Assembly (NCBI RefSeq): GCF_014467055.1
Contig: NZ_CP060696.1
Coordinates: 2,108,001-2,172,000 of the forward strand
Direction: 5' to 3'
DNA from: Caproicibacterium amylolyticum
GTDB taxonomy: Bacteria > Bacillota > Clostridia > Oscillospirales > Acutalibacteraceae
Length of the DNA stretch: 64,000 bases
The translations under genes were made by a program, and so were the position numbers. This document shows positions 1 to 64,000 of this stretch, piece by piece; the stretch's first letter is position 1; the number at the start of each line of letters is the position of its first letter. The notes under the pieces are model-generated. The model was not told where the DNA came from. It saw only the letters and a list, made by a program, of their open reading frames with translations, and ran no database searches.

Positions 1-290
1 CGCATGGCTTTCTGTGCATAAGAAAAATCGCTCATACCGCTAAGAATCACAAAACGTGCATCGGAAATGTGCTCGTTTCGCACCTTTTGCAGCAGTTCCA
101 GCCCGTTCATTTCCGGCATGCGGATGTCGGCAATAATTAGGCTGACCGATTCCTGCTTTAAAAATTCCACTGCCTGCTTCCCGTTTTCCACTGTCCCGGC
201 AATACAGAAACCTTCTGCCTCCCAGTCTATCATGGCGCGCAGCCCCTGCAAAATAAACGGTTCGTCATCCACTAAAAGCACTCTCAGCAT
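1..290 (-). CDS. Response regulator, YesN-like, N-terminal part (truncated by window edge)
   Basis: This is the receiver domain of a two-component response regulator. Reading leftwards from the ATG at 290 the product begins MLRVLLVDDEPFILQGL, and the phospho-acceptor aspartate lies in the segment LIIADIRMPEMNG. The usual acidic pair (DD) and the LSGMSDFSYA motif near the window edge are typical of YesN/AraC-type regulators. The C-terminal DNA-binding domain is outside the window, so an AraC-type output domain is inferred from the partner kinase. The start overlaps the end of the upstream kinase gene by 7 bp, which indicates translational coupling. Such pairs commonly sense extracellular sugars; the signal here is unknown. 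Confidence 0.85.
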   Translation of the reverse strand, partial: MLRVLLVDDEPFILQGLRAMIDWEAEGFCIAGTVENGKQAVEFLKQESVSLIIADIRMPEMNGLELLQKVRNEHISDARFVILSGMSDFSYAQKAM

Positions 291-2146
291 TTGGGCGTAC
301 CTCCCTGCTTTTCCACCGTTTGCTCCGCCTGCTCTGAAAAGGACGGGTAGTTTCTTCTTCTGCCGCAGTCAATGGGCATATGTATCATCACCGTACAGCC
401 AACTCCTTCCTCACTTTGCACTTCAAAGCATGCACGGCCACCGCTGAATGCTTTCAGCCGGAAGCAGGCGTTTACAACGCCAACTCTGCCGCCGCTGCTC
501 AAACGCTGCATGCTTGCGTGCTCCATGCTGTCCTGCATGGAGCACAGCTTCTGTTGTGTCATGCCGACCCCCGTATCCTCCACTTCAATAACAACTTCTT
601 CGCCCGCACTTCTGACCTCAATAAAAATCCAGCCGGGGCCTGTCTTGCCCTCAATGCCGTGTACACAGGCATTTTCTGCAAAGGTCACAATCGTCAGTTT
701 TGGAATGTACAGCCCTGCGCACGCCGGATCCACCTTGATTTTATAAGAAAGCTGCTCACCAAACCGGTATTTTTGCAGCTGGAGGTACGCCTCAGCAAAC
801 TTGACTTCCTCTGCCACTGTTACAACATCTTGACTCCAATCTACCGATTGGCGCATCATTACGGAAAGCTTGCAAATCATTTCAGCCGTTTCGCCTTCAT
901 GCTTCAAAATGCTGCGCATACGAATGCTTTCCAGCGCGTTAAACAGGAAATGTGGATTAATCTGGCTTTGCAGCGCCAGCAGTTCTGCGTTTTGACGGGA
1001 AATATCCGCTTCCTGCTCTTTGAGTTTTCCTTTGTAAACCACCTGGATCAGTTCGTTGATACGGGTGGCCATTTGATTATAGTCCCGCATCAAATCGCCG
1101 ATTTCGTCCCGCCCGCGCACACTTTGGATGACCTCCAGATGGTCACCGCTTTTGTCGATACTGCCCAAATGGCGGCTCAGTTCCTCCAGCCGCTGTGTAA
1201 AGGAACGGTTAAAGAAATACATGAAGCCCAACGGAACAAATACACTGAAAGCCAGCACCACTAAAATCAGCAACAGATTATTCTGCAGCATAATTGCCAC
1301 ACTCGAGCTTTGCCGCAGTACATAGATATTCCAATTCTGTGTATAAAAGCTGACTGGCAGCGTATAACCGATTTTTTGTCGTACCTGCGGCTGCAGCTTT
1401 TCAAAATCCGCCACTGCAGAAGTATTGCCGCAGTTGGAATACAGAATTGTGTTACCGGAACAAACATAGACCGGGCAGGAATATTTCGCGTTGAGAATAG
1501 CATCCTCAATCACGCTGTAGTCGATGTTGAGCCGCATGATTTTTTCACGCCCGCCGTAATAGTTCAATTTACGCATGATTCCAATACAGCGCACCAGTCC
1601 GTTTGCGTAACCATCGTCCTTCTCCTGCGCACGGTAAGGGTAAACCACCATTTCCCGTCCGCTGTTCTGCAGGTACTGATACCACTCTGTACTGCGTACA
1701 GCATTCAGGCTGCCAAATTCACTGCCGCCCACAATGCTGTCATTGTCCGCGTAAATCTTCAGCAGTGCGTTGCGCCCAACCAGACTTACGTCAAAAATGG
1801 AGTTTTCCTTCAGTACCTGAAAGTTCTGAAAATAATCGTATGCAGAGGCATACTCTTTATTCAGAAAAGAATTGATTTTTTTATTCAGATAGTAGTCCTT
1901 GGTAATAAAAACTGCGTCCTCAATGGTTTTATTGATATTGTACTTGGCAGCCTGCGCAATATTGGCCATTTCATTTTCCTGTTTCCGAACTTCACTGTTC
2001 ATTAGGTTCATCAGAAACGCGCCGTTTAAAATGATTACAGGTATGATAATGCAAATAAAATATAAAAAGTACATTTTTTTCTTGATTGGAAAGCTGTCAA
2101 AAATTCTGCCCAAATAATCCGAAATGTTTTGCGGCCATGCTTTCAT
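284..2146 (-). CDS. Sensor histidine kinase, YesM-like
   Basis: A 620-residue membrane sensor kinase. A first membrane helix lies at about residues 24-46, an extracytoplasmic sensing region follows to about 285, and a second helix spans about 287-311. A HAMP linker (about 312-365) leads to a His_kinase domain with the phospho-acceptor H399 in INPHFLFNAL. The ATP-binding region holds the N-box FAENACVHGIEG and a G-box around DTGVGM. This is the standard YesM/LytS architecture. It overlaps the downstream response regulator start, so the two form one unit. Position beside a glycosidase suggests, but does not prove, control of polysaccharide use. Confidence 0.9.
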   Translation of the reverse strand: MKAWPQNISDYLGRIFDSFPIKKKMYFLYFICIIIPVIILNGAFLMNLMNSEVRKQENEMANIAQAAKYNINKTIEDAVFITKDYYLNKKINSFLNKEYASAYDYFQNFQVLKENSIFDVSLVGRNALLKIYADNDSIVGGSEFGSLNAVRSTEWYQYLQNSGREMVVYPYRAQEKDDGYANGLVRCIGIMRKLNYYGGREKIMRLNIDYSVIEDAILNAKYSCPVYVCSGNTILYSNCGNTSAVADFEKLQPQVRQKIGYTLPVSFYTQNWNIYVLRQSSSVAIMLQNNLLLILVVLAFSVFVPLGFMYFFNRSFTQRLEELSRHLGSIDKSGDHLEVIQSVRGRDEIGDLMRDYNQMATRINELIQVVYKGKLKEQEADISRQNAELLALQSQINPHFLFNALESIRMRSILKHEGETAEMICKLSVMMRQSVDWSQDVVTVAEEVKFAEAYLQLQKYRFGEQLSYKIKVDPACAGLYIPKLTIVTFAENACVHGIEGKTGPGWIFIEVRSAGEEVVIEVEDTGVGMTQQKLCSMQDSMEHASMQRLSSGGRVGVVNACFRLKAFSGGRACFEVQSEEGVGCTVMIHMPIDCGRRRNYPSFSEQAEQTVEKQGGTPKC

Positions 2147-2500
2147 TTTCGTACTTTCCCTTCTGTACCTTTTTGCAGTTTGATAAATTATATTAATATA
2201 ACAGTTATTCCATTGAATATTAGTACCATATTACTACAGCCACGATTAAAATTCAAACAAAATCTTCGTTTTTATAAAGCACACGGACTCCTATGCGGCT
2301 TTTACAAGCGCACACAAAAAGCACAAATGCACACGCAGGAATGACTCATACAAAATTCCGACATAATACAATTCTTATTTTTCGTAAATTCTCCTGTACA
2401 GTTTTTTGTTATACTTTCACTCTAATTTATAGTGTTTAATTCTTAACTACGCTACGATATACTTTTTTACAGAAGCAGAATCAAAAGGAGAATTTCAAAA
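2147..2500. promoter_or_regulatory. Divergent intergenic region between yesM-like and GH5 genes
   Basis: The region is 354 bp and AT-rich, without a convincing gene. A TATACT hexamer at 2410-2415 is the best -10 candidate for the rightward GH5 gene, but no good -35 stands 17 bp before it, so an activator may be needed. The GH5 ribosome site AAGGAG is at 2485-2490. I see no palindrome that would name a regulator. Confidence 0.35.
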
Positions 2501-3553
2501 ATGGCACTATTTGAACAATATCGAAACGGAATTAACCTTGGCGGGTGGCTTTCACAGTTCAGTGCAACCAGAAAACAGCACTTCGAAACCTTTATTCAGG
2601 AGCAGGACATCCGGCAGATTGCCCAGTGGGGTGCCGACCATGTGCGTCTTCCGGTGGACAGTAATGTTTTGGAAATGCAGTCAGCACCCTACGGAAGCAA
2701 TGAGGCAGGCCTTGCCTATGTTGACCGCTGTCTCCAGTGGTGTGAAAAATACCACTTAAGTGTATTGTTGGATCTGCACCATGTGCAAGGACATATTTAC
2801 GGAGAAATGGATAAGCCAGTCCCATTATTTACAGAGCCGACACTGCGTGCGCGTTTCCTGAAAATCTGGGCCAATCTCACGCAACGATATAAAGGTATTG
2901 GCAAAAATCTCGCTTTTGAATTACTGAATGAGATTTCGGATGCAAGCAGCTACCAGTGGAACCAACTGTGTGCAGATGCTGTAAAAAAAATCCATCAGAT
3001 TGACAGCCGCCGCATTATTTTAATTGGCAGCAATGAAGCAAACAGTATTTTCACGCTGAATCAGCTTGCGTTTTCTGATGAACCAAATTTGGTTTACAAC
3101 TTTCATTTTTATGATCCCATGCTTTTTACACACCAAAAAGCACATTTCAGTCAGGACTTGCGCGATTTTAACGCTACTGTACATTATCCAGGTGAAATGA
3201 AAGGCTTTCCAACCTACCTTGCTACGCACCGACAGTACATCAGCAAATTTTACCGTACCGCATGGGAGGAAACCAATGATAAAGCGCTAATGCAGAAATA
3301 CCTGACCAACGCTGAAAACTTCATCCGCTTCACGGGACGAGAGCTTTACTGCGGCGAATTCGGTGTCATCAAAGGTGCACCAGAGGAAGACGCTGTCCAG
3401 TGGATAACAGACTTGACCGCGTCACTGGACACGCTCCACATTGGACATGCGTACTGGTCCTACAAGGAAATGGATTTCGGCATTGTGGATGAATTCAGTC
3501 AAGTAGTCCGCCCTCAGATGCTAAAAGTGCTGTTTCCAAACAGTCGCGTATGA
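2501..3553 (+). CDS. Glycoside hydrolase family 5 protein (endoglucanase-like), cytoplasmic
   Basis: A 350-residue TIM-barrel glycosidase. It opens with the GH5 signature NGINLGGWLSQF, has the acid/base glutamate E144 in LAFELLNEIS, the HFYDP motif near 202-206, and the nucleophile E286 in LYCGEFGV. There is no signal peptide, so it should act inside the cell on imported oligosaccharides, hydrolysing beta-glucosidic or related links. The start is fixed by AAGGAG ten bases upstream. It stands alone with its own terminator at 3566-3608. The exact substrate (beta-glucan, mannan or xylan fragments) cannot be set from sequence; the neighbouring GH120 gene makes plant hemicellulose likely. Confidence 0.85.
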   Translation: MALFEQYRNGINLGGWLSQFSATRKQHFETFIQEQDIRQIAQWGADHVRLPVDSNVLEMQSAPYGSNEAGLAYVDRCLQWCEKYHLSVLLDLHHVQGHIYGEMDKPVPLFTEPTLRARFLKIWANLTQRYKGIGKNLAFELLNEISDASSYQWNQLCADAVKKIHQIDSRRIILIGSNEANSIFTLNQLAFSDEPNLVYNFHFYDPMLFTHQKAHFSQDLRDFNATVHYPGEMKGFPTYLATHRQYISKFYRTAWEETNDKALMQKYLTNAENFIRFTGRELYCGEFGVIKGAPEEDAVQWITDLTASLDTLHIGHAYWSYKEMDFGIVDEFSQVVRPQMLKVLFPNSRV

Positions 3554-3565
3554 TTTGTTGAAATA

Positions 3566-3608
3566 GGAAACGGACGAGGTCAGCTTTGCGCTTTCCCTGT
3601 CCGTTTTT
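3566..3608 (+). terminator. Rho-independent terminator of the GH5 gene
   Basis: AAACGGAC at 3568-3575 pairs with GTCCGTTT at 3599-3606, followed by T residues. The same ACGGAC stem core occurs in the terminators at 10239-10283 and 21823/22990. Confidence 0.75.
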
Positions 3609-3671
3609 TGCGGTACTTATATTTTGATTGCCATAGCAAGAGTTCCAATGACGACAACCAACGCAACAACT

Positions 3672-3724
3672 TTTATAAAAAGACCAGGCAAAGCCGGCTT
3701 AACGCCTGCTCTGCCCGGTCTTTA
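3672..3724 (-). terminator. Terminator of the GH120 beta-xylosidase gene
   Basis: On the minus strand AAAGACCGGGCAG pairs with the inverted arm CCTGGTCTTT, and a TTTTTAT tail follows. It lies 31 bp beyond the stop codon of the leftward xylosidase gene. Confidence 0.7.
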
Positions 3725-3754
3725 TGCTATAAAGAGCCACACATGTTATGAGAC

Positions 3755-5695
3755 TTATTTCCAGATTAAAATTCGATTCATGCCAGCTTTAATATTCTCC
3801 AACGGACCGACGGTCGGGTTGGACTTTCTGGCTTGTCCCAGATAATCCGTATCCAGTGCAATCGGCGTTCCATCCGGATTTTCGTAAGGTGCTTCTGTAA
3901 TACGCGGCATTCCCAGCTTTTCAGTAGTAATCACCTGAGTTGGGACTTTCAGCAGACCAGCATCCACTTTCCACTCCAGATAAGTGCCGTCATCCGCTGC
4001 CACAATCTTAATTTCCGGGTCTTCTGTACTGACAAACTTTTCCGCTTCATTCTGGAACGGCTGAGCACCCTTCAGGTAACCATTGTCATTGATATACACC
4101 GGCTGCTTCACCTTTATAAACTGCTCCAAGTCACCGTTGCCAAGCGCTGTGACCTTGTCTATATATTCCTCAAGGGAAGTCGGGTGTCCGTTGTAGCCAA
4201 CTGTGCCCTCAATGGACTGTTCAGAATAGATGGTATTTCCGCCGAGGAACACATTCTGATAAATACGGTCATCACCGCTGTACACGACGGTAGTACCTGC
4301 AACTTCTGTAGAATGTGCGAAGTGATATGGTGTGGAACGGTCAAGCACATCTTCCCGGCGCATTGTGCCGCAGCAGAGGTTGTGCAGATAGGCACCGCCC
4401 TGTGAAATATTATCAAAGTTGTAGGACGACGCAAAAATATTGTTGTCCACCACATAAGGGCCATGCGACACTTCAACCATCAGGTCGCGGTCATTGGCAT
4501 AGTACAGATTCTTGCTGACGCGGGTGCCCTGTGCCTGCCAGTCCAGCCAAGTACCCAGTGTGCAGTTGTGAATGTTGTTGTTGCAAATCTGCACATCAAT
4601 GGCGGCATGCAGCTTGATGCCCGCAATCTCATAGCCAAAGAACTCATGCTTTACCGCAATGTTGTAAATGTGGTTGTGAGAAATTTCACTGAACACACAG
4701 CCCATGTGGCCAACGATGCCGTTCTGCCCGCAGTCGTGAATCACGTTGTTGCGAATTACATGGGAACCGATTTTTTCTTTGCTCCAGCCAATCTGCCGTG
4801 CGCGGAAAACAGCCTCCATCTGATACTGATACCCAGGTTTGCGGTGTGTGCGGGTGCACAGGTTGTGGCCAGTGGATTCCTCTTTGCCAAGGCTGATGCC
4901 GCTGCACTTTGCATCATGAATTTCGTTATTCTCAATAATCCAGCCTTTGCTCCAGTTGGGGCCCAGAAGTCCGGGCTGGTCAGCTGTCGGCGGAGTCCAA
5001 GGGCAGGCAGCCTGCGCCATCTCAAAGCCGCGCACCGTAATATAGTTTCTGCCGGTTCTTTCCGGGTAGAAGCAGCATTTGCGCACATTGATTTCTGTCA
5101 ATTCCTCATTCGGGTTTTTCCCCTGGAAGTTGGCATAAATCACGGTCTTTTCGTGGTCACTCTCTGTGTACCACTGGTAAACTGTATCTTCCGGATGCGG
5201 CAGCGGTTCTGCGTGCTTTGTCCACGGCGGATTGTAACCCTCTGTACGCACAACCGGATTTTTCACTTCATCCAGTGTTTTGGCTTCATAAAAAGATTTA
5301 CCGTTCATGTAAACATCGCCGGTATGCAGGAAATTATCCGGAGGATAAATGAACCAGTCACCAATCAGCACTTCTTTATACGGATTGTAAGAGCCAAAGT
5401 AGCTGTTTGGCAGTTCTACTTTCCATACATTTCCCTCTACCAGTTCCCAGTTTGTAATCTGCTCGGAACCCTTAATGACAACTTTTTCACCTTCGGCTGC
5501 TTCATACACGATACGTGCAACGTTGCTGTGACCGCCATGCGCTGGTTTTACCCACTCGCGGTACACACCTTCATGCACGACCACCCGGTCACCTGCAAGC
5601 GCGACTTCCGCTGCTTTTGAAATCGTCAGAAACGGGTGCTCACTGGTGCCGTCTGCGTAATCACATCCATTTTTTGCTACATGATATTCTCTCAT
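3755..5695 (-). CDS. Beta-xylosidase, glycoside hydrolase family 120 (XylC-like)
   Basis: A 646-residue right-handed beta-helix enzyme that closely follows the GH120 beta-xylosidase XylC of Thermoanaerobacterium saccharolyticum, as I recall that protein. Shared runs include YHVAKNG at the start, VVHEGVYREWVKP, TADQPGLLGPNWSKGW and EVSHGPY. The two catalytic acids of the family correspond to D385 (in GTWLDWQAQG) and E408 (in LMVEVSHGP). It releases xylose from xylo-oligosaccharides. No signal peptide is present, so it is cytoplasmic. I place the start at the ATG preceded by AGGAGGT; a longer open frame upstream lacks a ribosome site. It is divergent from an AraC regulator at 5939, the probable controller. 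Confidence 0.9.
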   Translation of the reverse strand: MREYHVAKNGCDYADGTSEHPFLTISKAAEVALAGDRVVVHEGVYREWVKPAHGGHSNVARIVYEAAEGEKVVIKGSEQITNWELVEGNVWKVELPNSYFGSYNPYKEVLIGDWFIYPPDNFLHTGDVYMNGKSFYEAKTLDEVKNPVVRTEGYNPPWTKHAEPLPHPEDTVYQWYTESDHEKTVIYANFQGKNPNEELTEINVRKCCFYPERTGRNYITVRGFEMAQAACPWTPPTADQPGLLGPNWSKGWIIENNEIHDAKCSGISLGKEESTGHNLCTRTHRKPGYQYQMEAVFRARQIGWSKEKIGSHVIRNNVIHDCGQNGIVGHMGCVFSEISHNHIYNIAVKHEFFGYEIAGIKLHAAIDVQICNNNIHNCTLGTWLDWQAQGTRVSKNLYYANDRDLMVEVSHGPYVVDNNIFASSYNFDNISQGGAYLHNLCCGTMRREDVLDRSTPYHFAHSTEVAGTTVVYSGDDRIYQNVFLGGNTIYSEQSIEGTVGYNGHPTSLEEYIDKVTALGNGDLEQFIKVKQPVYINDNGYLKGAQPFQNEAEKFVSTEDPEIKIVAADDGTYLEWKVDAGLLKVPTQVITTEKLGMPRITEAPYENPDGTPIALDTDYLGQARKSNPTVGPLENIKAGMNRILIWK

Positions 5696-5938
5696 GCCAG
5701 TACCTCCTGTATATTGTTCACTGTAAAGTTTTGCTCTGCTTACAATATAGCAGACTGCGGCAGCACTTACTTTACAATTCTTGCGGTTTCTATTGCAATT
5801 ATTGCGCTGTTTTTCTGCAATATGCATTGTTTTTTTTACTCTGTTAACAATTTCTATTTCAATACTGCCAGAATTACGGTATGATAGAGAAAACAGGCGC
5901 CGCACTTTTTTGAACTTAATTCTGAGGAGGAATGTAAG

Positions 5939-6841
5939 ATGATTAAAAATCTTGACGGCATCTTTGAAACTGTTACTTTTCAGAAGAATATTGGAATTCT
6001 CATTCATCATATAACCAGCGATGAAAATTTTCCTGACCATTGGCATAACCCCATGGAAATCATTCATGTCACTGCAAATTGGTACAAGATCCTTGTCAAC
6101 GACAGGACCTACTTGCTGCAGCAGGGCGACATTGCGATTATCCGTCCCGGCACAATTCATGCTCTTTTTGCACCGGAAACGGGCAGCCGCACCATTTACC
6201 TGGCCGACCTCTCTCCCCTGAACCAGATTTCCAGCTTCGAAACGCTGCTGGCGCTTCTGCCGCCTGTGTCCATCATCGCCGACAAAACGGATCAGGAACT
6301 GCACAAAAAAGCCGACGCACTCCTTGCCTCGATTGAGGACGAGTACGCCGGCTCCGGTTCATTTTCGGAAGTTTTGATTTACAGCTCTCTGATGGAACTG
6401 CTGGGACTTTTGGGACGCAGTCAAATTTTAACGGATGCTTCGGCGGACACAGGCGGTACACAATCCTGCAAATACGCAGAACGCATGCTCTCCGTATGCA
6501 GCTATATCAATGACCACTGCACCGAAGAGTTAACTCTTTCCAAAGCTGCAGACCTAGCTGGTTTCAGCAAGTATCACTTTACACGGCTGTTCAAAGATTT
6601 TGCACACACTTCTTTTTACAAGTATCTCAACAAAAAGCGAATTTCGCATGCAGAGCAGCTGCTGATTAACCCGGACTATTCCATAACGGAGGTGGCACTG
6701 CACTCCGGTTTTTCCAGCCTGACCGCGTTTATTCGCATGTTTAAACAGCTGAAGGGCTGCACCCCGACGCAATTTCGCAAGCTCTATTCGCTCGACTGTA
6801 TGAACCGCGTCAGCGGTGAAAAAAGCACAGCGGATATTTGA
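5939..6841 (+). CDS. AraC-family regulator with cupin sensor domain
   Basis: A 300-residue regulator. The N-terminal half (about 1-150) is an AraC-type cupin, visible in FPDHWHNPMEIIHV and LLQQGDIAIIRPGTIHAL. The C-terminal 100 residues hold two helix-turn-helix units, LTLSKAADLAGFSKYHFTRLFK and ITEVALHSGFSSLTAFIRMFK, with the family ending KGCTPTQFRKL. It is transcribed away from the GH120 gene across a 243-bp shared promoter region, so it probably activates the xylosidase in response to a xylose-type sugar. The GAGGAGG ribosome site sits just before the start. Its stop is only 4 bp from the stop of the convergent dxs gene. Confidence 0.88.
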   Translation: MIKNLDGIFETVTFQKNIGILIHHITSDENFPDHWHNPMEIIHVTANWYKILVNDRTYLLQQGDIAIIRPGTIHALFAPETGSRTIYLADLSPLNQISSFETLLALLPPVSIIADKTDQELHKKADALLASIEDEYAGSGSFSEVLIYSSLMELLGLLGRSQILTDASADTGGTQSCKYAERMLSVCSYINDHCTEELTLSKAADLAGFSKYHFTRLFKDFAHTSFYKYLNKKRISHAEQLLINPDYSITEVALHSGFSSLTAFIRMFKQLKGCTPTQFRKLYSLDCMNRVSGEKSTADI

Positions 6842-6845
6842 CGGT

Positions 6846-8603
6846 TCAATCGATTTCTGCCAGAATTGTTTTAACAATCTGTTCCACGGTAATACCATTT
6901 TCTTTCAGCAGTTCATCGGGAACGTATCTGTCCGGAAAACTCTTCTTAAAGCCAAAGTTTTTCACTTTCATATCTGCTAAACCATAATAACTTGCTATCT
7001 TTTCACCAAATCCGCCCTCCAGAATGCCATCCTCCAGCGTGACCACCATGCGGTGATTTGCCTTCAGGCTGTCCAGCAGGTCTGTATCCAAACCGGTTAT
7101 GAATTTCGGATTGATGAGTGTTACCTTAATGTGATGTTCTTTTTCAAGAATATCCGCTGCCTTTTTGCCCAGTTCGTAAAAATCACCGAGTGCAAGGATG
7201 GCTGCATCCTGCCCTTTTCTTGTTACCTGATACTTGTTCAGTTGGGAGTAATCCGTAGTGTCCGCAGTGCCGCTCTCCCGAACACCTGTAGCAGGCACAC
7301 GGATTGCCACCGGGTGCTCCTGCTGTGCAATGCCCCACTCCAGCATGGCGAAGTATTCTTCCTTACTGGTCGGCGCAAGGTACACCAGATTGGGAATATT
7401 GCTGATCATAGCAATGTCATAGATACCAAGATGTGTAATATCCGTCATACCATAAGCAGAAGCCGCAAACACCAGAAGCACAGCAGGATTGTTGTTGATG
7501 CACAGGTCCTGTGAAAGTTGGTCGTAAGTCCGCTGCAGGAATGTGCCATATACACCGTACACCGGTTTGCCGCCGTCTGCCGCCATACCGGAAGCAAGTG
7601 CAACCGCATGTTCCTCTGCAATGCCAACATCAATGAACTGGCTCCCGGCCTCTTTTCGTCTTGCCTGATTAAAGCCAAACACGCCCGGTGTTCCGGAAGT
7701 AATCGCCGCAACCGTGGAATCCTGCTTCATTTTTTCAAGCAGATATTCCGCTGTCAAATCCTCATAGGATGGCCCGCTGAATGAGAATTTTGGTTTTCCG
7801 GTGGCAAGTTCAAACGGCATACCCCAATGCCAGCTTTCCTTGTCCATTTCTGCCGGGGCAAAGCCTTTTCCCTTGGTTGTGTGAATGTGCACGACTACCG
7901 GCTTCTCACTGTTCTGCACAGCCTGAAATGTTTCCACCAGTTTTTGAATATCGTGTCCATCGTCAAGGTAGCAGTACTCCAGCCCCATTGCCTTAAAGAA
8001 GTTGCACGCACAGGTGCCGTTTGATTCACGCAGTTCCTTCAGGTTCTGGTACAGGCCGCCGTGGTTTTCCGCAATGGACATGCCATTATCATTTACGATG
8101 ATAATCATATTTGTCCCGGCTTCGGCGGCATTGTTCAGTCCTTCATATGCTTCTCCGCCGCTGAGGGAACCGTCGCCAATCAGCGCAATCACATTGTAGC
8201 GTTCCCCTTTTAAATCTCTGACCTTTGCCAAACCGCAGGCCAGACTGATGGAAGTGGAAGTGTGCCCAATTTCAAAGCAGTCGTGCTGGCTTTCATGTGG
8301 GTTGGTAAAACCAGAAACATCATCATACTCCGCAGGATTTAGGAAGGCTTCTTTGCGGCCGGTCAGCATTTTATGCGTATAGCTTTGGTGAGATACATCA
8401 TAAACAATTTTATCGGTTGGCGAATGAAAGACATAATGCAGCGCCACAGTCATCTCGACCATGCCGAGGTTCGGCCCAATATGGCCGCCGTGCTCACTCA
8501 GCTTTTTCAGCAGGGTTTTCCGAATTTCTCCGCTAAGTGTTTGCAGCTGCTCAAAAGACAGCTTTTTTACATCTGCAGGTGAATTTATTTTTTCCAAAAA
8601 CAT
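6846..8603 (-). CDS. dxs: 1-deoxy-D-xylulose-5-phosphate synthase, short form
   Basis: A thiamine-diphosphate enzyme of 585 residues that condenses pyruvate and glyceraldehyde 3-phosphate to DXP for isoprenoid and cofactor synthesis. The TPP motif is GDGSLSGGEAYEGLNNA (from residue 143), the conserved histidine segment is GGHIGPNLG (40-47), and the transketolase central domain carries DVGIAEEHAVALASGMA. It is about 35 residues shorter than the usual bacterial enzyme, as in several clostridial variants. The start follows AAGGAGGAC. It stands alone and has an unusual MerR-type promoter (8630-8660), which would be odd for a housekeeping gene and suggests a second, regulated DXS. A related transketolase activity cannot be fully excluded. 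Confidence 0.85.
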   Translation of the reverse strand: MFLEKINSPADVKKLSFEQLQTLSGEIRKTLLKKLSEHGGHIGPNLGMVEMTVALHYVFHSPTDKIVYDVSHQSYTHKMLTGRKEAFLNPAEYDDVSGFTNPHESQHDCFEIGHTSTSISLACGLAKVRDLKGERYNVIALIGDGSLSGGEAYEGLNNAAEAGTNMIIIVNDNGMSIAENHGGLYQNLKELRESNGTCACNFFKAMGLEYCYLDDGHDIQKLVETFQAVQNSEKPVVVHIHTTKGKGFAPAEMDKESWHWGMPFELATGKPKFSFSGPSYEDLTAEYLLEKMKQDSTVAAITSGTPGVFGFNQARRKEAGSQFIDVGIAEEHAVALASGMAADGGKPVYGVYGTFLQRTYDQLSQDLCINNNPAVLLVFAASAYGMTDITHLGIYDIAMISNIPNLVYLAPTSKEEYFAMLEWGIAQQEHPVAIRVPATGVRESGTADTTDYSQLNKYQVTRKGQDAAILALGDFYELGKKAADILEKEHHIKVTLINPKFITGLDTDLLDSLKANHRMVVTLEDGILEGGFGEKIASYYGLADMKVKNFGFKKSFPDRYVPDELLKENGITVEQIVKTILAEID

Positions 8604-8629
8604 ATTTACAGTCCTCCTTGTTTGTTATA

Positions 8630-8660
8630 AGCATACAATCTGGAGTCCACTCCAAGTCAA
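8630..8660 (-). promoter_or_regulatory. MerR-type promoter and operator of dxs
   Basis: On the minus strand, -35 TTGACT (8660-8655) and -10 TATGCT (8635-8630) are separated by 19 bp. The spacer contains the perfect palindrome TGGAGTGGACTCCA (8641-8654). An over-long spacer filled by an inverted repeat is the hallmark of promoters twisted open by MerR-family activators. No merR gene is in the window. Confidence 0.6.
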
Positions 8661-8716
8661 GAGAAAATTTAAGCACTTTTTAAATAAAATTATACATCCG
8701 GCAAAAACATGGTAAA

Positions 8717-8945
8717 AAGCTTTGCCGTTACAAAACTCTGTTACCGCAAAGCTTGCTTTTTAGATTTCGTTTTGCTATGCTTGATGGAACAGAAAGTATT
8801 AGGAAAGAGTTGATTAGATGAGGCTTGCCATTGTATTTGCTCCATGCAAAGCGACACAGGATAGAATTCGCATGGAGTAACCGTCAATCTATCCGGTAGC
8901 TTTGCATCACCTGCAATCCATTAAAATTTGAAGGAGCAAAGTTAC
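8717..8945 (+). promoter_or_regulatory. Structured leader upstream of the ceramidase-like gene
   Basis: The 229 bases before the gene carry four mutually complementary segments: AAGCTTTGC (8717), GCAAAGCTT (8746), ATGCAAAGC (about 8844) and GCTTTGCAT (about 8900). The first pair forms a terminator-like hairpin with a T-run ending near 8762. The second pair encloses GGATAG/CTATCC and closes a hairpin that ends 23 bases before AAGGAG. Because the arms are interchangeable, alternative folds are possible. No known riboswitch class was recognised. The role is inference. Confidence 0.35.
8818..8880 (+). CDS. Possible 20-residue leader peptide
   Basis: An ATG at 8818, 10 bases after AGGAAAG, opens a frame of 20 codons ending in TAA at 8878-8880, inside the structured leader. 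The peptide begins MRLAIVFAPCKATQ. There is no run of one amino acid of the kind seen in classical attenuation peptides. It could be chance; only its position between two hairpins makes it worth listing. Confidence 0.2.
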   Translation: MRLAIVFAPCKATQDRIRME

Positions 8946-10226
8946 ATGAATAAAAATCAATTAGAGTTTGGATTTGCCGAAGTGGACATCACCCCCTCCG
9001 GTGCAGTTGAAACCATTGGCTTTGGCCGGCCAAACGAGTGGTCGCACGGTGTTCTGCACCCACTGTCCGCGCAAGTGACTATCTGGCACTGCGGCGCAGA
9101 AACCTGCTGCCTTGCCGCCATTGACCATATCGGCTTTTCCCGTCAGCATGCTGACCAGCTGCGCTGTACCATTGGAGAGAACCTGCACATTGCAAAAGAA
9201 AAGGTTATGCTGTGTTTTTCACACTGCCATTCTGCTCCAAACGACAGTGCTGCTCCAGAGTATTATCAATTCGTATGCAGGCAGATGCAAAAGGCTTCTG
9301 CCGCTGCATTGCTTAACATGACACCGGTTAAAGCAGCATGGGGTATTGCCCGCACCGAGATTGGGGTCAACCGCCGCAAAGGTGCAACAGCGTTGGACGA
9401 CCGGCTGGGAATTCTCAAAGTCTGCGATTCCAAAACTGGAAAGCTAAAGCTTCTTTTGCTGCGCCTGACCGCACATGGCAATGTGCTGAAAGCAGATAAT
9501 CACCTAATTTCCCCTGACTATTTTGGTACTGTCCGTGACACGCTGGGCACTGTGTACAGCTGTCCAATCATGGTCACACAGGGGGCATCCGGCAACATTG
9601 CGCCAAAATATTATCAGTCCGCAATCAATCCACCAGACGCAGCAGATGAACGCTTTATCCGCTCGCACACTGCCCTGCAGGACATGGCGGATATCATACT
9701 ACGTGACGCTGCCCCTGTTATTGAGCACCTACAGCCGCAGGAAACCAGCCGTATGACCATGTACGCGCGGCAGCTTCCGCTGTTTGCGGATGTTCCTTCC
9801 GCCGAACAAGCACACACAGTTGCAGCAGAGGCAAAACGGTTCTGCGGCATTGACGGCACTGGCTGGCTGGCAGAAGGAAACCGGCTGCGTAAAAACGGTG
9901 TAAAAGAACAGCAGGTACCCATAGAAATACAATATTTTCTGTTGGGAAAAGGCTGCCTTTGCGGTACTGCCAGTGAAATTATGTGTGAATTTGCCCTGCA
10001 GACAGCGCAGCTGCTGAAAAATGACCTGTTCTTTTTCGGTGGCTACACCAACGGCTGCACCGGCTACTTCCCCACCACGGAGGAATTTGACAAGGGTGGC
10101 TACGAAGTGTATTGGTCGCTGCTCCATTTCTATATGTATCACGGTCACGTTTTTCCGCTCAGGCGGGAATCCGCGGAAACGCTCGTCCAATTCACCGTAC
10201 AGAATTTTCTAACAGAGCAATCATAA
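8946..10226 (+). CDS. Neutral/alkaline ceramidase-like hydrolase (N-terminal ceramidase fold)
   Basis: A 426-residue protein resembling the N-terminal domain of neutral/alkaline non-lysosomal ceramidases and related Clostridia proteins. Supporting segments are FGFAEVDITPSG near the start, MLCFSHCHSAPNDS (the metal-binding HxH-type loop), VTQGASGNIAPKYYQS and FFGGYTNGCTGYFPTTEEFDKGGYE. No signal peptide is seen, so it is likely cytoplasmic, and ceramide is not necessarily the substrate. I start at the ATG at 8946, with AAGGAG at 8931-8936; an upstream TTG start overlaps that ribosome site and is unlikely. It ends into a terminator shared with the convergent kinase gene. Confidence 0.65.
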   Translation: MNKNQLEFGFAEVDITPSGAVETIGFGRPNEWSHGVLHPLSAQVTIWHCGAETCCLAAIDHIGFSRQHADQLRCTIGENLHIAKEKVMLCFSHCHSAPNDSAAPEYYQFVCRQMQKASAAALLNMTPVKAAWGIARTEIGVNRRKGATALDDRLGILKVCDSKTGKLKLLLLRLTAHGNVLKADNHLISPDYFGTVRDTLGTVYSCPIMVTQGASGNIAPKYYQSAINPPDAADERFIRSHTALQDMADIILRDAAPVIEHLQPQETSRMTMYARQLPLFADVPSAEQAHTVAAEAKRFCGIDGTGWLAEGNRLRKNGVKEQQVPIEIQYFLLGKGCLCGTASEIMCEFALQTAQLLKNDLFFFGGYTNGCTGYFPTTEEFDKGGYEVYWSLLHFYMYHGHVFPLRRESAETLVQFTVQNFLTEQS

Positions 10227-10238
10227 ATGAAACAAACG

Positions 10239-10283
10239 AAAACGGACAGGAAAACGCAGTTTGCTTTTCCCTGTCCGTTTTTC
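10239..10283. terminator. Bidirectional terminator between convergent genes
   Basis: AAAACGGACAGGAAAA (10239 on) pairs with TTTTCCCTGTCCGTTTTT with one bulged base. A/T tails on both sides allow use in both directions, for the ceramidase-like gene and kdgK. Confidence 0.8.
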
Positions 10284-10294
10284 TATATCAGAAT

Positions 10295-11320
10295 TTATCG
10301 GCTGAGTTTTGCGCCAGCGCCTTTCTTCATAACCGCTTCCACTTCCGCTTCGGTGGAAAGATTCAAGTCGCCGCCAATCATCAGCTTCAGCACACTGGCC
10401 GCCAGTGCGAAATCAATGACTTCCTGTGGCTTCTTTTCATGCAAAAGGCCATGCATCAGACCGGCACCAAAAGCGTCGCCGCCGCCGACACCTTCCATGA
10501 CATGGATTTTACGCACCGCTGTTTCTGTAAATGTACCGTTCTGCAGCAAAATACCCATCCACTCACTGTCCTCCACCGAATGGATATTCCGCAGCACACT
10601 GGCTACTGTTGTGCAGGAGGGATAGCGCTTCGTAATCTCCCGCATACCCTCGCAGAACTGCTCTTTCTGCTCGATTCCGCGGCTCATGTCCCCGTCAAAC
10701 GCGCGGATGCCGAGGGAAGCCTCAAAATCCTCGTCATTGGCAAGACACACGGTCACATACTGCATCAGTCTGTCCATGACCGGCTGTGCCTGCTGCGCTG
10801 TCCACATTTTTCCTCGGTAGTTGAGGTCACACACCACCGGAATTTTCCGCTTTTTGCAGCACGCCAGTGCATCCTCCAGCGCACCAGTCAGTTCCGGTGA
10901 CACAGCCGCTGTAATACCGGAGAAATAAAAGCAGCGAACTCCCTCCAGCAAAGCAGGCCAATCAAACTCGGAACGCTGTGCCGTGGCAAAGGCACTTCCT
11001 GCACGGTCATACACCACGTTTGTCGGGCGGATATCCGTTCCTTTTTCAAAGAAATAGATACCCAGCCGCGGGCCGCCGCGCAGTACCCGCGAGGTATCCA
11101 CGCCATAGCGGCGCAGTGTGTTGCGGGCCGCGTCCCCCAGCGGATTCTGCGGCAGCTTCGTCACACAACCCACCGCATCCCCAAATTGTGCAAGGGAAAC
11201 CGCAACATTCATTTCCGCTCCGCCAAATGCTGCTTCAAAACTGTCCGCCTGTAAAATCCGACTGTAGCCCGGTGTTTTCAGGCGCATCAGCATTTCCCCA
11301 AATGTTAAAACTTGATTCAT
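10295..11320 (-). CDS. kdgK: PfkB-family sugar kinase, 2-keto-3-deoxygluconate kinase-like
   Basis: A 341-residue ribokinase-fold kinase. The N-terminal substrate region MLMRLKTPG with FGGAEMNVAVSLAQFG resembles 2-keto-3-deoxygluconate kinases of the Entner-Doudoroff and uronate pathways. The catalytic aspartate is D282 in the second PfkB signature GVGGGDAFGAGLMHG, and the phosphate-binding region contains VVCDLNYRGKMW. The start is the ATG at 11320 with GGGAGGAAG upstream; a longer frame to 11443 has no ribosome site. No KDPG aldolase or uronate genes are nearby, so the exact sugar acid is inferred. Confidence 0.78.
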   Translation of the reverse strand: MNQVLTFGEMLMRLKTPGYSRILQADSFEAAFGGAEMNVAVSLAQFGDAVGCVTKLPQNPLGDAARNTLRRYGVDTSRVLRGGPRLGIYFFEKGTDIRPTNVVYDRAGSAFATAQRSEFDWPALLEGVRCFYFSGITAAVSPELTGALEDALACCKKRKIPVVCDLNYRGKMWTAQQAQPVMDRLMQYVTVCLANDEDFEASLGIRAFDGDMSRGIEQKEQFCEGMREITKRYPSCTTVASVLRNIHSVEDSEWMGILLQNGTFTETAVRKIHVMEGVGGGDAFGAGLMHGLLHEKKPQEVIDFALAASVLKLMIGGDLNLSTEAEVEAVMKKGAGAKLSR

Positions 11321-11674
11321 CGTTTTACTTCCTCCCGAATTACATCGTTCACGTACAACTGCTGTAAAAGTACCTACTGAAACAGTATAAGGCACTTTCC
11401 GCACTTCGTCCAGTGTTTTTTGCAGTCCTATTTTCGCTGCCATTTATCCTTTTGAGTGCTCTTTCCCCACTTTTTTCTAAAAAGTTTTTACAAAGAAAGC
11501 AAAGAGCATTTGACTTTTTCGTTCAGCGTGCTATAATATTACAAAGTTGTAACAGAAAATTTCCCGGATTTAAAAAACAATCCAAACTATAGAACGCGGG
11601 AACAGCAGGTTCCGATTTTCAAACAGTTTCCCGTCAAATCAAGGATTTTTTTTATTTGACGAAAGAAGGACACT
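11321..11674. promoter_or_regulatory. Promoter and leader of the NlpC/P60 gene
   Basis: A rightward promoter has TTGACT at 11510-11515 and TATAAT at 11532-11537, 16 bp apart. The predicted leader is about 130 nt. It ends in a hairpin, CGTCAAAT (11632-11639) with ATTTGACG (11654-11661), that abuts the ribosome site GAAGGA. I compared it mentally with the c-di-AMP ydaO motif often found before wall hydrolases and did not find that consensus. The leftward kdgK promoter is not clear. Confidence 0.55.
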
Positions 11675-12904
11675 ATGAAAGCAAAGAAATTTACAGGAAA
11701 ACGCATTTTAGCAGCCGCACTGGCTTTCTCCATTACCGCCGCCGCGTCAGTTTGCCCCATTTTCGCAGCCGATGATGTCGATTCACTTAAAGCAAAACAG
11801 GACAGCCTTGCGCAGCAGCAGCAGCAAAACAGCAGTCAGCTTGCTTCTCTGCGGCAGAACGAGGCAGAAAAGTCCACCTACGCTTCCACACTCAAAGCAC
11901 AGCTGGCAACCATTGAAGAGCAGGTCAACAATTACAACAACCAAATCACAGATTTGGACTTGCAGGCACAGAAAGCAGAAACTGAAATTGCAGCCACAGA
12001 AAAGCAAATCAAAGCGGACACCACAAAGCTGAAAGAACGTCTGTGTGCACTTTACAAAAGCGGCGGCGCAGGCAACCTGCAAATCCTGCTTTCCTCAAAA
12101 GACTTAGCAGACCTTGCAGATAAGTCGGAAGCAGTTTCCATGGTAACCGCACACGACACCGACCTGATTAACCGCTTGAAATCCGAAAAACAAGCTGTAC
12201 AGGCAAAAGAAGTCTCAATCAAACAGCAGCGTCAGCAGGTGGAAAGCATTAAAGCGGATGTCAGTGCCAAACAGCAGCAGCTGACTGATACTTTGTCAGA
12301 AACCAACCAGTTCCTGCAAAACATCGGTCAGCAGGAAATCAACCTGCAGACACAGGGTTCCACACTGGAAGCACAGGCCGCAAAGATTTCCACGGCGATT
12401 GACAGCTGGTCACAATCCCAGAAACCACAGAGCAGTCAGACCTCCAATTCCGGTTCTGGCTCTGGTTCCAGTGCTGAAAACTCCTCACAGTCTTCTTCCT
12501 CTTCCAACAATTCCAGTAATTCTTCCTCATCCTCCAATGAGTCTCCCTCCTCTTTCTCCAGTGTGATTGGAAAAGCGGAATCTGCGCTCGGCAAACCTTA
12601 TGTGATGGGTGCGGCCGGTCCGGACGCATTTGACTGCTCCGGTCTTGTATGCTGGGCATTCGGCATTGGCAGAGCCACCGCACAGGGACTGTACAATGAA
12701 TGCTCTAAAGTATCTGTTTCTGAACGGCAGCCCGGAGACCTGATTTTCTTCTCCGGTACATATGACTGCGGCGAAACAGTAACTCATGTCGGCATCTACA
12801 TTGGCAGCAACACAATGATTGACGCAGAAGACGGCGGCGTTTCAGAATGCTCTACAGAATCTTCTTATAATCTGCAGCACTTCTACGCTTACGGCAGACT
12901 GTAA
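11675..12904 (+). CDS. Secreted peptidoglycan hydrolase, coiled coil plus NlpC/P60
   Basis: A 409-residue exported wall hydrolase. The signal peptide ends near IFA-ADD (residue 31). Residues 35-245 are a long glutamine-rich coiled coil of the PcsB/CwlO type. A serine/glycine-rich linker covers about 246-294. The C-terminal NlpC/P60 domain has the catalytic C321 in DAFDCSGLVCWAFG and H371 in THVGIYIG. Such enzymes cut D-Glu-meso-DAP (or Lys) links in stem peptides during wall growth or division, and the coiled coil is the usual site of activation by FtsEX. It is monocistronic, with its own promoter and terminator. Confidence 0.92.
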   Translation: MKAKKFTGKRILAAALAFSITAAASVCPIFAADDVDSLKAKQDSLAQQQQQNSSQLASLRQNEAEKSTYASTLKAQLATIEEQVNNYNNQITDLDLQAQKAETEIAATEKQIKADTTKLKERLCALYKSGGAGNLQILLSSKDLADLADKSEAVSMVTAHDTDLINRLKSEKQAVQAKEVSIKQQRQQVESIKADVSAKQQQLTDTLSETNQFLQNIGQQEINLQTQGSTLEAQAAKISTAIDSWSQSQKPQSSQTSNSGSGSGSSAENSSQSSSSSNNSSNSSSSSNESPSSFSSVIGKAESALGKPYVMGAAGPDAFDCSGLVCWAFGIGRATAQGLYNECSKVSVSERQPGDLIFFSGTYDCGETVTHVGIYIGSNTMIDAEDGGVSECSTESSYNLQHFYAYGRL

Positions 12905-12920
12905 AAAATAAATTACGGTA

Positions 12921-12971
12921 AATGAAGCGGACAACAGCAAGGTAAACACTTGTTGCTGTCCGCTTCATTTT
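12921..12971 (+). terminator. Terminator of the NlpC/P60 gene
   Basis: A near-perfect hairpin of about 20 bp (AATGAAGCGGACAACAGCAA and its complement) followed by TTTT. Confidence 0.85.
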
Positions 12972-13019
12972 ACAAAAGATTTCCCCGGGAAAGTACATCT
13001 AAAAGCACCTATGCAGGCA

Positions 13020-13055
13020 AAAAATAACCGCAGCAAATTTTGCCGCGGTTATTTT
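13020..13055. terminator. Terminator of the pyrophosphatase gene, possibly bidirectional
   Basis: AAAAATAACCGC pairs with GCGGTTATTTTT around the loop near 13037. It sits just beyond the leftward gene stop. Confidence 0.8.
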
Positions 13056-13063
13056 TGTCATCT

Positions 13064-14722
13064 TTACATTTGTTCCTGTATTGCTGCCATCAGCGGTGGA
13101 ATCAGCTGCTTTTTTCGGCTCATTACTCCCGGAAGCACCGCACAGCCATTTTCAGGCTTTACGTGAAATGCTTTTTCAACGATCAAATCCGCATTCGGCC
13201 CGGTAAACATCAGGTCAGTGGATTCATTGGGTACATCCGTACACATATAGAAAATCAACGGAATCCGCTGGTGAGCAGCAGCTTCTTCCAAATAGGAAGT
13301 AAGCAGCTTCTTGACCGAACTGCGGGACTTCTCGGTCATATAGTTTCCCTGTCCCACGCCAAAGCGAACATCCCCACGGCTAAAAATCTTAAAATCGGAA
13401 AGAAAGACCTCTTCCGCTGTTTTGCCGGTTAAATCGCCGCCCGCCTCAAACATCTGCTGCGCATAAACAGGAGTATCCACTCCTGCAATTTCTGCCAATT
13501 CAGCAGCAGCGGTTTTGTCAGCCGGTGTGCAAGTGGGACTGCGGAACATCAGCGTATCAGAAAGGATGGCAGAAAGCAGCAGCCCTGCAATTTTTTTTGG
13601 CACTTCCACATGGTTTTCTAAAAACATCTGGTAAACAATCGTGCAGGTGCAGCCCATCGGTACGTTGCGGAAATAAATTGGGTTCATGGTTTCCACTGTA
13701 TTCAGCCGGTGATGGTCAATAATTTCAAGCACCTCGGCTTCATCCAAACCATCAACCGCCTGCGCCTTTTCGTTGTGGTCCACCAGAATGATTTTTTTGC
13801 GGTGTACATTCAAAAGATTTCGCCTGCTGATTACGCCGCAGTACAAACCGTTTTCGTCCAGAATTGGGAAGTAGCGCAGCCGCACGCTTGCCATGACCCG
13901 GTGTGCTTCTTCCACAGGGGTATTCAGGTTAAACTTTAACAGGCCCTCGGTTGTCATATAGTGCCGAATTGGTGCTGCCTGACTGATGAGCTTCGCAACG
14001 TCATACATCAGGTATGGTGTCGTAATAATGCGGCATCCCTTCTCGGACGCGCGGGAAAGAATCGTGCGGGGGGCTGACATCCCGCCGCAGATAATAATGC
14101 ATCCGGCACCGCATTCGATGGCATAAAGCTGGCTTTCATACCGATTGGAGAGGATGACCATATCGCCTTCGCGTACGTATTCTTCCATTGCGTCCGGCGA
14201 GGCAGCACCAATATAAATACTGCCCTTGTCAATTACGTCGCTGTCATCGCCCAAAATCATTTTTCCGTTCAGCGCAGAGAGCACATTTCGGTAGGGTGTG
14301 CGTGCTTTGGAAAGCACATCTGTGTCCAGCAAGTCCATGTTTGCGGTCGCAACATCTTTAATGGTAATCACACCGAGCAGCTCATTTTTAGCACTTGTAA
14401 CGCATAGGGTATCAATCTCTACCCTGCGCATCAACGCCCAGGCTTCCTTTAAGGACATATTGCCGTCCACTCCCGGCTGGCGGCGGATATCAATATCTTT
14501 TACCTGCGGGCTGACATCTGTGCACAAACGCGGTGGTTCAGCCTCAAAGTAATTGAGTACGAATTCTGTTTCTCGGTTCAGCTGACCTGCGCGGCGCGCC
14601 TCACAGTTCCCGCCAAGCTGATTTTTTAAATACGCATATGCCAAAGCGGAACAGATAGAGTCTGTATCCGGGTGGCGGTGACCAATTACGTTTACTCTTC
14701 GATGTACATCCGTGTGAGGCAT
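13064..14722 (-). CDS. Manganese-dependent inorganic pyrophosphatase with CBS-DRTGG-CBS insert
   Basis: A 552-residue family II pyrophosphatase that hydrolyses PPi to phosphate in the cytoplasm. The DHH catalytic domain begins with NVIGHRHPDTDS and continues, after a large insert, with ILVDHNE and EIIDHHRLNTVE. The insert (about residues 70-300) contains two CBS motifs (one ending LLGVITIKDV, the other around YFPILDENGLYCGVISRRNL) flanking a DRTGG-like domain. That is the arrangement of nucleotide-regulated CBS-PPases, which are inhibited by AMP/ADP and activated by ATP or diadenosine polyphosphates. The C-terminal DHHA2 domain has PLIFYMCTDVPNESTDL. The start is fixed by AAGGAGA upstream of 14722; the longer frame adds a tail without a ribosome site. 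Confidence 0.9.
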   Translation of the reverse strand: MPHTDVHRRVNVIGHRHPDTDSICSALAYAYLKNQLGGNCEARRAGQLNRETEFVLNYFEAEPPRLCTDVSPQVKDIDIRRQPGVDGNMSLKEAWALMRRVEIDTLCVTSAKNELLGVITIKDVATANMDLLDTDVLSKARTPYRNVLSALNGKMILGDDSDVIDKGSIYIGAASPDAMEEYVREGDMVILSNRYESQLYAIECGAGCIIICGGMSAPRTILSRASEKGCRIITTPYLMYDVAKLISQAAPIRHYMTTEGLLKFNLNTPVEEAHRVMASVRLRYFPILDENGLYCGVISRRNLLNVHRKKIILVDHNEKAQAVDGLDEAEVLEIIDHHRLNTVETMNPIYFRNVPMGCTCTIVYQMFLENHVEVPKKIAGLLLSAILSDTLMFRSPTCTPADKTAAAELAEIAGVDTPVYAQQMFEAGGDLTGKTAEEVFLSDFKIFSRGDVRFGVGQGNYMTEKSRSSVKKLLTSYLEEAAAHQRIPLIFYMCTDVPNESTDLMFTGPNADLIVEKAFHVKPENGCAVLPGVMSRKKQLIPPLMAAIQEQM

Positions 14723-14938
14723 GAAAAAGTCTCCTTCTTTGTTAAGGGGTGTTTTAAAAATTCCGGTCAAAGCAAAGTCATAAATATATTATAACCATAT
14801 CTGCAACCCGGTGCAAATCCTATTCCGTTTGTCCCATCGACTCTGTTCATTACTTACTGCTTCAATTTCGCAGTTTACTGTATCCATTAACATTTCTGTA
14901 GATAAATTTTAAGTTAACCACATTTAAATTAAAAAACG

Positions 14939-14980
14939 AAAAAGCTGTCTGCGCCTCAGTTCGAGCGCAAACAGCTTTTA
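14939..14980 (-). terminator. Terminator of the rpmB-rpmG-cobW operon
   Basis: A hairpin built from AAAAGCTGTCTGCGC and GCGCAAACAGCTTTT, located directly after the leftward cobW stop. Confidence 0.8.
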
Positions 14981-14998
14981 TTGAATTTTGCAGCATAT

Positions 14999-16117
14999 TC
15001 AGTTGTCCGCCAAACACGCGTCAAACTGTCTGATAAGCTCATCTTTGTCCAGATTGCGTCCAATCAAAACAATTTTCACACAACGGTCGCCGTACTTTTC
15101 ATCCCAGTTTTTCCGCACATTCGCGTTTTTCCTGAGCACTCTTTTCTGGTGTTCGCGGGTATCCGCCGCAAGCCATCTGCCAAACAGGTGTGTCGTAATT
15201 TCCCAGCCAGCCTGCTCAAAGACATACGCCTTATCCGGCTCATCTTGAAACCAGACAAAACCCTTTGCACGAATAATATTGCGCGGAAAATGACTGGACG
15301 CAAACTTTTCAAACGCTTTGGAATTCAGTGGCCGTCTGCGTTTGTACACAAATGTCTGAATTCCATACTCCTCGGTTTCGGGTTTCTCCTCTTCGTCTTC
15401 CTGCAGCGCTTCTGCCCAACCGGATGACTTTGCCGCTTCCTCAAAATCAAATGCGTGTGTGTCCAAAATTTCAGAACAGCTTACTTTACCGTAATTAGCC
15501 TCAATAATTTTCGCCTTTTTCTGCAGAGAGCGTATCACAGAAAGCACTTCCCGCTTTTGTTCTTCTGAAATTTCGTCCACTTTGTTCAGTATGACTGTGT
15601 TGCAAAACTCAATCTGCTGAATCAACAGGTTTTCGATATCATCTGCTGTCAGAGTTTCTTCCAGCAGAGAAGCGCCGCTGCCGAACTCGTCGACCATTCT
15701 TTTGGCATCCACAACTGTAACGATGTTATCCAAACGGCAGACATTCGCGGCTTCATTCATTGCCAAGAGTGTTTGTGCAATCGGGACCGGCTCACAGACA
15801 CCGCTTGCCTCAATCAAAATGTAATCAAAGCTGCCTGTTTTCAGCAGGGTGGCAATCTGCCGGACAAGGTCCATCTTCAGCGTACAGCAGATGCAGCCAT
15901 TCTGCAGTGGCACAAGACTTTGTGACTGCTTGCTGACACCGCCACCCTGTGCAATCAGGTCAGAGTCAATGTTGACTTCGCCGATGTCATTGACAATCAC
16001 CGCGACCTTGTAGCCCTCCTGATTGCGCAGCACATGGTTTAACAATGAAGTTTTCCCAGAACCCAGGTAGCCTGTCAGAAGCGTTACAGGTACTGCTTTT
16101 CTGTACATGAATGTCAT
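14999..16117 (-). CDS. CobW/COG0523-family GTPase (zinc metallochaperone-like), copy 1
   Basis: A 372-residue G3E-family GTPase. The P-loop GYLGSGKTSLL lies near residues 16-26, the metal-binding CxCC motif is in NGCICCTLKMD, and the guanine-specificity motif is NKVDE. The C-terminal CobW domain has PRNIIRAKGFVWFQDEPDKAY. Zinc-linked members pass metal to target enzymes when zinc is scarce. It is the last gene of an operon with cysteine-poor L28 and L33, under a promoter overlapping a candidate Zur box, which strongly supports a zinc role over cobalt or nickel. The start is the ATG at 16117 after AGGAAAGG. Confidence 0.88.
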   Translation of the reverse strand: MTFMYRKAVPVTLLTGYLGSGKTSLLNHVLRNQEGYKVAVIVNDIGEVNIDSDLIAQGGGVSKQSQSLVPLQNGCICCTLKMDLVRQIATLLKTGSFDYILIEASGVCEPVPIAQTLLAMNEAANVCRLDNIVTVVDAKRMVDEFGSGASLLEETLTADDIENLLIQQIEFCNTVILNKVDEISEEQKREVLSVIRSLQKKAKIIEANYGKVSCSEILDTHAFDFEEAAKSSGWAEALQEDEEEKPETEEYGIQTFVYKRRRPLNSKAFEKFASSHFPRNIIRAKGFVWFQDEPDKAYVFEQAGWEITTHLFGRWLAADTREHQKRVLRKNANVRKNWDEKYGDRCVKIVLIGRNLDKDELIRQFDACLADN

Positions 16118-16141
16118 ACCCTTTCCTGTAAACACTGCAAA

Positions 16142-16303
16142 TCACTTTACTTCTTTATGCAGTGTGTGTTTGTGAAGTCTTGGGCAGTATTTCATCAGCG
16201 CAAGACGTTCCGGATGTGTCCTTTTATTTTTGGTTGTGCAGTAATTTCTGTCTCCGCATTCTGTGCAGGCCAGTGTTACTTTTACTCTTGCTGTGTTTTT
16301 CAC
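16142..16303 (-). CDS. rpmG: Ribosomal protein L33, zinc-starvation paralogue
   Basis: A 53-residue L33 with the family core [16 protein letters not shown] and [16 protein letters not shown]. Ordinary zinc-binding L33 has two CxxC pairs. Here the first (CTEC) is kept but the second is broken, YCPRL in place of YCPFC. The start is a GTG at 16303 with AGGAGG nine bases upstream, and it overlaps the rpmB stop as GTGA, so the two are translationally coupled. Placement between cysteine-poor L28 and a CobW GTPase, behind a Zur-like box, marks it as the form used when zinc is limiting. Confidence 0.88.
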
Positions 16304-16506
16304 TGCTGCTCCCCTCCTTTGCACACACGGTTCACACAGCCGGAGCGCAGCGCTCTGGCTGAAACCCAAATGTGCTTTCGGGTCCCGTTGATTTCCACAT
16401 GAACTCTTTGCAGGTTTGCGTGGAACATCCGGTTGCTGCGGTGGTGAGAGTGACTCACGTTATTTCCAAATGCAGTTCCTTTTCCTGTAACGGCGCACTT
16501 TGCCAT
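16300..16506 (-). CDS. rpmB: Ribosomal protein L28, zinc-independent (cysteine-less) paralogue
   Basis: A 68-residue L28 recognised by [21 protein letters not shown] sequence and [12 protein letters not shown]. Zinc-type L28 has CxxC near the start and CxxC in the second half; here these positions read CAVT and SARA, so the zinc ribbon is lost. Such C-minus forms replace the zinc form during starvation and free zinc from ribosomes. It is the first gene of the operon. The promoter has TTGACT and TACGCT 17 bp apart, with a palindrome just downstream. The last 15 residues (after RSG) look like an extension read into the rpmG ribosome site. Confidence 0.9.
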
Positions 16507-16523
16507 AGTATGACCTCCAATTA

Positions 16524-16576
16524 AAAATGCAACTTACTTGCTTTTTAAGCGTAACATAATTTTCCTTGGAAGTCAA
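16524..16576 (-). promoter_or_regulatory. Promoter of rpmB operon with candidate Zur box
   Basis: On the minus strand the -35 TTGACT is at 16576-16571 and the -10 TACGCT at 16553-16548. The palindrome at 16524-16546 has core TGCAAC-TTA-CTTGCT, placed right after the -10. The same core pattern, TGCAAC-N3-GTTGCA, is found at the cobW copy 2 promoter. Confidence 0.65.
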
Positions 16577-16588
16577 CACAAATTGCAG

Positions 16589-17014
16589 TTAATTTGCGTT
16601 TTGCTTTTTTCGGCAGTCACTGCAAAGCCCGTACAGCACGCTTCCCTCACACTGCAGCTCAAAGCCATGGTGCTCCCGCAGATGTGCCTGAAACTCCCGC
16701 ATAAAGCCACAATCAAGGTGGATAATCCTGCCGCACTGGGTACATTTTAAGTGCAGATGTTCAGAACACTGCTTTTCCTGCCCACTGTACTGGTAAAGCG
16801 CCTTTTCACCTTTTTCTGCAATATACTTAATAATTGTTTTCTCTTCACAAAGCCTGTCCAGATAGCGATAAACCGTGGTTGGATTCACGGAATTGCCGAT
16901 GCTTTTCAGGTGCTGGCAGATGTCCGCGGCACTGACCGCTGTTGTGCCATTCTGCTGCAAAAAGTCACTGATTTCCTGCCTAGCCTTTGTGTTATAACTG
17001 CTTTTTCGCTGCAT
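16589..17014 (-). CDS. zur: Fur-family repressor, probable zinc regulator Zur
   Basis: A 141-residue Fur-family protein. The winged helix spans about residues 10-75 (VSAADICQHLKSIGNSVNPTTVYRYLDRL). The dimerisation and metal region has HLHLKCTQCGRIIHLDCGF and a second CxxC in GLCSDC, giving the four-cysteine structural zinc site. Sequence alone does not separate Zur from Fur or PerR; the surrounding zinc-sparing genes make Zur the best call. It lies 28 bp downstream of cobW copy 2 in one operon, so it is likely autoregulated from the palindrome at 18213-18235. Confidence 0.82.
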   Translation of the reverse strand: MQRKSSYNTKARQEISDFLQQNGTTAVSAADICQHLKSIGNSVNPTTVYRYLDRLCEEKTIIKYIAEKGEKALYQYSGQEKQCSEHLHLKCTQCGRIIHLDCGFMREFQAHLREHHGFELQCEGSVLYGLCSDCRKKQNAN

Positions 17015-17042
17015 GACTGCTGCTCCTTTCTTAATTGTTTAT

Positions 17043-18173
17043 TTACTTTGACAGGCATTTTTTCAGCTGCCTAAGAATCGCAGATTTTTCGTAACCGCGG
17101 CCAATGAAAACAATTTGATTCATGCGGTCACCATAGGTTTCGTCCCAATCATCCATTGCGTTAGGATGTTCCCGCAAGATTTCCTGCTGACTCTCCTTTG
17201 GCAGCGCACACACCCAGTTTGAAACTTCGGTTACGGATGCATTTCTGCCTGCCTGTTCAAAAAGTTGTACGTGGATGTCATCATCCGCAAACCAAACGTA
17301 GCCCTTCGCACGGATAATTTCTTCCGGGTAATCGTTCTGCAAAAAATCCGAAAAACGGTCATAGTCAAACGGCCGCCTTTCTTCAAAAAGGAACGAGGTA
17401 ATGCCGCAGTCTGTGTCTGTTTCCTGCGCACCCGCACTGCTATTCAGCGTGCGCGAAACCAGTGAGGAGCGCCCCGCTTTTTCGTAATCGAATCTGCCAC
17501 AATTCAGTATGGCTGACGGGTTTACTTTTCCCTGTACTGCTTCCACGATTTCCGCTTCCGGCTGTAATTCCTGCAGAACCTTTTTTACTCTGTCAATTTG
17601 GCCGCGTGAAAGCAAATCACATTTATTTAGAATAATCAGGCCGCAGTATTCAATTTGGTCCATTACCAAATTGATAATATCCGGGTCTTCCTCTGTTTCA
17701 TCACCGGCTTCTGCCGCTTCCATTTTCCCAAGGAATTCCGTATAAATCCGGTCAGCGTCTGCCACTGTTACCACAGAACTCAAGTAAATTGGGCTTTGCG
17801 GCATCATTTCCTCGTAAACTTGAAAACCCTCTGCAATATTTTCGGGATTACTCACACCAGAGGCTTCCACAAAAACAGCTTCAATCTCCGGACTTCCCGC
17901 CAGCCGGTCTATCTCCTTCATAAACTGATTTTGCAGCGTACAGCAGATACAGCCATTCTGCAGTTCAATCATTTCTTCTTTCTCGGCCGCTGTGCCGCCG
18001 TTTTTCAGAATGCCGGCATCGATATTGATGCTGCCGATATCATTGACAATCACAGCAATTTTCCTGCCCATTTCGTTTTTTAAAAGTTCATTTAGAACCG
18101 TGGTTTTTCCACTGCCAAGATAACCGGTTAGCAGTACAACCGGCTTTTTACCCGCTCCCACTTCTTTACTCAT
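17043..18173 (-). CDS. CobW/COG0523-family GTPase (zinc metallochaperone-like), copy 2
   Basis: A 376-residue paralogue of the GTPase at 14999-16117, with the P-loop GYLGSGKTTVL near residues 17-27, the metal motif NGCICCTLQ, the base-recognition motif NKCDL, and a CobW C-terminal domain with EEIIRAKGYVWFADDD. It is encoded just before zur. Two COG0523 copies under one predicted regulon may serve different target enzymes. The start has only a weak ribosome site (GTGAG). Transcription starts from a near-consensus TTGACA-N18-TATAAT promoter. Confidence 0.88.
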   Translation of the reverse strand: MSKEVGAGKKPVVLLTGYLGSGKTTVLNELLKNEMGRKIAVIVNDIGSINIDAGILKNGGTAAEKEEMIELQNGCICCTLQNQFMKEIDRLAGSPEIEAVFVEASGVSNPENIAEGFQVYEEMMPQSPIYLSSVVTVADADRIYTEFLGKMEAAEAGDETEEDPDIINLVMDQIEYCGLIILNKCDLLSRGQIDRVKKVLQELQPEAEIVEAVQGKVNPSAILNCGRFDYEKAGRSSLVSRTLNSSAGAQETDTDCGITSFLFEERRPFDYDRFSDFLQNDYPEEIIRAKGYVWFADDDIHVQLFEQAGRNASVTEVSNWVCALPKESQQEILREHPNAMDDWDETYGDRMNQIVFIGRGYEKSAILRQLKKCLSK

Positions 18174-18212
18174 ATACGCTCACTTTCTAACGCGAACTGG
18201 ATTCAACATATA

Positions 18213-18270
18213 AATTTGCAACAAGGTTGCATTTATTGTTATTATACATATCCCGCGGCGCGAATGTCAA
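18213..18270 (-). promoter_or_regulatory. Promoter of cobW2-zur with candidate Zur box
   Basis: On the minus strand TTGACA (18270-18265) and TATAAT (18246-18241) are 18 bp apart. Immediately downstream the palindrome TGCAAC-AAG-GTTGCA (18217-18231) covers the expected transcription start. Its form and placement match those at the rpmB promoter. Confidence 0.7.
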
Positions 18271-18465
18271 TGCATCCGCATAAAATTATGGAATTGGGTA
18301 ACCATGCTGCCGAATCACGACTTGAGCGTATGAAAGGATGCAGAAAAAGCTAAAATTCTTTTACATGAAATTAACGCAAGTATAAATCTATTTTAAGCCA
18401 AGACGGTTAGAATTTTATATGCGGTTTTAAAAACTCACTGTGAATTCTAAGGAGGAATTTATTTC

Positions 18466-21400
18466 ATGAAAAAGAAGCGAATTCGAAGGCTCACGGCAGC
18501 TCTGCTGACAGGCATCATTGCCCTTTCCGGCATGACAAACGCAGCATATGCCTGGGATGCACCGGCACAGTCAGAGTGGCAGACACTCGGCCGACAGAAC
18601 ATTAAGGCACGTATCGCAGTCGGCAGCGATGTGCACATTCCGTACTATGACAGTGAAAAGAAACTGCAGAATGCCTTTGACAGCTTCTACAGAATTGACC
18701 CGGACTTGGACGCTGCTGCTTTTGTCGGTGATTCAGTGAACGATGCAGATGTCAGCAAATATGACAAATTCATGGCAATCATCAACAAAAATACCGGAAC
18801 GGCAGATAAAAAAGCGCAAGCTATTCTTTGCCAAGGTAACCACGAAACTTACGGCATTGGTGCCGCAGCCGCTCCCACACGTTTCAAAGAAAAAACCGGT
18901 CAAGATGCCAACAAAGCCGTGAAATTGAAAAACGGAATCACAATTATTACGATTGGCCCCAGGAATGCAGAAAATGACTACACCGCAGACTATGATTTCT
19001 TAAAGACCAGCCTTGCAAAAGCTGCCGCAGATGACCCCACCGCACCCATCTTTGTGCTGGCCCATCATGGTGTTCCTAATACCGCTTATGTAACAGACGA
19101 ATGGAACGGCAACTACGAAGTTGGCACAAGCAAGGATTTGAAAGCCCTGATGAAACAGTATCCGCAGGTCATCCACATCTCCGGGCATTCACACTCCACC
19201 ATGGAAGATGCACGCTCCATTGATCAGAGTGCAGGTTTCACCGCTATTCAAGACGGCACGCTCGGCGCTTACTTTGAAAATGAATCCGGCAAAACTGACC
19301 CAACTACCGGCAGCAATGCCACCATTCCTCCGGATTCTGCCATTGCTTCACAGGCGCTTATGATTGATGTCAATGAACAAAATGTAGTCACGATTCGCAG
19401 AATGAATTTGACAACCGGAAAGTACATTTACGAGCCCTGGGTAATTAATACACCGGAAATCGTCAAAAACCATGGCGGCAGTTCCTTTCCTTACGGAAAA
19501 GTACGTATCAGTGAAAAACCGACTTTTGTAAACGGTTCAACTGTTACAGCCGACAGCGCAACACGCTCCAGCATACATGTTCACTTTCCGGCTGCGACAC
19601 CTGCGGACACTTCCAACAATAACATGATTCAAAATTATAAGATCACATTGACACCAAAGGATGGCAGCGAATCTGTGGTTAGAAACGTTTTTTCCGATTT
19701 TTATGAGCCCACGCAGAAAAAGAGCTGGGACGTAAAAGTAACCGGCCTGCAGGCAGAAAAAGAATACATCCCCAGTGTGCAGGCAGTAACCGCGTTTGGA
19801 GCGGTAAGTGAACCCATTACAGGTGTCAAGGTAAAGACCAAAGCAACTGCAAAAGTGGATTCACCGGAACCGGTGCTTGACATTAACTACAGCAGCGGCA
19901 GCGTGAAAGATGAGCAGAATCACACACTGGAACAATACAGCAAAACCGTGGCACAGGGTACCGGCATTGACCGCAAAGTGCTCGCCGTTCACGGCGAGGG
20001 CGGCTGCCGCTATGCGCTGACCCAAAACGATTATGATCGTTTTGCCAGCGCTTACACAGCAGAAACTTATTTTAAGATTGCCGACGTCAATGCAGACCAG
20101 TGCATTTTTTCCAATCAGCAGCAGGCCGGTATGGGCTTTGAAGTGGAAAACGGTAAGCTGGAAGTCTGGACCAATACGGTAAGCGGAAGAGTTACACCTT
20201 CTGCTCCTATTGATGCCAATAAATGGTATCACGCAGTTACAACCTACGACGGAAAGACCGCAAAGCTCTATTTGAATGGCGAATTGAAAGACGAAAAAGC
20301 AGGTGCGGGCGGTTTAGCTGTACCGGACAAAGACGCATGGTACTACTACGTTGGTGCCGACGTTGAAAGCAGCGGCGGACATGGCTATGAAGCACAGGAC
20401 GCAGAAATCAACCTTGCACGCCTTTACACAGGTGTTATGACAGATACACAAGTGAAAGCGGCTTATCAAGCAGCTGTAAAAGACGGCAGCCTTTCCACTG
20501 CGCCATCCGCAGTATTAAAAGTTGATTATTCCAAAGGGATTACAGCAGACGCACAGGGGCATGACAGTTTCCTGAGTGGAAAAGCAGATGTTATTTATGC
20601 TAAGAGTCTACAAAAAAATGTCCTGGGACTTTCCGGAAAAGGAGCGTACGGCTACGCACTTGACAGCCTCGATTACAGCAGAATACAGAACAAGCTTACA
20701 TTGGAAACAGATTTCTGCACACCGGATGTGCAGACAGACCAGTGCATTATATCCAACACACAGTACGCCGGAACTGGTTTTGAAGTAAATCAGGGCAAGC
20801 TTCAGTTCTGGATTCATCTAAATGGTGAATATGCCATTACAAACGTGCCAATAGAAGCTAACAAATGGTACCACGCCATTGCCGTTTATGATGGAAGCAA
20901 AGTGAAAATTTATCTCAATGGCACATTGGCAAAAGAAGAAGCACATCAGGGTCAGATGACCGTTCCCGCTGACGGCGCAAAATATTTCTTCGTTGGTGCT
21001 GACACAAATGGCAACGGTGAGCCGGAATATTTGATGCAGAGCGGTCAAATCAGCATGGCGGCCCTTTATGCAGGTGCTATGACAAATGAACAAGTTCAAA
21101 CTGAATATAAAGCGGTACAGAATCGCCCGACTGAGAAAGATCCGTCTGCTGGTTCCGGCAGCGGCAGCACCGGCTCCGACACTAGTTCCAACAAACCAAG
21201 CCCGGACAGCACTCCAGACAAACCGCAGAATAATCAGAATGGTGAAGCAGCGGTATCCAACCTTTCCGGCGTACAAACCCTTTGTGCAGGCGGCACATTA
21301 ACCTTTACGGTTACCAGCGATGCTGCCCCACAAATCTGTCAGGGAAATGGTCTGGTTGCAAGCGTCAACGCTCCTTCAAAGGATTGGGATGCACAGACCC

Positions 21401-21801
21401 GGACAAGTACTTGGAGCGTTTACGGCATTTGCAGCAGCAAACGAACAACAAATACCACCGGCATCTATGCCATTGTCAACGGCGTAAAAACACAGCTGTT
21501 TACAGTTGATGTAAACGGACAGCGTCCTTTCACCTGTGATACCAGCAAAGATATATCCATGAAAACAGGCAGCCACTACATAGCGAAAGTAACAGTTTCG
21601 TCCGGTACCAAACTGACCTACAACGCCGGAAACGGCAAAATTGCAGCAACGTTTGTGAAAGGCGGCATGAAACCGCAGTCCACAGCGAATGGACAGGACT
21701 GCTACTATCTTGGGGTTCAGGCAGTCGGCACAGGAAGCGCTGGTCTGTACATTACAGTAAGCGGCATCCAATACTGCATTTACCATGCAAATATAAAATA
21801 A
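18466..21801 (+). CDS. Secreted metallophosphoesterase with two LamG-like repeats
   Basis: A 1111-residue exported protein. The signal peptide ends near AYA (residue 29). Residues 45-300 form a calcineurin-like phosphoesterase with all metal motifs: SDVHI (54-58), GDSVND (88-93), GNHE (124-127), AHHG (199-202) and GHSH (240-243). A fibronectin-like stretch follows (about 335-460). Two concanavalin/LamG-type repeats occupy about 465-678 and 678-885 and are clearly duplicated (both have DQCI..N, GFEV..GKL and NKWYHA). A Gly/Ser/Pro linker (about 885-925) leads to an unrecognised C-terminal region of about 185 residues. No sortase motif is visible. It probably cleaves an extracellular phosphoester, with the LamG repeats binding glycans. 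AAGGAGGA precedes the start. Confidence 0.85.
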   Translation: MKKKRIRRLTAALLTGIIALSGMTNAAYAWDAPAQSEWQTLGRQNIKARIAVGSDVHIPYYDSEKKLQNAFDSFYRIDPDLDAAAFVGDSVNDADVSKYDKFMAIINKNTGTADKKAQAILCQGNHETYGIGAAAAPTRFKEKTGQDANKAVKLKNGITIITIGPRNAENDYTADYDFLKTSLAKAAADDPTAPIFVLAHHGVPNTAYVTDEWNGNYEVGTSKDLKALMKQYPQVIHISGHSHSTMEDARSIDQSAGFTAIQDGTLGAYFENESGKTDPTTGSNATIPPDSAIASQALMIDVNEQNVVTIRRMNLTTGKYIYEPWVINTPEIVKNHGGSSFPYGKVRISEKPTFVNGSTVTADSATRSSIHVHFPAATPADTSNNNMIQNYKITLTPKDGSESVVRNVFSDFYEPTQKKSWDVKVTGLQAEKEYIPSVQAVTAFGAVSEPITGVKVKTKATAKVDSPEPVLDINYSSGSVKDEQNHTLEQYSKTVAQGTGIDRKVLAVHGEGGCRYALTQNDYDRFASAYTAETYFKIADVNADQCIFSNQQQAGMGFEVENGKLEVWTNTVSGRVTPSAPIDANKWYHAVTTYDGKTAKLYLNGELKDEKAGAGGLAVPDKDAWYYYVGADVESSGGHGYEAQDAEINLARLYTGVMTDTQVKAAYQAAVKDGSLSTAPSAVLKVDYSKGITADAQGHDSFLSGKADVIYAKSLQKNVLGLSGKGAYGYALDSLDYSRIQNKLTLETDFCTPDVQTDQCIISNTQYAGTGFEVNQGKLQFWIHLNGEYAITNVPIEANKWYHAIAVYDGSKVKIYLNGTLAKEEAHQGQMTVPADGAKYFFVGADTNGNGEPEYLMQSGQISMAALYAGAMTNEQVQTEYKAVQNRPTEKDPSAGSGSGSTGSDTSSNKPSPDSTPDKPQNNQNGEAAVSNLSGVQTLCAGGTLTFTVTSDAAPQICQGNGLVASVNAPSKDWDAQTRTSTWSVYGICSSKRTTNTTGIYAIVNGVKTQLFTVDVNGQRPFTCDTSKDISMKTGSHYIAKVTVSSGTKLTYNAGNGKIAATFVKGGMKPQSTANGQDCYYLGVQAVGTGSAGLYITVSGIQYCIYHANIK

Positions 21802-21837
21802 GCAAGTAAAATATTAATACAGAAACGGACAGGAAAG

Positions 21838-21841
21838 CTAA
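21838..21841. repeat. Target-site duplication CTAA, left copy
   Basis: It is identical to 22967-22970 on the other side of the element. Removing the element and one copy restores a perfect hairpin. Confidence 0.85.
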
Positions 21842-22966
21842 GGCAACACCGCACAAAGTAGAACGACTCAAGAAGTGGTAAAATAGAGATATGAACAAAC
21901 AAATCAGCTTGTCAGCTCTAAGCGATGAACTGGCACGGGTAAAAACACATAAAAAAGAATTTCTGAGTCAAATTGATCACATCGTGCCATGGGACGAATG
22001 GGCAGCCATCATAAAGCCGCGCTACTATAAGGGAGAACGCGGGAATAAACCATACGACCTGGAACTGATGCTTCGAATCCATATTTTGCAGAATCTGTAC
22101 AATTTGGCTGACGAGGCAACAGCCTGTGAGATAATAGATAGCCGTGCCTTTTCGGAGTTTTGTGGAGTAGAATCCAGCAATCAGGTTCCGGATGGAGATA
22201 CCATCGGCAGATTTCGGAATATTTTAGTGCGCAATGGCCTGGAGCAGGAGATTTTCGCACAGGTTGTGATATCGCTGCAGAAAAAAGGTCTGTTACTGAA
22301 AAAGGGAACCATAGTGGACTCCACTTTCATAGAAGCGCCTTCCTCGACCAAGAACAAAGAGAGGCAACGGGACCCGGATGCGCATCAGGCAAAGAAAGGC
22401 AACACATGGCATTTCGGATATAAGGCACACATTGGGGTGGACAAAGACAGTGGAATCGTCCATACGGTAGATGTAACAGCAGCAAATGTCAGTGATGTAA
22501 GTGAAACAGCAAAATTGCTTACAGGAGAAGAAGAAACCGTAAACGGGGACAGTGGTTATCTTGGAGCGACAAAGCGTCCGGATGCCGTTGTGCGCAACAA
22601 GAAAGGCAAGAAAATCAAATACAAAATCAATCGGCGCCCCTCTCAGGTAAAGAAACTCAGCACAAGCGGACAATATTACGCCAAAAAAGTCGAGCATTCA
22701 AAATCATCGGTGCGTTCAAAAGTTGAACATGTTTTTGCCATCGTAAAAAGTCAACTGCGGTATCGAAAAACACGATACCGAGGTTTGCAAAAGCAAATTC
22801 AAAAATTGAATATGATGTTTGCGCTGGCAAACCTGATTCTGGCTGACAGAAATTCTCTGGCAGTCTGATTCGGGTTACCCTGCAGACCAAATCAAGGAGA
22901 AAGCAACGGACTATTTCATATCAACACAGAATTGAACCGGCATCTTCGCTGTTATGCGGCGTTGCC
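21842..22966 (+). mobile_element. Complete IS5-family insertion sequence, 1125 bp
   Basis: The terminal inverted repeats begin GGCAACACCGCACAA (left) and, read inward on the other strand, GGCAACGCCGCATAA (right). The flanking direct repeat CTAA (21838-21841 and 22967-22970) fits the 4-bp YTAR target preference of the IS5 group. One intact transposase gene is inside. Clean ends, intact frame and intact target duplication point to a recent insertion. Confidence 0.92.
21891..22868 (+). CDS. IS5-family DDE transposase
   Basis: A 325-residue single-frame transposase. The N-terminal domain (LELMLRIHILQNLYNLADE) is the InsH/DUF772 type. The DDE residues are visible as D in GTIVDSTFIEAP, D in VNGDSGYLG and E in VRSKVEHVFAIVK, the last inside the IS5 C1 signature. 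It is uninterrupted, so the element may be active. It is transcribed in the same direction as the upstream phosphoesterase, whose read-through may now enter it because the terminator is split. Confidence 0.95.
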   Translation: MNKQISLSALSDELARVKTHKKEFLSQIDHIVPWDEWAAIIKPRYYKGERGNKPYDLELMLRIHILQNLYNLADEATACEIIDSRAFSEFCGVESSNQVPDGDTIGRFRNILVRNGLEQEIFAQVVISLQKKGLLLKKGTIVDSTFIEAPSSTKNKERQRDPDAHQAKKGNTWHFGYKAHIGVDKDSGIVHTVDVTAANVSDVSETAKLLTGEEETVNGDSGYLGATKRPDAVVRNKKGKKIKYKINRRPSQVKKLSTSGQYYAKKVEHSKSSVRSKVEHVFAIVKSQLRYRKTRYRGLQKQIQKLNMMFALANLILADRNSLAV

Positions 22967-23474
22967 CTAATTTACTTTCCTGTCCGTTTTGTTGTATCAA
23001 AAAGCCGTTCGCAATTTTGGAACTTGCGTACAATCAGGCCGTGGTTTGCTGCGAATCTCTGGCAGCAACACCGTGTGCCGACCCGAAAGAGAAAGGCAGC
23101 ATACAATAATAAATAAATGATTGCTTTCAAGGCCAAACCAGAGGAAAAGAAGGACTTAAAGTAGTTCCATGCCGTATATATAAACCAGATGATGAATTGC
23201 CAGGAAGAAATCGTTCCCAGCAATCCAGCCGAGAGCCACGCCACTGGAAATCCTATCCACAGGAATTATATACACACTCAAGTTGTCAATTCTTTACCAC
23301 AGGCCACCAGAATTGTTGCCTATGTAATTAGAATTGCTTATATGCCAGCTATAACACCGCCCGTCGGCAGACACATAAAGTTACATGTATAAAAAAACTC
23401 AGACTATGGCTTTATCAACGGAATTTCGTGCTTACTGTCTGAAAACTCTTTTCGTGTGGCACCTGAAATATTCT
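22967..23474. other. Gap with a possible decayed membrane-protein gene
   Basis: Beyond the IS the minus strand carries an open frame of about 90 codons (22972-23244) whose middle is strongly hydrophobic (GTISSWQFIIWFIYTAWNY and AIIYLLLYAAFLF). Its upstream extension has similar hydrophobic sequence broken by stops, and there is no ribosome site, so it may be the tail of a decayed membrane protein. The plus strand shows nothing. Confidence 0.25.
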
Positions 23475-23535
23475 AAAAAATGGCAATGCCCCGGCAGACA
23501 ACCATTCGGCCATCTGCTGGGGCATTGTCATTTTT
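23475..23535 (-). terminator. Terminator of the ugp-like operon
   Basis: AAAAAATGGCAATGCCCC pairs with GGGGCATTGTCATTTTT with a G-A mismatch. It lies beyond the glycerophosphodiesterase stop at 23573. Confidence 0.8.
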
Positions 23536-23572
23536 GCTTGAAACTACTTTTTATCTGTCCAAATAAAAGATG

Positions 23573-24307
23573 TCAGCCGTTCTCTTTGCGCAGCCGGAGT
23601 GCAAGCTCCGGGTCGTTGGTAATGACTGTATCCACATTCTGTTCAAACATATTCTGCAGGTCTGCCTCATTGTCAACAGTCCAAGGACGAACCGCAATAT
23701 CGAACGCGTGACACTGCAGCACCAGATTTTTATCCCGCAGCGTAAAAAAGTTGGGATGAATCGCATCGGCAGGAACTGAAGCTGCATAATCCCACACATC
23801 TACTAAAGCTGCTGCATAAAGAAGCCCGGTTTGAATCTTTGCCGAGAGGTGTTTCATCTCCCGCAGAGCATAGTGGTTAAACGAAGAATAGAAAACCCGC
23901 CCGCTCATGCCGTAAGCTTCCTCCAGTGCCAGTACCTTGGGAATTACGGCAAAGCCGTTGTCGTATTCATTCTCTTTCAGTTCCACATTCACCTGTAGTC
24001 CTGTTGGCTGCAAAAGGCGGTAAACCTCCTCCAGCGTCGGAATTTTCACCCCCGCAAAACCCGCTTTGCCCATGGATGCATCCAGCGTTTTCAGCTGTTC
24101 CAGTGTCATTTGGTGCACAACACCAATTCCATTGGTCGTGCGGCCAACTGTATCATCATGGATGACAACTAACTGGCCGTCCGCAGAAAGATGTACATCC
24201 AGCTCTACTCCGTCCGCATGCAGTGCCGCTGCCTGCTCAAAAGCCGGCAGCGTGTTTTCAGGTGCGGTGCAGGAAGCACCGCGGTGGGCAAAAACTTGTG
24301 TGTTCAT
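23573..24307 (-). CDS. ugpQ: Glycerophosphodiester phosphodiesterase
   Basis: A 244-residue cytoplasmic GDPD enzyme that releases glycerol 3-phosphate from deacylated phospholipid head groups. Catalytic and metal motifs are HRGASCTAPENT near the N-terminus, ELDVHLSADGQLVVIHDD, and VNVELK in the middle. The start is the ATG at 24307, eight bases after AGGAGG; an in-frame TTG one codon earlier is less likely. It is last in an operon with an ABC importer of the Ugp type, so its substrate probably arrives through that importer. Confidence 0.9.
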   Translation of the reverse strand: MNTQVFAHRGASCTAPENTLPAFEQAAALHADGVELDVHLSADGQLVVIHDDTVGRTTNGIGVVHQMTLEQLKTLDASMGKAGFAGVKIPTLEEVYRLLQPTGLQVNVELKENEYDNGFAVIPKVLALEEAYGMSGRVFYSSFNHYALREMKHLSAKIQTGLLYAAALVDVWDYAASVPADAIHPNFFTLRDKNLVLQCHAFDIAVRPWTVDNEADLQNMFEQNVDTVITNDPELALRLRKENG

Positions 24308-24369
24308 CAAAACAACCTCCTTAAAAAATACGGCGGCGAGCCAGCGGCCAGCCGCCGTATTTTCAGATT

Positions 24370-25767
24370 TTATGACTGCCCGTTAGCATCATTATAATCC
24401 TTCAGCGCACTGTTAATCTGGCTTGTCATATTTTTCAGTGCGTCGCTTTCGCTTTCCTGTTCATTCAGCATCTTCTGCATTTCTGTTTCTTCAATTTTGC
24501 GAACCTGAGTGTAAACTGCGCACAAACCGCCGCAGGACTTTGCACTGGAGTCATGCAGCTGGTCAATCGCAACCTGAAACTGCGGATACTTTTTAACATT
24601 ATCTTTAAATGTCTGCTCATTATAGGCATTCACATTGATTGGGAAGTACCCGGTCTGGGTGTTCCAAAATGCCTGTTCTTCCGGAGAAACCAGGAATTTG
24701 ATGAACTCCCACTTGGCTTTCTGTACAGCTTCATCGCTGTTTTTAGTCATCCACAGAGAAGCGCCGCCCACAGAAACACCGCCGGTGGATTTTTGCGAAT
24801 TGATGCCGGGGAAGTAAGCGGTTCCAAGTTCAAACTTTCCGTTAATAGCCTTCAGCATACCCGTTAAACCGGCTGTGCTGTCTATGTACATGGCAAGCTT
24901 GCCGTTTGCAAAAGCAGACTGAGCATCTTCATTTTTCATTGCATATGCCGGCATAGCGCCACTTTTCAGAAGCCGATGGTAAACATCCAAAAATGCTGCA
25001 CCACCGCCATTGGAATCAAACACAGCTGAAGTTGGAGCTTTCTCGCGGCCGTTGCCGTTGTCAAAGGACGGTAGGTTCATTTTATTCAGCGATTGATCCA
25101 GGAACCAGCCGTAAACATACATACCCAGCGCATTCTGCGTTGCCTTGCCGGCAGAATCCTTCTTCGTCAGCTTCGGTGCAAGGCTGATAATATCCTCAAA
25201 TGTTTTGGGAACTTCTGCGATACCCGCTTTTTTCAGAATATCTTTGTTGTAGTAAAGAATCGGTGTAGAAGAGTTAAACGGCATGGAATGCAGCTTTCCA
25301 TCCACAGTATAATAGGCTGCAATGTTGGTGTCAATCTGTTTTAAGTCCCAGTTATCTTTTTCAGCATAATTCTGCACCGTGTCATTAAAGCCACAATCAA
25401 TCATGTATCGTGTCCCCAGTTCGTAACTCTGCATAATATCCGGACCGTTTTTGGAAACCATGGCGCTCTTAAACTTGTTGAGCGCATCATCGTAATTTCC
25501 CTGAAACACTGCTTTTACAGAAATTTTTCCGCTGTGTGCACTGTTGAACTTGTTAATCATGGTCTGCAGTGCTTTGGCGTTGTTGCCGCCCATCGAATGC
25601 CAAAACACTAAATTCACTTTGCTTTGCCCTGCCGCTGTGCCGGTGCTGGCAGCAGCACCTTTTCCGGAAACAGTTGCTCCCGTTGTTGCACACCCTGTAC
25701 TCAGCAGCGCACATGCGCACAGCGCTGAAATCAGCCCTGTTACTTTTCTTCTCATCGCAAATTCCAT
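24370..25767 (-). CDS. ugpB: ABC transporter substrate-binding lipoprotein, UgpB-like
   Basis: A 465-residue extracellular solute-binding protein of family 1. The lipobox is LSTGC (about residues 22-26), followed by a short Thr/Gly/Ala linker. The core has VNLVFWHSMGGNNAKALQ, typical of UgpB, and YYNKDILKKAGI, typical of the whole family. It should sit on the outer face of the membrane and deliver a glycerol-3-phosphate diester or a related compound to the permeases. GGAGG precedes the ATG. The adjoining glycerophosphodiesterase favours a Ugp role over a plain sugar. Confidence 0.85.
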   Translation of the reverse strand: MEFAMRRKVTGLISALCACALLSTGCATTGATVSGKGAAASTGTAAGQSKVNLVFWHSMGGNNAKALQTMINKFNSAHSGKISVKAVFQGNYDDALNKFKSAMVSKNGPDIMQSYELGTRYMIDCGFNDTVQNYAEKDNWDLKQIDTNIAAYYTVDGKLHSMPFNSSTPILYYNKDILKKAGIAEVPKTFEDIISLAPKLTKKDSAGKATQNALGMYVYGWFLDQSLNKMNLPSFDNGNGREKAPTSAVFDSNGGGAAFLDVYHRLLKSGAMPAYAMKNEDAQSAFANGKLAMYIDSTAGLTGMLKAINGKFELGTAYFPGINSQKSTGGVSVGGASLWMTKNSDEAVQKAKWEFIKFLVSPEEQAFWNTQTGYFPINVNAYNEQTFKDNVKKYPQFQVAIDQLHDSSAKSCGGLCAVYTQVRKIEETEMQKMLNEQESESDALKNMTSQINSALKDYNDANGQS

Positions 25768-25840
25768 GTTATCCTCCTGCTACCCTTCTTGAATAATTTT
25801 TCGTTTTTTATTTGAAATATCTGTCAAAGATATGGATTGG

Positions 25841-26671
25841 TTATCCCTTGACCGCACCGGACATCATGCCTTCCACCAGCTGACGGTGACCAAACAGAAA
25901 CACCAGCAGTGACGGAAGTGTAACCAGCATCACGCTGGCAAGTGCCAGTCCAAGCGACAGCGCCGAATCTGCGTCCTGCAGTGAGTTGATACCCACCTGA
26001 ACCACGCGCATCTCATCCTTGCTGGTAACCAGTAGTGGCCACATGTACATGCCCCATGAACTAATGAATGAAGTCACACTGAAAGCCGCAATCATCGGTT
26101 TTGCGAGTGGAGTCGCAATCCGCCACAAAAAACGTGCGTCACTGCAGCCGTCAATCATAGCTGCCTCACGAATTTCCTGTGCCATTGTCAGGAAGTACTG
26201 GCGGAACAGGAAAATGCCAAGCGCTGATGCCGCAAACGGAATAATCAAGACCTGATAGGTGTCCAACCAGTGCCAGAAACTTATATTTAGATAATTTGAA
26301 ATAATTGTTGTTTCACCGGGCATCATCATGGTTGCCAGACAAACCAGGAACAACACTTTTTTTCCCTTGAATTTCAGGAAAGCAAAAGCGAAAGCCGCCA
26401 GCAAAGAAGTCAGCACCTGCAAAACTAAAATGGAAAAGGCAACAAAAACCGTATTCAAAAACTGCTGCGGCAGTCTTGTCTGCGTCAGTACCTTCACGAT
26501 GTTTCCAAAATACAGTGAACTGGGTATCAGCCGAATATTGTTGGAAAGGATGTCGGAATCCGGCGTAACACTCATCGCCAGCATATACCAGAACGGAAAA
26601 ATTATGAACAGCGCGAAGATTGCCGTGATAATCCAGAGAACACTTTTTTTCAGCACGCCGACTGCTTTCAT
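25841..26671 (-). CDS. ugpE: ABC transporter permease, UgpE/MalG type
   Basis: A 276-residue inner-membrane permease with about six helices. The EAA loop that contacts the ATPase reads EIREAAMIDGCSDARFLWRI. It overlaps the upstream permease gene by ATGA (26668-26671), so the two are coupled. No ATPase gene is present in the operon; a shared MsmX/UgpC-type ATPase elsewhere in the genome is expected, as in many Firmicutes. Confidence 0.88.
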   Translation of the reverse strand: MKAVGVLKKSVLWIITAIFALFIIFPFWYMLAMSVTPDSDILSNNIRLIPSSLYFGNIVKVLTQTRLPQQFLNTVFVAFSILVLQVLTSLLAAFAFAFLKFKGKKVLFLVCLATMMMPGETTIISNYLNISFWHWLDTYQVLIIPFAASALGIFLFRQYFLTMAQEIREAAMIDGCSDARFLWRIATPLAKPMIAAFSVTSFISSWGMYMWPLLVTSKDEMRVVQVGINSLQDADSALSLGLALASVMLVTLPSLLVFLFGHRQLVEGMMSGAVKG

Positions 26672-27615
26672 TCGTAATGCACCATCCTTTTTTCATTTTT
26701 AAACTGAATCAGGGTGATAATCAGCACGATGGCAAACAGAAAAACAGACTGTGCTGCTGCAGGGCCAAACCGGAAGTTGAAGAACGCATCCCGGTAAATG
26801 CTGTAAACAATCACGCTGGTGGCATTGCCTGGCCCGCCTTGCGTAATAATCTGGACCTGTGTAAAGGACTGAAAAGCCGCAATAATATCCGTAATCAGCA
26901 CAAAAAACAGCATGGGAGACAAACAGGGAATGACAATGTGAAACAGCTTCACCAACCCATTGGCGCCGTCAATTTCTGCGCTTTCCAAAAGCTCCTGCGG
27001 CACATTTTTCAGTCCCGCAAAAAGGTAAAGAAAATTGCTTCCAGACATCATCCAAATCGTAATTGCGGCCACTGTAAACAGCGCAAGGTTCGGGTCGGTG
27101 AACCAGCGGACATCCTGATGCAAAAACTTATTGACGATTCCCATGGTGGGGTCAAACATTTTCTCAAAAAGCAGAGAAAAGGAACCCGCCGCAGCCGCAA
27201 TCGGCAGCGTGAACAGAATCGGGAATGCCCGAAAAGCGCGGCCCTTTATGTTTGCAAGATTTGCAGTTGTGAAGCTGATTATCAGCGACAGCACAATCAC
27301 AATTCCCGCAAAAAGGAAAGTGTTGAGCAGCACCTGCTGGTAATCATGAGAGGTAAAAATCAGCGCATAGTTTTTGAACCCGCGAAACGCTTTGGCATTC
27401 CCCTCGTTGTCCGTCAGAAAAAGACTTAAAAACAATGTACGCAGGAACGGAAAGTACTGAAAAGTTGCAAAGCAGGCACATGCAGGCAAAATACAAAGAT
27501 ACGGAAAAATTGCCTTTATGACCTTATGCTTTACAGCCGCCTTGGGGTGGCTCCCGCTTTTTTCCCCGGCAACCCCTGTTTTCAGGGCGGCTTCTGCACC
27601 GGCAAAATTTTGCAT
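26668..27615 (-). CDS. ugpA: ABC transporter permease, UgpA/MalF type
   Basis: A 315-residue permease, first gene of the importer operon. About 35 polar residues precede the first helix (IFPYLCILPACACFATF). The EAA loop is VPQELLESAEIDGANGLVKLFHI. It pairs with the downstream UgpE-type permease to form the channel. AAAGGAG stands upstream of the ATG at 27615. Confidence 0.88.
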   Translation of the reverse strand: MQNFAGAEAALKTGVAGEKSGSHPKAAVKHKVIKAIFPYLCILPACACFATFQYFPFLRTLFLSLFLTDNEGNAKAFRGFKNYALIFTSHDYQQVLLNTFLFAGIVIVLSLIISFTTANLANIKGRAFRAFPILFTLPIAAAAGSFSLLFEKMFDPTMGIVNKFLHQDVRWFTDPNLALFTVAAITIWMMSGSNFLYLFAGLKNVPQELLESAEIDGANGLVKLFHIVIPCLSPMLFFVLITDIIAAFQSFTQVQIITQGGPGNATSVIVYSIYRDAFFNFRFGPAAAQSVFLFAIVLIITLIQFKNEKRMVHYE

Positions 27616-27977
27616 TAACTAGAACTCCTTTCAGTTGTCGAAAAACTGCCAACGTGTGTTATTCTAACAAATATCAGAAGAAGCTAGTTTATGTTTAATT
27701 TATTTCTTTGTAAAATTTTGATTATTTCACGTTTCTGAACTTCGTATGTCTTTCCCCATTTTTCTCTTTGACAGTAAACAGCTTTTCACCACAATGTTAG
27801 CAAACGGTCCGTTTACTTTTGGGAATAGGCGGCTGAACGCAGGGATCTGCACCAATTAGCTGCTTATAAGCTGAGGAGGTCAAGACTTTATTGCCTTGGC
27901 CTCCTCAGTTTATAAGGAATTCTTTTAAGCCGAATTTTCAATTTTCCTAAAACACATCGACAACTGCCACTACACCT
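27616..27977. promoter_or_regulatory. Gap between ugp-like operon and XRE gene
   Basis: The part next to the operon (27616-27720) must hold its promoter. It is AT-rich with TTTACA- and TTAAAC-like hexamers that hint at a Pho box, but not convincingly. A hairpin at 27864-27915 (TTATAAGCTGAGGAGG and its complement) probably terminates the leftward XRE gene; it lacks a strong T-run. Confidence 0.4.
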
Positions 27978-28187
27978 TTACAGATTAACATCTCCCAAAA
28001 ACTCGTCCCATGTCAGTTGATACAGCTTACGCAGTTTCGCAAGTGTTTTTATGCTTGGCTGAATACGCCCGCTTTCAAAGTACGCCACTGTTGAGCGGTC
28101 TAAATACAAGTAATCGGCGACTTCCTGCTGTGTATTTCCATGCTCCGCCCTAAGACTGCGAAGTTTTTGGCTTAATTCCTGTTCCAT
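27978..28187 (-). CDS. Small XRE-family transcriptional regulator
   Basis: A 69-residue protein that is almost entirely one Cro/CI-type helix-turn-helix: LRSLRAEHGNTQQEVADYLYLDRSTVAYFESGRIQPSIKTLAKL. GGGGAGG precedes the ATG. There is no ligand or oligomerisation domain. It stands alone; the target is unknown. Confidence 0.85.
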   Translation of the reverse strand: MEQELSQKLRSLRAEHGNTQQEVADYLYLDRSTVAYFESGRIQPSIKTLAKLRKLYQLTWDEFLGDVNL

Positions 28188-28594
28188 TGCTTATCCTCCC
28201 CACCGATACTTCTCTGTAAATTCCTATCGACCCGTTAAACTTGTTTGAAATTTGATTCCAATGGCAGCGTATAGAGTAAGCATCCGGTAGCTGTTCTCTC
28301 AGTTTACTCAAAATCTTGCCTTCACTTTGGCAATCTACTTTTTGCTTATTTTTATTCTAACAGACAGCTTGTACCATAAAACGTACTCTTATAAAATTTT
28401 TGCCCGCCTGTGTGCTCCGGTTAGGGGACTCAAGGCGAGCAAAGCAAAGGTGCAATTTTAGCATAAACGATAAAACTGACCCAAATGGATAAATTTTCAA
28501 AACTTTTCTTGATAAGAAAAGTTCCGGCGAACATCTTACCAATATCATCAATATTATATTGTACGGCTAATGCCGCAGGAAAAGGAGAAAAATC
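28188..28594. other. Gap upstream of the DUF6143-like gene
   Basis: About 400 bp with no convincing gene. AAAGGAG near 28580 serves the gene at 28595, and TATTAT near 28551 is a possible -10. The tract with AAAAGTTCCGGCGAA (about 28517) resembles AAAAGCTTCCGGCGAA at about 40134, probably a short shared hairpin arm. Confidence 0.3.
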
Positions 28595-29119
28595 ATGTGT
28601 GATCATTCATATTGTGAACCTGCATGTGCAATGTCATTATATAAATCACTTCAAGGGAAGTACTTCGTTGGCGGCAGCCAAGAAGAGTTCGGCAGCGGCA
28701 AGTATGCTTGGGCAGGACTTTTCAACCCAAAGGATTCCGGTGTTTTGCTTTTTGTCAATGTTTTCACCGTAACCAATGACAGTGAAATTCCATTTTCTGT
28801 TCGGGTCTGGCTAAATGCAGTGACTTCCGGAACAGCAAAACAAACAAAAATGCAAAGTCCATCGAATACAGCACTGCGTCCGCTTCCAAAACCAAAGGTC
28901 CAGTTCTTATATGGGGAAAATGTTGACAGAGAACCTCTATCGGGAACACCCATCTATGGACGCCGCTGCCCTGCCGAATCAACAGTTGTTGCTGAGGAAG
29001 ATGGTAAATTTATTTGCCGTCCAGGCGGTAATTTCTTGATAAATTGTATTCCACCAGAAACAACCAATGAAAAAATTAAAGGGAAAATTGCATTTGGTTG
29101 GTGGGAAGAACCCTGCTGA
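28595..29119 (+). CDS. Conserved hypothetical protein, DUF6143-like
   Basis: A 174-residue soluble protein with cysteine-rich ends (CDHSYCEPAC at the start, EEPC at the end). The central segment KSLQGKYFVGGSQEEFGSGKYAWAGLFNP, with VFTVTNDSEIPFSVRVWLN, matches my recollection of the DUF6143 family of spore-forming Firmicutes. No signal peptide or helix is seen. The fold looks all-beta. It is monocistronic, with a strong ribosome site and a perfect terminator. Function unknown; a link with spores is only a guess from family distribution. Confidence 0.6.
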   Translation: MCDHSYCEPACAMSLYKSLQGKYFVGGSQEEFGSGKYAWAGLFNPKDSGVLLFVNVFTVTNDSEIPFSVRVWLNAVTSGTAKQTKMQSPSNTALRPLPKPKVQFLYGENVDREPLSGTPIYGRRCPAESTVVAEEDGKFICRPGGNFLINCIPPETTNEKIKGKIAFGWWEEPC

Positions 29120-29154
29120 CAAACAATTACACCATACAGCCCCATAAAACAAAT

Positions 29155-29189
29155 TGTGCTGCGTGAAAAAGGCTTTTTCACGCAGCACA
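29155..29189. terminator. Perfect terminator hairpin, bidirectional
   Basis: TGTGCTGCGTGAAAAA pairs without mismatch with TTTTTCACGCAGCACA across a 3-base loop. It separates the rightward DUF6143-like gene from the leftward AraC gene. Confidence 0.85.
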
Positions 29190-29274
29190 AAAATTTATTA
29201 TCTCTATTTTAAATGGCTTTCATTTCTAAAAAGCTGCGGCCCCTGCGCTCTTCTGAATCAGCACGGTTACCGCT

Positions 29275-30162
29275 CTATCTGCTTCCTTTTCGTTTGACTG
29301 CGCGCAGTTCCACGTATCCGCGCTCCCCACGCGGCTCCAGTTGAATACGGGGATTTTCATCATCCCATTCATAGCCAATGACTGTAGGGTCGTATCGGTT
29401 CATGGCATATTGCAGCGTGAGAATTGCTTCGCAGTAATTCTCTTCCTGAAAAGGTTCTCCCTGAAACATCAGATATTCCGCAGTTGGAAGGACGATTCGG
29501 TCAAATCCGTCCGGAATGCTGCCACAGTCGTCAGGGCTTACCTCAACACCCTGCACATAGGTTGAGGTGCCCGGCTTTTTATACCGTTCCGGAAGCCAAA
29601 GACAAACTGGTTCACCGCACAGCGAATCCATGCTGCTCAACAGCCCCCATACATCGCAGCCAACCTCCTCGCAGTATGGGAAGTAATCCTCCGCTTTTAC
29701 GCCGCGCTTGATGATGACTCCGCGTTCCGGCTTTTGTACCAGCTGGATAAAAACACTTTGTACATTTTTCATGTCGACAAAATCCTTTCTGAGTTCTCTA
29801 AATTTAACTCCATATGGGATAAAAAGAGGAATCGGTACGGGAGCCCTGGCATATTCGCTTGGATTACATCCAAATTCCCGGTAAAAAGCCCGTTGGTAAC
29901 CGTCCACGCTGCCAAAACCCAAGCCCAGCGCCACATCTATCACTCTGCATCTTTCACTTTTTAGGCGCAGTGCAGAATGGGATAACCGAAGCCGCCGAAT
30001 GTATTCGGCAGGCGTAAGCCCCGTATACGCCTTAAACAGCCGATAAGAATGCCACGGTGAGAACATGGATTCACGTGCAAGATCTGAGAGTGTTATTTCT
30101 TGCGCAATATTTGTTTCCATGTAATCCTGCATCCGCTGAACTGCCAACACTTGTTCATTCAT
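29275..30162 (-). CDS. AraC-family regulator with GyrI-like effector domain
   Basis: A 295-residue regulator of the Rob/SoxS-plus-GyrI type. The N-terminal 105 residues carry two helix-turn-helix units (LSDLARESMFSPWHSYRLFKAYTG and DVALGLGFGSVDGYQRAFYREFG, ending NPSEY). The C-terminal half is a GyrI/BmrR-like small-molecule domain (VFIQLVQKPERGVIIKRG, then PTAEYLMFQGEPFQEENY). Such proteins often respond to amphipathic compounds and control efflux genes. The start is the ATG at 30162 with GAGGAG; the open frame extends to a TTG inside that ribosome site. Confidence 0.85.
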   Translation of the reverse strand: MNEQVLAVQRMQDYMETNIAQEITLSDLARESMFSPWHSYRLFKAYTGLTPAEYIRRLRLSHSALRLKSERCRVIDVALGLGFGSVDGYQRAFYREFGCNPSEYARAPVPIPLFIPYGVKFRELRKDFVDMKNVQSVFIQLVQKPERGVIIKRGVKAEDYFPYCEEVGCDVWGLLSSMDSLCGEPVCLWLPERYKKPGTSTYVQGVEVSPDDCGSIPDGFDRIVLPTAEYLMFQGEPFQEENYCEAILTLQYAMNRYDPTVIGYEWDDENPRIQLEPRGERGYVELRAVKRKGSR

Positions 30163-30741
30163 CTTTTCATCTCCTCGAAGCAAAATATATTTTACCTGAT
30201 TCAGAGAAAGATTTCTCGACTTTCCTTGCTATCTGGAAAAACCCACGTTTGGACTTTTTGGCACTCTGCTTTTGTTTATAATTAGCCCAATTCAGCAATC
30301 TGATTGTTTTCACAGTAGTCAACGCTGCTGTTGGTACCGGAAGTTACGCCAAATCAAGCATCCAACCTGGAATCCATCCAGCTGCTTAGTTTAAAGAGGA
30401 CCTATCCAAAGTATACCCTCATTGTTATATAGAAGCAACTTGATTCATTTTACAACAACCTTTTTGCAAACTTTGACACAGACAAAAAGCAGCACTCTCG
30501 CTTATACTAAGAAGCTGAGAGTGCTGCTTTTTACTATTTGTACCAGGAAGAATGAAACTTAAACTACATTAAGAATGGGCTACTTCAAAACGTAGCAAAG
30601 TAAACAAGGTTGAAAAAGCTTTTTTACATCGAATTTTTCTTTCCGAAAATTTCTACACATATATTAACATCGGTTATTCATAATTGCGATATTTTGACCG
30701 TAATCAGCAATATTTTGCATGCTGATTAACCGAATTTCATA
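30163..30741. other. Gap with an orphan terminator
   Basis: No gene is convincing in this stretch. A strong rightward terminator hairpin at 30484-30532 (AAAAAGCAGCACTCTC and its complement, then T) has no obvious gene before it. The only frame ending upstream of it is short, lacks a start and ribosome site, and ends SSIQPGIHPAA at about 30385. Confidence 0.35.
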
Positions 30742-30785
30742 TAAGTAAAATGGTCCTGACTTTTTGAGTCAGGACCATTTTACTT
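30742..30785 (-). terminator. Terminator of the agr operon
   Basis: An uninterrupted 18-bp stem (AGTAAAATGGTCCTGACT and its complement) starts at the agrD stop codon itself. Confidence 0.85.
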
Positions 30786-30918
30786 ACTTCTTAACCTTGT
30801 CTGTTTTACGCAAACACTCTGGCGCCTTTGGCTGATAACCGAATGAAGCAGATGTGGTTCCTGCACCAAACTTAGCAGCTGCTTTTACGGCTTCGGAAAG
30901 TAATTTTACTACTTTCAT
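30784..30918 (-). CDS. agrD: AgrD-like cyclic autoinducer precursor with serine core
   Basis: A 44-residue peptide directly after agrB. It has the three AgrD parts: an amphipathic N-terminal helix (MKVVKLLSEAVKAAAKFGAG), a core region TTSASFGY, and the recognition segment QPKAPE followed by a charged tail. Typical AgrD cores have a cysteine that forms a thiolactone; here the core has serines and no cysteine, so the product should be a lactone, as in Enterococcus FsrD/GBAP. The only cysteine (C36) lies in the tail after QPKAPE. AAGGAGG precedes the start by 12 bases. Confidence 0.82.
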   Translation of the reverse strand: MKVVKLLSEAVKAAAKFGAGTTSASFGYQPKAPECLRKTDKVKK

Positions 30919-30920
30919 AA

Positions 30921-31523
30921 TTACTGATTTCCTCCTTTCCTCAACTGTTTCCAAGCGATTACTGTTAGGCAAATCGACAGTCCTGTTGAAATAGTTGAAA
31001 AATTGTAGTACATCATATTGGTATGTGCGACGAAATAAGCAATAATTATTACAAACGCTTGAACAAGAATAACAAATCTTGCACATCGTTTGTTCCTGAT
31101 GATTTCACTGCCGGAAAGCGGGTTGTTGGGATTAAGAACTGGTGCGACTTGATAAACAATTATACAGCACAATAGTAAAATTGCTGCATTGATGAATGCG
31201 GCTGCAACAGGAAAAATTCCATCTTCCATTTTCCCTAAAAATAATGACAATAGGAAAATTCCATTGCTAAATAAAAAACAGCCTCTATACGTTGAGCAAT
31301 GAAATCCGCCGGCAAAAATCCGAATTGGCACAAAACACACGATAAAAAGCAGACTTTTTACAGCGTCCCCTGTTAACACAGCAGCAATAAGAATTGTTAC
31401 TATAATCGCCGTCGTGGAAATAATCTGCTCAAATCCATAACAGTAAACATCCAGTTCCGCAGTGTCAATTAATTTTGCTTTGCTTAATTTTAAAGCACAT
31501 CTTTTTGAAATTCTATGTATCAT
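30921..31523 (-). CDS. agrB: AgrB-like membrane protease for autoinducer processing
   Basis: A 200-residue polytopic membrane cysteine protease that cuts and cyclises AgrD. The catalytic His-Cys pair sits in the family motif RIFAGGFHCSTYRGC. About six hydrophobic segments are visible. It is located between agrC and agrD, with the stop 3 bases from the agrD start, so the substrate gene is coupled to it. Confidence 0.92.
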   Translation of the reverse strand: MIHRISKRCALKLSKAKLIDTAELDVYCYGFEQIISTTAIIVTILIAAVLTGDAVKSLLFIVCFVPIRIFAGGFHCSTYRGCFLFSNGIFLLSLFLGKMEDGIFPVAAAFINAAILLLCCIIVYQVAPVLNPNNPLSGSEIIRNKRCARFVILVQAFVIIIAYFVAHTNMMYYNFSTISTGLSICLTVIAWKQLRKGGNQ

Positions 31524-31527
31524 TTTT

Positions 31528-32847
31528 CTAATCTCTGTAGGAAATGATTACAGTCGATACAAACGCATTGTCCTGATACGTTTGTGATAATTTTCCATTG
31601 TATTTGCTTACAGATGCTTGCACATTATGTAACCCCATACCATGCGGCTGCGGGTCCTTTTTTGTACTCAGTAATCTTGCATTTGAAACAAATGGATTTT
31701 CCAAAACCGTATTAGAGATTTTTATAATTAGGAAATCATTTCGAGGATGAATCTTTACATCAATCTTTCTCATTTTATCCTCGGGTATTCTTTCACAAGC
31801 TTCCAACGCGTTATCTAATAAGTTTGATAATATTACGCATAAATCTGGATTCGAAACGCGGTTACTTTCGGCGATATCCGACGATGCATCAACTGTGAAC
31901 GCAATTTTCTCATCTTCAGCTCGCCTCCTTTTTTCATTGAGAATCGCATCAGCAACTGAAATTGAGGTGTAAATTTTATCATTGTTTAGAGGGGGTATGT
32001 TAGAGATATGATGAATATATTCCCTAGCTTCTTGATATTTATTTTCATCGATCAGACAGTCGATCGCTACCAAATGATTTTTAAAATCATGAAATGTTTT
32101 TGCATTAAGACTGTATATCTGATTTAACTGCTCATATTTTTCTGCCGTTAACTGTGCTTCAATCTGCAGCTTCTGATTGTCTATTTGTTCTTGCCGGTAA
32201 ATTTTCGATTTATAGAAGTATTGTACCAATGTAAGAACGCAAATTAATATGATTACTCCACAAATACCTATAATATATTGCAAACTGCTGAAAACTTCAG
32301 TCGAAACTGTTCTGGCAAATATTGACATTATAAAAATGCCTAAAAAAACAGTTAACAGATAACCAGTTGCCGGCACCATTTCAGATTTTGTTTTCCGCCT
32401 TGCTAAATTAAATAAAAAGAACAAGCAGCAATCAATGAGCTTATCCAGAATTAAATAAATTGACCTAATATATCCAGTCTTAAAGACTAAAGTATGCAAT
32501 GATACTCCATTGACCCATCCAATAATTGCTATTAAAAAGCTCTCAATTAACGATAGAATGATAATATATAATGAGGCACTAAATACTGCCTTAAATAAGT
32601 TTACATCACTGACAAACTTTCCACAGCAAACAATAATAGCAATCGCCGTTGTTACTGTAACCCACGAAAAAAGGTTGAAAGTATTCAAAAACGTGATAAA
32701 TGCAGTATAGATACATACAGCAATTAATTTGATAATACTTTGTATCTTCCCATAGTACCTCATCTTTCCAAATGATTCTACTATGGAAATGCCAAGGTAA
32801 CCCTCAACTGCCGTGGCACATACTTCAATAATCCAAACTGCATTCAT
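31528..32847 (-). CDS. agrC: AgrC-like sensor histidine kinase
   Basis: A 439-residue receptor kinase of the HPK10/GHKL type. The N-terminal 200 residues hold about six membrane helices, the pocket for the cyclic peptide. The phospho-acceptor histidine is in AKTFHDFKNHLVAIDCL, the N-box in LSNLLDNALEACERI, and the glycine box in PHGMGLHNVQASVSKYNG. It overlaps agrA by ATGA at its 5-prime end and is followed 4 bp later by agrB. Confidence 0.92.
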   Translation of the reverse strand: MNAVWIIEVCATAVEGYLGISIVESFGKMRYYGKIQSIIKLIAVCIYTAFITFLNTFNLFSWVTVTTAIAIIVCCGKFVSDVNLFKAVFSASLYIIILSLIESFLIAIIGWVNGVSLHTLVFKTGYIRSIYLILDKLIDCCLFFLFNLARRKTKSEMVPATGYLLTVFLGIFIMSIFARTVSTEVFSSLQYIIGICGVIILICVLTLVQYFYKSKIYRQEQIDNQKLQIEAQLTAEKYEQLNQIYSLNAKTFHDFKNHLVAIDCLIDENKYQEAREYIHHISNIPPLNNDKIYTSISVADAILNEKRRRAEDEKIAFTVDASSDIAESNRVSNPDLCVILSNLLDNALEACERIPEDKMRKIDVKIHPRNDFLIIKISNTVLENPFVSNARLLSTKKDPQPHGMGLHNVQASVSKYNGKLSQTYQDNAFVSTVIISYRD

Positions 32848-33566
32848 ATATTAGAACCCCAATACTTGCAAAGTTCATCCTGAACAATCGGAAGATTTGG
32901 CCTGCTGATTTTAATATGCGTCCCGTCGCGGCATACCGCATAACCATTTTCAAGCCTCATGATATGAAGTATATTTACAATATAACCACGGTCTATCAAC
33001 AAAAAATCTTCACTTGATAATTCCTGATACACAATTTTCAGCGATTTGCGCTGCGCGTATACTTCCTTAGATAATAGATGGAAATAGCTATTTCGATTTG
33101 CCTTGTTAACAAATACAATTTCTTTGTATGGAATGCGGATTAGTCCATGATTGAGACTCTTAAAAATATATGATTCATTTTCCTCAATTCTGAGTACTTG
33201 TAACGCATCAGTCAGAGCATGCTGCAGGCGCTGGTCTAATTCACATTTAGGAATATACCGAAAAACAGATAGTTCATAAGCATCGATTGCATATTCACTG
33301 TGTGATGTCAAAAATATAATTAAACAATTCGGAAGCTTTTCACGAATTGTTTTGGCAACATCGAATCCGCTTGACCCGGGCATCTCAATGTCAAGGAATA
33401 CAATGTCGTAACGCTTTCCATATTCAATTTGGCGTAGGATGTCTTTTCCCATCAAAAAATACTGATCATCTATGCCAACCTGAAGATTTTGAAAAAAGCA
33501 CCGGATTTTTTTACATAGGACCTGCAAAAATGGCTGACTATCATCACATACTGCAACTGTTAACAT
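32844..33566 (-). CDS. agrA: AgrA-like LytTR response regulator
   Basis: A 240-residue regulator. The receiver domain (1-125) has the acidic pair in VAVCDDSQ and the phospho-acceptor aspartate in IVFLDIEMPGSSG. The LytTR DNA-binding domain (about 140-240) shows IRIPYKEIVFVNKANRNSYFHL and FLLIDRGYIVNILHIMRLENG. It is first in the operon A-C-B-D, unlike the B-D-C-A order of Staphylococcus. A tandem repeat typical of LytTR targets lies upstream (33651-33684), suggesting autoregulation. Confidence 0.92.
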   Translation of the reverse strand: MLTVAVCDDSQPFLQVLCKKIRCFFQNLQVGIDDQYFLMGKDILRQIEYGKRYDIVFLDIEMPGSSGFDVAKTIREKLPNCLIIFLTSHSEYAIDAYELSVFRYIPKCELDQRLQHALTDALQVLRIEENESYIFKSLNHGLIRIPYKEIVFVNKANRNSYFHLLSKEVYAQRKSLKIVYQELSSEDFLLIDRGYIVNILHIMRLENGYAVCRDGTHIKISRPNLPIVQDELCKYWGSNI

Positions 33567-33611
33567 ATGTGATTCACTTCCTGATTCCTTATAATAAGCT
33601 CATTTTAGTAA

Positions 33612-33684
33612 ATTATATCACATAATGTTCCAAAATGAAATGTATGTCCGTGAATCGCAAAAATAAGCAATTGAATTGCAAAAA
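33612..33684 (-). promoter_or_regulatory. agr promoter with tandem LytTR-type binding repeats
   Basis: Two copies of TGAATYGCAAAAA lie at 33651-33663 and 33672-33684, exactly 21 bp apart, which is two helical turns. LytTR regulators bind 9-bp direct repeats with 12-bp gaps, giving the same 21-bp period. On the minus strand they precede a perfect -10 TATAAT (33617-33612) with a poor -35, as expected for an activated promoter. Confidence 0.65.
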
Positions 33685-34119
33685 GTATTGGATGAATTGT
33701 CAAGTCAAGTGCGCCAGTTCGTGTAGAAAACTTAAGCAGGAGATTTTCAGCCAAAACATTTACGAAGTCTGGAAATAATGAGAAAGAGATTGTAAATCAA
33801 CTTATTTTATGATACTGTTACGTTAACACGACTAATTCAATTACCAATTCATTACTTGCCACTCATCCACATGATTCATCCGCTGATGAACCGTTTATCA
33901 AAAACCCTTTACGTCAATTCGGAAGCCAAACAGTCCTTTTGCATTACAAACGTAATATTGTTCTTTTAAATAGAGCCTGTGAAACTGCACATCATACAGC
34001 TTCACAGACTCTATTTTTGTAATCCATTTTAAATTCGTATTTTGAAAAGGAAAACAGCACTCAGGAACATCGCCAGACCTTATTTGCAAACCCAACAGTG
34101 CTGGCGGCGGTTACAAAGA
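33685..34119. other. Gap with terminator of the rhamnose operon
   Basis: The hairpin at 33968-34018 (AAATAGAGCCTGTGAAACTG and its partner) lies about 100 bp beyond the fucO stop and probably ends the leftward rhamnose operon. The rest holds no recognisable gene. A 65-codon minus-strand frame at 33898-34095 has no ribosome site and overlaps the hairpin, so it was not called. Confidence 0.45.
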
Positions 34120-35268
34120 TTACAGCAGGCTGCGGTAAAGTGCGGCAATTTCCTTTACACTGGTATCACGCGGGTTTCCTGGGCAGCAGGCATCTGCGAA
34201 AGCGCTTTCTGCCAGGAATTGGATGTCTTCTTCTTTTAGGATGCCTTTCAGATTTGCCGGAATTCCCACATCCTGGCCCAGTTTGCGTACAGCGCTGACT
34301 GCGGCTTGGCGGTACTCGGCCTGCGACATAGATTCTGTTCCCTGTACACCCATTGCTTTGGCAATGTCGCGGTATTTGTCACCGGAGCATTCGGCATTAT
34401 ATTCCATGCCAGTCGGCAAAATGATTGCACAGGCCACACCGTGCGGCGTATCGTATAAAGCACTCAAGCCGTGTGCCATGCTGTGCACAACACCCAGCCC
34501 AACGTTTGAGAAACCCATGCCGGCGATATACTGCCCCATGGCCATCCCTTTGCGTCCCTCTGGTTTATTCTGCACGGCATCCTTAAGATTCTTGGAAATC
34601 AGGCGGATAGCTTCCAGGTGAAACATATTTGTCATTTCCCATGCAGCTTTTGTTGTAAAACCTTCTATTGCATGTGTCAGCGCGTCCATGCCAGTTGCAG
34701 CAGTCAGACCTTTCGGCATGGAAGACATCATTTCGGGGTCAACCACAGCTACTTCCGGAATATCATTTGTATCCACGAATACAAATTTCCGCTTTTTTTC
34801 GGTGTCGGTAATCACATAATTGATAGTGACTTCTGCAGCGGTTCCAGCAGTAGTTGGCACCGCAATGGTAAACACAGCATGCTTTTTGGTGGGTGCAGTG
34901 CCCTCAAGACTGCGCACATCGGCAAACTCCGGATTATTGGCAATAATACCGACTGCCTTGGCTGTATCCATAGAAGAACCGCCGCCAATGGCAACCATAC
35001 AGTCCGCACCGGAATTCTGAAATGTTTTTACACCGGTCTGTACATTTTCAATCGTAGGGTTCGGCTTAATGTTGGAATACAGTTCATATGGAATTTTCGC
35101 ATGGTCAAGTACATCCAGTACCTTTTGCGTTACGCCGAATTTTACAAGGTCAGGGTCAGAACAAATAAAAGCTTTTTTCAGTCCGCGAGCAGTCAGTTCA
35201 TTTGCAATCTCTGTAATTGCACCGGAGCCGTGATAGGAAATTTTGTTTAAAACAATACGCTCTGCCAT
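34120..35268 (-). CDS. fucO: Lactaldehyde reductase (iron-dependent alcohol dehydrogenase)
   Basis: A 382-residue type III alcohol dehydrogenase that reduces L-lactaldehyde to 1,2-propanediol with NADH. The NAD region has GGGSSMDTAK, and the iron ligands are in DALTHAIEGF, VVHSMAHGLSALYDTPHG. The sequence follows FucO of enteric bacteria closely. It is last in rhaB-rhaA-rhaD-fucO; lactaldehyde is a product of rhamnulose-1-phosphate cleavage, so the operon is complete to propanediol. I use the ATG at 35268; an in-frame TTG two codons before it lies too close to the AAAGGA site. Confidence 0.93.
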   Translation of the reverse strand: MAERIVLNKISYHGSGAITEIANELTARGLKKAFICSDPDLVKFGVTQKVLDVLDHAKIPYELYSNIKPNPTIENVQTGVKTFQNSGADCMVAIGGGSSMDTAKAVGIIANNPEFADVRSLEGTAPTKKHAVFTIAVPTTAGTAAEVTINYVITDTEKKRKFVFVDTNDIPEVAVVDPEMMSSMPKGLTAATGMDALTHAIEGFTTKAAWEMTNMFHLEAIRLISKNLKDAVQNKPEGRKGMAMGQYIAGMGFSNVGLGVVHSMAHGLSALYDTPHGVACAIILPTGMEYNAECSGDKYRDIAKAMGVQGTESMSQAEYRQAAVSAVRKLGQDVGIPANLKGILKEEDIQFLAESAFADACCPGNPRDTSVKEIAALYRSLL

Positions 35269-35313
35269 AATCAATTACATCCTTTCATTTTACAAAAATA
35301 TAAATTTTAATGC

Positions 35314-36139
35314 TTAGTCCAGAAATGCTTCATTCAGTGTCACCCCAAAGTTATGGGCAATCGCACGCAGGTTATCATCTGTAATTGTCTGGAGAATTTT
35401 CCCTTGTCCTGCAGAAAGAACCTTCACATAGATTTCTGCGCTTTTTTCAATAGTATGTGCCAAACCAAAGGCAGTATCAAAATCTGGTTCGGAAACAAAC
35501 AGCCCATGATGTGCCCATACCGCGGCATCGTAGGTTTTCATTTTTTCACTGGTTGCCAGTGCAATTTCGCGCCCGCCGGGTACCATCCAAGGCACAACAC
35601 TGACTCCAGCTGGAAACACAACCGGGCATTCGGTTGCACTCTGCCACAGGGCACGTGTGAAATCACGGTCAGTCAGCGGCAGCAGGTAAGTCAGTACAAT
35701 TACATTGGTTGCATGACAGTGATAAATAATGCGGTTTATGCCGTTGGTACTCTCTTTGCGGACACTATGATTTAAAAAATGTGTAGGAAACTCACTGGTC
35801 GGTTTTGCGCCATTTTCCAACCCCCAGACAATGCGGAAACTGTCCCCGGCAGCGTTAATTTCCACAATGCCAATGTTTGCGGCCGGATTCAAAACTACAT
35901 TGCGCAGGTATTTGCCGCTGCCAGTTGTAACGAAGTATTCCCCTGCAAGATTCTGCGCCTGCACGTCCATCTTTACCCACTCACGCGGGGGGGGCAAAAA
36001 ACGGCCGGGCGGCGGTTGCCTCCTCCTCTGTCATACGATAGGTTAGATTGCCGCCGTTGCGCTCGTGCCAACCCTGAAGCCAGCCGTCGCTGCACATACG
36101 TATATAGCCCTGCATGAACTTTAAATCTGTAATTTCCAT
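35314..36139 (-). pseudogene. rhaD: Rhamnulose-1-phosphate aldolase, frameshifted at a G8 run
   Basis: A class II aldolase that splits L-rhamnulose 1-phosphate into dihydroxyacetone phosphate and lactaldehyde. The N-terminal part starts at the ATG at 36139 (MEITDLKFMQGYIRM, then GWHERNGGNLTYRM). It runs into TGA just after a run of eight C on the coding strand (35987-35994 as G on the plus strand). Deleting one base restores the frame into PPREWVKMD and the rest of the enzyme, including the zinc ligands in YHCHATN and the HHG segment. Ribosome site and operon position are intact. Options are a real null mutation, slippage-based phase variation, or a sequencing error in the homopolymer. Confidence 0.85.
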
Positions 36140-36169
36140 ATTGCACATCCTCGCTGTGATATCAATTTT

Positions 36170-37417
36170 TTACAGCCGTTTCAACTGTACATCCTTTTCG
36201 TAGTGCTCAATTTGAGCAAACCACCTTTCATCCCCCGGAACTCCCTGACGACGGCAGTATTCTTCCCACACGTCTGAAAGGGGCATCATTTTTGCCTGCT
36301 CCATCAGCATCATCTTCTTGGTAAAGTTTCCTTCATCCTGCAGACGCTTCATCTCCTCATCTGGCTGAAGAAGTGCATTGAGCAGTGCTTCCTCAAATGC
36401 CCGCGTACCGATAACCCACGCTGCCACACGGTTAATGGAGGCATCAAAAAAGTCCAGACCAACCAGTACTTTGTCCAGTGCGCCGCAGCGGACGATTTCT
36501 TTGCAGATTTCCTGTATCTCATCCGTATAATTCACCACATGGTCGCTGTCCCAGTGTACCGGACGGGTAACGTGCAGCGGCACCTTGTCAAAAAAGCAAA
36601 GCAGCGCCGGAATCTTGTCACTAATATACTCAGACGGATGAAAATGTCCCGCATCCAGAAGATTGTAAACACCGGGATGCTGTGCCGCATAACTCATGTA
36701 AAACTCATTGGAACCGGCAGTATAAGACTCCACGCCAATGGCAAAGAATTTACTTTCCACAGAATCGATGACGTGCGGGCAGGATTCTGCAAAAATTTCA
36801 TCCAATGCTGCTTTCAGCCGCATACGCGGGCCAAAGCGGTCAGCAGGCACGTCCTTAAAACCGTCTGGAATCCAAACATTGTTTAAAACCTGATCGTTTA
36901 ATTCTTCACCAATACGTTCCGCAATACGGCGGGAAGCAATGCAATGATCGATCCAGAACCGGCGCACAGTTTTGTCGGGACTGGAAAGTGTCAATCCGTC
37001 CTTTACCATAGGATGACTGAAAACAGTGGGATTAAAATCAATGCCCAGATGATTTTCTTTTGCAAACTGCACCCACGGGGCGAAATGCTTGTATTCAATT
37101 TTGTTGCGGTCCACCCATGAATTTTCCGGTTTGAAAACAGCGTAGCAGGCGTGCAGGTTGATTCTCTTTTTCCCCGGAATCAGGCTTGCGGCTTTCAGGA
37201 AGTCCGCTTTCAGCTCCTCAAAGCTGCGGGCACGGCCGGGATAGTTTCCAGTCGTCTGGATGCCATTGCCGGCGCCGCCGTCCTTATTGTCAAAGCCAAC
37301 AACATCATCACCCTGCCAGCAATGAATACTGATGGCTTTGGCTGCACAGACTTTCAGGGCTTTTTCCGTATCTACACCGAGTGCGGCGTAACGGGTTTTT
37401 GCTTCTGTATAACTCAT
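36170..37417 (-). CDS. rhaA: L-rhamnose isomerase
   Basis: A 415-residue TIM-barrel isomerase converting L-rhamnose to L-rhamnulose. Recognisable segments are SIHCWQGDDVVGFD, INLHACYA, GIDFNPTVFSHP, LDAGHFHPSEYISDKI and RPVHWDSDHVV, the last two carrying metal ligands. Length is normal for the family. The start is the ATG at 37417 after AAGGAG, overlapping the rhaB stop as ATGA. Confidence 0.96.
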   Translation of the reverse strand: MSYTEAKTRYAALGVDTEKALKVCAAKAISIHCWQGDDVVGFDNKDGGAGNGIQTTGNYPGRARSFEELKADFLKAASLIPGKKRINLHACYAVFKPENSWVDRNKIEYKHFAPWVQFAKENHLGIDFNPTVFSHPMVKDGLTLSSPDKTVRRFWIDHCIASRRIAERIGEELNDQVLNNVWIPDGFKDVPADRFGPRMRLKAALDEIFAESCPHVIDSVESKFFAIGVESYTAGSNEFYMSYAAQHPGVYNLLDAGHFHPSEYISDKIPALLCFFDKVPLHVTRPVHWDSDHVVNYTDEIQEICKEIVRCGALDKVLVGLDFFDASINRVAAWVIGTRAFEEALLNALLQPDEEMKRLQDEGNFTKKMMLMEQAKMMPLSDVWEEYCRRQGVPGDERWFAQIEHYEKDVQLKRL

Positions 37418-38910
37418 AAACAGACTCCTTCTTTGATTCTTGTATAACTTCTCTTTTCCTGCACGGGTGCAAAGCACTGAATTTTAAAACTGCTGCACAC
37501 AGCTGCGCGTGCTTCCCGCAGAGAACAGTATTCTCCTGCCGCAATCATCTGCACCATCAGGTTTCCCAGTGCAGTTCCCTCCACCGGTCCGGCAAAGACC
37601 GGCAAGCCTGCTGCATCTGCGGTCAGCTGGTTTAAATAAGCATCTTTGCATCCGCCGCCCACAATGTATATGCTGCTGTAGTCTTTTTGTGCCAACTGCT
37701 GAAGCTGATGAATACTGTCCGCATAGCACGCCGCCAAGCTACGGTAAACGCAGCGCATGATGTCATTCACCGTTTCCGGCGCAGGCTGCCCGGAAGTACG
37801 GCAAACCTCCTGTACGGCTGCAGTCATACTTTCCGGCGCAAGGAATCGCTCATCATCCACGTCAACAATACCGCAGTAATCAGATGCTTCCGCAGCAGCA
37901 GCCAACTCATCAAAGCTCCATTTTTTGCCCGTATTACTGCTTTGGCTGCCATTTTTCTGTACATAAGAAACACCGTTCAGCTCCCGCCGGATGGATTGGA
38001 TCATCCACAAGCCCATAATATTTTTTAAATAACGGAAGCGGTACCATGCGCCACCCTCATTTGTGAAATTTGCCTTGCGGGATGCTTCCGTTGTAACAGG
38101 CTCTGAATTCTCAACACCCAACAGACTCCATGTGCCTGAAGAAATAAATACCGAATGTTCATCCTTCGTTGGTACTGCCAAAAATGCTGAACCGGTGTCG
38201 TGCGTAGCAGGCAGTACAACTGTACAATTAAAGCCGACCTGCTGCTGCACCTCCTCAGTTAAGGAACCGACGCAGGTACCCGGTACAGCAAGCGAACCAA
38301 AAATTTTCTCCGGCAGACCAAACTGAAAAAGCAGCTGTGCATCCCACGTTTTTGTATGGGCATTTACCAAACCGGTACTGGTAGCATTCGTGTACTCATT
38401 CTGCAGTTTACCGGTCAGGCAGAAATTAAAGTATTCCGGCAGCATTACGAAATGTGCCGCCTGATGTAGCTGCTCCGGATGCTCCCTTTTTTGTGCTAAA
38501 AGCTGATAAAGCGTATTAAACGGCTGCTTCTGAATACCTGTTCTGGCATAAAGTTCCTGCGGTTTGACCAGTGCTTCCGCATACTTTTCCATACCTGCGG
38601 TACGCTTGTCACGGTAGGCCACCGCATCCCCAAGCAGTTCTTTCTTTTCGTTCAATAGCACGTAGTCAACCGCCCAAGTGTCTATGCCCAAACTGACCGG
38701 CACTTTCCCAAGCAGCCGGCACTGCTTCATACCTGTAAGAATGTGCTGGCGCAGTGCCGGCAGATTCCAGCAGTCGTGACCGTTCTGCCGAATCTGCGTG
38801 TTATCAAAGCGGTAAATCTCCTCAAGCAGCATCCGGCCGTTCTCCACATGGCCAAGAATGTGCCGCCCACTGGAAGCACCGATGTCCACCGCCAAATAAT
38901 AGGTTTGCAT
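37414..38910 (-). CDS. rhaB: Rhamnulokinase
   Basis: A 498-residue FGGY kinase that phosphorylates L-rhamnulose at C1. The ATP phosphate loop is LAVDIGASSGRHILG at the N-terminus; LGIDTWAVDYVLL and the C-terminal adenosine motif IYIVGGGCKDAYLNQLTAD are family signatures. The start is the ATG at 38910 with AAGGAG; the longer frame to 39003 has no ribosome site. It is the first gene of the rhamnose operon. Confidence 0.95.
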   Translation of the reverse strand: MQTYYLAVDIGASSGRHILGHVENGRMLLEEIYRFDNTQIRQNGHDCWNLPALRQHILTGMKQCRLLGKVPVSLGIDTWAVDYVLLNEKKELLGDAVAYRDKRTAGMEKYAEALVKPQELYARTGIQKQPFNTLYQLLAQKREHPEQLHQAAHFVMLPEYFNFCLTGKLQNEYTNATSTGLVNAHTKTWDAQLLFQFGLPEKIFGSLAVPGTCVGSLTEEVQQQVGFNCTVVLPATHDTGSAFLAVPTKDEHSVFISSGTWSLLGVENSEPVTTEASRKANFTNEGGAWYRFRYLKNIMGLWMIQSIRRELNGVSYVQKNGSQSSNTGKKWSFDELAAAAEASDYCGIVDVDDERFLAPESMTAAVQEVCRTSGQPAPETVNDIMRCVYRSLAACYADSIHQLQQLAQKDYSSIYIVGGGCKDAYLNQLTADAAGLPVFAGPVEGTALGNLMVQMIAAGEYCSLREARAAVCSSFKIQCFAPVQEKRSYTRIKEGVCL

Positions 38911-39057
38911 ATGAGACTCCTTTTTGCTAAAATAGGATTGCAAGTGCAGAGCCGTTCCTCTGCTGTGTTTACGAGTATAACATGGGATTTCATGAATATC
39001 CATTCATTAAATTCTTCTGTTTTTTTGTAAAATTCTACTTTTCATGGAGGCGTATAA
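38911..39057. promoter_or_regulatory. Divergent promoter region of rhaB and its AraC regulator
   Basis: On the minus strand a good -10 (TATACT, 38979-38974) lacks a matching -35, which fits dependence on the AraC activator encoded on the other side. GGAGG for the rightward gene lies at about 39045. Confidence 0.5.
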
Positions 39058-39918
39058 ATGCTTTCCTGCAATCTGGATTTAGAACCACACAGTGTCTGGC
39101 TGCGCACAACACCGGGTGCAGCAGCGTTAGCGCAACCCTACCGCTGTACAGAAGCAGGGCTGTTTTACGGCGGCGCACGCTTCTCAACCGCGCGTACGGA
39201 AAAAAATAGTTATATTCTGTTTTTTACGCTGAAAGGTGCCGGGCTGATTGAGCAGGGTGAAACCACCCTGCTGCTGCCGCCCGGTCAGGCACTGCTGCTG
39301 AACTGCCGCCAACCCCAGAGTTACTGCACTGCGCCGGAGCACGGCTGCTGGCACCATTACTGGGCACATATTGACGGGAGCGGTGTGCAGGCAGTGGAAA
39401 AGATATTAAATCCGCATCATATCACTGCTGTACCACTTTCTGAGCTGACCGCGCGTGAGCCCTTTGAGCAGCTGCTTTCCTGTATTACCAGTGAAACAAT
39501 GCCTTCCATACTCCGGCAAAGTCTGGCTGTTCACACAATTCTCTCAACGATGGCAGTACAGTCTTTGGAGAATGATGCGGCCGCCTCAAATCGTGCGTTG
39601 GTTCAGCAAGCAGCGGAACATATACGTGCTTACTATGCTAAACCGCTTTCACTGGACAGGCTGGTTGCTGATGCACACATCAGCAAGTCTTATTTTCTGC
39701 GGCTGTTCCGGCAGTACATCGGCACAACACCTTACAATTTTCTGCTGTGCTGCCGCATTACCCGTGCAAAAGAACTTTTGGTAACGACCGACCTGCCTGT
39801 GGGTGAAGTTGCACGCAGCACCGGATTTGTAAACGAAGCAAACTTTTCCACGAGATTCTCCGCCATGGCAAAGCAAAGCCCCCTGCAGTACCGCAGAGCA
39901 GCACGGCGGGGGAACTGA
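39058..39918 (+). CDS. AraC-family regulator of the rhamnose operon
   Basis: A 286-residue activator. The N-terminal cupin (about 20-140) has LLLPPGQALLLNCRQPQSY and CWHHYWAHIDG. The C-terminal helix-turn-helix pair is LSLDRLVADAHISKSYFLRLFRQYIG and VGEVARSTGFVNEANFSTRFSAM, ending SPLQYRR. It is divergent from rhaB, hence RhaS/RhaR-like in role; rhamnose as ligand is inference. Terminator AACTGAT-TAC-ATCAGTT with T7 follows at 39913-39937, overlapping the stop. Confidence 0.85.
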   Translation: MLSCNLDLEPHSVWLRTTPGAAALAQPYRCTEAGLFYGGARFSTARTEKNSYILFFTLKGAGLIEQGETTLLLPPGQALLLNCRQPQSYCTAPEHGCWHHYWAHIDGSGVQAVEKILNPHHITAVPLSELTAREPFEQLLSCITSETMPSILRQSLAVHTILSTMAVQSLENDAAASNRALVQQAAEHIRAYYAKPLSLDRLVADAHISKSYFLRLFRQYIGTTPYNFLLCCRITRAKELLVTTDLPVGEVARSTGFVNEANFSTRFSAMAKQSPLQYRRAARRGN

Positions 39919-39937
39919 TTACATCAGTTTGTTTTTT

Positions 39938-40454
39938 TGGACAAATCTCTTATCAAGGATTCCTGTAAAATGAATTAAGCAGCTTGCTGAAGTAACGACT
40001 GTATGGAATTCTGACCGGGGTATGCTCGGAAAACAGATCAGTCCTCTGTATATTCATGAGATACGGACTCGGAATGTGGGGGCTAAGCATTAAAACAAAG
40101 AATGGTGAAAATCGTATGTTTTATTGTATAAGCAAAAAGCTTCCGGCGAAAATTCTTCGGAAACTTTTATTCAGTTGTAAGTGTCAAGCTAGGCGGCATA
40201 TCGAAAAAAGTTGAAAAAAAGTGAGACACTGAATCTAATCACTGAAAGGTTCCAAATGAGTCTTTGGGACAAGGTTGAAACGGTTGATGCAACGGAAAAA
40301 TTTGTGATTACTTGGCAAAGACCAGCGTATGACCGAATTGACACGTATCAGCTCCAGACCCCGCAAGTGCCTTGGCTGGAAAACTCTCATGGAATTTTTT
40401 TACACGAACTGGCGTTCCCGCTAACAATTCATTTTTTTGAAAAAGCTTAAAGTA
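39938..40454. other. Gap between rhamnose regulator and riboswitch
   Basis: No well-supported gene before 40250. A terminator-like hairpin at about 40133-40168 (AAAGCTTCCG with CGGAAACTTTT) follows a short open frame with no start. That and the weak frame at 40256 suggest remnants of lost genes. Confidence 0.3.
40256..40450 (+). CDS. Small hypothetical protein, doubtful
   Basis: An ATG at 40256 after GAAAGG opens 64 codons beginning MSLWDKVETVDATEKF. No family is recognised. It ends five bases before the -35 of the riboswitch promoter. It could be a real small protein or the remnant of a longer gene. Confidence 0.25.
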   Translation: MSLWDKVETVDATEKFVITWQRPAYDRIDTYQLQTPQVPWLENSHGIFLHELAFPLTIHFFEKA

Positions 40455-40483
40455 TTGCATATTTATTCCGAGTGTGATATGAT
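40455..40483 (+). promoter_or_regulatory. Promoter of the riboswitch transcript
   Basis: TTGCAT (40455-40460) and TATGAT (40478-40483) are exactly 17 bp apart, placing the start near 40490, about 20 bases before the aptamer. Confidence 0.65.
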
Positions 40484-40507
40484 AGCAAAAGTAGAAATAA
40501 AAAGAAA

Positions 40508-40631
40508 ATAGCAAACCAATCCAAAGATTGGGACGCAAAGCCACGGGTCTAAGGTAAAAGCTACGACAGCCGGGTTGCCATGTATACGGGTAGTTTCGAA
40601 GGAGTCATGGCATTTTTGTGGCTCCTTTTTT
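40508..40631 (+). ncRNA. Cyclic di-GMP-I (GEMM) riboswitch with terminator platform
   Basis: The aptamer (about 40508-40581) fits the GEMM-I pattern: GCAAACC opening, a P2 hairpin AATCC-AAA-GATTGG, the invariant GGGACGCAAAGCC, a second hairpin, and closing GCCGGGTTGCC. Downstream GGAGTCA (40601-40607) and TGGCTCC (40619-40625) plus T6 form a terminator. TTGCCATG (40575-40582) can pair with CATGGCA (40606-40612) to block it, but shares bases with the closing stem. Ligand binding should therefore favour termination, an OFF switch. It precedes the STAS-like, KAS III-like and acyl-CoA ligase genes. Confidence 0.92.
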
Positions 40632-40838
40632 GTATGCTCATACAAATTTCCATTTAATTTGGAAAAACTGTTCAAATTTAGCTTCATCGTTTTTGTGAAT
40701 TATTAAAACTATATAAATGAAAATTGCCAACAATTTGTCAGGAAATTCATGGGACTTTTTATCTACCGCTTTCATTTAATTTTGAAAAATGGTTTTTTAA
40801 TCATTTTAATACAATTTCAAAAAGTGAGGATTTGAAGA

Positions 40839-41168
40839 ATGGGTACATTTAATTTTTCGATTGCAGGAAACGTAATGAAGGTAAGTCTTTCCGGGAATTT
40901 CGATAAGCCGACGGTAGCGAGCTTTGTGTCCCGCTATAAAACGGAAGTTGCAAAAATTAATCCCTCAACTTGCGAACTTGCAATTGAAATTTCACAGATG
41001 CAAGTGCAAACTGCAGACATGCAGGATACTCTGCAGGCATGCTTCAAGCTGTATGGCTCTACTGGCTTTAAGAAAATTAAAATGAATTGTGGGGATAATG
41101 TTGTGCTTGCCATGCAGGCACGCAGAATTGCAAAGTCATGCGGCCTTACAAATGTGGAAGTTAAATAA
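40839..41168 (+). CDS. STAS-like small protein
   Basis: A 109-residue protein with the alternating beta-alpha pattern of STAS domains (anti-sigma antagonist type): GTFNFSIAGNVMKVSLSGNFD at the start, a helix, then CELAIEISQMQ, a helix and FKKIKMNCGDNVVLAMQ. The usual phosphorylatable DSSG loop is absent (TADMQ instead), so it is not a classical SpoIIAA. It is the first gene after the c-di-GMP riboswitch, 208 bp beyond the terminator, with GAGGA upstream of the start. It could act as a partner or scaffold for the enzymes that follow. Family membership is by pattern only. Confidence 0.5.
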   Translation: MGTFNFSIAGNVMKVSLSGNFDKPTVASFVSRYKTEVAKINPSTCELAIEISQMQVQTADMQDTLQACFKLYGSTGFKKIKMNCGDNVVLAMQARRIAKSCGLTNVEVK

Positions 41169-41240
41169 ATCATCTTACGGGAGCAAGTTTGCTCCTGTTT
41201 TTTTATTCGGTAGGAAGTAGAAAGGACTGAAGTAAAACGT

Positions 41241-42230
41241 ATGATTCCTATTAAAATTAAGGAGATTTCTGTTTGTCATGGCAACAAAGTGGTCGACAAC
41301 ACACCTTATCTGGAACACTTCAAAAAGCAGGGTAAAGATGTGGAGCATTTCTTGCATGATGTAATCGGCAGAGATAAGCGGTATTTATTTGACAGCGAAG
41401 AGGATAACAGCCTGACTTACGGGATTTTGGCAGCGAAGGATGTGCTGAAAAAAACGGGATACAGCGGTTCTGATATGGATCTTATCGTTTTTTGCAGTCA
41501 GCTTCCCGAGTATATTGCGCCGCCGTGCTGCATGCACATTCACCACGCAATCGGTGGAAAAAGCGAATGCATTTGTTACGATATGAACGTGAATTGCGCC
41601 GGTATGACAATTGCACTGGAACAAGTCAGTAAATACATGTCCGTAACACCATCTGTAAATAAGGCGCTGATTGTTGGGTGCGATTACATTAATATGACGG
41701 TTGACCCTAACAGCGAGTACACCTATGGACACTACGGAGATGCTTCGTGTGCGTACGTTCTGGAAAAGACAGAGGAGCCATGCGGGCTGATTGACTCTGT
41801 TTACGATATGAAATCCGAAGAACACAACAATATTCTATTCCCCGGCTGCGGTTTTTCAAAGCTTTTTAAAGTGAAAGATCCGGCGGAACTGCGCCTGCGG
41901 TGGATTCCGTTCGACAGCAACGTTCCCAAAACGGCGACGGAAGGAATTATTAAAATTCTGAAACGAAATAACCTGCAGGTGTCAGACGTGAAAATGTTCT
42001 GCCTTTCCCAGTATGTTTACAAAAATATTGAAATAATCCGCGAGATACTTGGTGTGGAAGCTTCGCAAAGCCTGTACATTGGCGACGAGTACGGTTACAC
42101 CGGCACCACCAGCCCGTTCATTGTACTTTACGAGGCAATTGAACGCGGAATGGTGAAACGTGGAGACAAAATTGTTTTTTGGACGGTTGGCGCAGGAGCA
42201 GAAAATATTACTGTACTGTACCAGTACTAA
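41241..42230 (+). CDS. Ketoacyl-ACP synthase III-like enzyme with altered active site
   Basis: A 329-residue thiolase-fold protein of the FabH type. The nucleophile is C119 in YDMNVNCAGMTIALEQ. In FabH the other two catalytic residues are His (in PHQAN) and Asn (in GNTS). Here the first position reads FCLSQYVYKN (S256) and the second YGYTGTTSP (Y286), so both appear replaced. That argues against ordinary decarboxylating condensation and for acyl transfer to another nucleophile, as in KAS III-like acyltransferases. It lies between the STAS-like gene and an acyl-CoA ligase, which could supply its acyl donor. The alignment was done by eye. Confidence 0.75.
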   Translation: MIPIKIKEISVCHGNKVVDNTPYLEHFKKQGKDVEHFLHDVIGRDKRYLFDSEEDNSLTYGILAAKDVLKKTGYSGSDMDLIVFCSQLPEYIAPPCCMHIHHAIGGKSECICYDMNVNCAGMTIALEQVSKYMSVTPSVNKALIVGCDYINMTVDPNSEYTYGHYGDASCAYVLEKTEEPCGLIDSVYDMKSEEHNNILFPGCGFSKLFKVKDPAELRLRWIPFDSNVPKTATEGIIKILKRNNLQVSDVKMFCLSQYVYKNIEIIREILGVEASQSLYIGDEYGYTGTTSPFIVLYEAIERGMVKRGDKIVFWTVGAGAENITVLYQY

Positions 42231-42271
42231 TCAATAAATGGCGTTTAAGCTGGGTATACAGGAGGTAGAAA

Positions 42272-43918
42272 ATGCATTTCACAGAACAAACTATCGGTGC
42301 GTTTATGGATGAGAAGTGCAGGGAGTATCGAAATAAAGAAGCTTTGGTGTTCCCGGATGGCCAGGAAAGGTATTCTTTTGAGGCATTTCAAAAACTCTAT
42401 GAGGATATTGCAAAGGGATTGCTGTATTTGGGAGTCAAAAATGGTGATCATATTGCACTGCTGTCCCTGAACTCTCCCTTGTGGATTGCACTGCAAATTG
42501 CAGCGGCAAAAATCGGCGCTGTTTTGGTCTGCATCAATACAGGTTACATAAAAGAAGAATTAGAGTACGTACTGCGCCATTCCGAGGCAACAACCCTGCT
42601 CATGATGGAATCTTTTAAGAAAAATTCTTTTTTTAACTCCCTTTCTGAAATTTGCCCTGAACTTTCAACGGCTCAACCCGGGACCCTTTGCAGTGCCAGC
42701 CTGCCGAATCTTAAAAATGTGGTGATGTTGGACAACTGCGTGAAAAACGGTACGTTTTCCATAAATGACGTACTTGGCATGGCTGCGCAGGTAACAGATG
42801 CTACGCTTCAAAAAGCTTCCGATAGGGTGCATTGCAAAGATATTACGAATATCTATTACACTTCTGGAACAACCGGTAAGCCCAAAGCAGTCATGCTTAA
42901 CCACTTTGTTATTCTGAACAACGCGCTGCAGTCCGGCAGGCAGCTGGGGTACACCGGAAAGGACCGCCTGCTGCTCTGCCTGCCGTTGTTCCATGTTATT
43001 GGGTATGTGCTGAGTGCGTTTTCCTGCTTGCTTGTGGGGGCGACGGTTGTGATTGCCCCAAGGTTTGAAACCGAAAAAATGCTTGCCTACATTGCGCAGG
43101 AAAAGTGCACGGTGCTTAACGGCGTGCCAACCATGTTTAAGTTAATGCTGGACTGCAAAAATTTCGATCAGTATGATTTAACCAGTATATCCAATGGGTT
43201 TATTGCCGGTTCCTGCTGCAGTCCGGAACTAATTGCACGAATCAATCGTACCTTTGGAATGCATCTTTTAAACGTATATGGCCAAACGGAAGCGATTGCC
43301 ATTTGTCAGACAAAGGCAACAGATGATGACAGCGTACGTGCAACGACCGTTGGACAACCGATTCCGGGAATTGTTGCCCACATTGTAGACCCACAGTCCG
43401 GTGAAGAACTGTTTGATGAGCAGGAAGGCGAACTTTGTATGGACACAGTTTACCTGATGGACGGTTACTATAAAAATGAAGAAGCAACACGCAAAACGAT
43501 TGATGAGCGGAGATGGCTGCACACTGGTGACCTTGCATCGATTGATCCAAACGGTTATGTGTGCATCAAGGGCCGTATTAAGGACATTATTATTCGCGGT
43601 GGGGAAAATATTGCCCCTGCGGAGATTGAGGCAGTTATCAAAGAGTTAGACTCGGTAGAAGAGGCCGCAGTTATTGGGATACCCGATGAAGTGATGGGAG
43701 AAGAAATTTGTGCATTTGTTATTTTGAAGCAGGACAAATCGCTTTCATCAGATGTAATTCGGTCACATGTGCAGGCACGGCTGGCAAAGTTTAAGGTACC
43801 TAAGCACATTGTGTATGCGCAGGAATTTCCGGTCACTTCCAGTGGAAAAGTCCAAAAATATCTTTTGCGGAAGCAATTTTTAAAACAAGCGGAGCTCTTA
43901 CAGGAAACTGCAGTTTAA
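42272..43918 (+). CDS. Class I adenylate-forming acyl-CoA ligase
   Basis: A 548-residue AMP-dependent ligase that activates a carboxylic acid as acyl-AMP and then usually as a CoA thioester. Motifs in order are YYTSGTTGKPKAVML (phosphate loop), LLNVYGQTEA, WLHTGDLASIDPNGYVCIKGRIKDIIIRGGENI and the C-terminal lysine loop TSSGKVQKYLLR. It resembles medium- to long-chain fatty acid CoA ligases. It follows the KAS III-like gene by 41 bp and is followed by a terminator, so the transcript is likely riboswitch-STAS-KAS-ligase. An ACP-loading role is also possible. Confidence 0.88.
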   Translation: MHFTEQTIGAFMDEKCREYRNKEALVFPDGQERYSFEAFQKLYEDIAKGLLYLGVKNGDHIALLSLNSPLWIALQIAAAKIGAVLVCINTGYIKEELEYVLRHSEATTLLMMESFKKNSFFNSLSEICPELSTAQPGTLCSASLPNLKNVVMLDNCVKNGTFSINDVLGMAAQVTDATLQKASDRVHCKDITNIYYTSGTTGKPKAVMLNHFVILNNALQSGRQLGYTGKDRLLLCLPLFHVIGYVLSAFSCLLVGATVVIAPRFETEKMLAYIAQEKCTVLNGVPTMFKLMLDCKNFDQYDLTSISNGFIAGSCCSPELIARINRTFGMHLLNVYGQTEAIAICQTKATDDDSVRATTVGQPIPGIVAHIVDPQSGEELFDEQEGELCMDTVYLMDGYYKNEEATRKTIDERRWLHTGDLASIDPNGYVCIKGRIKDIIIRGGENIAPAEIEAVIKELDSVEEAAVIGIPDEVMGEEICAFVILKQDKSLSSDVIRSHVQARLAKFKVPKHIVYAQEFPVTSSGKVQKYLLRKQFLKQAELLQETAV

Positions 43919-43936
43919 AGAAATCCAAAAATTCCA

Positions 43937-43988
43937 AAAGGCACCTAAAGCACTGCGACAAAAACCGCGGCTTAGGCGCCTTTTTCTT
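43937..43988 (+). terminator. Terminator of the acyl cluster
   Basis: AAAAGGCACCTAAAGC pairs with GCTTAGGCGCCTTTTT; T-rich tail. It lies about 20 bp beyond the ligase stop. Confidence 0.75.
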
Positions 43989-44160
43989 GTAGTAAGAAAA
44001 CTCCCCGGTGATGCCAGACTGAGGTGCCCCCAAAATCAGGCAATATTTCAAAGTGAAAATTGTTCAAGCAGCTGAAATGGCTTATTCCTGTGCAAAGTGG
44101 ATCGGATCAGAGATAACGGGCGGAAATAAAGGGCTCTATCGCAAAGTATCACGATATCAC

Positions 44161-44280
44161 TCAGCCTGCCGCCGCTTTTCAAGCAGTGTAAGGCTCATCT
44201 TTGTTTGAATACGTTCATTATTATAAAAATCGATATACTCATCAATGAGTTGCCGTGCTTCGAAAAGTGTAAGAGATTTT
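44161..44280 (-). pseudogene. Remnant of an IS3-family transposase (C-terminal end of OrfB)
   Basis: On the minus strand about 39 codons read KSLTLFEARQLIDEYIDFYN, then NERIQTKMSLTLLEKRRQAE and stop. This is the typical end of an IS3-family integrase-core transposase. Upstream sequence is unrelated, so only the tail survives. The surrounding 43989-44438 holds nothing else that I can name. Confidence 0.75.
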
Positions 44281-44438
44281 TAGCCAAAGCAGTGAGTTTT
44301 AGCCGCAAAATTGCACAATCGCAGCAGGCGTACAAGCATCTGCAAATAACTATTCAGCATGCGGAGCAGGAGCAGGAACGGCCTTTTGCATATAAAGTAG
44401 CCTGTACTTTGAAGTTAAGAAATGTGAATAACTAAAAA

Positions 44439-44482
44439 AAGAGTGCGCAAAATCAGTTTAAAATGGATTTGCACACTCTTAT
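44439..44482 (-). terminator. Terminator of the FtsX-type ABC operon
   Basis: AAGAGTGCGCAAA pairs with TTTGCACACTCTT with one mismatch. It is located 40 bp after the permease stop. Confidence 0.7.
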
Positions 44483-44522
44483 ATTAGATTTAGCTCATTC
44501 CAATTTACTTTCAGTAATCTAT

Positions 44523-47108
44523 TTAATATTGCGCCGATAAAGAAGCTAAGATACTGTTTTTCAATATCTTATGTACAGTTGCAGCACTGGATACAGCCGT
44601 TACACACAAAATTACGGCAATACACAAGAGCGTAAGCGGCAATACTGCACTCAGCCAAATATTCAGTAAAGGAACATACCAATAATGCTGTATGAGCAGC
44701 ATACATGGAACCGTTGCTGCACAAAATCCAAACGCACATCCAACGCCAATACTTTTTAAACTATCTTTTATCAAATTTCTTTGCAGTCGGCCAGGCTCCG
44801 TGCCCACTGCACACAACAGCGCATAGGTATGCAAATTAGATTTTAGCTTAATCCGATTCAGCGCGGTAACAGCGGCCAGCGTAATCGCCACAAGCGCGAT
44901 TGTGAGCGCATATATCGGCCATTTTTCTTGGTTTGCTTTCTGTTTCCATCCTGCAATGCTTTCTTCTCTGTCTGTGATTCCCATTCCTTTGGAAGAAGCC
45001 GCAATTCTATGAATCAAAGCAGCTGCTCTTGCGCTGGATGCGGCATCGTTCGGATGCGCACGGTTTGCGCAGACTTGAAAGTAGCGAAGTTGTGAGTCAG
45101 CGGAAATTACAGCTTCAGCAGACATCACAATGCACGGGCTGTTTTTTGTCCCATAACGGAAGGCACTAGGACTTCCAAACACGTTCTGCGGCAAAATAAA
45201 GGAATCTTGTACTGTGACCGCAAAATCTTTATGGCTGCCTTTTCCGTTCAGCTTTTCTGTTGTGGAGCCCTCCGGAATAATTGGAACAGAAACGGTAAAA
45301 GTATCCCCTTTTTGAAAATCTGTTCCCAAGGAAAAAACATTTTTTCCTTGTACAAACGTATCCAACTCGGCTTCTGTAAAGGTTTGATGATTCGCTTGCA
45401 AAAGTTTTTTCATAGTATCACGGTCTACCGCAACAATGGATGGGTTTGTAATTAAAACATCTTGCTCTGTATACCCAAAATTCAGCTTTGTTTGTTTATC
45501 CTCTTTTGTGTATGCAGGATTATTATCCTGATTATTATCCTTTTCAAATGTATGCTGTTTCATTAATTTGTCCAAAAGCGGCGTGGAATGACCCTTTTGT
45601 ATACGTATGAATGCAGGCATAACTGTATTGTCAATATAGGCACACTGTACATCTAAGTCAGGGCTCTTGCGCAATTCTGTAAGCTTTTGTGCTGACATTC
45701 CCAAATCTCTTGGAAAGTTGGCACCCATAAGTTGTGGGAAACACGCTCCCTGTTCCACATACACCTGATAATCCATTGTCCCCATTCCCTGAACCGCGCC
45801 ATAAAAATGCGTAGCTGCAGCTGTTTCACCGGAGAAAGTGCCGAACTCCAAAATTAGAACACAGCCCAAACAGAGAACGGTTAGTGCTGTCATTCGGCCG
45901 TACGAGGATTTTCGGTATAACTTTGTCCACAGTTGTGAAAAAGTTTGTGCAGCAGAAGCTCTTTTCTGTTTCCTTTTTTTGCTTCGTTTTTTACATTTTT
46001 GCAGGCCATGTGCCTGTAATAAGAAGATAAGGACACTGACTGTTAACATCAGTCCCAGCGGCACCAGCGGCATCCACCAAGAAACAGAAAACAGCAGTGT
46101 GGTTCCCCATCCTTTGGCGATAGCCAGAATAAGTGCAAGAATTCCGAAGGATAGCGGAAGGCTGAACACCCAAGCAATAACCGTCAACAAGCCAGCCTGC
46201 ATTAAAAACTGGGTGCGCAGTTCTTTTCCCGTCAGTCCGACTTTCTGCAGCGTCTTTGTAAATTTTTCGCGGCTCTGCAGTGTTACGTGCGCCAACACCC
46301 ACGTGCCGAAAACCGTAAGGAGCAGAAAAAAACCGCCAATAAATAACGTTACATTCGCGGTAGAGCGGTCAAGCTGCTGTGTGTAGTCTTTTGCACGAAA
46401 ACTTTCCATATTATATAAGAAAATATCTCCATATTCAGTTCTTTCTAATTCCTCTCTATAAAAGACATGCGTAGCAATCGTGTTTTCTGAAACAGAGCCG
46501 GTTAAAACGGATGGCAATTCCGGGTCTGTTGTGGGAGCATTCGGTCTTTGCACTAAATTATCTTGTACAATTTTTCTCCAATGGTCAGCATAATCATACA
46601 GAATTCCCGTGAGTGTATATGTTTCTGTTTGCACCGACTGCTTGTTTTTTAATTTTAATGTAACTTTCTCTCCAACCTTTGCATTTAGGTTTAGTCGGTA
46701 GTAAGCATCTTTGTCAAGGGCAATTTCATGCGCATCTGTTGGAAAACGGCCTTCCTGCACACGCACCGCACGCAGTTTTCGCGCATTTTCATCCATGTAA
46801 CCAATGTAAACCGCATCTGCTGCATCACTGGTTTGAACTTGCGCCTGAACAGAAACAATGCCATTTCCCTCTGCTTCCAATTTTGCACGGTCACTGTTCA
46901 CCTTATCCATATTCGCAAAAATTGTTTGTCCGCCAAAGGAGCCGTATTCATTATAAGCTGCCTGTTCATTGGTCGCGTGAAAGCACTGCGTTAAGAATAG
47001 CATGGTAAGGACTGCAGAAGCAAATAATGTAAGAACCAGTACGGCACCAAGCTGCTGACGAAAGTGCCGTTTCATGTACCTCTTTGTTAGAAACAGATTG
47101 CCGTTCAT
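44523..47108 (-). CDS. ABC transporter permease, FtsX/MacB-like
   Basis: An 861-residue membrane protein. One helix is near the N-terminus (QQLGAVLVLTLFASAVLTMLF), then a large extracytoplasmic region, a three-helix FtsX block at about 260-365, a second large outside region, and a final three-helix block at about 725-860. This duplicated form is typical of peptide- or lipid-handling exporters and antimicrobial resistance systems. It overlaps its ATPase gene by ATGA. No dedicated two-component system is intact beside it, although a decayed response regulator lies upstream at 47920-48080. Confidence 0.85.
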   Translation of the reverse strand: MNGNLFLTKRYMKRHFRQQLGAVLVLTLFASAVLTMLFLTQCFHATNEQAAYNEYGSFGGQTIFANMDKVNSDRAKLEAEGNGIVSVQAQVQTSDAADAVYIGYMDENARKLRAVRVQEGRFPTDAHEIALDKDAYYRLNLNAKVGEKVTLKLKNKQSVQTETYTLTGILYDYADHWRKIVQDNLVQRPNAPTTDPELPSVLTGSVSENTIATHVFYREELERTEYGDIFLYNMESFRAKDYTQQLDRSTANVTLFIGGFFLLLTVFGTWVLAHVTLQSREKFTKTLQKVGLTGKELRTQFLMQAGLLTVIAWVFSLPLSFGILALILAIAKGWGTTLLFSVSWWMPLVPLGLMLTVSVLIFLLQAHGLQKCKKRSKKRKQKRASAAQTFSQLWTKLYRKSSYGRMTALTVLCLGCVLILEFGTFSGETAAATHFYGAVQGMGTMDYQVYVEQGACFPQLMGANFPRDLGMSAQKLTELRKSPDLDVQCAYIDNTVMPAFIRIQKGHSTPLLDKLMKQHTFEKDNNQDNNPAYTKEDKQTKLNFGYTEQDVLITNPSIVAVDRDTMKKLLQANHQTFTEAELDTFVQGKNVFSLGTDFQKGDTFTVSVPIIPEGSTTEKLNGKGSHKDFAVTVQDSFILPQNVFGSPSAFRYGTKNSPCIVMSAEAVISADSQLRYFQVCANRAHPNDAASSARAAALIHRIAASSKGMGITDREESIAGWKQKANQEKWPIYALTIALVAITLAAVTALNRIKLKSNLHTYALLCAVGTEPGRLQRNLIKDSLKSIGVGCAFGFCAATVPCMLLIQHYWYVPLLNIWLSAVLPLTLLCIAVILCVTAVSSAATVHKILKNSILASLSAQY

Positions 47109-47776
47109 GAAAGGTCACCGCCCACCTGACCGTCCTTTATTGTAAGAACACGCGGGAAGCGCTGCGCAATTTTTGCATCATGTGTCACCACCAAAAGCGT
47201 AATACTCCATTTTTCGGATAATGCAAATAAATAGTCCATGACCTCCTGACTGTTTTTACTGTCCAAGTTTCCAGTAGGCTCATCACAAAACAGTACATCC
47301 GGATGATGAATGAGTGCTCGCGCAATCGCGGCGCGCTGCTGCTGTCCACCGGATAGTTCATCCGGGTAATGTGCAATTCTATCTTGCAAGCCAAGTGCTT
47401 CTGCAATCTCTGAAAAAAAGGGAGCTTCTTTTTTCTGTCCATCTAATAAAAGCGGCACCAGAATGTTTTCTTCGGCAGTCAGTTCCGGAATCAAGTTGTA
47501 CGCCTGAAAAACAAAGCCAATGTGCCGCCTGCGAAACCGCGCGAGGTCATCTGCTTTCATATGGTATAAATCATCTTCACCGTACCGCACCGTTCCACCG
47601 GTCGGTGTGTCCAAACCACCCAGTAGGTTCAGCAATGTGCTTTTCCCCGAGCCGCTTGCACCAATGATTGCTGCTTTTTCTCCCGGCTGAAATGTTAGGG
47701 ATGTTGGAAGCAGTGCATGAACCACCGTTTCTCCTTCCCCATAGTCCCGGTAAATTTCTTCGGTTAATATTTTCAT
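47105..47776 (-). CDS. ABC transporter ATPase, MacB/LolD-like
   Basis: A 223-residue ATPase. Walker A is GASGSGKSTLLNLLGG, the Q-loop region is GFVFQAYNLIPELTAEEN, the signature is LSGGQQQRAAIARAL, Walker B is VLFCDEPTGNLD, and the switch histidine is in VVTHD. The HIGFVFQAYNL type belongs with FtsX permeases. The start is the ATG at 47776, with GGAGG upstream. Confidence 0.93.
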   Translation of the reverse strand: MKILTEEIYRDYGEGETVVHALLPTSLTFQPGEKAAIIGASGSGKSTLLNLLGGLDTPTGGTVRYGEDDLYHMKADDLARFRRRHIGFVFQAYNLIPELTAEENILVPLLLDGQKKEAPFFSEIAEALGLQDRIAHYPDELSGGQQQRAAIARALIHHPDVLFCDEPTGNLDSKNSQEVMDYLFALSEKWSITLLVVTHDAKIAQRFPRVLTIKDGQVGGDLS

Positions 47777-47919
47777 AGCTGCCTCCAATAGATCCCTATA
47801 AATTTTCCTCTTTTTATACTTTATTATATTGCGGGAATCTTACAAAAAGCTGACTGATTTATTACAAATACCTTACGAAAACAAAAAATTGAAACAAGGT
47901 TCTGTTGTTTTACCCCTAC

Positions 47920-48080
47920 GGCACTTGTATGCCGTCCATCAAAACAATGTTGTAAATCATCTGCTTGCAAGCAGTTGCTCGCCGCTGACAAAAATATCCA
48001 GCGTGCGGCATTTGACCAGGGACAGCCTGTTGAACATGAAAATGACCTGTACTTTAAGGTGTGAAAACGATCAATTTTCA
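47920..48080 (-). pseudogene. Decayed LytTR-type response regulator, copy 1
   Basis: On the minus strand broken frames read DIFVSGEQLLAS, then IYNIVLMDGIQVP after a frameshift. This is the region around the phospho-acceptor aspartate of a LytTR-class response regulator. The flanks have lost coding sense. A second, independently decayed copy lies at 52345-52480. Confidence 0.5.
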
Positions 48081-48089
48081 TAGTAACAA

Positions 48090-48132
48090 AAATGAGATTG
48101 CAGCAAAGTTTTCATTTGCCACAATCTCACTC
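48090..48132 (-). terminator. Terminator of the peptide/ABC operon
   Basis: GAGATTGCAGCAAA pairs with TTTGCCACAATCTC with small mismatches. It lies directly after the ATPase stop at 48139. Confidence 0.65.
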
Positions 48133-48138
48133 ATTTTC

Positions 48139-48795
48139 TTACGCTTCATTGCCTTTGGTCACTTCGGTTAAAACACCTGCGTCCATTTCGTGGACGGTGT
48201 CGCACAAAACCGCAATGTCCTCGGCACTGTGGCTGGCAATCAGGATGGTTTTGCCCTCCTCCTTTAAGTTCAGCAGCAAGTTTCGAATGTCCTCCACGCC
48301 GTGATTGTCCAAACCATTCATTGGTTCATCCAGAATTAAAATATCCGGGTCTTCCATGATTGCCTGCGCGATACCCAGCCGCTGGCGCATACCAAGGCTG
48401 TACTTACTTACGTGCTTCTTACTTTCCGGGTCAAGTCCAACGCGCTGCATAACCGCTTTAATTTTCGCAGCATCCGCCTTTTTTTGAATATCCGCCAGAA
48501 ACTTCAAATTTTTAAAGCCGGAATAGCCCGGCAAAAAACCCGGTGCTTCAATGATAACACCCAAATTCTGCGGAATATCCACGTCTTTGCCAACTTGCAT
48601 CCCATCCACAAAAATACTGCCTGCGGTTGGCTGCATAAAGCCGCAGATGCACTTCATCAGCACCGTCTTTCCGGAACCGTTGCGGCCGATTAAGCCGTGT
48701 ATCTTACCTGCTTCAAAGTCAACTGTAATATCTTTTAGAACTTTTACTTCTTTAAATTGCTTATTTACATGGTCGATTTGAATGATTGGCTTCAT
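48139..48795 (-). CDS. ABC transporter ATPase, CcmA/bacitracin type
   Basis: A 218-residue ATPase paired with ABC-2 permeases. Walker A is IGRNGSGKTVLMK, the signature KYSLGMRQRLGIAQAI, Walker B ILILDEPMNGLD, the switch histidine in IASHSAED. The LGMRQRLGIA signature is typical of exporters for bacitracin, lantibiotic immunity and similar peptides. It is last in an operon with two permeases, a lipoprotein and a secreted small protein. The start is the ATG at 48795 with GAGGTGA; the GTG three codons upstream lies in the ribosome site. Confidence 0.92.
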   Translation of the reverse strand: MKPIIQIDHVNKQFKEVKVLKDITVDFEAGKIHGLIGRNGSGKTVLMKCICGFMQPTAGSIFVDGMQVGKDVDIPQNLGVIIEAPGFLPGYSGFKNLKFLADIQKKADAAKIKAVMQRVGLDPESKKHVSKYSLGMRQRLGIAQAIMEDPDILILDEPMNGLDNHGVEDIRNLLLNLKEEGKTILIASHSAEDIAVLCDTVHEMDAGVLTEVTKGNEA

Positions 48796-48805
48796 AATTT
48801 TCACC

Positions 48806-49690
48806 TCATATCTCCGGAAGCACTTCTATTTCTTTGTGTTTCATTGCTCGATTGGAAAGAAAGAAAAAAACACAAATTCCAATTAAAAGGAAAGCCACTT
48901 CATAATTAAGTGACAGATGGATTCTATCATCTGATGACAAACGTGATAATGTTACCCATGAAGCTGGTGAAAAATAAAAAATATACTTGCTTTCAGCACT
49001 ATTCTGAATAGAAACAAATTGATTTGCAAAATAGCTTAAAAAAACTAGGACAGTAGCCGCAACAACTCCTACTGTACGAGAATAATACAAGTTCAATGTT
49101 AACATCAGCATTCCTTCAAAAGAGCAAACTAGCCAAAGCAACAAAATTGTTAAAGCAGTAGCTTGTAACGGCTGGAATTCTTCCATGATTTGAACTGATA
49201 CTGCTGGACCCATCATTAAATATTGAGAAATAAATTGCTTGGATGTTGGAACAGCCATCATCTGAATAATTTTTCCCCAGTTAAATGAAAATCCAACATA
49301 CGGAATACAAACAATAACGCTAAATAAATACACAATAATTGAAAATACAAAAGCAGTTGCTATTACATACAAACATTTTCCTATAATCCAATTTATACGT
49401 CCAGCACGAATAATCGTGTAAGGTGACTGTGAATCAATAAAAGGCGCATCGCAGCATAAAAAGATATATATTAACAAGAAAACAGTAACAGTTGATGTTC
49501 GATTCATCACAAACGGAAACATCCAAGGTGTTAACGAATAATTTTGATCTTCGCACAAATTTCTCGTACCGGTCATTAAATAAAATGTAAACAATAATAA
49601 AAGCAAAAATGTACTTATATAACGCGCATTATTTATCCATTTCACGAATCCCTCTGTTGCTACATGAAGTACTTTCAAAACTTTATTCAT
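48806..49690 (-). CDS. ABC-2-type permease, subunit 2
   Basis: A 294-residue membrane protein with about six helices (for example YISTFLLLLLFTFYL near residue 27 and TVFLLIYIFLCC near 72). No named family was recognised, but size, topology and the adjacent ATPase identify it as an ABC-2-like permease. It overlaps the previous gene by 8 bp and lies 10 bp before the ATPase. The start is the ATG at 49690; an in-frame TTG two codons earlier is less likely. Confidence 0.65.
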   Translation of the reverse strand: MNKVLKVLHVATEGFVKWINNARYISTFLLLLLFTFYLMTGTRNLCEDQNYSLTPWMFPFVMNRTSTVTVFLLIYIFLCCDAPFIDSQSPYTIIRAGRINWIIGKCLYVIATAFVFSIIVYLFSVIVCIPYVGFSFNWGKIIQMMAVPTSKQFISQYLMMGPAVSVQIMEEFQPLQATALTILLLWLVCSFEGMLMLTLNLYYSRTVGVVAATVLVFLSYFANQFVSIQNSAESKYIFYFSPASWVTLSRLSSDDRIHLSLNYEVAFLLIGICVFFFLSNRAMKHKEIEVLPEI

Positions 49691-50471
49691 TTTCAAACCG
49701 CTTTCTTACGCCAATATAATAGAAATAACCTAATATGGTACATGACAGTAAAGCTAAAAAAAGTGCCAATCCAATTGCATATACAGCATTCCCAGAGCAA
49801 AATTGATTTTCATAAATCTCTGATAAACTTAGCCAACCGGGTAAATTTAATGCGTAAAAAAAGAAATCATAGGCCATATAGGCACATACCGGAACAGCCA
49901 AAGTTGCATATGTATTTATGAAAACAGTGGATAAAGTTAATGACAGAACTGCAAAGCCCGTCCCTTCTAAAGCAAAGCGCAAACAGTTGAGTAGAATCCA
50001 GAGAAAGTAGTTCCCATTTACAGCCAAAGCATTTAAAGAACCGCTTGGAGCATCCCCAAATCCACTGTCTGCTGTAAATGACGAAAATCCATGCGAGAAA
50101 GGGATTTGGGATAATATCATAATTAATTTAGCAATAAAAAGTGCAGCCACAGCGGATATAGCACAAACAATTACTTTAGATGCCGCATAAGCAAAAACAT
50201 TTGATCGAATAACAACATTTCGGATATTTCTATTCTTCCAATCATTACAAAACGAAAGTCCATATACCGCTGTACTGAAAACCAACATCACACAAAGAAA
50301 GAATTTATCACCCGCAATCATCATACGGTATGTTAATGTTTCTGTTCCATAAAAAGGATAATTCGATAAATTGAAATAGAAAAGCAACACAATTCCAGCA
50401 ATTAGAAGCCAAAAACGCAATCCAAAAGCTCGCTTAAAATCCATCAAAAGTAATCTATGAAAATTTTTCAT
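49683..50471 (-). CDS. ABC-2-type permease, subunit 1
   Basis: A 262-residue membrane protein with about six helices, beginning KNFHRLLLMDFKRAFGLRFWLL, a pattern common in ABC-2 permeases (short cytoplasmic helix, then first membrane span). It pairs with the next permease as a heterodimer. The ATG at 50471 has AGGTGA six bases upstream, inside the end region of the lipoprotein gene, so I prefer it to the TTG at 50489. Confidence 0.65.
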   Translation of the reverse strand: MKNFHRLLLMDFKRAFGLRFWLLIAGIVLLFYFNLSNYPFYGTETLTYRMMIAGDKFFLCVMLVFSTAVYGLSFCNDWKNRNIRNVVIRSNVFAYAASKVIVCAISAVAALFIAKLIMILSQIPFSHGFSSFTADSGFGDAPSGSLNALAVNGNYFLWILLNCLRFALEGTGFAVLSLTLSTVFINTYATLAVPVCAYMAYDFFFYALNLPGWLSLSEIYENQFCSGNAVYAIGLALFLALLSCTILGYFYYIGVRKRFENE

Positions 50472-50485
50472 TTTCTTCACCTGAA

Positions 50486-51574
50486 TCAAGAAATCAATTT
50501 TTCCGTTTCTGCTTCTACAAAAGCATAGGAAATATTTTTACTTTTCTGTTCTATTATTTTTGTTGCCCATACCGGCTTCCAAATGAAGCTGTTGCTATTA
50601 TCATTAAGTTTATCCACCGCGTAGCATAATGAAATATTTGAAATTTCTATAGGATCATCAAAGGAGAAAGATGATTTATACATTTTTATCACTTTTTCAA
50701 GTGCTGTTCTTGGACTACACACTTTTACAGTTTTTATAGGATTAGCTTCTGCTTGATATATGCCTTGTATGTATATGCTTACAATTCCTCCTTTTCCGTA
50801 TAGTATTTTAATCACTGGAGAATCGGGAGAATCATGTCGCAAACAATATTTTGATATTTCCATTTGATTGTAAATTTGATGAAAATAAAGAGCATAGCAT
50901 TCATCGCTTTTGGACCACTTCCCCTTTTTTTTCGGGGCGGCCTCTGGCTTTGCCGCTGTTTTTTGCGGATCTTGCTCCTGCTGCTGTAAAGTTTCAGCAT
51001 CCAAAACAATAGCTTTATCGAATTGAACGTTGATGCCAAGCATTGCCAAAATATTTTGACACACTTTAATTGCCTGCTCTTTTGGAATTGTTGTTAATTG
51101 TTCTTTGTGAAAGGCACTCGTATTGCTGCCTTCTCCCATAGAGTTAGAATCAAAATAAGAATAAGAAATACTCTCAGACAAGGGAGTGTTAACAGACAAT
51201 GTTCCATACTTGCTTGCGAAAACATTGGTTTTATCGCTCGTCCTGATTTCTAAACCATTATCAACATTTTGGATATTAACAATCGTTTTATTAGGCAGCA
51301 AAGTCTTTTTTAATAGCTGTTCATCACAAAAATTCACTTCCTTTATGGGTTGGCACAGAACTGCATTGTAATTCATATTTTTGAGCGGAGTATACTGCGT
51401 ACTAACGCTTAACCCGTTAGAAAATTTTTCTTTAACTGTAAAAGATTGAGTCGGCGCGGAACCTATTACTGCTGATGAGTTGTCATCATCGGTTGGTTTA
51501 CAAGCTGTTAAATTGATTATCAAAACTAATAGGGAACCCAATAAAAGAACTTGTTTCGGATTGACTTTTCCCAT
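50486..51574 (-). CDS. Lipoprotein of the peptide/ABC operon
   Basis: A 362-residue exported lipoprotein: signal sequence QVLLLGSLLVLIINLTAC with the lipobox cysteine at about residue 25, followed by an Asp/Ser-rich tether. No domain is recognised; the body is mixed alpha/beta with a lysine/proline-rich insert near 205-222 (AAKPEAAPKKKGKW). Position between a secreted small protein and an ABC exporter suggests a surface receptor, chaperone or immunity role. Its ribosome site GGGAGG is part of an attenuator-like element (51578-51624). The end overlaps the permease leader region. Confidence 0.65.
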   Translation of the reverse strand: MGKVNPKQVLLLGSLLVLIINLTACKPTDDDNSSAVIGSAPTQSFTVKEKFSNGLSVSTQYTPLKNMNYNAVLCQPIKEVNFCDEQLLKKTLLPNKTIVNIQNVDNGLEIRTSDKTNVFASKYGTLSVNTPLSESISYSYFDSNSMGEGSNTSAFHKEQLTTIPKEQAIKVCQNILAMLGINVQFDKAIVLDAETLQQQEQDPQKTAAKPEAAPKKKGKWSKSDECYALYFHQIYNQMEISKYCLRHDSPDSPVIKILYGKGGIVSIYIQGIYQAEANPIKTVKVCSPRTALEKVIKMYKSSFSFDDPIEISNISLCYAVDKLNDNSNSFIWKPVWATKIIEQKSKNISYAFVEAETEKLIS

Positions 51575-51577
51575 AAT

Positions 51578-51624
51578 GCCCTCCCAAAAATTAGGGAGGG
51601 CAAAATTTATATTTTGCCCTCCCT
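51578..51624 (-). promoter_or_regulatory. Attenuator-like pair of competing hairpins
   Basis: Between the secreted-protein gene and the lipoprotein gene three arms compete. On the minus strand AGGGAGGGCAAAAT and ATTTTGCCCTCCCT form a terminator-like hairpin (51624-51593) followed by AATTTTT. The second arm can instead pair with GGGAGGGC (51585-51578), which is the lipoprotein ribosome site. Either fold would limit lipoprotein and ABC expression relative to the secreted protein. Confidence 0.65.
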
Positions 51625-51673
51625 CTCAAAGTTTTACCACAAGTCAGGGACACCAATTCCCGGCAATTGTATA

Positions 51674-52084
51674 TCATCGTGCACCCCAACCGTCTTCTTT
51701 AATTTCGCAACGAAGGCGAGAACCTCTTGCAGGCTTCCAGTTTTTATACGTCAAGTTCCTGTAGGGGGATGCGCTTGTAATATTATGGTATCCGGACGGA
51801 GTTCCATTTCTTCCGGATTGCATAGAATAAATCCAAGTCATCATGGATGAACATGGCCAATTTACGCACTGATTGTAAACAGGTGTCACATACCAATAGG
51901 GGTCGACGTCATCTTTTGTTACCCAAGAACTTGGTTGGGATGAAAACGCATATTGGTCATTAAAACCTTTACGGACTGTAAAACTGAACGAAGAATTTCC
52001 TGCAAACGCTGGTGCTGCGGTTGCTGTGACCATAAGGGCTGCTGCCGCAATGGCAACGAGCCGCCTGCCAAACTTTTTAACCAT
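51674..52084 (-). CDS. Secreted small protein, DUF2712-like
   Basis: A 136-residue exported protein. The signal peptide (KKFGRRLVAIAAAALMVTAT, cleaved near AFA-GN at residue 29) leads to a mature form of about 107 residues rich in Ser, Asn, Tyr and Trp, with two cysteines in YNQCVNWPCSS. The pattern NSSFSFTVRKGF at the mature start and LTYKNWKPARGSRLR near the end resembles DUF2712 proteins, which are often encoded beside ABC-2 transporters. It is first in the operon and is likely the most expressed product. Bacteriocin-like, matrix or signalling roles are all possible. Confidence 0.65.
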   Translation of the reverse strand: MVKKFGRRLVAIAAAALMVTATAAPAFAGNSSFSFTVRKGFNDQYAFSSQPSSWVTKDDVDPYWYVTPVYNQCVNWPCSSMMTWIYSMQSGRNGTPSGYHNITSASPYRNLTYKNWKPARGSRLRCEIKEDGWGAR

Positions 52085-52132
52085 ACTCTTTGTACATCTC
52101 CTTTTTCATAGTCGTTTCGGTTAATCTTCCTT

Positions 52133-52157
52133 TATGTAAAACCGCCGGCGGTTTACA
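52133..52157. promoter_or_regulatory. Operator-like palindrome upstream of the secreted-protein operon
   Basis: A 25-bp near-perfect palindrome without loop, centred on CCGCCGGCGG, with outer arms ATGTAA/TTACAT. It lies about 50 bp before the start codon, downstream of an AT-rich TATATTATAT stretch that may be the -10. A zero-length loop suits a protein-binding site better than an RNA hairpin. Confidence 0.5.
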
Positions 52158-52344
52158 TATAATATAAACAATAAATAGAAAATAATAGTTTTTTATCCTG
52201 TACTTATATAAATAAATATACTCTTTTATGGGAAATTGTCAATGCAAAATCCATAAGTGATAGTAAATCGGCGATAAGCGATAGTGGTTTACCCATTTTT
52301 TTACTTTTTTGTTTTATTTTTAATTATTCTTGTAAGATTACTTT

Positions 52345-52480
52345 TCGTTTGCACTTTGGCACTTCCGCCTTCATTCCATCCATGCCGGTAAGCTGCAATA
52401 TCCATTCATACAATGTTATAAATTTTTTCGCTTGCGAGCAGTTCCTCGCCGCATATCGCCAGCCGCGGAATCTCATCCTT
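52345..52480 (-). pseudogene. Decayed LytTR-type response regulator, copy 2
   Basis: On the minus strand the fragment ICGEELLASEKIYNIV, a stop, MDI, then after a frameshift LTGMDGMKAEVPKCK, gives the phospho-acceptor region of a response regulator. It shares GE-LLAS and IYNIV-MD with the fragment at 47920-48080. Confidence 0.5.
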
Positions 52481-53125
52481 TTCCACTCTGATCACCTATT
52501 GTGAAATTTTACACATATTGCATATAAACTTTAACGAAAAGTTAAATCAGGGAAATTGCATTTGCCTTCATTCCATGTCAACTTTGTGTCAACAAATTCG
52601 CGAAAAGATAAAACTAATAAAATACAGAAATCAGGATAAAAAAGCAGCTTTTATTCCAGATTGCGGCATACTGCACACTTTCGCAGCAATAAAAATGAAC
52701 AACTGCGCAGCAAACTAGCACTATCTTTTCCAAAATTCACAGTGTGGAACTGACCATCAATCCATACAGGGTGTCAGTGCACATTTGGGACACTCGCAAA
52801 CCTCTACAACAGATGAATCGTAAGTCACGCTCTTCAGAGTGCAGACGCAAAGGCAGCCGATATATTGGGTAAACTGATTCGCTTAGATGACAGTACCGAC
52901 AGAAAAACACCCCATCAAAAATAAACAAAAAACCAGCCTGCTTCAGAATTTTACAACTGAAGCAGGCTGGCCTTTTTGTCTGCACAAACGCAGTGTCTGT
53001 GCGGGTTTCAAGGGATATTTACTTGGCTGGGCTGGCGGGATTCGGATACTCGCGCGAAGCCATTGAGCCGCATAGCAACGGAATTTTTAACATAATAGTT
53101 GCATAAATAGTTGCATTGAACCCTA
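52481..53125. other. Gap before the prophage integrase
   Basis: No gene is convincing. A perfect 14-bp terminator hairpin (CCAGCCTGCTTCAG at 52933-52946, partner at 52957-52970, then T5) ends an unrecognised rightward fragment. The 53000-53125 segment, just beyond the integrase stop, is where the left attachment site should lie, but the matching right end is outside the window, so no core can be named. Confidence 0.4.
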
Positions 53126-54172
53126 TTATTGGGTTTTTATCTTGCTGTCAAAGTATGAATCGACCCTTGCTTTTTCGCTGCGCGCTTTATCCGCAAAAGT
53201 ATACTCATACACATTCTTTAGCACATCAGATGATGACCATCCACCCATTTCCATAATATATTTGTCCGGCACCCCGTGGGCATGCATGGTAGCAGCAAAA
53301 CAATGGCGCAAACTGTGCATAGTATAATGCGGAATATCGTTTGCATCCTCTAGCTTGTTTAAGTGTTTAAGCACATTTGCAGGATGCAGTGTAAACAATT
53401 TCCCGTGTACGACCTTTCTGCACCGCTCCTGCATAAGTTGTGCAAGATTTTTTGGCATTGGAACGTCCCTCGTTCCTGCAAGGCTCTTGTTAGTGTCCTT
53501 GTGAATAAGTCCATTTTCGCCGCGAACAGTTGCACCTCTTACATGAACAATGCTGCCTTCGATATCTTCTACATTTAGATCCGCAATTTCTGACTGACGC
53601 AGACTGCAGGTAAGCGCAAGAAGCATTTGACATTCTATAGCGGGGTCCTGATGGGCAACTGCCATTAGCTTTTCAGCTTCCTGCTGCGTTGGAACAGGTA
53701 TTGAATGCTTTTCCTTCGGTTTAAGTGTTATTGAACGTTTATTAATTGTATATCCATAGTATCCCATAACAGCCGTAATCATGCCGAACTGATTTTTAAT
53801 CGACTTGGCAGAATACCTCTTTGCATTAGCATTAATCTGACGCTGAATGTAATTTCCAGAATCCAATTCACGCAAAGTCATATCTCCTATGAAAGGAAAT
53901 GCCGTTCCAAGCATTCCCCTGTATCCTCGTACAGTAGAAGGCGAAAGCAGGTTTTCTTTTGCTTTCACATAATCCTCTGCTGCTGCAGAAAATTTCATAT
54001 TATCTGCGCAATTTGGTTTTCTGTGATTTCGAACATATTCTGCCGCCTGATATTCGACTTCCTTTTTGCTGTACTCCGTAAAACGCTTATACTGCCTCTT
54101 CCCTGCATTGTCCCTTCCAATAAACACAAGACAAGTCCATGCTCCGGACTTCGTTTTCTTGGCTTTTGCCAT
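53126..54172 (-). CDS. int: Tyrosine-type site-specific integrase
   Basis: A 348-residue phage-type integrase. The N-terminal arm-binding domain (MAKAKKTKSGAWTCLVFIG) and SAM-like core-binding domain (about 60-150) precede the catalytic domain. Catalytic residues are visible as R in TCSLRQSEIADL, HSLRH, the GGW segment and the terminal Y in NVYEYTF. The start is the ATG at 54172 with AAGGAGG; the longer frame has none. It marks the left end of an integrated element. Confidence 0.93.
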   Translation of the reverse strand: MAKAKKTKSGAWTCLVFIGRDNAGKRQYKRFTEYSKKEVEYQAAEYVRNHRKPNCADNMKFSAAAEDYVKAKENLLSPSTVRGYRGMLGTAFPFIGDMTLRELDSGNYIQRQINANAKRYSAKSIKNQFGMITAVMGYYGYTINKRSITLKPKEKHSIPVPTQQEAEKLMAVAHQDPAIECQMLLALTCSLRQSEIADLNVEDIEGSIVHVRGATVRGENGLIHKDTNKSLAGTRDVPMPKNLAQLMQERCRKVVHGKLFTLHPANVLKHLNKLEDANDIPHYTMHSLRHCFAATMHAHGVPDKYIMEMGGWSSSDVLKNVYEYTFADKARSEKARVDSYFDSKIKTQ

Positions 54173-54321
54173 AATTGTATCCTCCTTAATCCGGGCATAA
54201 AAATGCCCGGCACTTGATTTTTTGGCCGGGAGGTTGTACAATAATTTTGCATTATACTGTACTGGCCTACCCGGCCTGTATGCTCCCCGCTTCCGGCTGC
54301 TACCGGTTACGGGGATTTTTT

Positions 54322-54858
54322 TTATTTCTTTTCCTTTGTCATTGCCTGATGTTCCCAATAACTATCTGCTATGCTGGGCAAATCATTGTAAACAAAATTC
54401 TCAAAATTTATTTTGTCCAGCTTTGCCTTGCTGAGAGTCAGCTTAACGACCTGCTCCTCACTTTTGCTGCCATAGGTATCTACAAGTGTGCCTGTCCAGA
54501 ACAGCGTAACCTGTCCAATGTCTTTGCGATTCTGCAAATTTGGAAGTAGCTTGCAGGAACCGTCCAAAATAGTTGCTCTGGCGGTATTGGATGGCTTAAC
54601 GTGTATAAGCACCACCTTATCACCCGCTGCGCTCGTTCCCACGTCGTCATTGATTTCTACGGACTGCTTTGTTGCATGAGCGGCGCGGATGCCCTTATCA
54701 ACAGCCGTAGATAGCGTATCAGACGCCTGCGGCGTTGTATCGCCATTACTGCATGCGTGCATGGCAAAAGCCACAATTATGATTAGAATTACTAATACCG
54801 TTACGCAACCAATCGCCGTGTTTTTCTTATCTGTTTTTGATTTCATTTCGTCGCTCAT
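54322..54858 (-). CDS. Hypothetical membrane-anchored protein of the element
   Basis: A 178-residue protein with one N-terminal membrane helix (TAIGCVTVLVILIIIVAFAMHAC) and a soluble outer domain of about 140 residues. The cysteine after the helix (HACSN) could be a lipid site but is not a standard lipobox. It lies between the repressor and integrase, where lysogenic genes are often expressed in the lysogen, so a superinfection-exclusion role is possible but unsupported by homology. Confidence 0.6.
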   Translation of the reverse strand: MSDEMKSKTDKKNTAIGCVTVLVILIIIVAFAMHACSNGDTTPQASDTLSTAVDKGIRAAHATKQSVEINDDVGTSAAGDKVVLIHVKPSNTARATILDGSCKLLPNLQNRKDIGQVTLFWTGTLVDTYGSKSEEQVVKLTLSKAKLDKINFENFVYNDLPSIADSYWEHQAMTKEKK

Positions 54859-55094
54859 GAATAATTTTTACCTCGCTCTTAAAGATTATAGTTATATTTA
54901 CTATAATCTTCCATATACTAACCGTCAAGTACCAATTCGACAAATTTTAAAGATTTCAGAGCAAAGTCCCAAATTTGGGACACTACTCAAAGCTTCCATA
55001 TAATCGAAAAATTGTTCTTGATTTATGTGAACTAGCGTTTTATAATGAAAAATAAGGAATTTCGTGAACAGCGTGTGGGAGATTGGAGATTATA
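54859..55094. promoter_or_regulatory. Gap with perfect palindrome GTCCCAAATTTGGGAC
   Basis: A 16-bp perfect palindrome at 54966-54981 has no loop and may be an operator. Its right half (ATTTGGGACACT) recurs at about 52779-52790. The region also has to carry the promoter of the leftward membrane-protein gene. Confidence 0.35.
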
Positions 55095-55259
55095 ATGAAT
55101 GAAAATATTGATTCCGAACTTAAAACCCTTATAGCCAAATTGAATCTTAAATCACGTGAAGCCTTGATATCAGCCGTTAATTTTCGTCTTGCCCAGCAGC
55201 ATACAGCTTTGCAAGTTCAAGAATTTTCTTCTTGTTATCGGGAGTTAAAGCTTCAATAA
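55095..55259 (+). CDS. Small protein overlapping the repressor 3-prime end
   Basis: An ATG at 55095 after GGAGA opens 54 codons: MNENIDSELKTLIAKLNLKS at the start, then a second amphipathic helix. The last 83 bases overlap the end of the repressor gene on the opposite strand. The helical N-terminal part looks coding, but the overlapping tail may be forced by the other strand. A real but unusual small gene, or chance. Confidence 0.35.
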   Translation: MNENIDSELKTLIAKLNLKSREALISAVNFRLAQQHTALQVQEFSSCYRELKLQ

Positions 55260-55557
55260 CTTTTAAAATTTGCTCATCGTCGCTAAGCTCCGCGGCGGTG
55301 GGCTTTTCTCTTTCTTGTGGTACATCGTAGCCCATAAGCCAAGCTTCCGATACATTAAGGGCTAATCCAAGCATGGATAATTTGAACTGCCCCGGTTCCA
55401 CCTTTCCGGACACATACTGACTCAAATCATTACGATTAAGTTTTACACCATATTTCTTGCAATAGGGCTCTGCCCTATTCAATATATCAACCTGACGAAG
55501 ATTTTTTTCGTTCATAATTTGTTTAAGGCGCTCAGAAGTAGTCACTTTATCTTTCAT
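55177..55557 (-). CDS. Phage repressor, XRE/CI-like
   Basis: A 126-residue repressor. The helix-turn-helix domain (residues 5-70) has the uncommon longer form RLKQIMNEKNLRQVDILNRAEPYCKKYGVKLNRNDLSQYVSGKVEPGQFKL, followed by ALNVSEAWLMGYDVP, typical of phage repressors of Firmicutes. The short C-terminal tail is helical; there is no LexA-like peptidase domain, so induction must use another route, such as an anti-repressor. It is divergent from the Cro-like gene across a 183-bp operator region. Confidence 0.88.
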   Translation of the reverse strand: MKDKVTTSERLKQIMNEKNLRQVDILNRAEPYCKKYGVKLNRNDLSQYVSGKVEPGQFKLSMLGLALNVSEAWLMGYDVPQEREKPTAAELSDDEQILKVIEALTPDNKKKILELAKLYAAGQDEN

Positions 55558-55662
55558 TTTTGTACTCCTAATATTTATAAATTATTATATTTGCATTTTA
55601 CCACTAATTTAATAAAAGTTCAACTGAATTTTACAAAAGTTAAAATTAATTGAATAATTCTA

Positions 55663-55715
55663 TTGACATTCTTCACAGCGGATGGTATTATAGATATGTT
55701 CAAAATTATTGAACA
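55663..55715 (+). promoter_or_regulatory. Early promoter and operator of the element
   Basis: TTGACA (55663-55668) and TATTAT (55686-55691) are 17 bp apart. The palindrome TGTTCAAAATTATTGAACA (55697-55715) overlaps the transcription start. A related one, TTGTTCAATGTAATTGAACAA, is at 55951-55971, directly after the cro-like gene. Both have TTCAA and TTGAA half-sites 5 bp apart, consistent with two operators for repressor and Cro. Confidence 0.7.
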
Positions 55716-55740
55716 AAATAATTTTGTGGAGGTGATTCTT

Positions 55741-55950
55741 TTGCCATACAATTACAGCTTTTTATCTGGAAAAATTCGAGAAGTATTTGGTTCTCAGGAG
55801 AAATTTTCTATTGCTATGAAGATTTCGCCAACTACTCTGTCAAAAAAACTGAACGGAGTCGTTCCTTGGAAACAACTTGAAATTGACAGAGCTTGTGAGC
55901 TACTGCATCTTGGCCACGAATATATCCCTAAGCTCTTTTTTACGCTCTAA
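55741..55950 (+). CDS. Cro-like regulator, DUF739 type, TTG start
   Basis: A 69-residue protein that is one helix-turn-helix domain: GKIREVFGSQEKFSIAMKISPTTLSKKLNG. It matches the DUF739 phage family, placed as Cro opposite the repressor. I take a TTG start at 55741 because GGAGGTGAT lies seven bases upstream; an in-frame upstream ATG is inside the operator. Confidence 0.82.
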   Translation: MPYNYSFLSGKIREVFGSQEKFSIAMKISPTTLSKKLNGVVPWKQLEIDRACELLHLGHEYIPKLFFTL

Positions 55951-56097
55951 TTGTTCAATGTAATTGAACAATTAGACTAGTTCTCACCCCCCCCACTGAA
56001 AGGAAGTGAAAAGAAATAGTCACCTCCTGCTGACACAGGAACGATTGAAATTCAGGGTTTGAACTTTAAGACAGCATCAAAAAATTTCACAACATAA

Positions 56098-56192
56098 TCC
56101 GGCTGCTGCTTGTGGGCAGAGCATTGGCACTGATAGCCCCAGTACCGCAGCAGTAATACCCTTGTAGGCTCTGTCTGCAAGCAGCGGCCGGA
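56098..56192 (+). ncRNA. Long stem-loop RNA in the early leader
   Basis: Bases 56098-56122 and 56168-56192 can pair over 25 consecutive positions, four of them G-U, enclosing a 45-base loop. G-U pairs inside an otherwise perfect stem indicate selection for RNA structure rather than a DNA palindrome. The stem ends next to the ribosome site GGAAGGAGG of the gene at 56209. No known class was recognised. Confidence 0.6.
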
Positions 56193-56208
56193 AGGAAGGA
56201 GGAACAAA

Positions 56209-56463
56209 ATGCCAAGGACAAGAATGTTCACCTTTGACCGGCAGAACCGTGAACTGCTGGCAACTATCAGATACGGAATGCAGCTTTACGGATACAATCG
56301 CGCAGACATGGTGGCCGCGTTACATATTGGTACCGATACCTGGACACGCCGTCTACGCAAACCAGATGATTTTACGCTCGCCGAATTGCGAAGACTGTCT
56401 CAAAAATTACGTATCCCGCTTACATCCCTACTTGACAATGTGAAGGAAGGTAAATCAGCATGA
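56209..56463 (+). CDS. Small HTH protein of the early region
   Basis: An 84-residue protein with a helix-turn-helix-like core GYNRADMVAALHIGTDTWTRRLRKPDDFTLAELRRLSQKLRI, similar to short phage XRE-type regulators. Preceded by the stem-loop RNA and a strong AAGGAGG. It overlaps the next gene by ATGA. Confidence 0.72.
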   Translation: MPRTRMFTFDRQNRELLATIRYGMQLYGYNRADMVAALHIGTDTWTRRLRKPDDFTLAELRRLSQKLRIPLTSLLDNVKEGKSA

Positions 56464-56690
56464 CAGCAGAACAGACCGTAATGTACTGGGTTGGCCGGCT
56501 TGCAACGGACGTGCTTGTGTCTCTTGCAGCCATTATGCTCTGCAATTACTTGTACGACAGATACCGCAAGCGCCAGTTGAAACGACAGGAGCGCATCCGC
56601 ACGAAGCTTGCTATCCAGACCATGCAGCGGCAGGCAGAACGTAGCCGCCGTAAGGATTTTATTGATTTGATGGAGGCAGGATTGAAGTGA
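56460..56690 (+). CDS. Small membrane protein of the early region
   Basis: A 76-residue protein with one N-terminal membrane helix (TDVLVSLAAIMLCNYLY) and a very basic helical tail (RKRQLKRQERIRTKL). No family is recognised. It is in a run of overlapping early genes (ATGA before, GTGA after), so it is surely translated. The basic tail could bind nucleic acid or lipid. Confidence 0.65.
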   Translation: MTAEQTVMYWVGRLATDVLVSLAAIMLCNYLYDRYRKRQLKRQERIRTKLAIQTMQRQAERSRRKDFIDLMEAGLK

Positions 56691-57097
56691 CAAATCAGGA
56701 ATGGGAAGACTGTGATGAATTGTCTGACTTGCGCAGCGAAAATAAGGCACTGAAAGAGCAGCTTACAGCAATGTGTTTGCACTGCCTTCGGGGAGATAGA
56801 TGCCGTATCAAATACGGATTTACTGATATATACCGTCGAACTTGCAAGCCTGAAAAGCCTTTAACGTTTGAAGAACTAACTCATATGAACGGCTATCCGG
56901 CTTTTGAGAAAGTTGTAAGTGAATTTGGAATTCGCAACGATTTGGGATATTGGCGCATAGTCCACGTAAGTGACAATGCGAGTTGCATATATCTCATAGG
57001 CTTTGGAGGGCCTAAACGTTATTTTGACGATTCTGATTTTAAAAAAGATGACATTGAAATCTACCGCCGCCCGCCGGAAGAAGGTGAAAAGGGATGA
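56687..57097 (+). CDS. Hypothetical early protein, GTG start
   Basis: A 136-residue protein. It begins at GTG 56687, overlapping the previous stop as GTGA. A short coiled coil (DLRSENKALKEQLTAM) is followed by a cysteine-containing segment CLHCLRGDRCR and a mixed C-terminal part. No family is recognised. The ATGA overlap with the next gene supports translation. Confidence 0.6.
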   Translation: MTNQEWEDCDELSDLRSENKALKEQLTAMCLHCLRGDRCRIKYGFTDIYRRTCKPEKPLTFEELTHMNGYPAFEKVVSEFGIRNDLGYWRIVHVSDNASCIYLIGFGGPKRYFDDSDFKKDDIEIYRRPPEEGEKG

Positions 57098-57294
57098 ATG
57101 ATTGGGTGAATGTGGATGACGATATGCCACAGATTAAACGTGGCCGGAAGCGTGTAACCGTAACGCTCATAGCCAAATTAAAAAGTGGCGAAGAAGTTAA
57201 AGCTTTTGCCGCAGATGATGATTGGTACTACGACAGCAATTGTCTTAAAATCCATACGCCAGTAGTTGCATGGAAATCGGAGCCCACCCCATGA
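57094..57294 (+). CDS. DUF551-like small phage protein
   Basis: A 66-residue protein with the pattern of DUF551: WVNVDDDMP near the start and HTPVVAWKSEPTP at the end (usually VTHWMPLPEPP-like). Common in phage and integrated elements; function unknown. Overlaps both neighbours by ATGA. Confidence 0.6.
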   Translation: MNDWVNVDDDMPQIKRGRKRVTVTLIAKLKSGEEVKAFAADDDWYYDSNCLKIHTPVVAWKSEPTP

Positions 57295-57488
57295 CCGCGG
57301 CGGACAACCCCTGCTACCTCTGCCAGCGGCGCGCACTGGGCTGCCACGGCCGGTGCAAAGATTACATAACGTACACGCAGTACCGGCAGACGCTCAATCA
57401 GGCAAAGCAGGCAGACATTGGTTTGCAGGCGTACAGCAGCGAAAGATATTTCAAAATTCAAAGGAGGATGCATAATGTCAGAAAATAA
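57291..57488 (+). CDS. Small zinc-finger-like phage protein
   Basis: A 65-residue protein with a compact cysteine cluster CYLCQRRALGCHGRC near the N-terminus, which could bind one zinc, and the following KDYITYTQYRQ, a combination seen in many small phage proteins of Firmicutes. The ATG at 57291 overlaps the previous stop. The end overlaps the next gene by 14 bp. Confidence 0.65.
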   Translation: MTAADNPCYLCQRRALGCHGRCKDYITYTQYRQTLNQAKQADIGLQAYSSERYFKIQRRMHNVRK

Positions 57489-58209
57489 AAAAGCCGCCAG
57501 CGGTGCCGGAAACACCACTGACAGCATGACAAAAAGCTCTATCGACAGTGTAACACAACAGGGCAGCGAGGTCAAGCCTTACTCGGAGGGCCAATGCACG
57601 GCCATCCGCATGGCTTACCACGCATCTGAGAAAAAAGCGCACGAGCTGAACGATCCTAAAATTTTGTCCGAACGAGTAGACACGTTGGTAAAGCAATTTG
57701 CTCCTTACGGCTTTACCCGTGAGCAGATTGTAGCCATTGGCAGCGGCTCTTTCGGCGGAGACAATGATCCAGACTTTGCACGCCCTGTGCCGCCAATGAT
57801 GGAACGGCAAGCACCGACTGAATGGACAAGTTCCGAAACGCAGCAACTGCGCGTTATGAAAGAAAAAGGTGTTGCAAATTCGGAAATCTGCAAGCAGCTC
57901 CACAAGACTGCGCAGCAGGTCAGCAGCAAGTGGTACACCCTGCGCAAGGCGACCGGGAAAATTAAGGCACCCGCTGAAATGCTAGAAAAACCAGCCCCAG
58001 AACCTACCTCAGAGCCAACCCCGCAAGTTAAGCCAGTAGTTATAACACCACCAACATTTGACCTGACTGCCGTCAAGCAGCCCATCAGTGAGCACATGGA
58101 CATCTTTGACACGCCGCAGGACATCATGCGGCAAGCTGGGGCCGGGTACGCATCGGTGAGCATTACCCGGCAGGACGGCACAAAATACAGAGCGGAGGTG
58201 CGCAAATGA
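57475..58209 (+). CDS. Hypothetical early protein with HTH/SANT-like motif
   Basis: A 244-residue protein. An N-terminal region of low complexity is followed by helices, then a Myb/HTH-like unit WTSSETQQLRVMKEKGVANSEICKQLHKTAQQVSSKW (about 121-157), a Pro/Glu-rich linker and a C-terminal segment ISEHMDIFDTPQDIM. It probably binds DNA. The start is the ATG at 57475 with AGGAGG. It overlaps the SMC-like gene by ATGA, so a role in the recombination module is plausible. Confidence 0.6.
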   Translation: MSENKKAASGAGNTTDSMTKSSIDSVTQQGSEVKPYSEGQCTAIRMAYHASEKKAHELNDPKILSERVDTLVKQFAPYGFTREQIVAIGSGSFGGDNDPDFARPVPPMMERQAPTEWTSSETQQLRVMKEKGVANSEICKQLHKTAQQVSSKWYTLRKATGKIKAPAEMLEKPAPEPTSEPTPQVKPVVITPPTFDLTAVKQPISEHMDIFDTPQDIMRQAGAGYASVSITRQDGTKYRAEVRK

Positions 58210-60125
58210 TAAAACTCGGAGCACTTACCCTGGAGAACTTCCGGGGCTGCAAGCATTACAATATGGCGTTTGGCTGCAAAGCCGCTGCCATTTATGGCGC
58301 AAATGGTGCCGGAAAAAGCACGTTGTCAGATGGTTACACCTGGCTCCTGACTGGCAAGGACCAGCAGGGACGCGCAGATTACAACATCTTGCCGGTCGGT
58401 GCAGTGGAAGGCGTGGAAGCGTCCGTGGCTGCATCGTTTATTGCTTCGGGCGGCGGACACTTTGCACTGCGCCGGGTGTACAAGCCGGTTTTCACCCGCA
58501 AGCGCGGCGAATCCGAAAAGCACCGCACCGGCAATACCACTGATTATTACATAGACGAGGTGCCGCAGAAAGCCGGAGATTACAACAGATTTATTGCCGA
58601 ACACATCGGCAGTGAGGAAGATATTTTGACCGTGTCCCGTGTGGACTATTTCGCGCAGGCAATCAAGCCGGATGCACGTCGGGAACGACTGCTGTCCCTC
58701 TTTTCGGGTGGCATGGATGATGCGGCTGTGATCGCAAAACACGCGGAGCTTGCCCCACTTGCGGAACAGATGGGCACCTACACAATAGACGACTGCACCA
58801 AGCGCTGGAAGGCCAACCGGCGCAAAGTTAACGATGACCTTGCCGCCATTCCAGGCAGAATTGACGAGGCGGAGCGCGCCAAGCCCGCAGCGGCTGATGT
58901 AGAAACAGATGCAGCTGCTATGCCACATCTGGCAGCGCAGCGGCTGAAAATCAAGTCGGCGATTGACCGGCTCCGCAGTGGTGAATCTGCATCGGGTATC
59001 CGGCAGCAAATCAGCACGGCCAAAGCGGATATGGAGCAGGCGCATGCCGAATATATCCGCAAATCTGCCGGCGGAAATCAAACACTGGAAAACCAAATGG
59101 CAGTTCTGAGACAGAATTTGTCCACGGCACAGGCTGCTGCTGCAAAACACAGTTCCGCTGCCACATCCTCAGAAACACTGGCGGAAGGTCTGGAAAAGGA
59201 TATTTCCGACCTGCGGCAGCAGGTCATGGACGAGCATTCCAAAGAGTTTGATGCAGGAAGCGGCAAGTGCCCAACCTGCGGCCAGTCGTATCCGCCGGAA
59301 ATGTTGGAATCCATGCATGGCAATTTCAATGCCGCAAAAGCGGAAAAGCAGGCGCAAATGATTGCCAGCGGCAAGGAATTGTCCGCCACCCGTACCGGCC
59401 TTGCAAAGCAGGCGGAAGCCGACCGTGCCGCTGCCCAGCAGAGCCAGACCGAAGCGGAGCACCTGCAGCAGAAACTGGCCGCACTGCAGAAAATGCTTGT
59501 CACGCCGCCTGCGTGGGAAACCACAGCCGACTGCCAGAAACGGCAATCTGAAATTGCAGCACTGGAACAGGATTTGCAGAAAGTTTCGTCTGCTGCTGAT
59601 ACACAGATTGAAAAACTGGAAGCTGAACTGGCACCAGTGGAGCAGCAGATTCAGACAGTTACCGCCCGGCAGTCTAACGCCGATTTGGTAAAGCGGCAGG
59701 ATGCCCGCATTGCGGAACTCAAAGCAGAGGAAAAGCAGCTGGGCGTGCAGCTGGCCGAGTTTGACAGCCTGCTGCATCTGGCTGACCGCTTTGTACAGCT
59801 CAAAGCCGCCGATGTGGAAGCGGAGGTTAACGGCTCTTTCCGCACTGTGCGCTGGAAATTGTTCGAGATGCAGGTTAACGGCGGCGTGAAAGCATGCTGT
59901 GAAGCGCAGGTGGACGGCAAAGATTACGGCAGCCTGAGCAATGCGGAGCGCGTCAATGCTGGTCTGGACATTGTGGACACGCTGGGTCAGAAGATGGGCT
60001 TGATGCTGCCCGTCTGGATTGACAACGCCGAAAGCATCAGCCATCCGCTGAAAATTGCAGCGCAGACCATCAGCCTGTATGTGTCCGATGAAGATAAAAC
60101 CGTAAGGACGGAGGTACTTGCATAA
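58206..60125 (+). CDS. SMC/RecN-like ATPase with zinc hook
   Basis: A 639-residue ABC-type DNA-repair ATPase. The N-terminal motif is LGALTLENFRGCKHY with Walker A GANGAGKST (31-39). Long coiled coils flank a Rad50-like zinc hook, KCPTCGQSYP (from about residue 355). The C-terminal lobe has LSNAERVNAGLDIVDTL (signature) and LPVWIDNAESI (Walker B with D and E). Such phage proteins work with a single-strand annealing protein; RecT is two genes downstream. A separate Mre11-type nuclease is not seen, though the metallo-beta-lactamase-fold gene may supply a nuclease. Confidence 0.85.
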   Translation: MIKLGALTLENFRGCKHYNMAFGCKAAAIYGANGAGKSTLSDGYTWLLTGKDQQGRADYNILPVGAVEGVEASVAASFIASGGGHFALRRVYKPVFTRKRGESEKHRTGNTTDYYIDEVPQKAGDYNRFIAEHIGSEEDILTVSRVDYFAQAIKPDARRERLLSLFSGGMDDAAVIAKHAELAPLAEQMGTYTIDDCTKRWKANRRKVNDDLAAIPGRIDEAERAKPAAADVETDAAAMPHLAAQRLKIKSAIDRLRSGESASGIRQQISTAKADMEQAHAEYIRKSAGGNQTLENQMAVLRQNLSTAQAAAAKHSSAATSSETLAEGLEKDISDLRQQVMDEHSKEFDAGSGKCPTCGQSYPPEMLESMHGNFNAAKAEKQAQMIASGKELSATRTGLAKQAEADRAAAQQSQTEAEHLQQKLAALQKMLVTPPAWETTADCQKRQSEIAALEQDLQKVSSAADTQIEKLEAELAPVEQQIQTVTARQSNADLVKRQDARIAELKAEEKQLGVQLAEFDSLLHLADRFVQLKAADVEAEVNGSFRTVRWKLFEMQVNGGVKACCEAQVDGKDYGSLSNAERVNAGLDIVDTLGQKMGLMLPVWIDNAESISHPLKIAAQTISLYVSDEDKTVRTEVLA

Positions 60126-61141
60126 TGGAAGAAAACACGAATGTGAACAATCCGACTGAAGCTGGCGCAGAATCCCCTGAAACTGTGAACGACGTGCCGG
60201 AAAACGTATCAGAGGACCTCGAAAATGAGAACGAAACGCCTGAAACCGTGTCAGAACCCAAAGAAACAGAGCAGCCCGAAACCACACCTACCGGCTGGGA
60301 AAACGCTTCCGGTGAAGAAGAACACCCGGAAGAAAACGAAACGCCGGAGGTGGACGAGCAGCCGCTCCCGGAGGGACAGGATTTAAGCCTGCTGCTTCCG
60401 GCATTTGACCCGATTTTTGATACTGCGGATGAATCCCTGCGGGATATGGCTCGTTCCATGAAAACCAAGCTGATTGAAAGTGGAGAACTCAACATCAAAA
60501 TTACGCTCAATAATTACGGTGCTGTTCTAGTGCCTGACCCGAAAAAATGCCAGGTCACCTGTAACTTGAAACCGGCCAAGGTTTCCACTGCAATTCGCTT
60601 TCCATCCGATTTGGAAATCGCGGTTGAGCAGGACGGCCGTGTCATTATTCCAGACGGCGAACATCAGCTTTCTTTTGATGATGTGTCCACCGGTGCCACG
60701 GTAACCACCGACGCGAGCGGCGTTGTGCAAGACGTGCAGCTGGATCCGTGCTGTGAAACTGACTGCCCATTCTATGATGCTGACGAGGACGGGAATCTCA
60801 ACTGCGGTTTCAAACTCGATGGCAGCCCGGATGATGATCTATACGGTGACCTGACTGAAGCACTGCGGCAGCATGGCTGCAAGAATCCAGACGTACTGGA
60901 TGCGTACAATACGCTGACCGCCAGCGCGGAGGCTACGGAAGTCCCGGAAGAAACAGATTCTGCGGATGCCTGCGAAAATTCCGATTGCCCGTTTTTCGAT
61001 ACCGAGTGCGAGCACAACTGCCAAGGCCGCGCGGAATTTGAGCAGTGCCCCGGCTGCGTCAAGGATGCAGTGGAATCCTGCCACTGCCAGAACGCTGATT
61101 TACTGGAAGTTTATAACAGACTGACCAAGGAGGACAAATAA
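60125..61141 (+). CDS. Acidic, cysteine-rich hypothetical protein of the recombination module
   Basis: A 338-residue protein. The first 85 residues are disordered and very acidic (Glu/Pro/Thr-rich). A beta-rich middle (about 90-205) follows. The C-terminal third has two cysteine clusters of similar form, CCETDCPFYDADEDGNLNC and CENSDCPFFDTECEHNC, each followed by a helix ending in Leu-(Leu/Asp)-x-x-Tyr-Asn. They may be small zinc modules. No family is recognised. It overlaps the SMC-like gene by one base and lies 2 bp before recT. Confidence 0.55.
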   Translation: MEENTNVNNPTEAGAESPETVNDVPENVSEDLENENETPETVSEPKETEQPETTPTGWENASGEEEHPEENETPEVDEQPLPEGQDLSLLLPAFDPIFDTADESLRDMARSMKTKLIESGELNIKITLNNYGAVLVPDPKKCQVTCNLKPAKVSTAIRFPSDLEIAVEQDGRVIIPDGEHQLSFDDVSTGATVTTDASGVVQDVQLDPCCETDCPFYDADEDGNLNCGFKLDGSPDDDLYGDLTEALRQHGCKNPDVLDAYNTLTASAEATEVPEETDSADACENSDCPFFDTECEHNCQGRAEFEQCPGCVKDAVESCHCQNADLLEVYNRLTKEDK

Positions 61142-61143
61142 TC

Positions 61144-61962
61144 ATGAGTGAAACCACAAACAAGCCTGCGGTGCAGGCACAGAGCCTATCCACTGATATT
61201 AAATTGGACGGCAACGTCTTTTCTGGCTGGCACGAATTTCAAGCCGCTGGCAAGATGGCCGCAGCTCTTTCACAGAGCACAATTGTGCCGAAAGATTATC
61301 AGGGCAACCCAGGCAACTGCCTGATTGCGCTCGATATGGCCAGCCGCATGGGCACCAGCCCCATGATGGTAATGCAGAATTTGTATATCGTAAATGGCCG
61401 CCCAGCATGGAGTACACAGTACATTGTTGCCATGATCAACAGCAGCCGCAAGTACAAAACGGAACTGCAGTACGACTTGAAAGGCTCCGGGGATACGCTG
61501 GAGTGCACAGCATGGGTAAAAGATTATAACGATCATACTGTGACCGGTCCCACCATTACTATGAAAATGGCGAAGGATGAAGGATGGTACGGGAAAAACG
61601 GCAGCAAGTGGAAAACGATGCCGGAAGTTATGATTCGGTACCGCGCAGCTTCCTTCTTTGGGCGGCTCAACTGCCCAGATATGATGATGGGCATTTATAC
61701 AACGGATGAAGTGGTCGAAATGCCTGCTGATCAATATTCCGTAGTTGATGAAGAAATCAAGCAGAAAGCAAATCAGCAACCGCTTGATTTTCAGGTGGAT
61801 ACAGCGACCGGAGAAGTAAAAGAACCGCAAAAATCAGCTCTGGAAGCACCTGTAGAGACAGTAAAGGAGCCCGAAAAAAAGCCGGCAGAAAAAGTAACTG
61901 CTGAGCCTGCCAAGACCACATCTGCTGCAAACGGCCAGCAGACCTTTGACCCGGGGTTCTAA
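61144..61962 (+). CDS. recT: RecT-family single-strand annealing protein
   Basis: A 272-residue recombinase that coats and anneals single-stranded DNA. The core has PGNCLIALDMASRMGTSPMMVMQNLYIVNGRPAWS and WKTMPEVMIRYRAASFFGRLNCPD, both strong RecT features, and the C-terminal tail is disordered. It replaces host RecA steps in phage recombination. No RecE-type exonuclease is adjacent; the SMC-like ATPase and the metallo-beta-lactamase-fold protein probably complete the module. Confidence 0.9.
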   Translation: MSETTNKPAVQAQSLSTDIKLDGNVFSGWHEFQAAGKMAAALSQSTIVPKDYQGNPGNCLIALDMASRMGTSPMMVMQNLYIVNGRPAWSTQYIVAMINSSRKYKTELQYDLKGSGDTLECTAWVKDYNDHTVTGPTITMKMAKDEGWYGKNGSKWKTMPEVMIRYRAASFFGRLNCPDMMMGIYTTDEVVEMPADQYSVVDEEIKQKANQQPLDFQVDTATGEVKEPQKSALEAPVETVKEPEKKPAEKVTAEPAKTTSAANGQQTFDPGF

Positions 61963-61965
61963 ATT

Positions 61966-62673
61966 ATGAAAATACATTGCTTAGCATCCGGCAGTGCCGG
62001 AAACAGCTATGCAGTCGATGACGGGGAGTCTGTCCTCTTGCTGGAGGCGGGCGTCCCCGCCCGGCGTATAGCCAGCAGATACTTGAAGCTGTTGCCGCGG
62101 GTTGTTGGATGCCTGATTACCCATGAGCACGGCGACCATGCCAGCGGTGCAGCTGATTTATCCGGCCGTGGTATTGATTTGTACATGACCGCCGGGACGC
62201 AGGCAGCGCTTGGTGAATTCAAATGTCCATACCGTATTCACAACGTGCGGGCACAGGAGCAGTTTTCAGTCGGTACCTGGAACGTGTTGCCCTTTGACAC
62301 AGAGCACGACGCAGCCGAGCCTGTGGGTTTCCTGATAGTTTCCACTGTGACGCATGAAAAGCTGCTGTTTGCAACGGATACCTATTACATAAAATATCGG
62401 TTCAGCGGCGTCAACATTTTCATGGCCGAATGCAACTACAGCCTGCCGATTCTGAAAGAAAATATAGAAGCCGGTTTCGTTGCGGCTTCGCAAAAGAACC
62501 GCCTGCTGCACAGCCATTTCAGTTTGGAACACGTCATTGAATTTTTACAGCAGACAGACCTTTCAGCAGCACAGAAAATTTACCTGCTGCACGCTTCCGA
62601 CCGCAACAGTAACGTGAAGCTGTTCAAGCAGGAAGTGCAGCGTGCGACCGGAATACCTACAGAAGTTTTATAG
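61966..62673 (+). CDS. Metallo-beta-lactamase-fold hydrolase, YycJ/WalJ-like
   Basis: A 235-residue protein. The metal motif is CLITHEHGDHASG and other ligands are in DTEHD and the C-terminal HASDRN. The opening IHCLASGSAGNSYAV is the YycJ/WalJ and phage MBL signature. It is commonly found next to recT in Firmicutes phages and is a probable nuclease acting with RecT. It begins 3 bp after recT. Confidence 0.88.
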   Translation: MKIHCLASGSAGNSYAVDDGESVLLLEAGVPARRIASRYLKLLPRVVGCLITHEHGDHASGAADLSGRGIDLYMTAGTQAALGEFKCPYRIHNVRAQEQFSVGTWNVLPFDTEHDAAEPVGFLIVSTVTHEKLLFATDTYYIKYRFSGVNIFMAECNYSLPILKENIEAGFVAASQKNRLLHSHFSLEHVIEFLQQTDLSAAQKIYLLHASDRNSNVKLFKQEVQRATGIPTEVL

Positions 62674-62689
62674 AGAGGATGTGCATTTC

Positions 62690-63562
62690 ATGACAACATG
62701 GCTGGAGCTACATCAGGAAATGCCCAGACATAAAAAATTACTGGTTCTTGCGCGCCTGCTGAAAGTTGACCGCCGGTATGCAGTGGGCATCATGATTGAC
62801 CTCTGGACATGGAGCCTTGACAATGCAGATTCAGACGGCAATCTTTCCGGCATGACTGCGGATGATATTGAAATGGCACTTGACTGGCCTGTAAAAAAGT
62901 CTGGTGATCTGATTGCGGCACTGCTCAAAGCGAAGCTGCTGGAGGATAGGGGCGGCACCTATGCCCTGCATGATTGGGCGGACTACACCGGAAAATTATC
63001 CGAGCGGCGTGAAATCAAGCGTGAGCAAGACCGGAAGCGGCAGGAAAAAAGGCGTCAAAAAAAGTGTGACACAGGAGAAAAAAAGAGCGTGACAAACGAA
63101 GAATGTCACGCACCTGTCACGCGTGACGTCACGCATGTGTCACACGAAAATCGCGGTGACTACCCCACAGTACCTGACCGTACCGTACCTGACCTTGTCC
63201 TTAAAGACCTTGACCTTAAACAAGAACCCCTCTGTCCTAAGGTACCAACCGCGGATGCGGGGGATTTTGAAGAAGTGCAAAAAGCCTTTTCCGGGAAAGT
63301 GAAGGCCGAGCCGTCTGCACTGGATGAACGCAGCTTGGCAGAACTGCTGATAAAGCATGGAAAATCCGCACTGTTGGCAGCCATTGAGGAAACCTGCGTG
63401 TGCCATGGGCACTCTGTGCAGTACGTCAAGGCAGTTCTGGAGAACAGCAGAGCAGAGTCTGGGCAACGGTTGCCTGCTGGGCAAAAGTCAAATCAATCTA
63501 GTACAGACCTGTCAGGCCCGGAGCGTTACAAGAAATTTGCGAAAGGAAGTGTGTCACAGTGA
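62690..63562 (+). CDS. Phage replication initiation protein (DnaD/O-like)
   Basis: A 290-residue protein with an N-terminal winged-helix domain (WLELHQEMPRHKKLLVLARLL, then ALDWPVKKSGDLIAALLKAKLL) typical of replisome-organiser proteins. It has a basic linker (about 110-140) and a C-terminal segment. Within the linker-coding DNA lie seven iteron-like repeats (63064-63145), a probable replication origin. The start is the ATG at 62690 with GAGAGGA. It overlaps the DnaC-like gene by GTGA, giving the usual initiator plus loader pair. Confidence 0.8.
   Translation: MTTWLELHQEMPRHKKLLVLARLLKVDRRYAVGIMIDLWTWSLDNADSDGNLSGMTADDIEMALDWPVKKSGDLIAALLKAKLLEDRGGTYALHDWADYTGKLSERREIKREQDRKRQEKRRQKKCDTGEKKSVTNEECHAPVTRDVTHVSHENRGDYPTVPDRTVPDLVLKDLDLKQEPLCPKVPTADAGDFEEVQKAFSGKVKAEPSALDERSLAELLIKHGKSALLAAIEETCVCHGHSVQYVKAVLENSRAESGQRLPAGQKSNQSSTDLSGPERYKKFAKGSVSQ
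63064..63145. repeat. Iteron-like repeats, candidate phage replication origin
   Basis: Seven copies of TGTCACGC or its complement, exact or with one or two changes, lie at about 63065, 63087, 63104, 63115, 63121, 63127 and 63138, in both orientations. Inside the initiator gene, as in the lambda O origin. A second small cluster of ACCTGACC repeats follows at about 63171-63200. Confidence 0.6.
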
Positions 63563-64000
63563 CAGCCGAGGAAGTTAAAAAAATATCTCCAAACGTGTTT
63601 GACACCGGAAAGGTTTGCCCGAACTGTGGGGAGCACATTTTTGCGTATCGCTTTACGGCCGGAAGTTTTTCCCACGTTTATGAGCGGCCCTGCTCCTGCA
63701 AGTCTGCGGAAGTCCGCAGAGAGGACGCGCAGCGTGCAACGGAGAAAAAGGCAGAAGCGCGCAAAGCTCGGTTTGACTATGCCGGTGTGCCAAGAAATTT
63801 TGTACAGGCAAAGCTCAACAATTATCGCCGCCTGCCCGGCACGGAAGATGCCTACGCTGCCGTAAAGGACTACCTGCTGAACCGGCAGGAGAATATCAAA
63901 GCCGGAAGCGGACTCATCCTGTACGGGCCCACTGGCAGTGGGAAAACGCACCTTGGCTGTGCGGTTCTCAACTGCGTATTGGAGGACGGTTACCGCGCCG
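63559..64000 (+). CDS. DnaC-like helicase loader, truncated by window end
   Basis: The first 147 residues of an AAA+ helicase loader, starting at GTG 63559 (overlapping the previous stop). A zinc-ribbon-like N-terminus (VCPNCGEHIFAY, then CSC) precedes a helical linker with YAGVPRNFVQAKL. The ATPase domain begins with Walker A ILYGPTGSGKTHLG. It loads the replicative helicase at the phage origin. The remainder is beyond the window. Confidence 0.88.
   Translation, partial: MTAEEVKKISPNVFDTGKVCPNCGEHIFAYRFTAGSFSHVYERPCSCKSAEVRREDAQRATEKKAEARKARFDYAGVPRNFVQAKLNNYRRLPGTEDAYAAVKDYLLNRQENIKAGSGLILYGPTGSGKTHLGCAVLNCVLEDGYRA

Follow-up and report, generated by a model that had tools for sequence, protein, structure and literature searches.

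A c-di-GMP-I riboswitch with predicted OFF logic precedes genes for a STAS-like protein and an atypical ketosynthase III-like protein in Caproicibacterium amylolyticum

Why should a c-di-GMP riboswitch, a regulator whose usual targets are motility, chemotaxis, and adherence, stand before genes that suggest acyl chemistry? The question is raised by a locus of Caproicibacterium amylolyticum in which such a riboswitch is followed by genes for a STAS-like protein, a ketosynthase (KAS) III-like protein, and an acyl-CoA ligase. All coordinates given here refer to the window, the whole 64,000-nucleotide stretch of contig NZ_CP060696.1 that was analyzed. A preliminary description of this DNA read the locus as an acyl-building cluster that departs from the motility theme of c-di-GMP and yields a lipid, an acylated surface factor, or an acyl signal when c-di-GMP is low. 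The computational analysis reported here bears out the parts of the locus and points to another reading of the whole.

The aptamer (40500-40582, plus strand) matches the c-di-GMP-I (GEMM-I) covariance model RF01051 over its full length (model positions 1-87) with 78.7 bits, against a gathering score of 35 bits, and an E value of 8.2e-14, and is a real c-di-GMP-I riboswitch, as previously proposed. At the gathering score the Rfam listing for the window contains no other match, one overlapping match of the same clan with a lower score being omitted from that listing, and no other riboswitch class reached threshold within the window. A possible promoter just upstream (40455-40483, plus strand) was picked out by eye as TTGCAT, 17 nt, and TATGAT, with TG one base upstream as in an extended -10 element; it is weak evidence, matching 8 of 12 consensus bases and so falling under the threshold of at least 9 of 12 used in a scan of 40300-44100. 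That scan returned 5 sites, versus a mean of 7.4 in shuffled sequences. No promoter-like site with at least 9 of 12 bases lies within 40632-40838, where an independent promoter would have freed the genes from riboswitch control according to the preliminary description.

Downstream of the aptamer lies an expression platform composed of an intrinsic terminator and a pairing that is mutually exclusive with it. The terminator (40598-40634, plus strand), which had also been claimed earlier, has a stem of 13 pairs at 40598-40628 followed by a T run (ΔG -13.8). The predicted antiterminator (40576-40612, plus strand) would pair UGCCAUG at the aptamer 3' end (40576-40582) with CAUGGCA in the terminator 5' arm (40606-40612); its ΔG of -11.0 is equaled by 17% of shuffles, which is weak support. 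When partial transcripts are folded, the antiterminator is in the minimum free energy (MFE) structure of those ending at 40613, 40618, and 40622 and is absent at 40630, the finished terminator then displacing it. The full-length ligand-free MFE structure (-39.7) already contains the terminator and lies 6.8 kcal/mol below the fold in which the antiterminator is forced (-32.9), which means that read-through could come about only kinetically. Within the limits set by the shuffles and by this full-length fold, the anatomy of the platform predicts an OFF switch, the direction that had been proposed before. Terminator-like hairpins are found in all 12 leaders that connect GEMM-I to a KAS operon (ΔG -9.4 or better in 10). 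With two arms tried per leader, an antiterminator beats 95% of shuffles in three of them (through the 5' arm in L079 and L080, through the 3' arm in L024), the other nine having no such pairing at the 5% shuffle level, and wide conservation of the antiterminator was rejected as weak on this count.

The same order of riboswitch, STAS-like gene, and KAS gene recurs in Bacillota both near (two congeners) and more distant, and the arrangement in the window is therefore not a matter of chance. GEMM-I, STAS, and KAS are present, for instance, at locus L039 of Domibacillus enclensis. GEMM-I aptamers stand upstream of KAS operons at 12 loci. In 23 genomes, 7 of 45 GEMM-I aptamers precede KAS operons, where 0.03 would be expected; these whole-genome counts are lower bounds, with at most 150 of up to 480 first-look candidates scored per genome, and they leave out the GGC variant family. 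At 40 of 52 loci no GEMM-I aptamer was found, and control by c-di-GMP is thus recurrent rather than universal.

The first gene (40839-41168, plus strand) encodes a 109-aa protein, the presumed partner of the KAS protein. It matches no Pfam family above cut-off, and Thioredoxin_12, at an E value of 0.16, was set aside as chance level. The Pfam STAS profile matches 2 of 16 family members, the best E value of 0.015 falling short of its cut-off. Comparison of the predicted fold by VIA-align gave a SpoIIAA-like fold, in line with the STAS-like protein of the preliminary description, and it is on this predicted fold alone that the family is termed STAS-like. STAS proteins of the SpoIIAA type carry a conserved, phosphorylatable Ser where helix 2 begins; a 16-row alignment of the STAS-like family has no invariant Ser or Thr there. 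The window protein shares about 10% sequence identity with the STAS-fold regulators SpoIIAA, RsbV, and SiaC, and in the searched genomes, unlike theirs, genes of its type stand next to KAS, with one distant exception.

The gap between the STAS-like and KAS genes holds a second intrinsic terminator (41177-41205, plus strand; stem 41177-41198), whose ΔG of -13.4 was equaled by none of 100 shuffles. This strong hairpin was absent from the preliminary description. Similar hairpins occur in 8 of the 20 STAS-KAS gaps looked at, the window's included. The internal terminator may limit expression of the KAS and ligase genes, which would then be weak or need another input.

The second gene (41241-42230, plus strand) encodes a 329-aa protein with the thiolase/KAS III fold (PF08545 and PF08541) and a Cys nucleophile, Cys119. 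Its Ser256 and Tyr286 replace the catalytic His and Asn of FabH, and the earlier claim of an atypical KAS III-like protein is confirmed to that extent. Among 151 aligned KAS sequences, which were taken from 120 listed of 273 matches together with the loci and are not all independent, the Cys is kept in 149 (one S, one X), the FabH His position holds S in 146 and T in 5, and the FabH Asn position holds Y in all 151; H or N is found at these positions in none, in agreement with the profile alignment. Whereas FabH and KAS III have His and Asn, this clade, here called C-S-Y, thus has Ser/Thr and Tyr, and it is because of these replacements that we do not file it with the condensing KAS III enzymes. 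Without the His and Asn on which FabH depends for decarboxylating condensation, the C-S-Y protein is, to judge from its active-site residues, not a normal condensing enzyme. Identification as a normal FabH paralogue was ruled out by S256 and Y286, and the same genome encodes a separate, normal C-H-N FabH.

The genes adjoining KAS follow a rule. In 52 nonduplicate loci, the neighbor is a STAS-like gene in 26, a chemoreceptor (MCP) gene in 20, neither in 6, and both in none. Dropped from this count were L081 and L083, whose last 250 residues are identical to those of L040 and L044, and L049, part of whose sequence is X-masked; L044, where the profile finds no STAS, is counted as neither, L079 as STAS, and G277 and G081, in which KAS stands beside STAS and a nearby MCP gene sits immediately before the riboswitch, as STAS. 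A single genus (code g344) accounts for seven of the 20 MCP loci, with two loci each in three of its genomes. Fitting the tree takes at least 6 changes between STAS and MCP, or 11 with neither as a third state, and the sister loci L079 (STAS) and L080 (MCP), joined with a support of 100, each have a GEMM-I aptamer. Across 12 genomes, 7 of the 16 KAS genes directly adjoin an MCP gene (0.16 expected), and GEMM-I, KAS, and MCP stand in one run at L028, L030, and L080. The STAS family occurs once per genome, adjoining KAS, in the STAS-type genomes G000, G006, G009, G688, and G277; it has no match in the MCP-type genomes G775, G578, and G415, and MCP-type G640 has a distant relative elsewhere in the genome. 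The L028-type membrane sensor has a single match in G775, adjoining KAS, and none in those five STAS-type genomes. Partner genes lie on the opposite strand at 4 of the 26 STAS loci (L046, L050, L090, and L091), as do several of the MCP genes. Given the chemoreceptor neighbors at 20 of 52 loci, the cluster is not clearly the exception to the c-di-GMP motility theme that it had been taken for.

We tentatively favor, at close to an even chance, a reading in which a c-di-GMP-I OFF switch controls a motile-phase signaling operon and an acyl product or acyl state of the C-S-Y protein is read by its STAS-like or MCP partner. The steps that we infer run from ligand response through catalysis and product to partner contact and output. 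At low c-di-GMP, in the motile state, the aptamer 3' end would pair with the terminator 5' arm and permit read-through; with c-di-GMP bound, that strand would stay in the aptamer and the terminator would form. The operon would yield much STAS-like protein and, past the second terminator, less KAS and ligase. The KAS III-like enzyme would take the acyl group of an acyl-CoA, which the ligase provides at this locus, onto Cys119 as a thioester, and in place of the decarboxylating condensation of FabH it would carry out acyl transfer or make a small acyl-derived compound. The product or state would be sensed by the partner, which is the STAS-like protein in the window and, in other lineages, a chemoreceptor, and motile-cell behavior would be tuned. 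If true, c-di-GMP riboswitches would gate acyl-chemistry signaling in addition to their usual targets, and "3-oxoacyl-ACP synthase III," the database name of C-S-Y clade members among the matches listed, would be a misnomer for this Bacillota clade. The STAS-or-MCP rule, with its several changes, would offer a direct handle on whether acyl-thioester metabolism feeds into the machinery of chemotaxis or of the anti-sigma type. So small an operon should also lend itself to deletion and reconstitution. A wider form of the proposal, which we regard as rather doubtful, would make the C-S-Y ketosynthases the synthases of an unrecognized Bacillota family of acyl signals, each matched to a receptor of its own, either a chemoreceptor (membrane-bound or soluble) or a STAS-like protein; the pair would be gated by c-di-GMP riboswitches, and the signal would be made and sensed only in motile cells.

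Alternatively, the C-S-Y protein may be a retired ketosynthase that makes no product and instead senses acyl-CoA or acyl-ACP in the cytoplasm, with loading of its Cys altering contact with the STAS or MCP partner and so coupling acyl-thioester status to motility. We consider this unlikely, as the nucleophile is kept in nearly every member of the clade and the accessory metabolic genes near KAS (the ligase, a TPP enzyme with CMD, and an alpha/beta hydrolase) fit an enzyme better.

It is distinctly unlikely that the locus is nothing more than a module for acyl-CoA salvage or catabolism that happens to be on in motile cells, in which the adjacency of STAS and MCP genes would reflect coexpression and not function. 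Such a module would be in keeping with the C-T-Y sister clade, whose clusters look catabolic: as named by eye, they contain ABC transporters of the BCAA type along with an alpha/beta hydrolase, a CoA-transferase-like gene, and, besides the clade's own gene, another KAS III-like one. However, the STAS family is found solely beside KAS in all five STAS-type genomes searched, and STAS and MCP are mutually exclusive in that place.

The preliminary description had the cluster build a lipid or acylate a surface factor at low c-di-GMP. The third gene (42272-43918, plus strand) encodes an acyl-CoA ligase, as had been claimed; this 548-aa protein of the AMP-binding superfamily is recognized by the pair PF00501 (2.9e-86) and PF13193 (4.2e-19); its closest NCBIfam models, PRK12583 and PRK06187, both match under their cut-offs. 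A ligase gene adjoins KAS in the window and at six further loci (L025, L028, L030, L032, L033, and L038). L044 is followed by genes that, by eye, resemble those for acyltransferases, carriers, and PKSs; this PKS-like cluster and the catabolic-looking C-T-Y clusters make a metabolic role possible. However, a search at E 0.001 found no counterpart of the ligase in the congeners G006 and G009, both of which keep the riboswitch, STAS, and KAS; a core role was ruled out on that ground, and the ligase is dispensable, an accessory outside the conserved core. Neighbor clustering of 30 loci gave families present in at least four of them for KAS, STAS, MCP, ligase, and alpha/beta hydrolase, along with a mixed group that includes ABC ATPases at scattered places, and no lipid- or surface-building family was recurrent. 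With the condensing residues of KAS lost as well, a lipid or surface factor is quite improbable, and the term acyl-building cluster is not supported as it stood. Of the products once proposed, the lipid and the acylated surface factor thus find little support among the neighbors, and the acyl signal survives as one reading.

At the ligand-contact position equated with G20 of Vc2, the window aptamer has A and not the usual G, a feature likewise absent from the preliminary description; it bears on selectivity against cGAMP and is counted against the favored reading of a c-di-GMP-controlled signaling operon. The same A is present in 7 of 11 other GEMM-KAS aptamers, and G in those of L025, L039, L098, and L099. 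Ser in the GHxxGD-type motif is a marker of cGAMP synthases, and a search of the same genome, which has 9 GGDEF and 8 MCP matches, found no GHxxGS motif in the nine GGDEF domains (8 D, 1 N). That the ligand of the window aptamer is 3',3'-cGAMP instead of c-di-GMP is highly improbable: a G20A GEMM-I aptamer is known to bind cGAMP (available text of PMC6274999), but the G20-type position is termed a selectivity factor rather than a hard filter and cGAMP riboswitches are reported from several Gram-negatives (both in the available text of PMC9262584), four GEMM-KAS aptamers carry G, and the genome's GGDEF domains lack the synthase Ser.

Among known c-di-GMP switches, Cd1 of Clostridioides difficile, located before the flgB operon, resembles the window switch in its RF01051 aptamer and its terminator/antiterminator platform, and differs from it in regulating flagellar genes where the window switch precedes a STAS/KAS operon and in having G (G11) at the G20 equivalent where the window has A (PMC9262584, in its available part). 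The functional class I switches of C. difficile are described as uniformly OFF in the accessible portion of PMC6366702. The Bc1 c-di-GMP-I riboswitch of the Bacillus cereus group precedes MCP genes and so, like the aptamers at L028, L030, and L080, stands over a chemoreceptor gene, but Bc1 is reported to have turned its reporter on (available text of PMC11218506), whereas the window switch is predicted to be OFF. The terms "3-oxoacyl" and "STAS" are absent from the main text of the Bc1 paper as available (PMC11218506), and no paper describing a riboswitch-STAS-KAS operon was found among the titles and abstract openings listed from the open-license literature. On the enzyme side, PqsBC and ChlB3/CerJ are, like the C-S-Y protein, KAS III folds with altered triads and, in the available excerpts on them, serve in signal making or acyl transfer; a catalytic His is given there for PqsC (Cys129-His269) and ChlB3 (Cys113-His296-Asp301), whereas C-S-Y proteins have Ser/Thr at the FabH His position. 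As for the proposed C-S-Y synthase and its receptor, they would be the chemotactic counterpart of CqsA and CqsS, which are a synthase/sensor pair.

The unit in the window opens with a full c-di-GMP-I aptamer (40500-40582; 78.7 bits, E value of 8.2e-14) and, 3' of it, a terminator of 13 pairs and a T run (40598-40628). Beyond the terminator lie, in order, open reading frames for a 109-aa protein, a 329-aa KAS III-like protein (KAS), and a 548-aa AMP-binding ligase whose start is 41 bases from the KAS stop. The preliminary description had taken this cluster to depend on the riboswitch rather than on a separate promoter between 40632 and 40838, and a crude scan gave nothing against that reading, as it found no promoter-like site scoring at least 9 of 12 in the stretch from the terminator to the first gene. 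The regulatory part, comprising a c-di-GMP-type riboswitch, a terminator platform, and a conserved unit, is settled as firmly as computation allows. The upstream neighbors at 36170-39918 resemble, by eye, a rhamnose isomerase, a rhamnulokinase, and an AraC-family regulator, with Pfam support for the regulator only.

A GEMM-I (c-di-GMP-I) riboswitch lies ahead of the unit in 12 of 52 loci: those of the window, its congeners G006 and G009 (L026), an Oscillospiraceae metagenome-assembled genome (L024), Anaerocolumna sedimenticola (L025), Clostridium sp. C2-6-12 (L028), Clostridium puniceum (L030), Domibacillus enclensis (L039), L079 and L080 (family code f31, common to a locus matching Clostridium sp. 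CMCC3677), and the 6- to 7-Mb genomes G277 and G081 (family code f53). In these last two, GEMM-I is followed in one direction by genes for a TPP enzyme, a CMD-family protein (both family names taken from a third genome with identical order), the STAS-like protein, and KAS, which is thus the fourth gene and almost 3 kb from the riboswitch. Across 23 genomes picked for holding a KAS, 7 of the 45 GEMM-I riboswitches found were upstream of an operon of the same KAS clade (C-S-Y), compared with an expected 0.03 (0.04 at three genes per operon), and 4 of 36 were so placed when the window's genus was left out (P = 4e-9 at one gene per kb); these are minimum counts of GEMM-I, and the statistics ignore kinship.

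The 109-aa protein is predicted to adopt a SpoIIAA-type (STAS) fold (pLDDT of 92). Pfam misses it and recognizes a domain in none of the 54 relatives found, most of which are unnamed or "hypothetical," two being called "STAS domain-containing" and one "two-component sensor histidine kinase." Among the 52 nonduplicate C-S-Y loci, the gene adjoining KAS (or separated from it by the ligase alone) is STAS-like in 26, a chemoreceptor (MCP) in 20, neither in 6 (L040, L043, L044, L078, L082, and L096), and both in none. An MCP lies 5 kb off in L036 and upstream of the operon in G277 and G081, and the partner is on the opposite strand in L046, L050, L090, and L091 (STAS) and in L032, L038, and the g344 loci (MCP). 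In 12 genomes, MCPs account for about 0.5% of genes, as 251 matches were found over 50 Mb and a density of one gene per kb was taken; they are immediate neighbors of 7 of the 16 KAS genes there, where 0.16 would be expected. By a crude hydropathy count, the membrane-sensor MCPs have roughly six hydrophobic segments, and those of L032, L033, and L038 are soluble. Related N termini unite the membrane MCPs of L028, L030, L041, L080, L092, and L101; a second group comprises L042, L045, L047, and L048 and a third L085 and L086, and the groups are weakly linked to one another. The L028-type sensor was found in one of six genomes searched (G775), there only beside KAS. The STAS family is present as a single copy adjoining KAS in all five STAS-type genomes searched, had no match in G775, G578, or G415, and has one distant relative, elsewhere in the genome, in G640. 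A tree of the quick kind, with 17 of 49 inner branches below 80, requires at least six changes of GEMM state and at least six between STAS and MCP (11 with "neither" as a third state), and joins L079 (STAS) and L080 (MCP), both with GEMM-I, as sisters with support of 100. The exchange of STAS for MCP suggests that the partner acts as a reader and not as another enzyme.

The ligase follows KAS in the window, L025 (in a split frame), L028, L030, L032, L033, and L038, and whole-genome searches of G006 and G009 gave no match at an E value of 0.001; it is accessory and probably supplies acyl-CoA. We infer that the unit pairs an acyl-thioester enzyme with a signaling partner and is expressed at low c-di-GMP, and, given the accessory enzymes, we consider it more probable that the unit makes a small molecule than that it acts solely as a sensor. 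A second terminator in the STAS-KAS gap (41177-41198; dG of -13.4, with 0 of 100 shuffles as good) ends about 40 bases from the KAS start, leaving little room for a promoter. Of 20 such gaps examined, 8 contain a similar hairpin with a dG at or below -7.5 (the window, L006, L027, L029, L034, L035, L036, and L037), some of them in close relatives. At gaps with an internal terminator, STAS is therefore probably in excess, with KAS and the ligase reliant on read-through.

Several side observations concern neighboring genes. The G009 STAS gene (L005:1024) and the G006 KAS gene (L006:1492) have apparent ATA and ATT starts, respectively, each after a purine-rich, ribosome-binding-like stretch; the database protein of the latter (P0008) starts 16 codons downstream. 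About 200 bases 3' of the same KAS, a Na+ riboswitch (DUF1646 motif; L102:9569-9620) precedes an antiporter-like gene identified by eye. In Ruminiclostridium sufflavum (L044/L083), a C-S-Y KAS stands ahead of genes resembling, by eye, those for an acyltransferase, a carrier, and a polyketide synthase, and a small ORF 5' of it looks STAS-like and is unrecognized by the profile. A sister KAS III clade (L060-L067 and L103-L106) has Cys-Thr-Tyr replacing Cys-His-Asn and in several cases clusters with a branched-chain amino acid-type ABC transporter, an alpha/beta hydrolase, a second KAS-like gene, and a CoA-transferase-like gene, which may together encode an undescribed pathway for uptake and catabolism.

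The window's genome (G000), a single contig of 3.0 Mb in which the window occupies C1:2108001-2172000, carries two further c-di-GMP-I riboswitches, both on the minus strand. One (L053:9250-9334; C1:1544249-1544333) is directly upstream of a gene for a 1153-aa protein, 3' of which lie small proteins and a signal-peptidase-like gene, resembling, by eye, a TasA/SipW-type matrix operon; the other (L052:7461-7552; C1:2462460-2462551) is near a pemK RNA match and ORFs that by eye are PemK-, integrase-, and sigma-factor-like.

As to the ligand, serine at the last position of GHxxGD marks cGAMP synthases; in the nine GGDEF matches of the window's genome this residue is D in eight, N in one, and S in none. 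At the position that we read as equivalent to Vc2 G20, the window aptamer has A, as do L102 (the G006 locus), L026, L024, L028, L030, L079, and L080; L025, whose riboswitch is a c-di-GMP-I-GGC variant, L039, L098, and L099 have G. One study describes position 20 as a selectivity factor and not as a strict filter (PMC9262584). We consider c-di-GMP a likelier ligand than cGAMP.

The direction of switching is less firm than the rest of the regulatory part. Seven pairs can form between UGCCAUG (40576-40582), at the aptamer's 3' end, and CAUGGCA (40606-40612), in the 5' arm of the terminator. When transcripts of growing length were folded, those ending at 40613, 40618, and 40622 contained this antiterminator hairpin and the one ending at 40630 contained the terminator. 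The antiterminator could thus form first when ligand is absent, and bound ligand would hold the aptamer 3' strand and free the terminator, predicting an OFF switch. In the finished leader, the terminator fold is already favored in the absence of ligand (-39.7 kcal/mol, versus -32.9 kcal/mol when the antiterminator is imposed), and switching would therefore need to operate kinetically. The antiterminator pairing of the window is no better than that of shuffles (17%); with two arms tried per leader (n = 12), pairing beat shuffles in three leaders, L079 (0.6%), L080 (0.2%), and L024 (3.6%, with the 3' arm). A terminator-like hairpin is present in all 12 leaders, and is weak in L102 (-4.1 kcal/mol) and L026 (-3.6 kcal/mol). 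In C. difficile, every functional class I switch is OFF, but ON switches exist in other species (PMC6366702), and the direction here is thus still a prediction.
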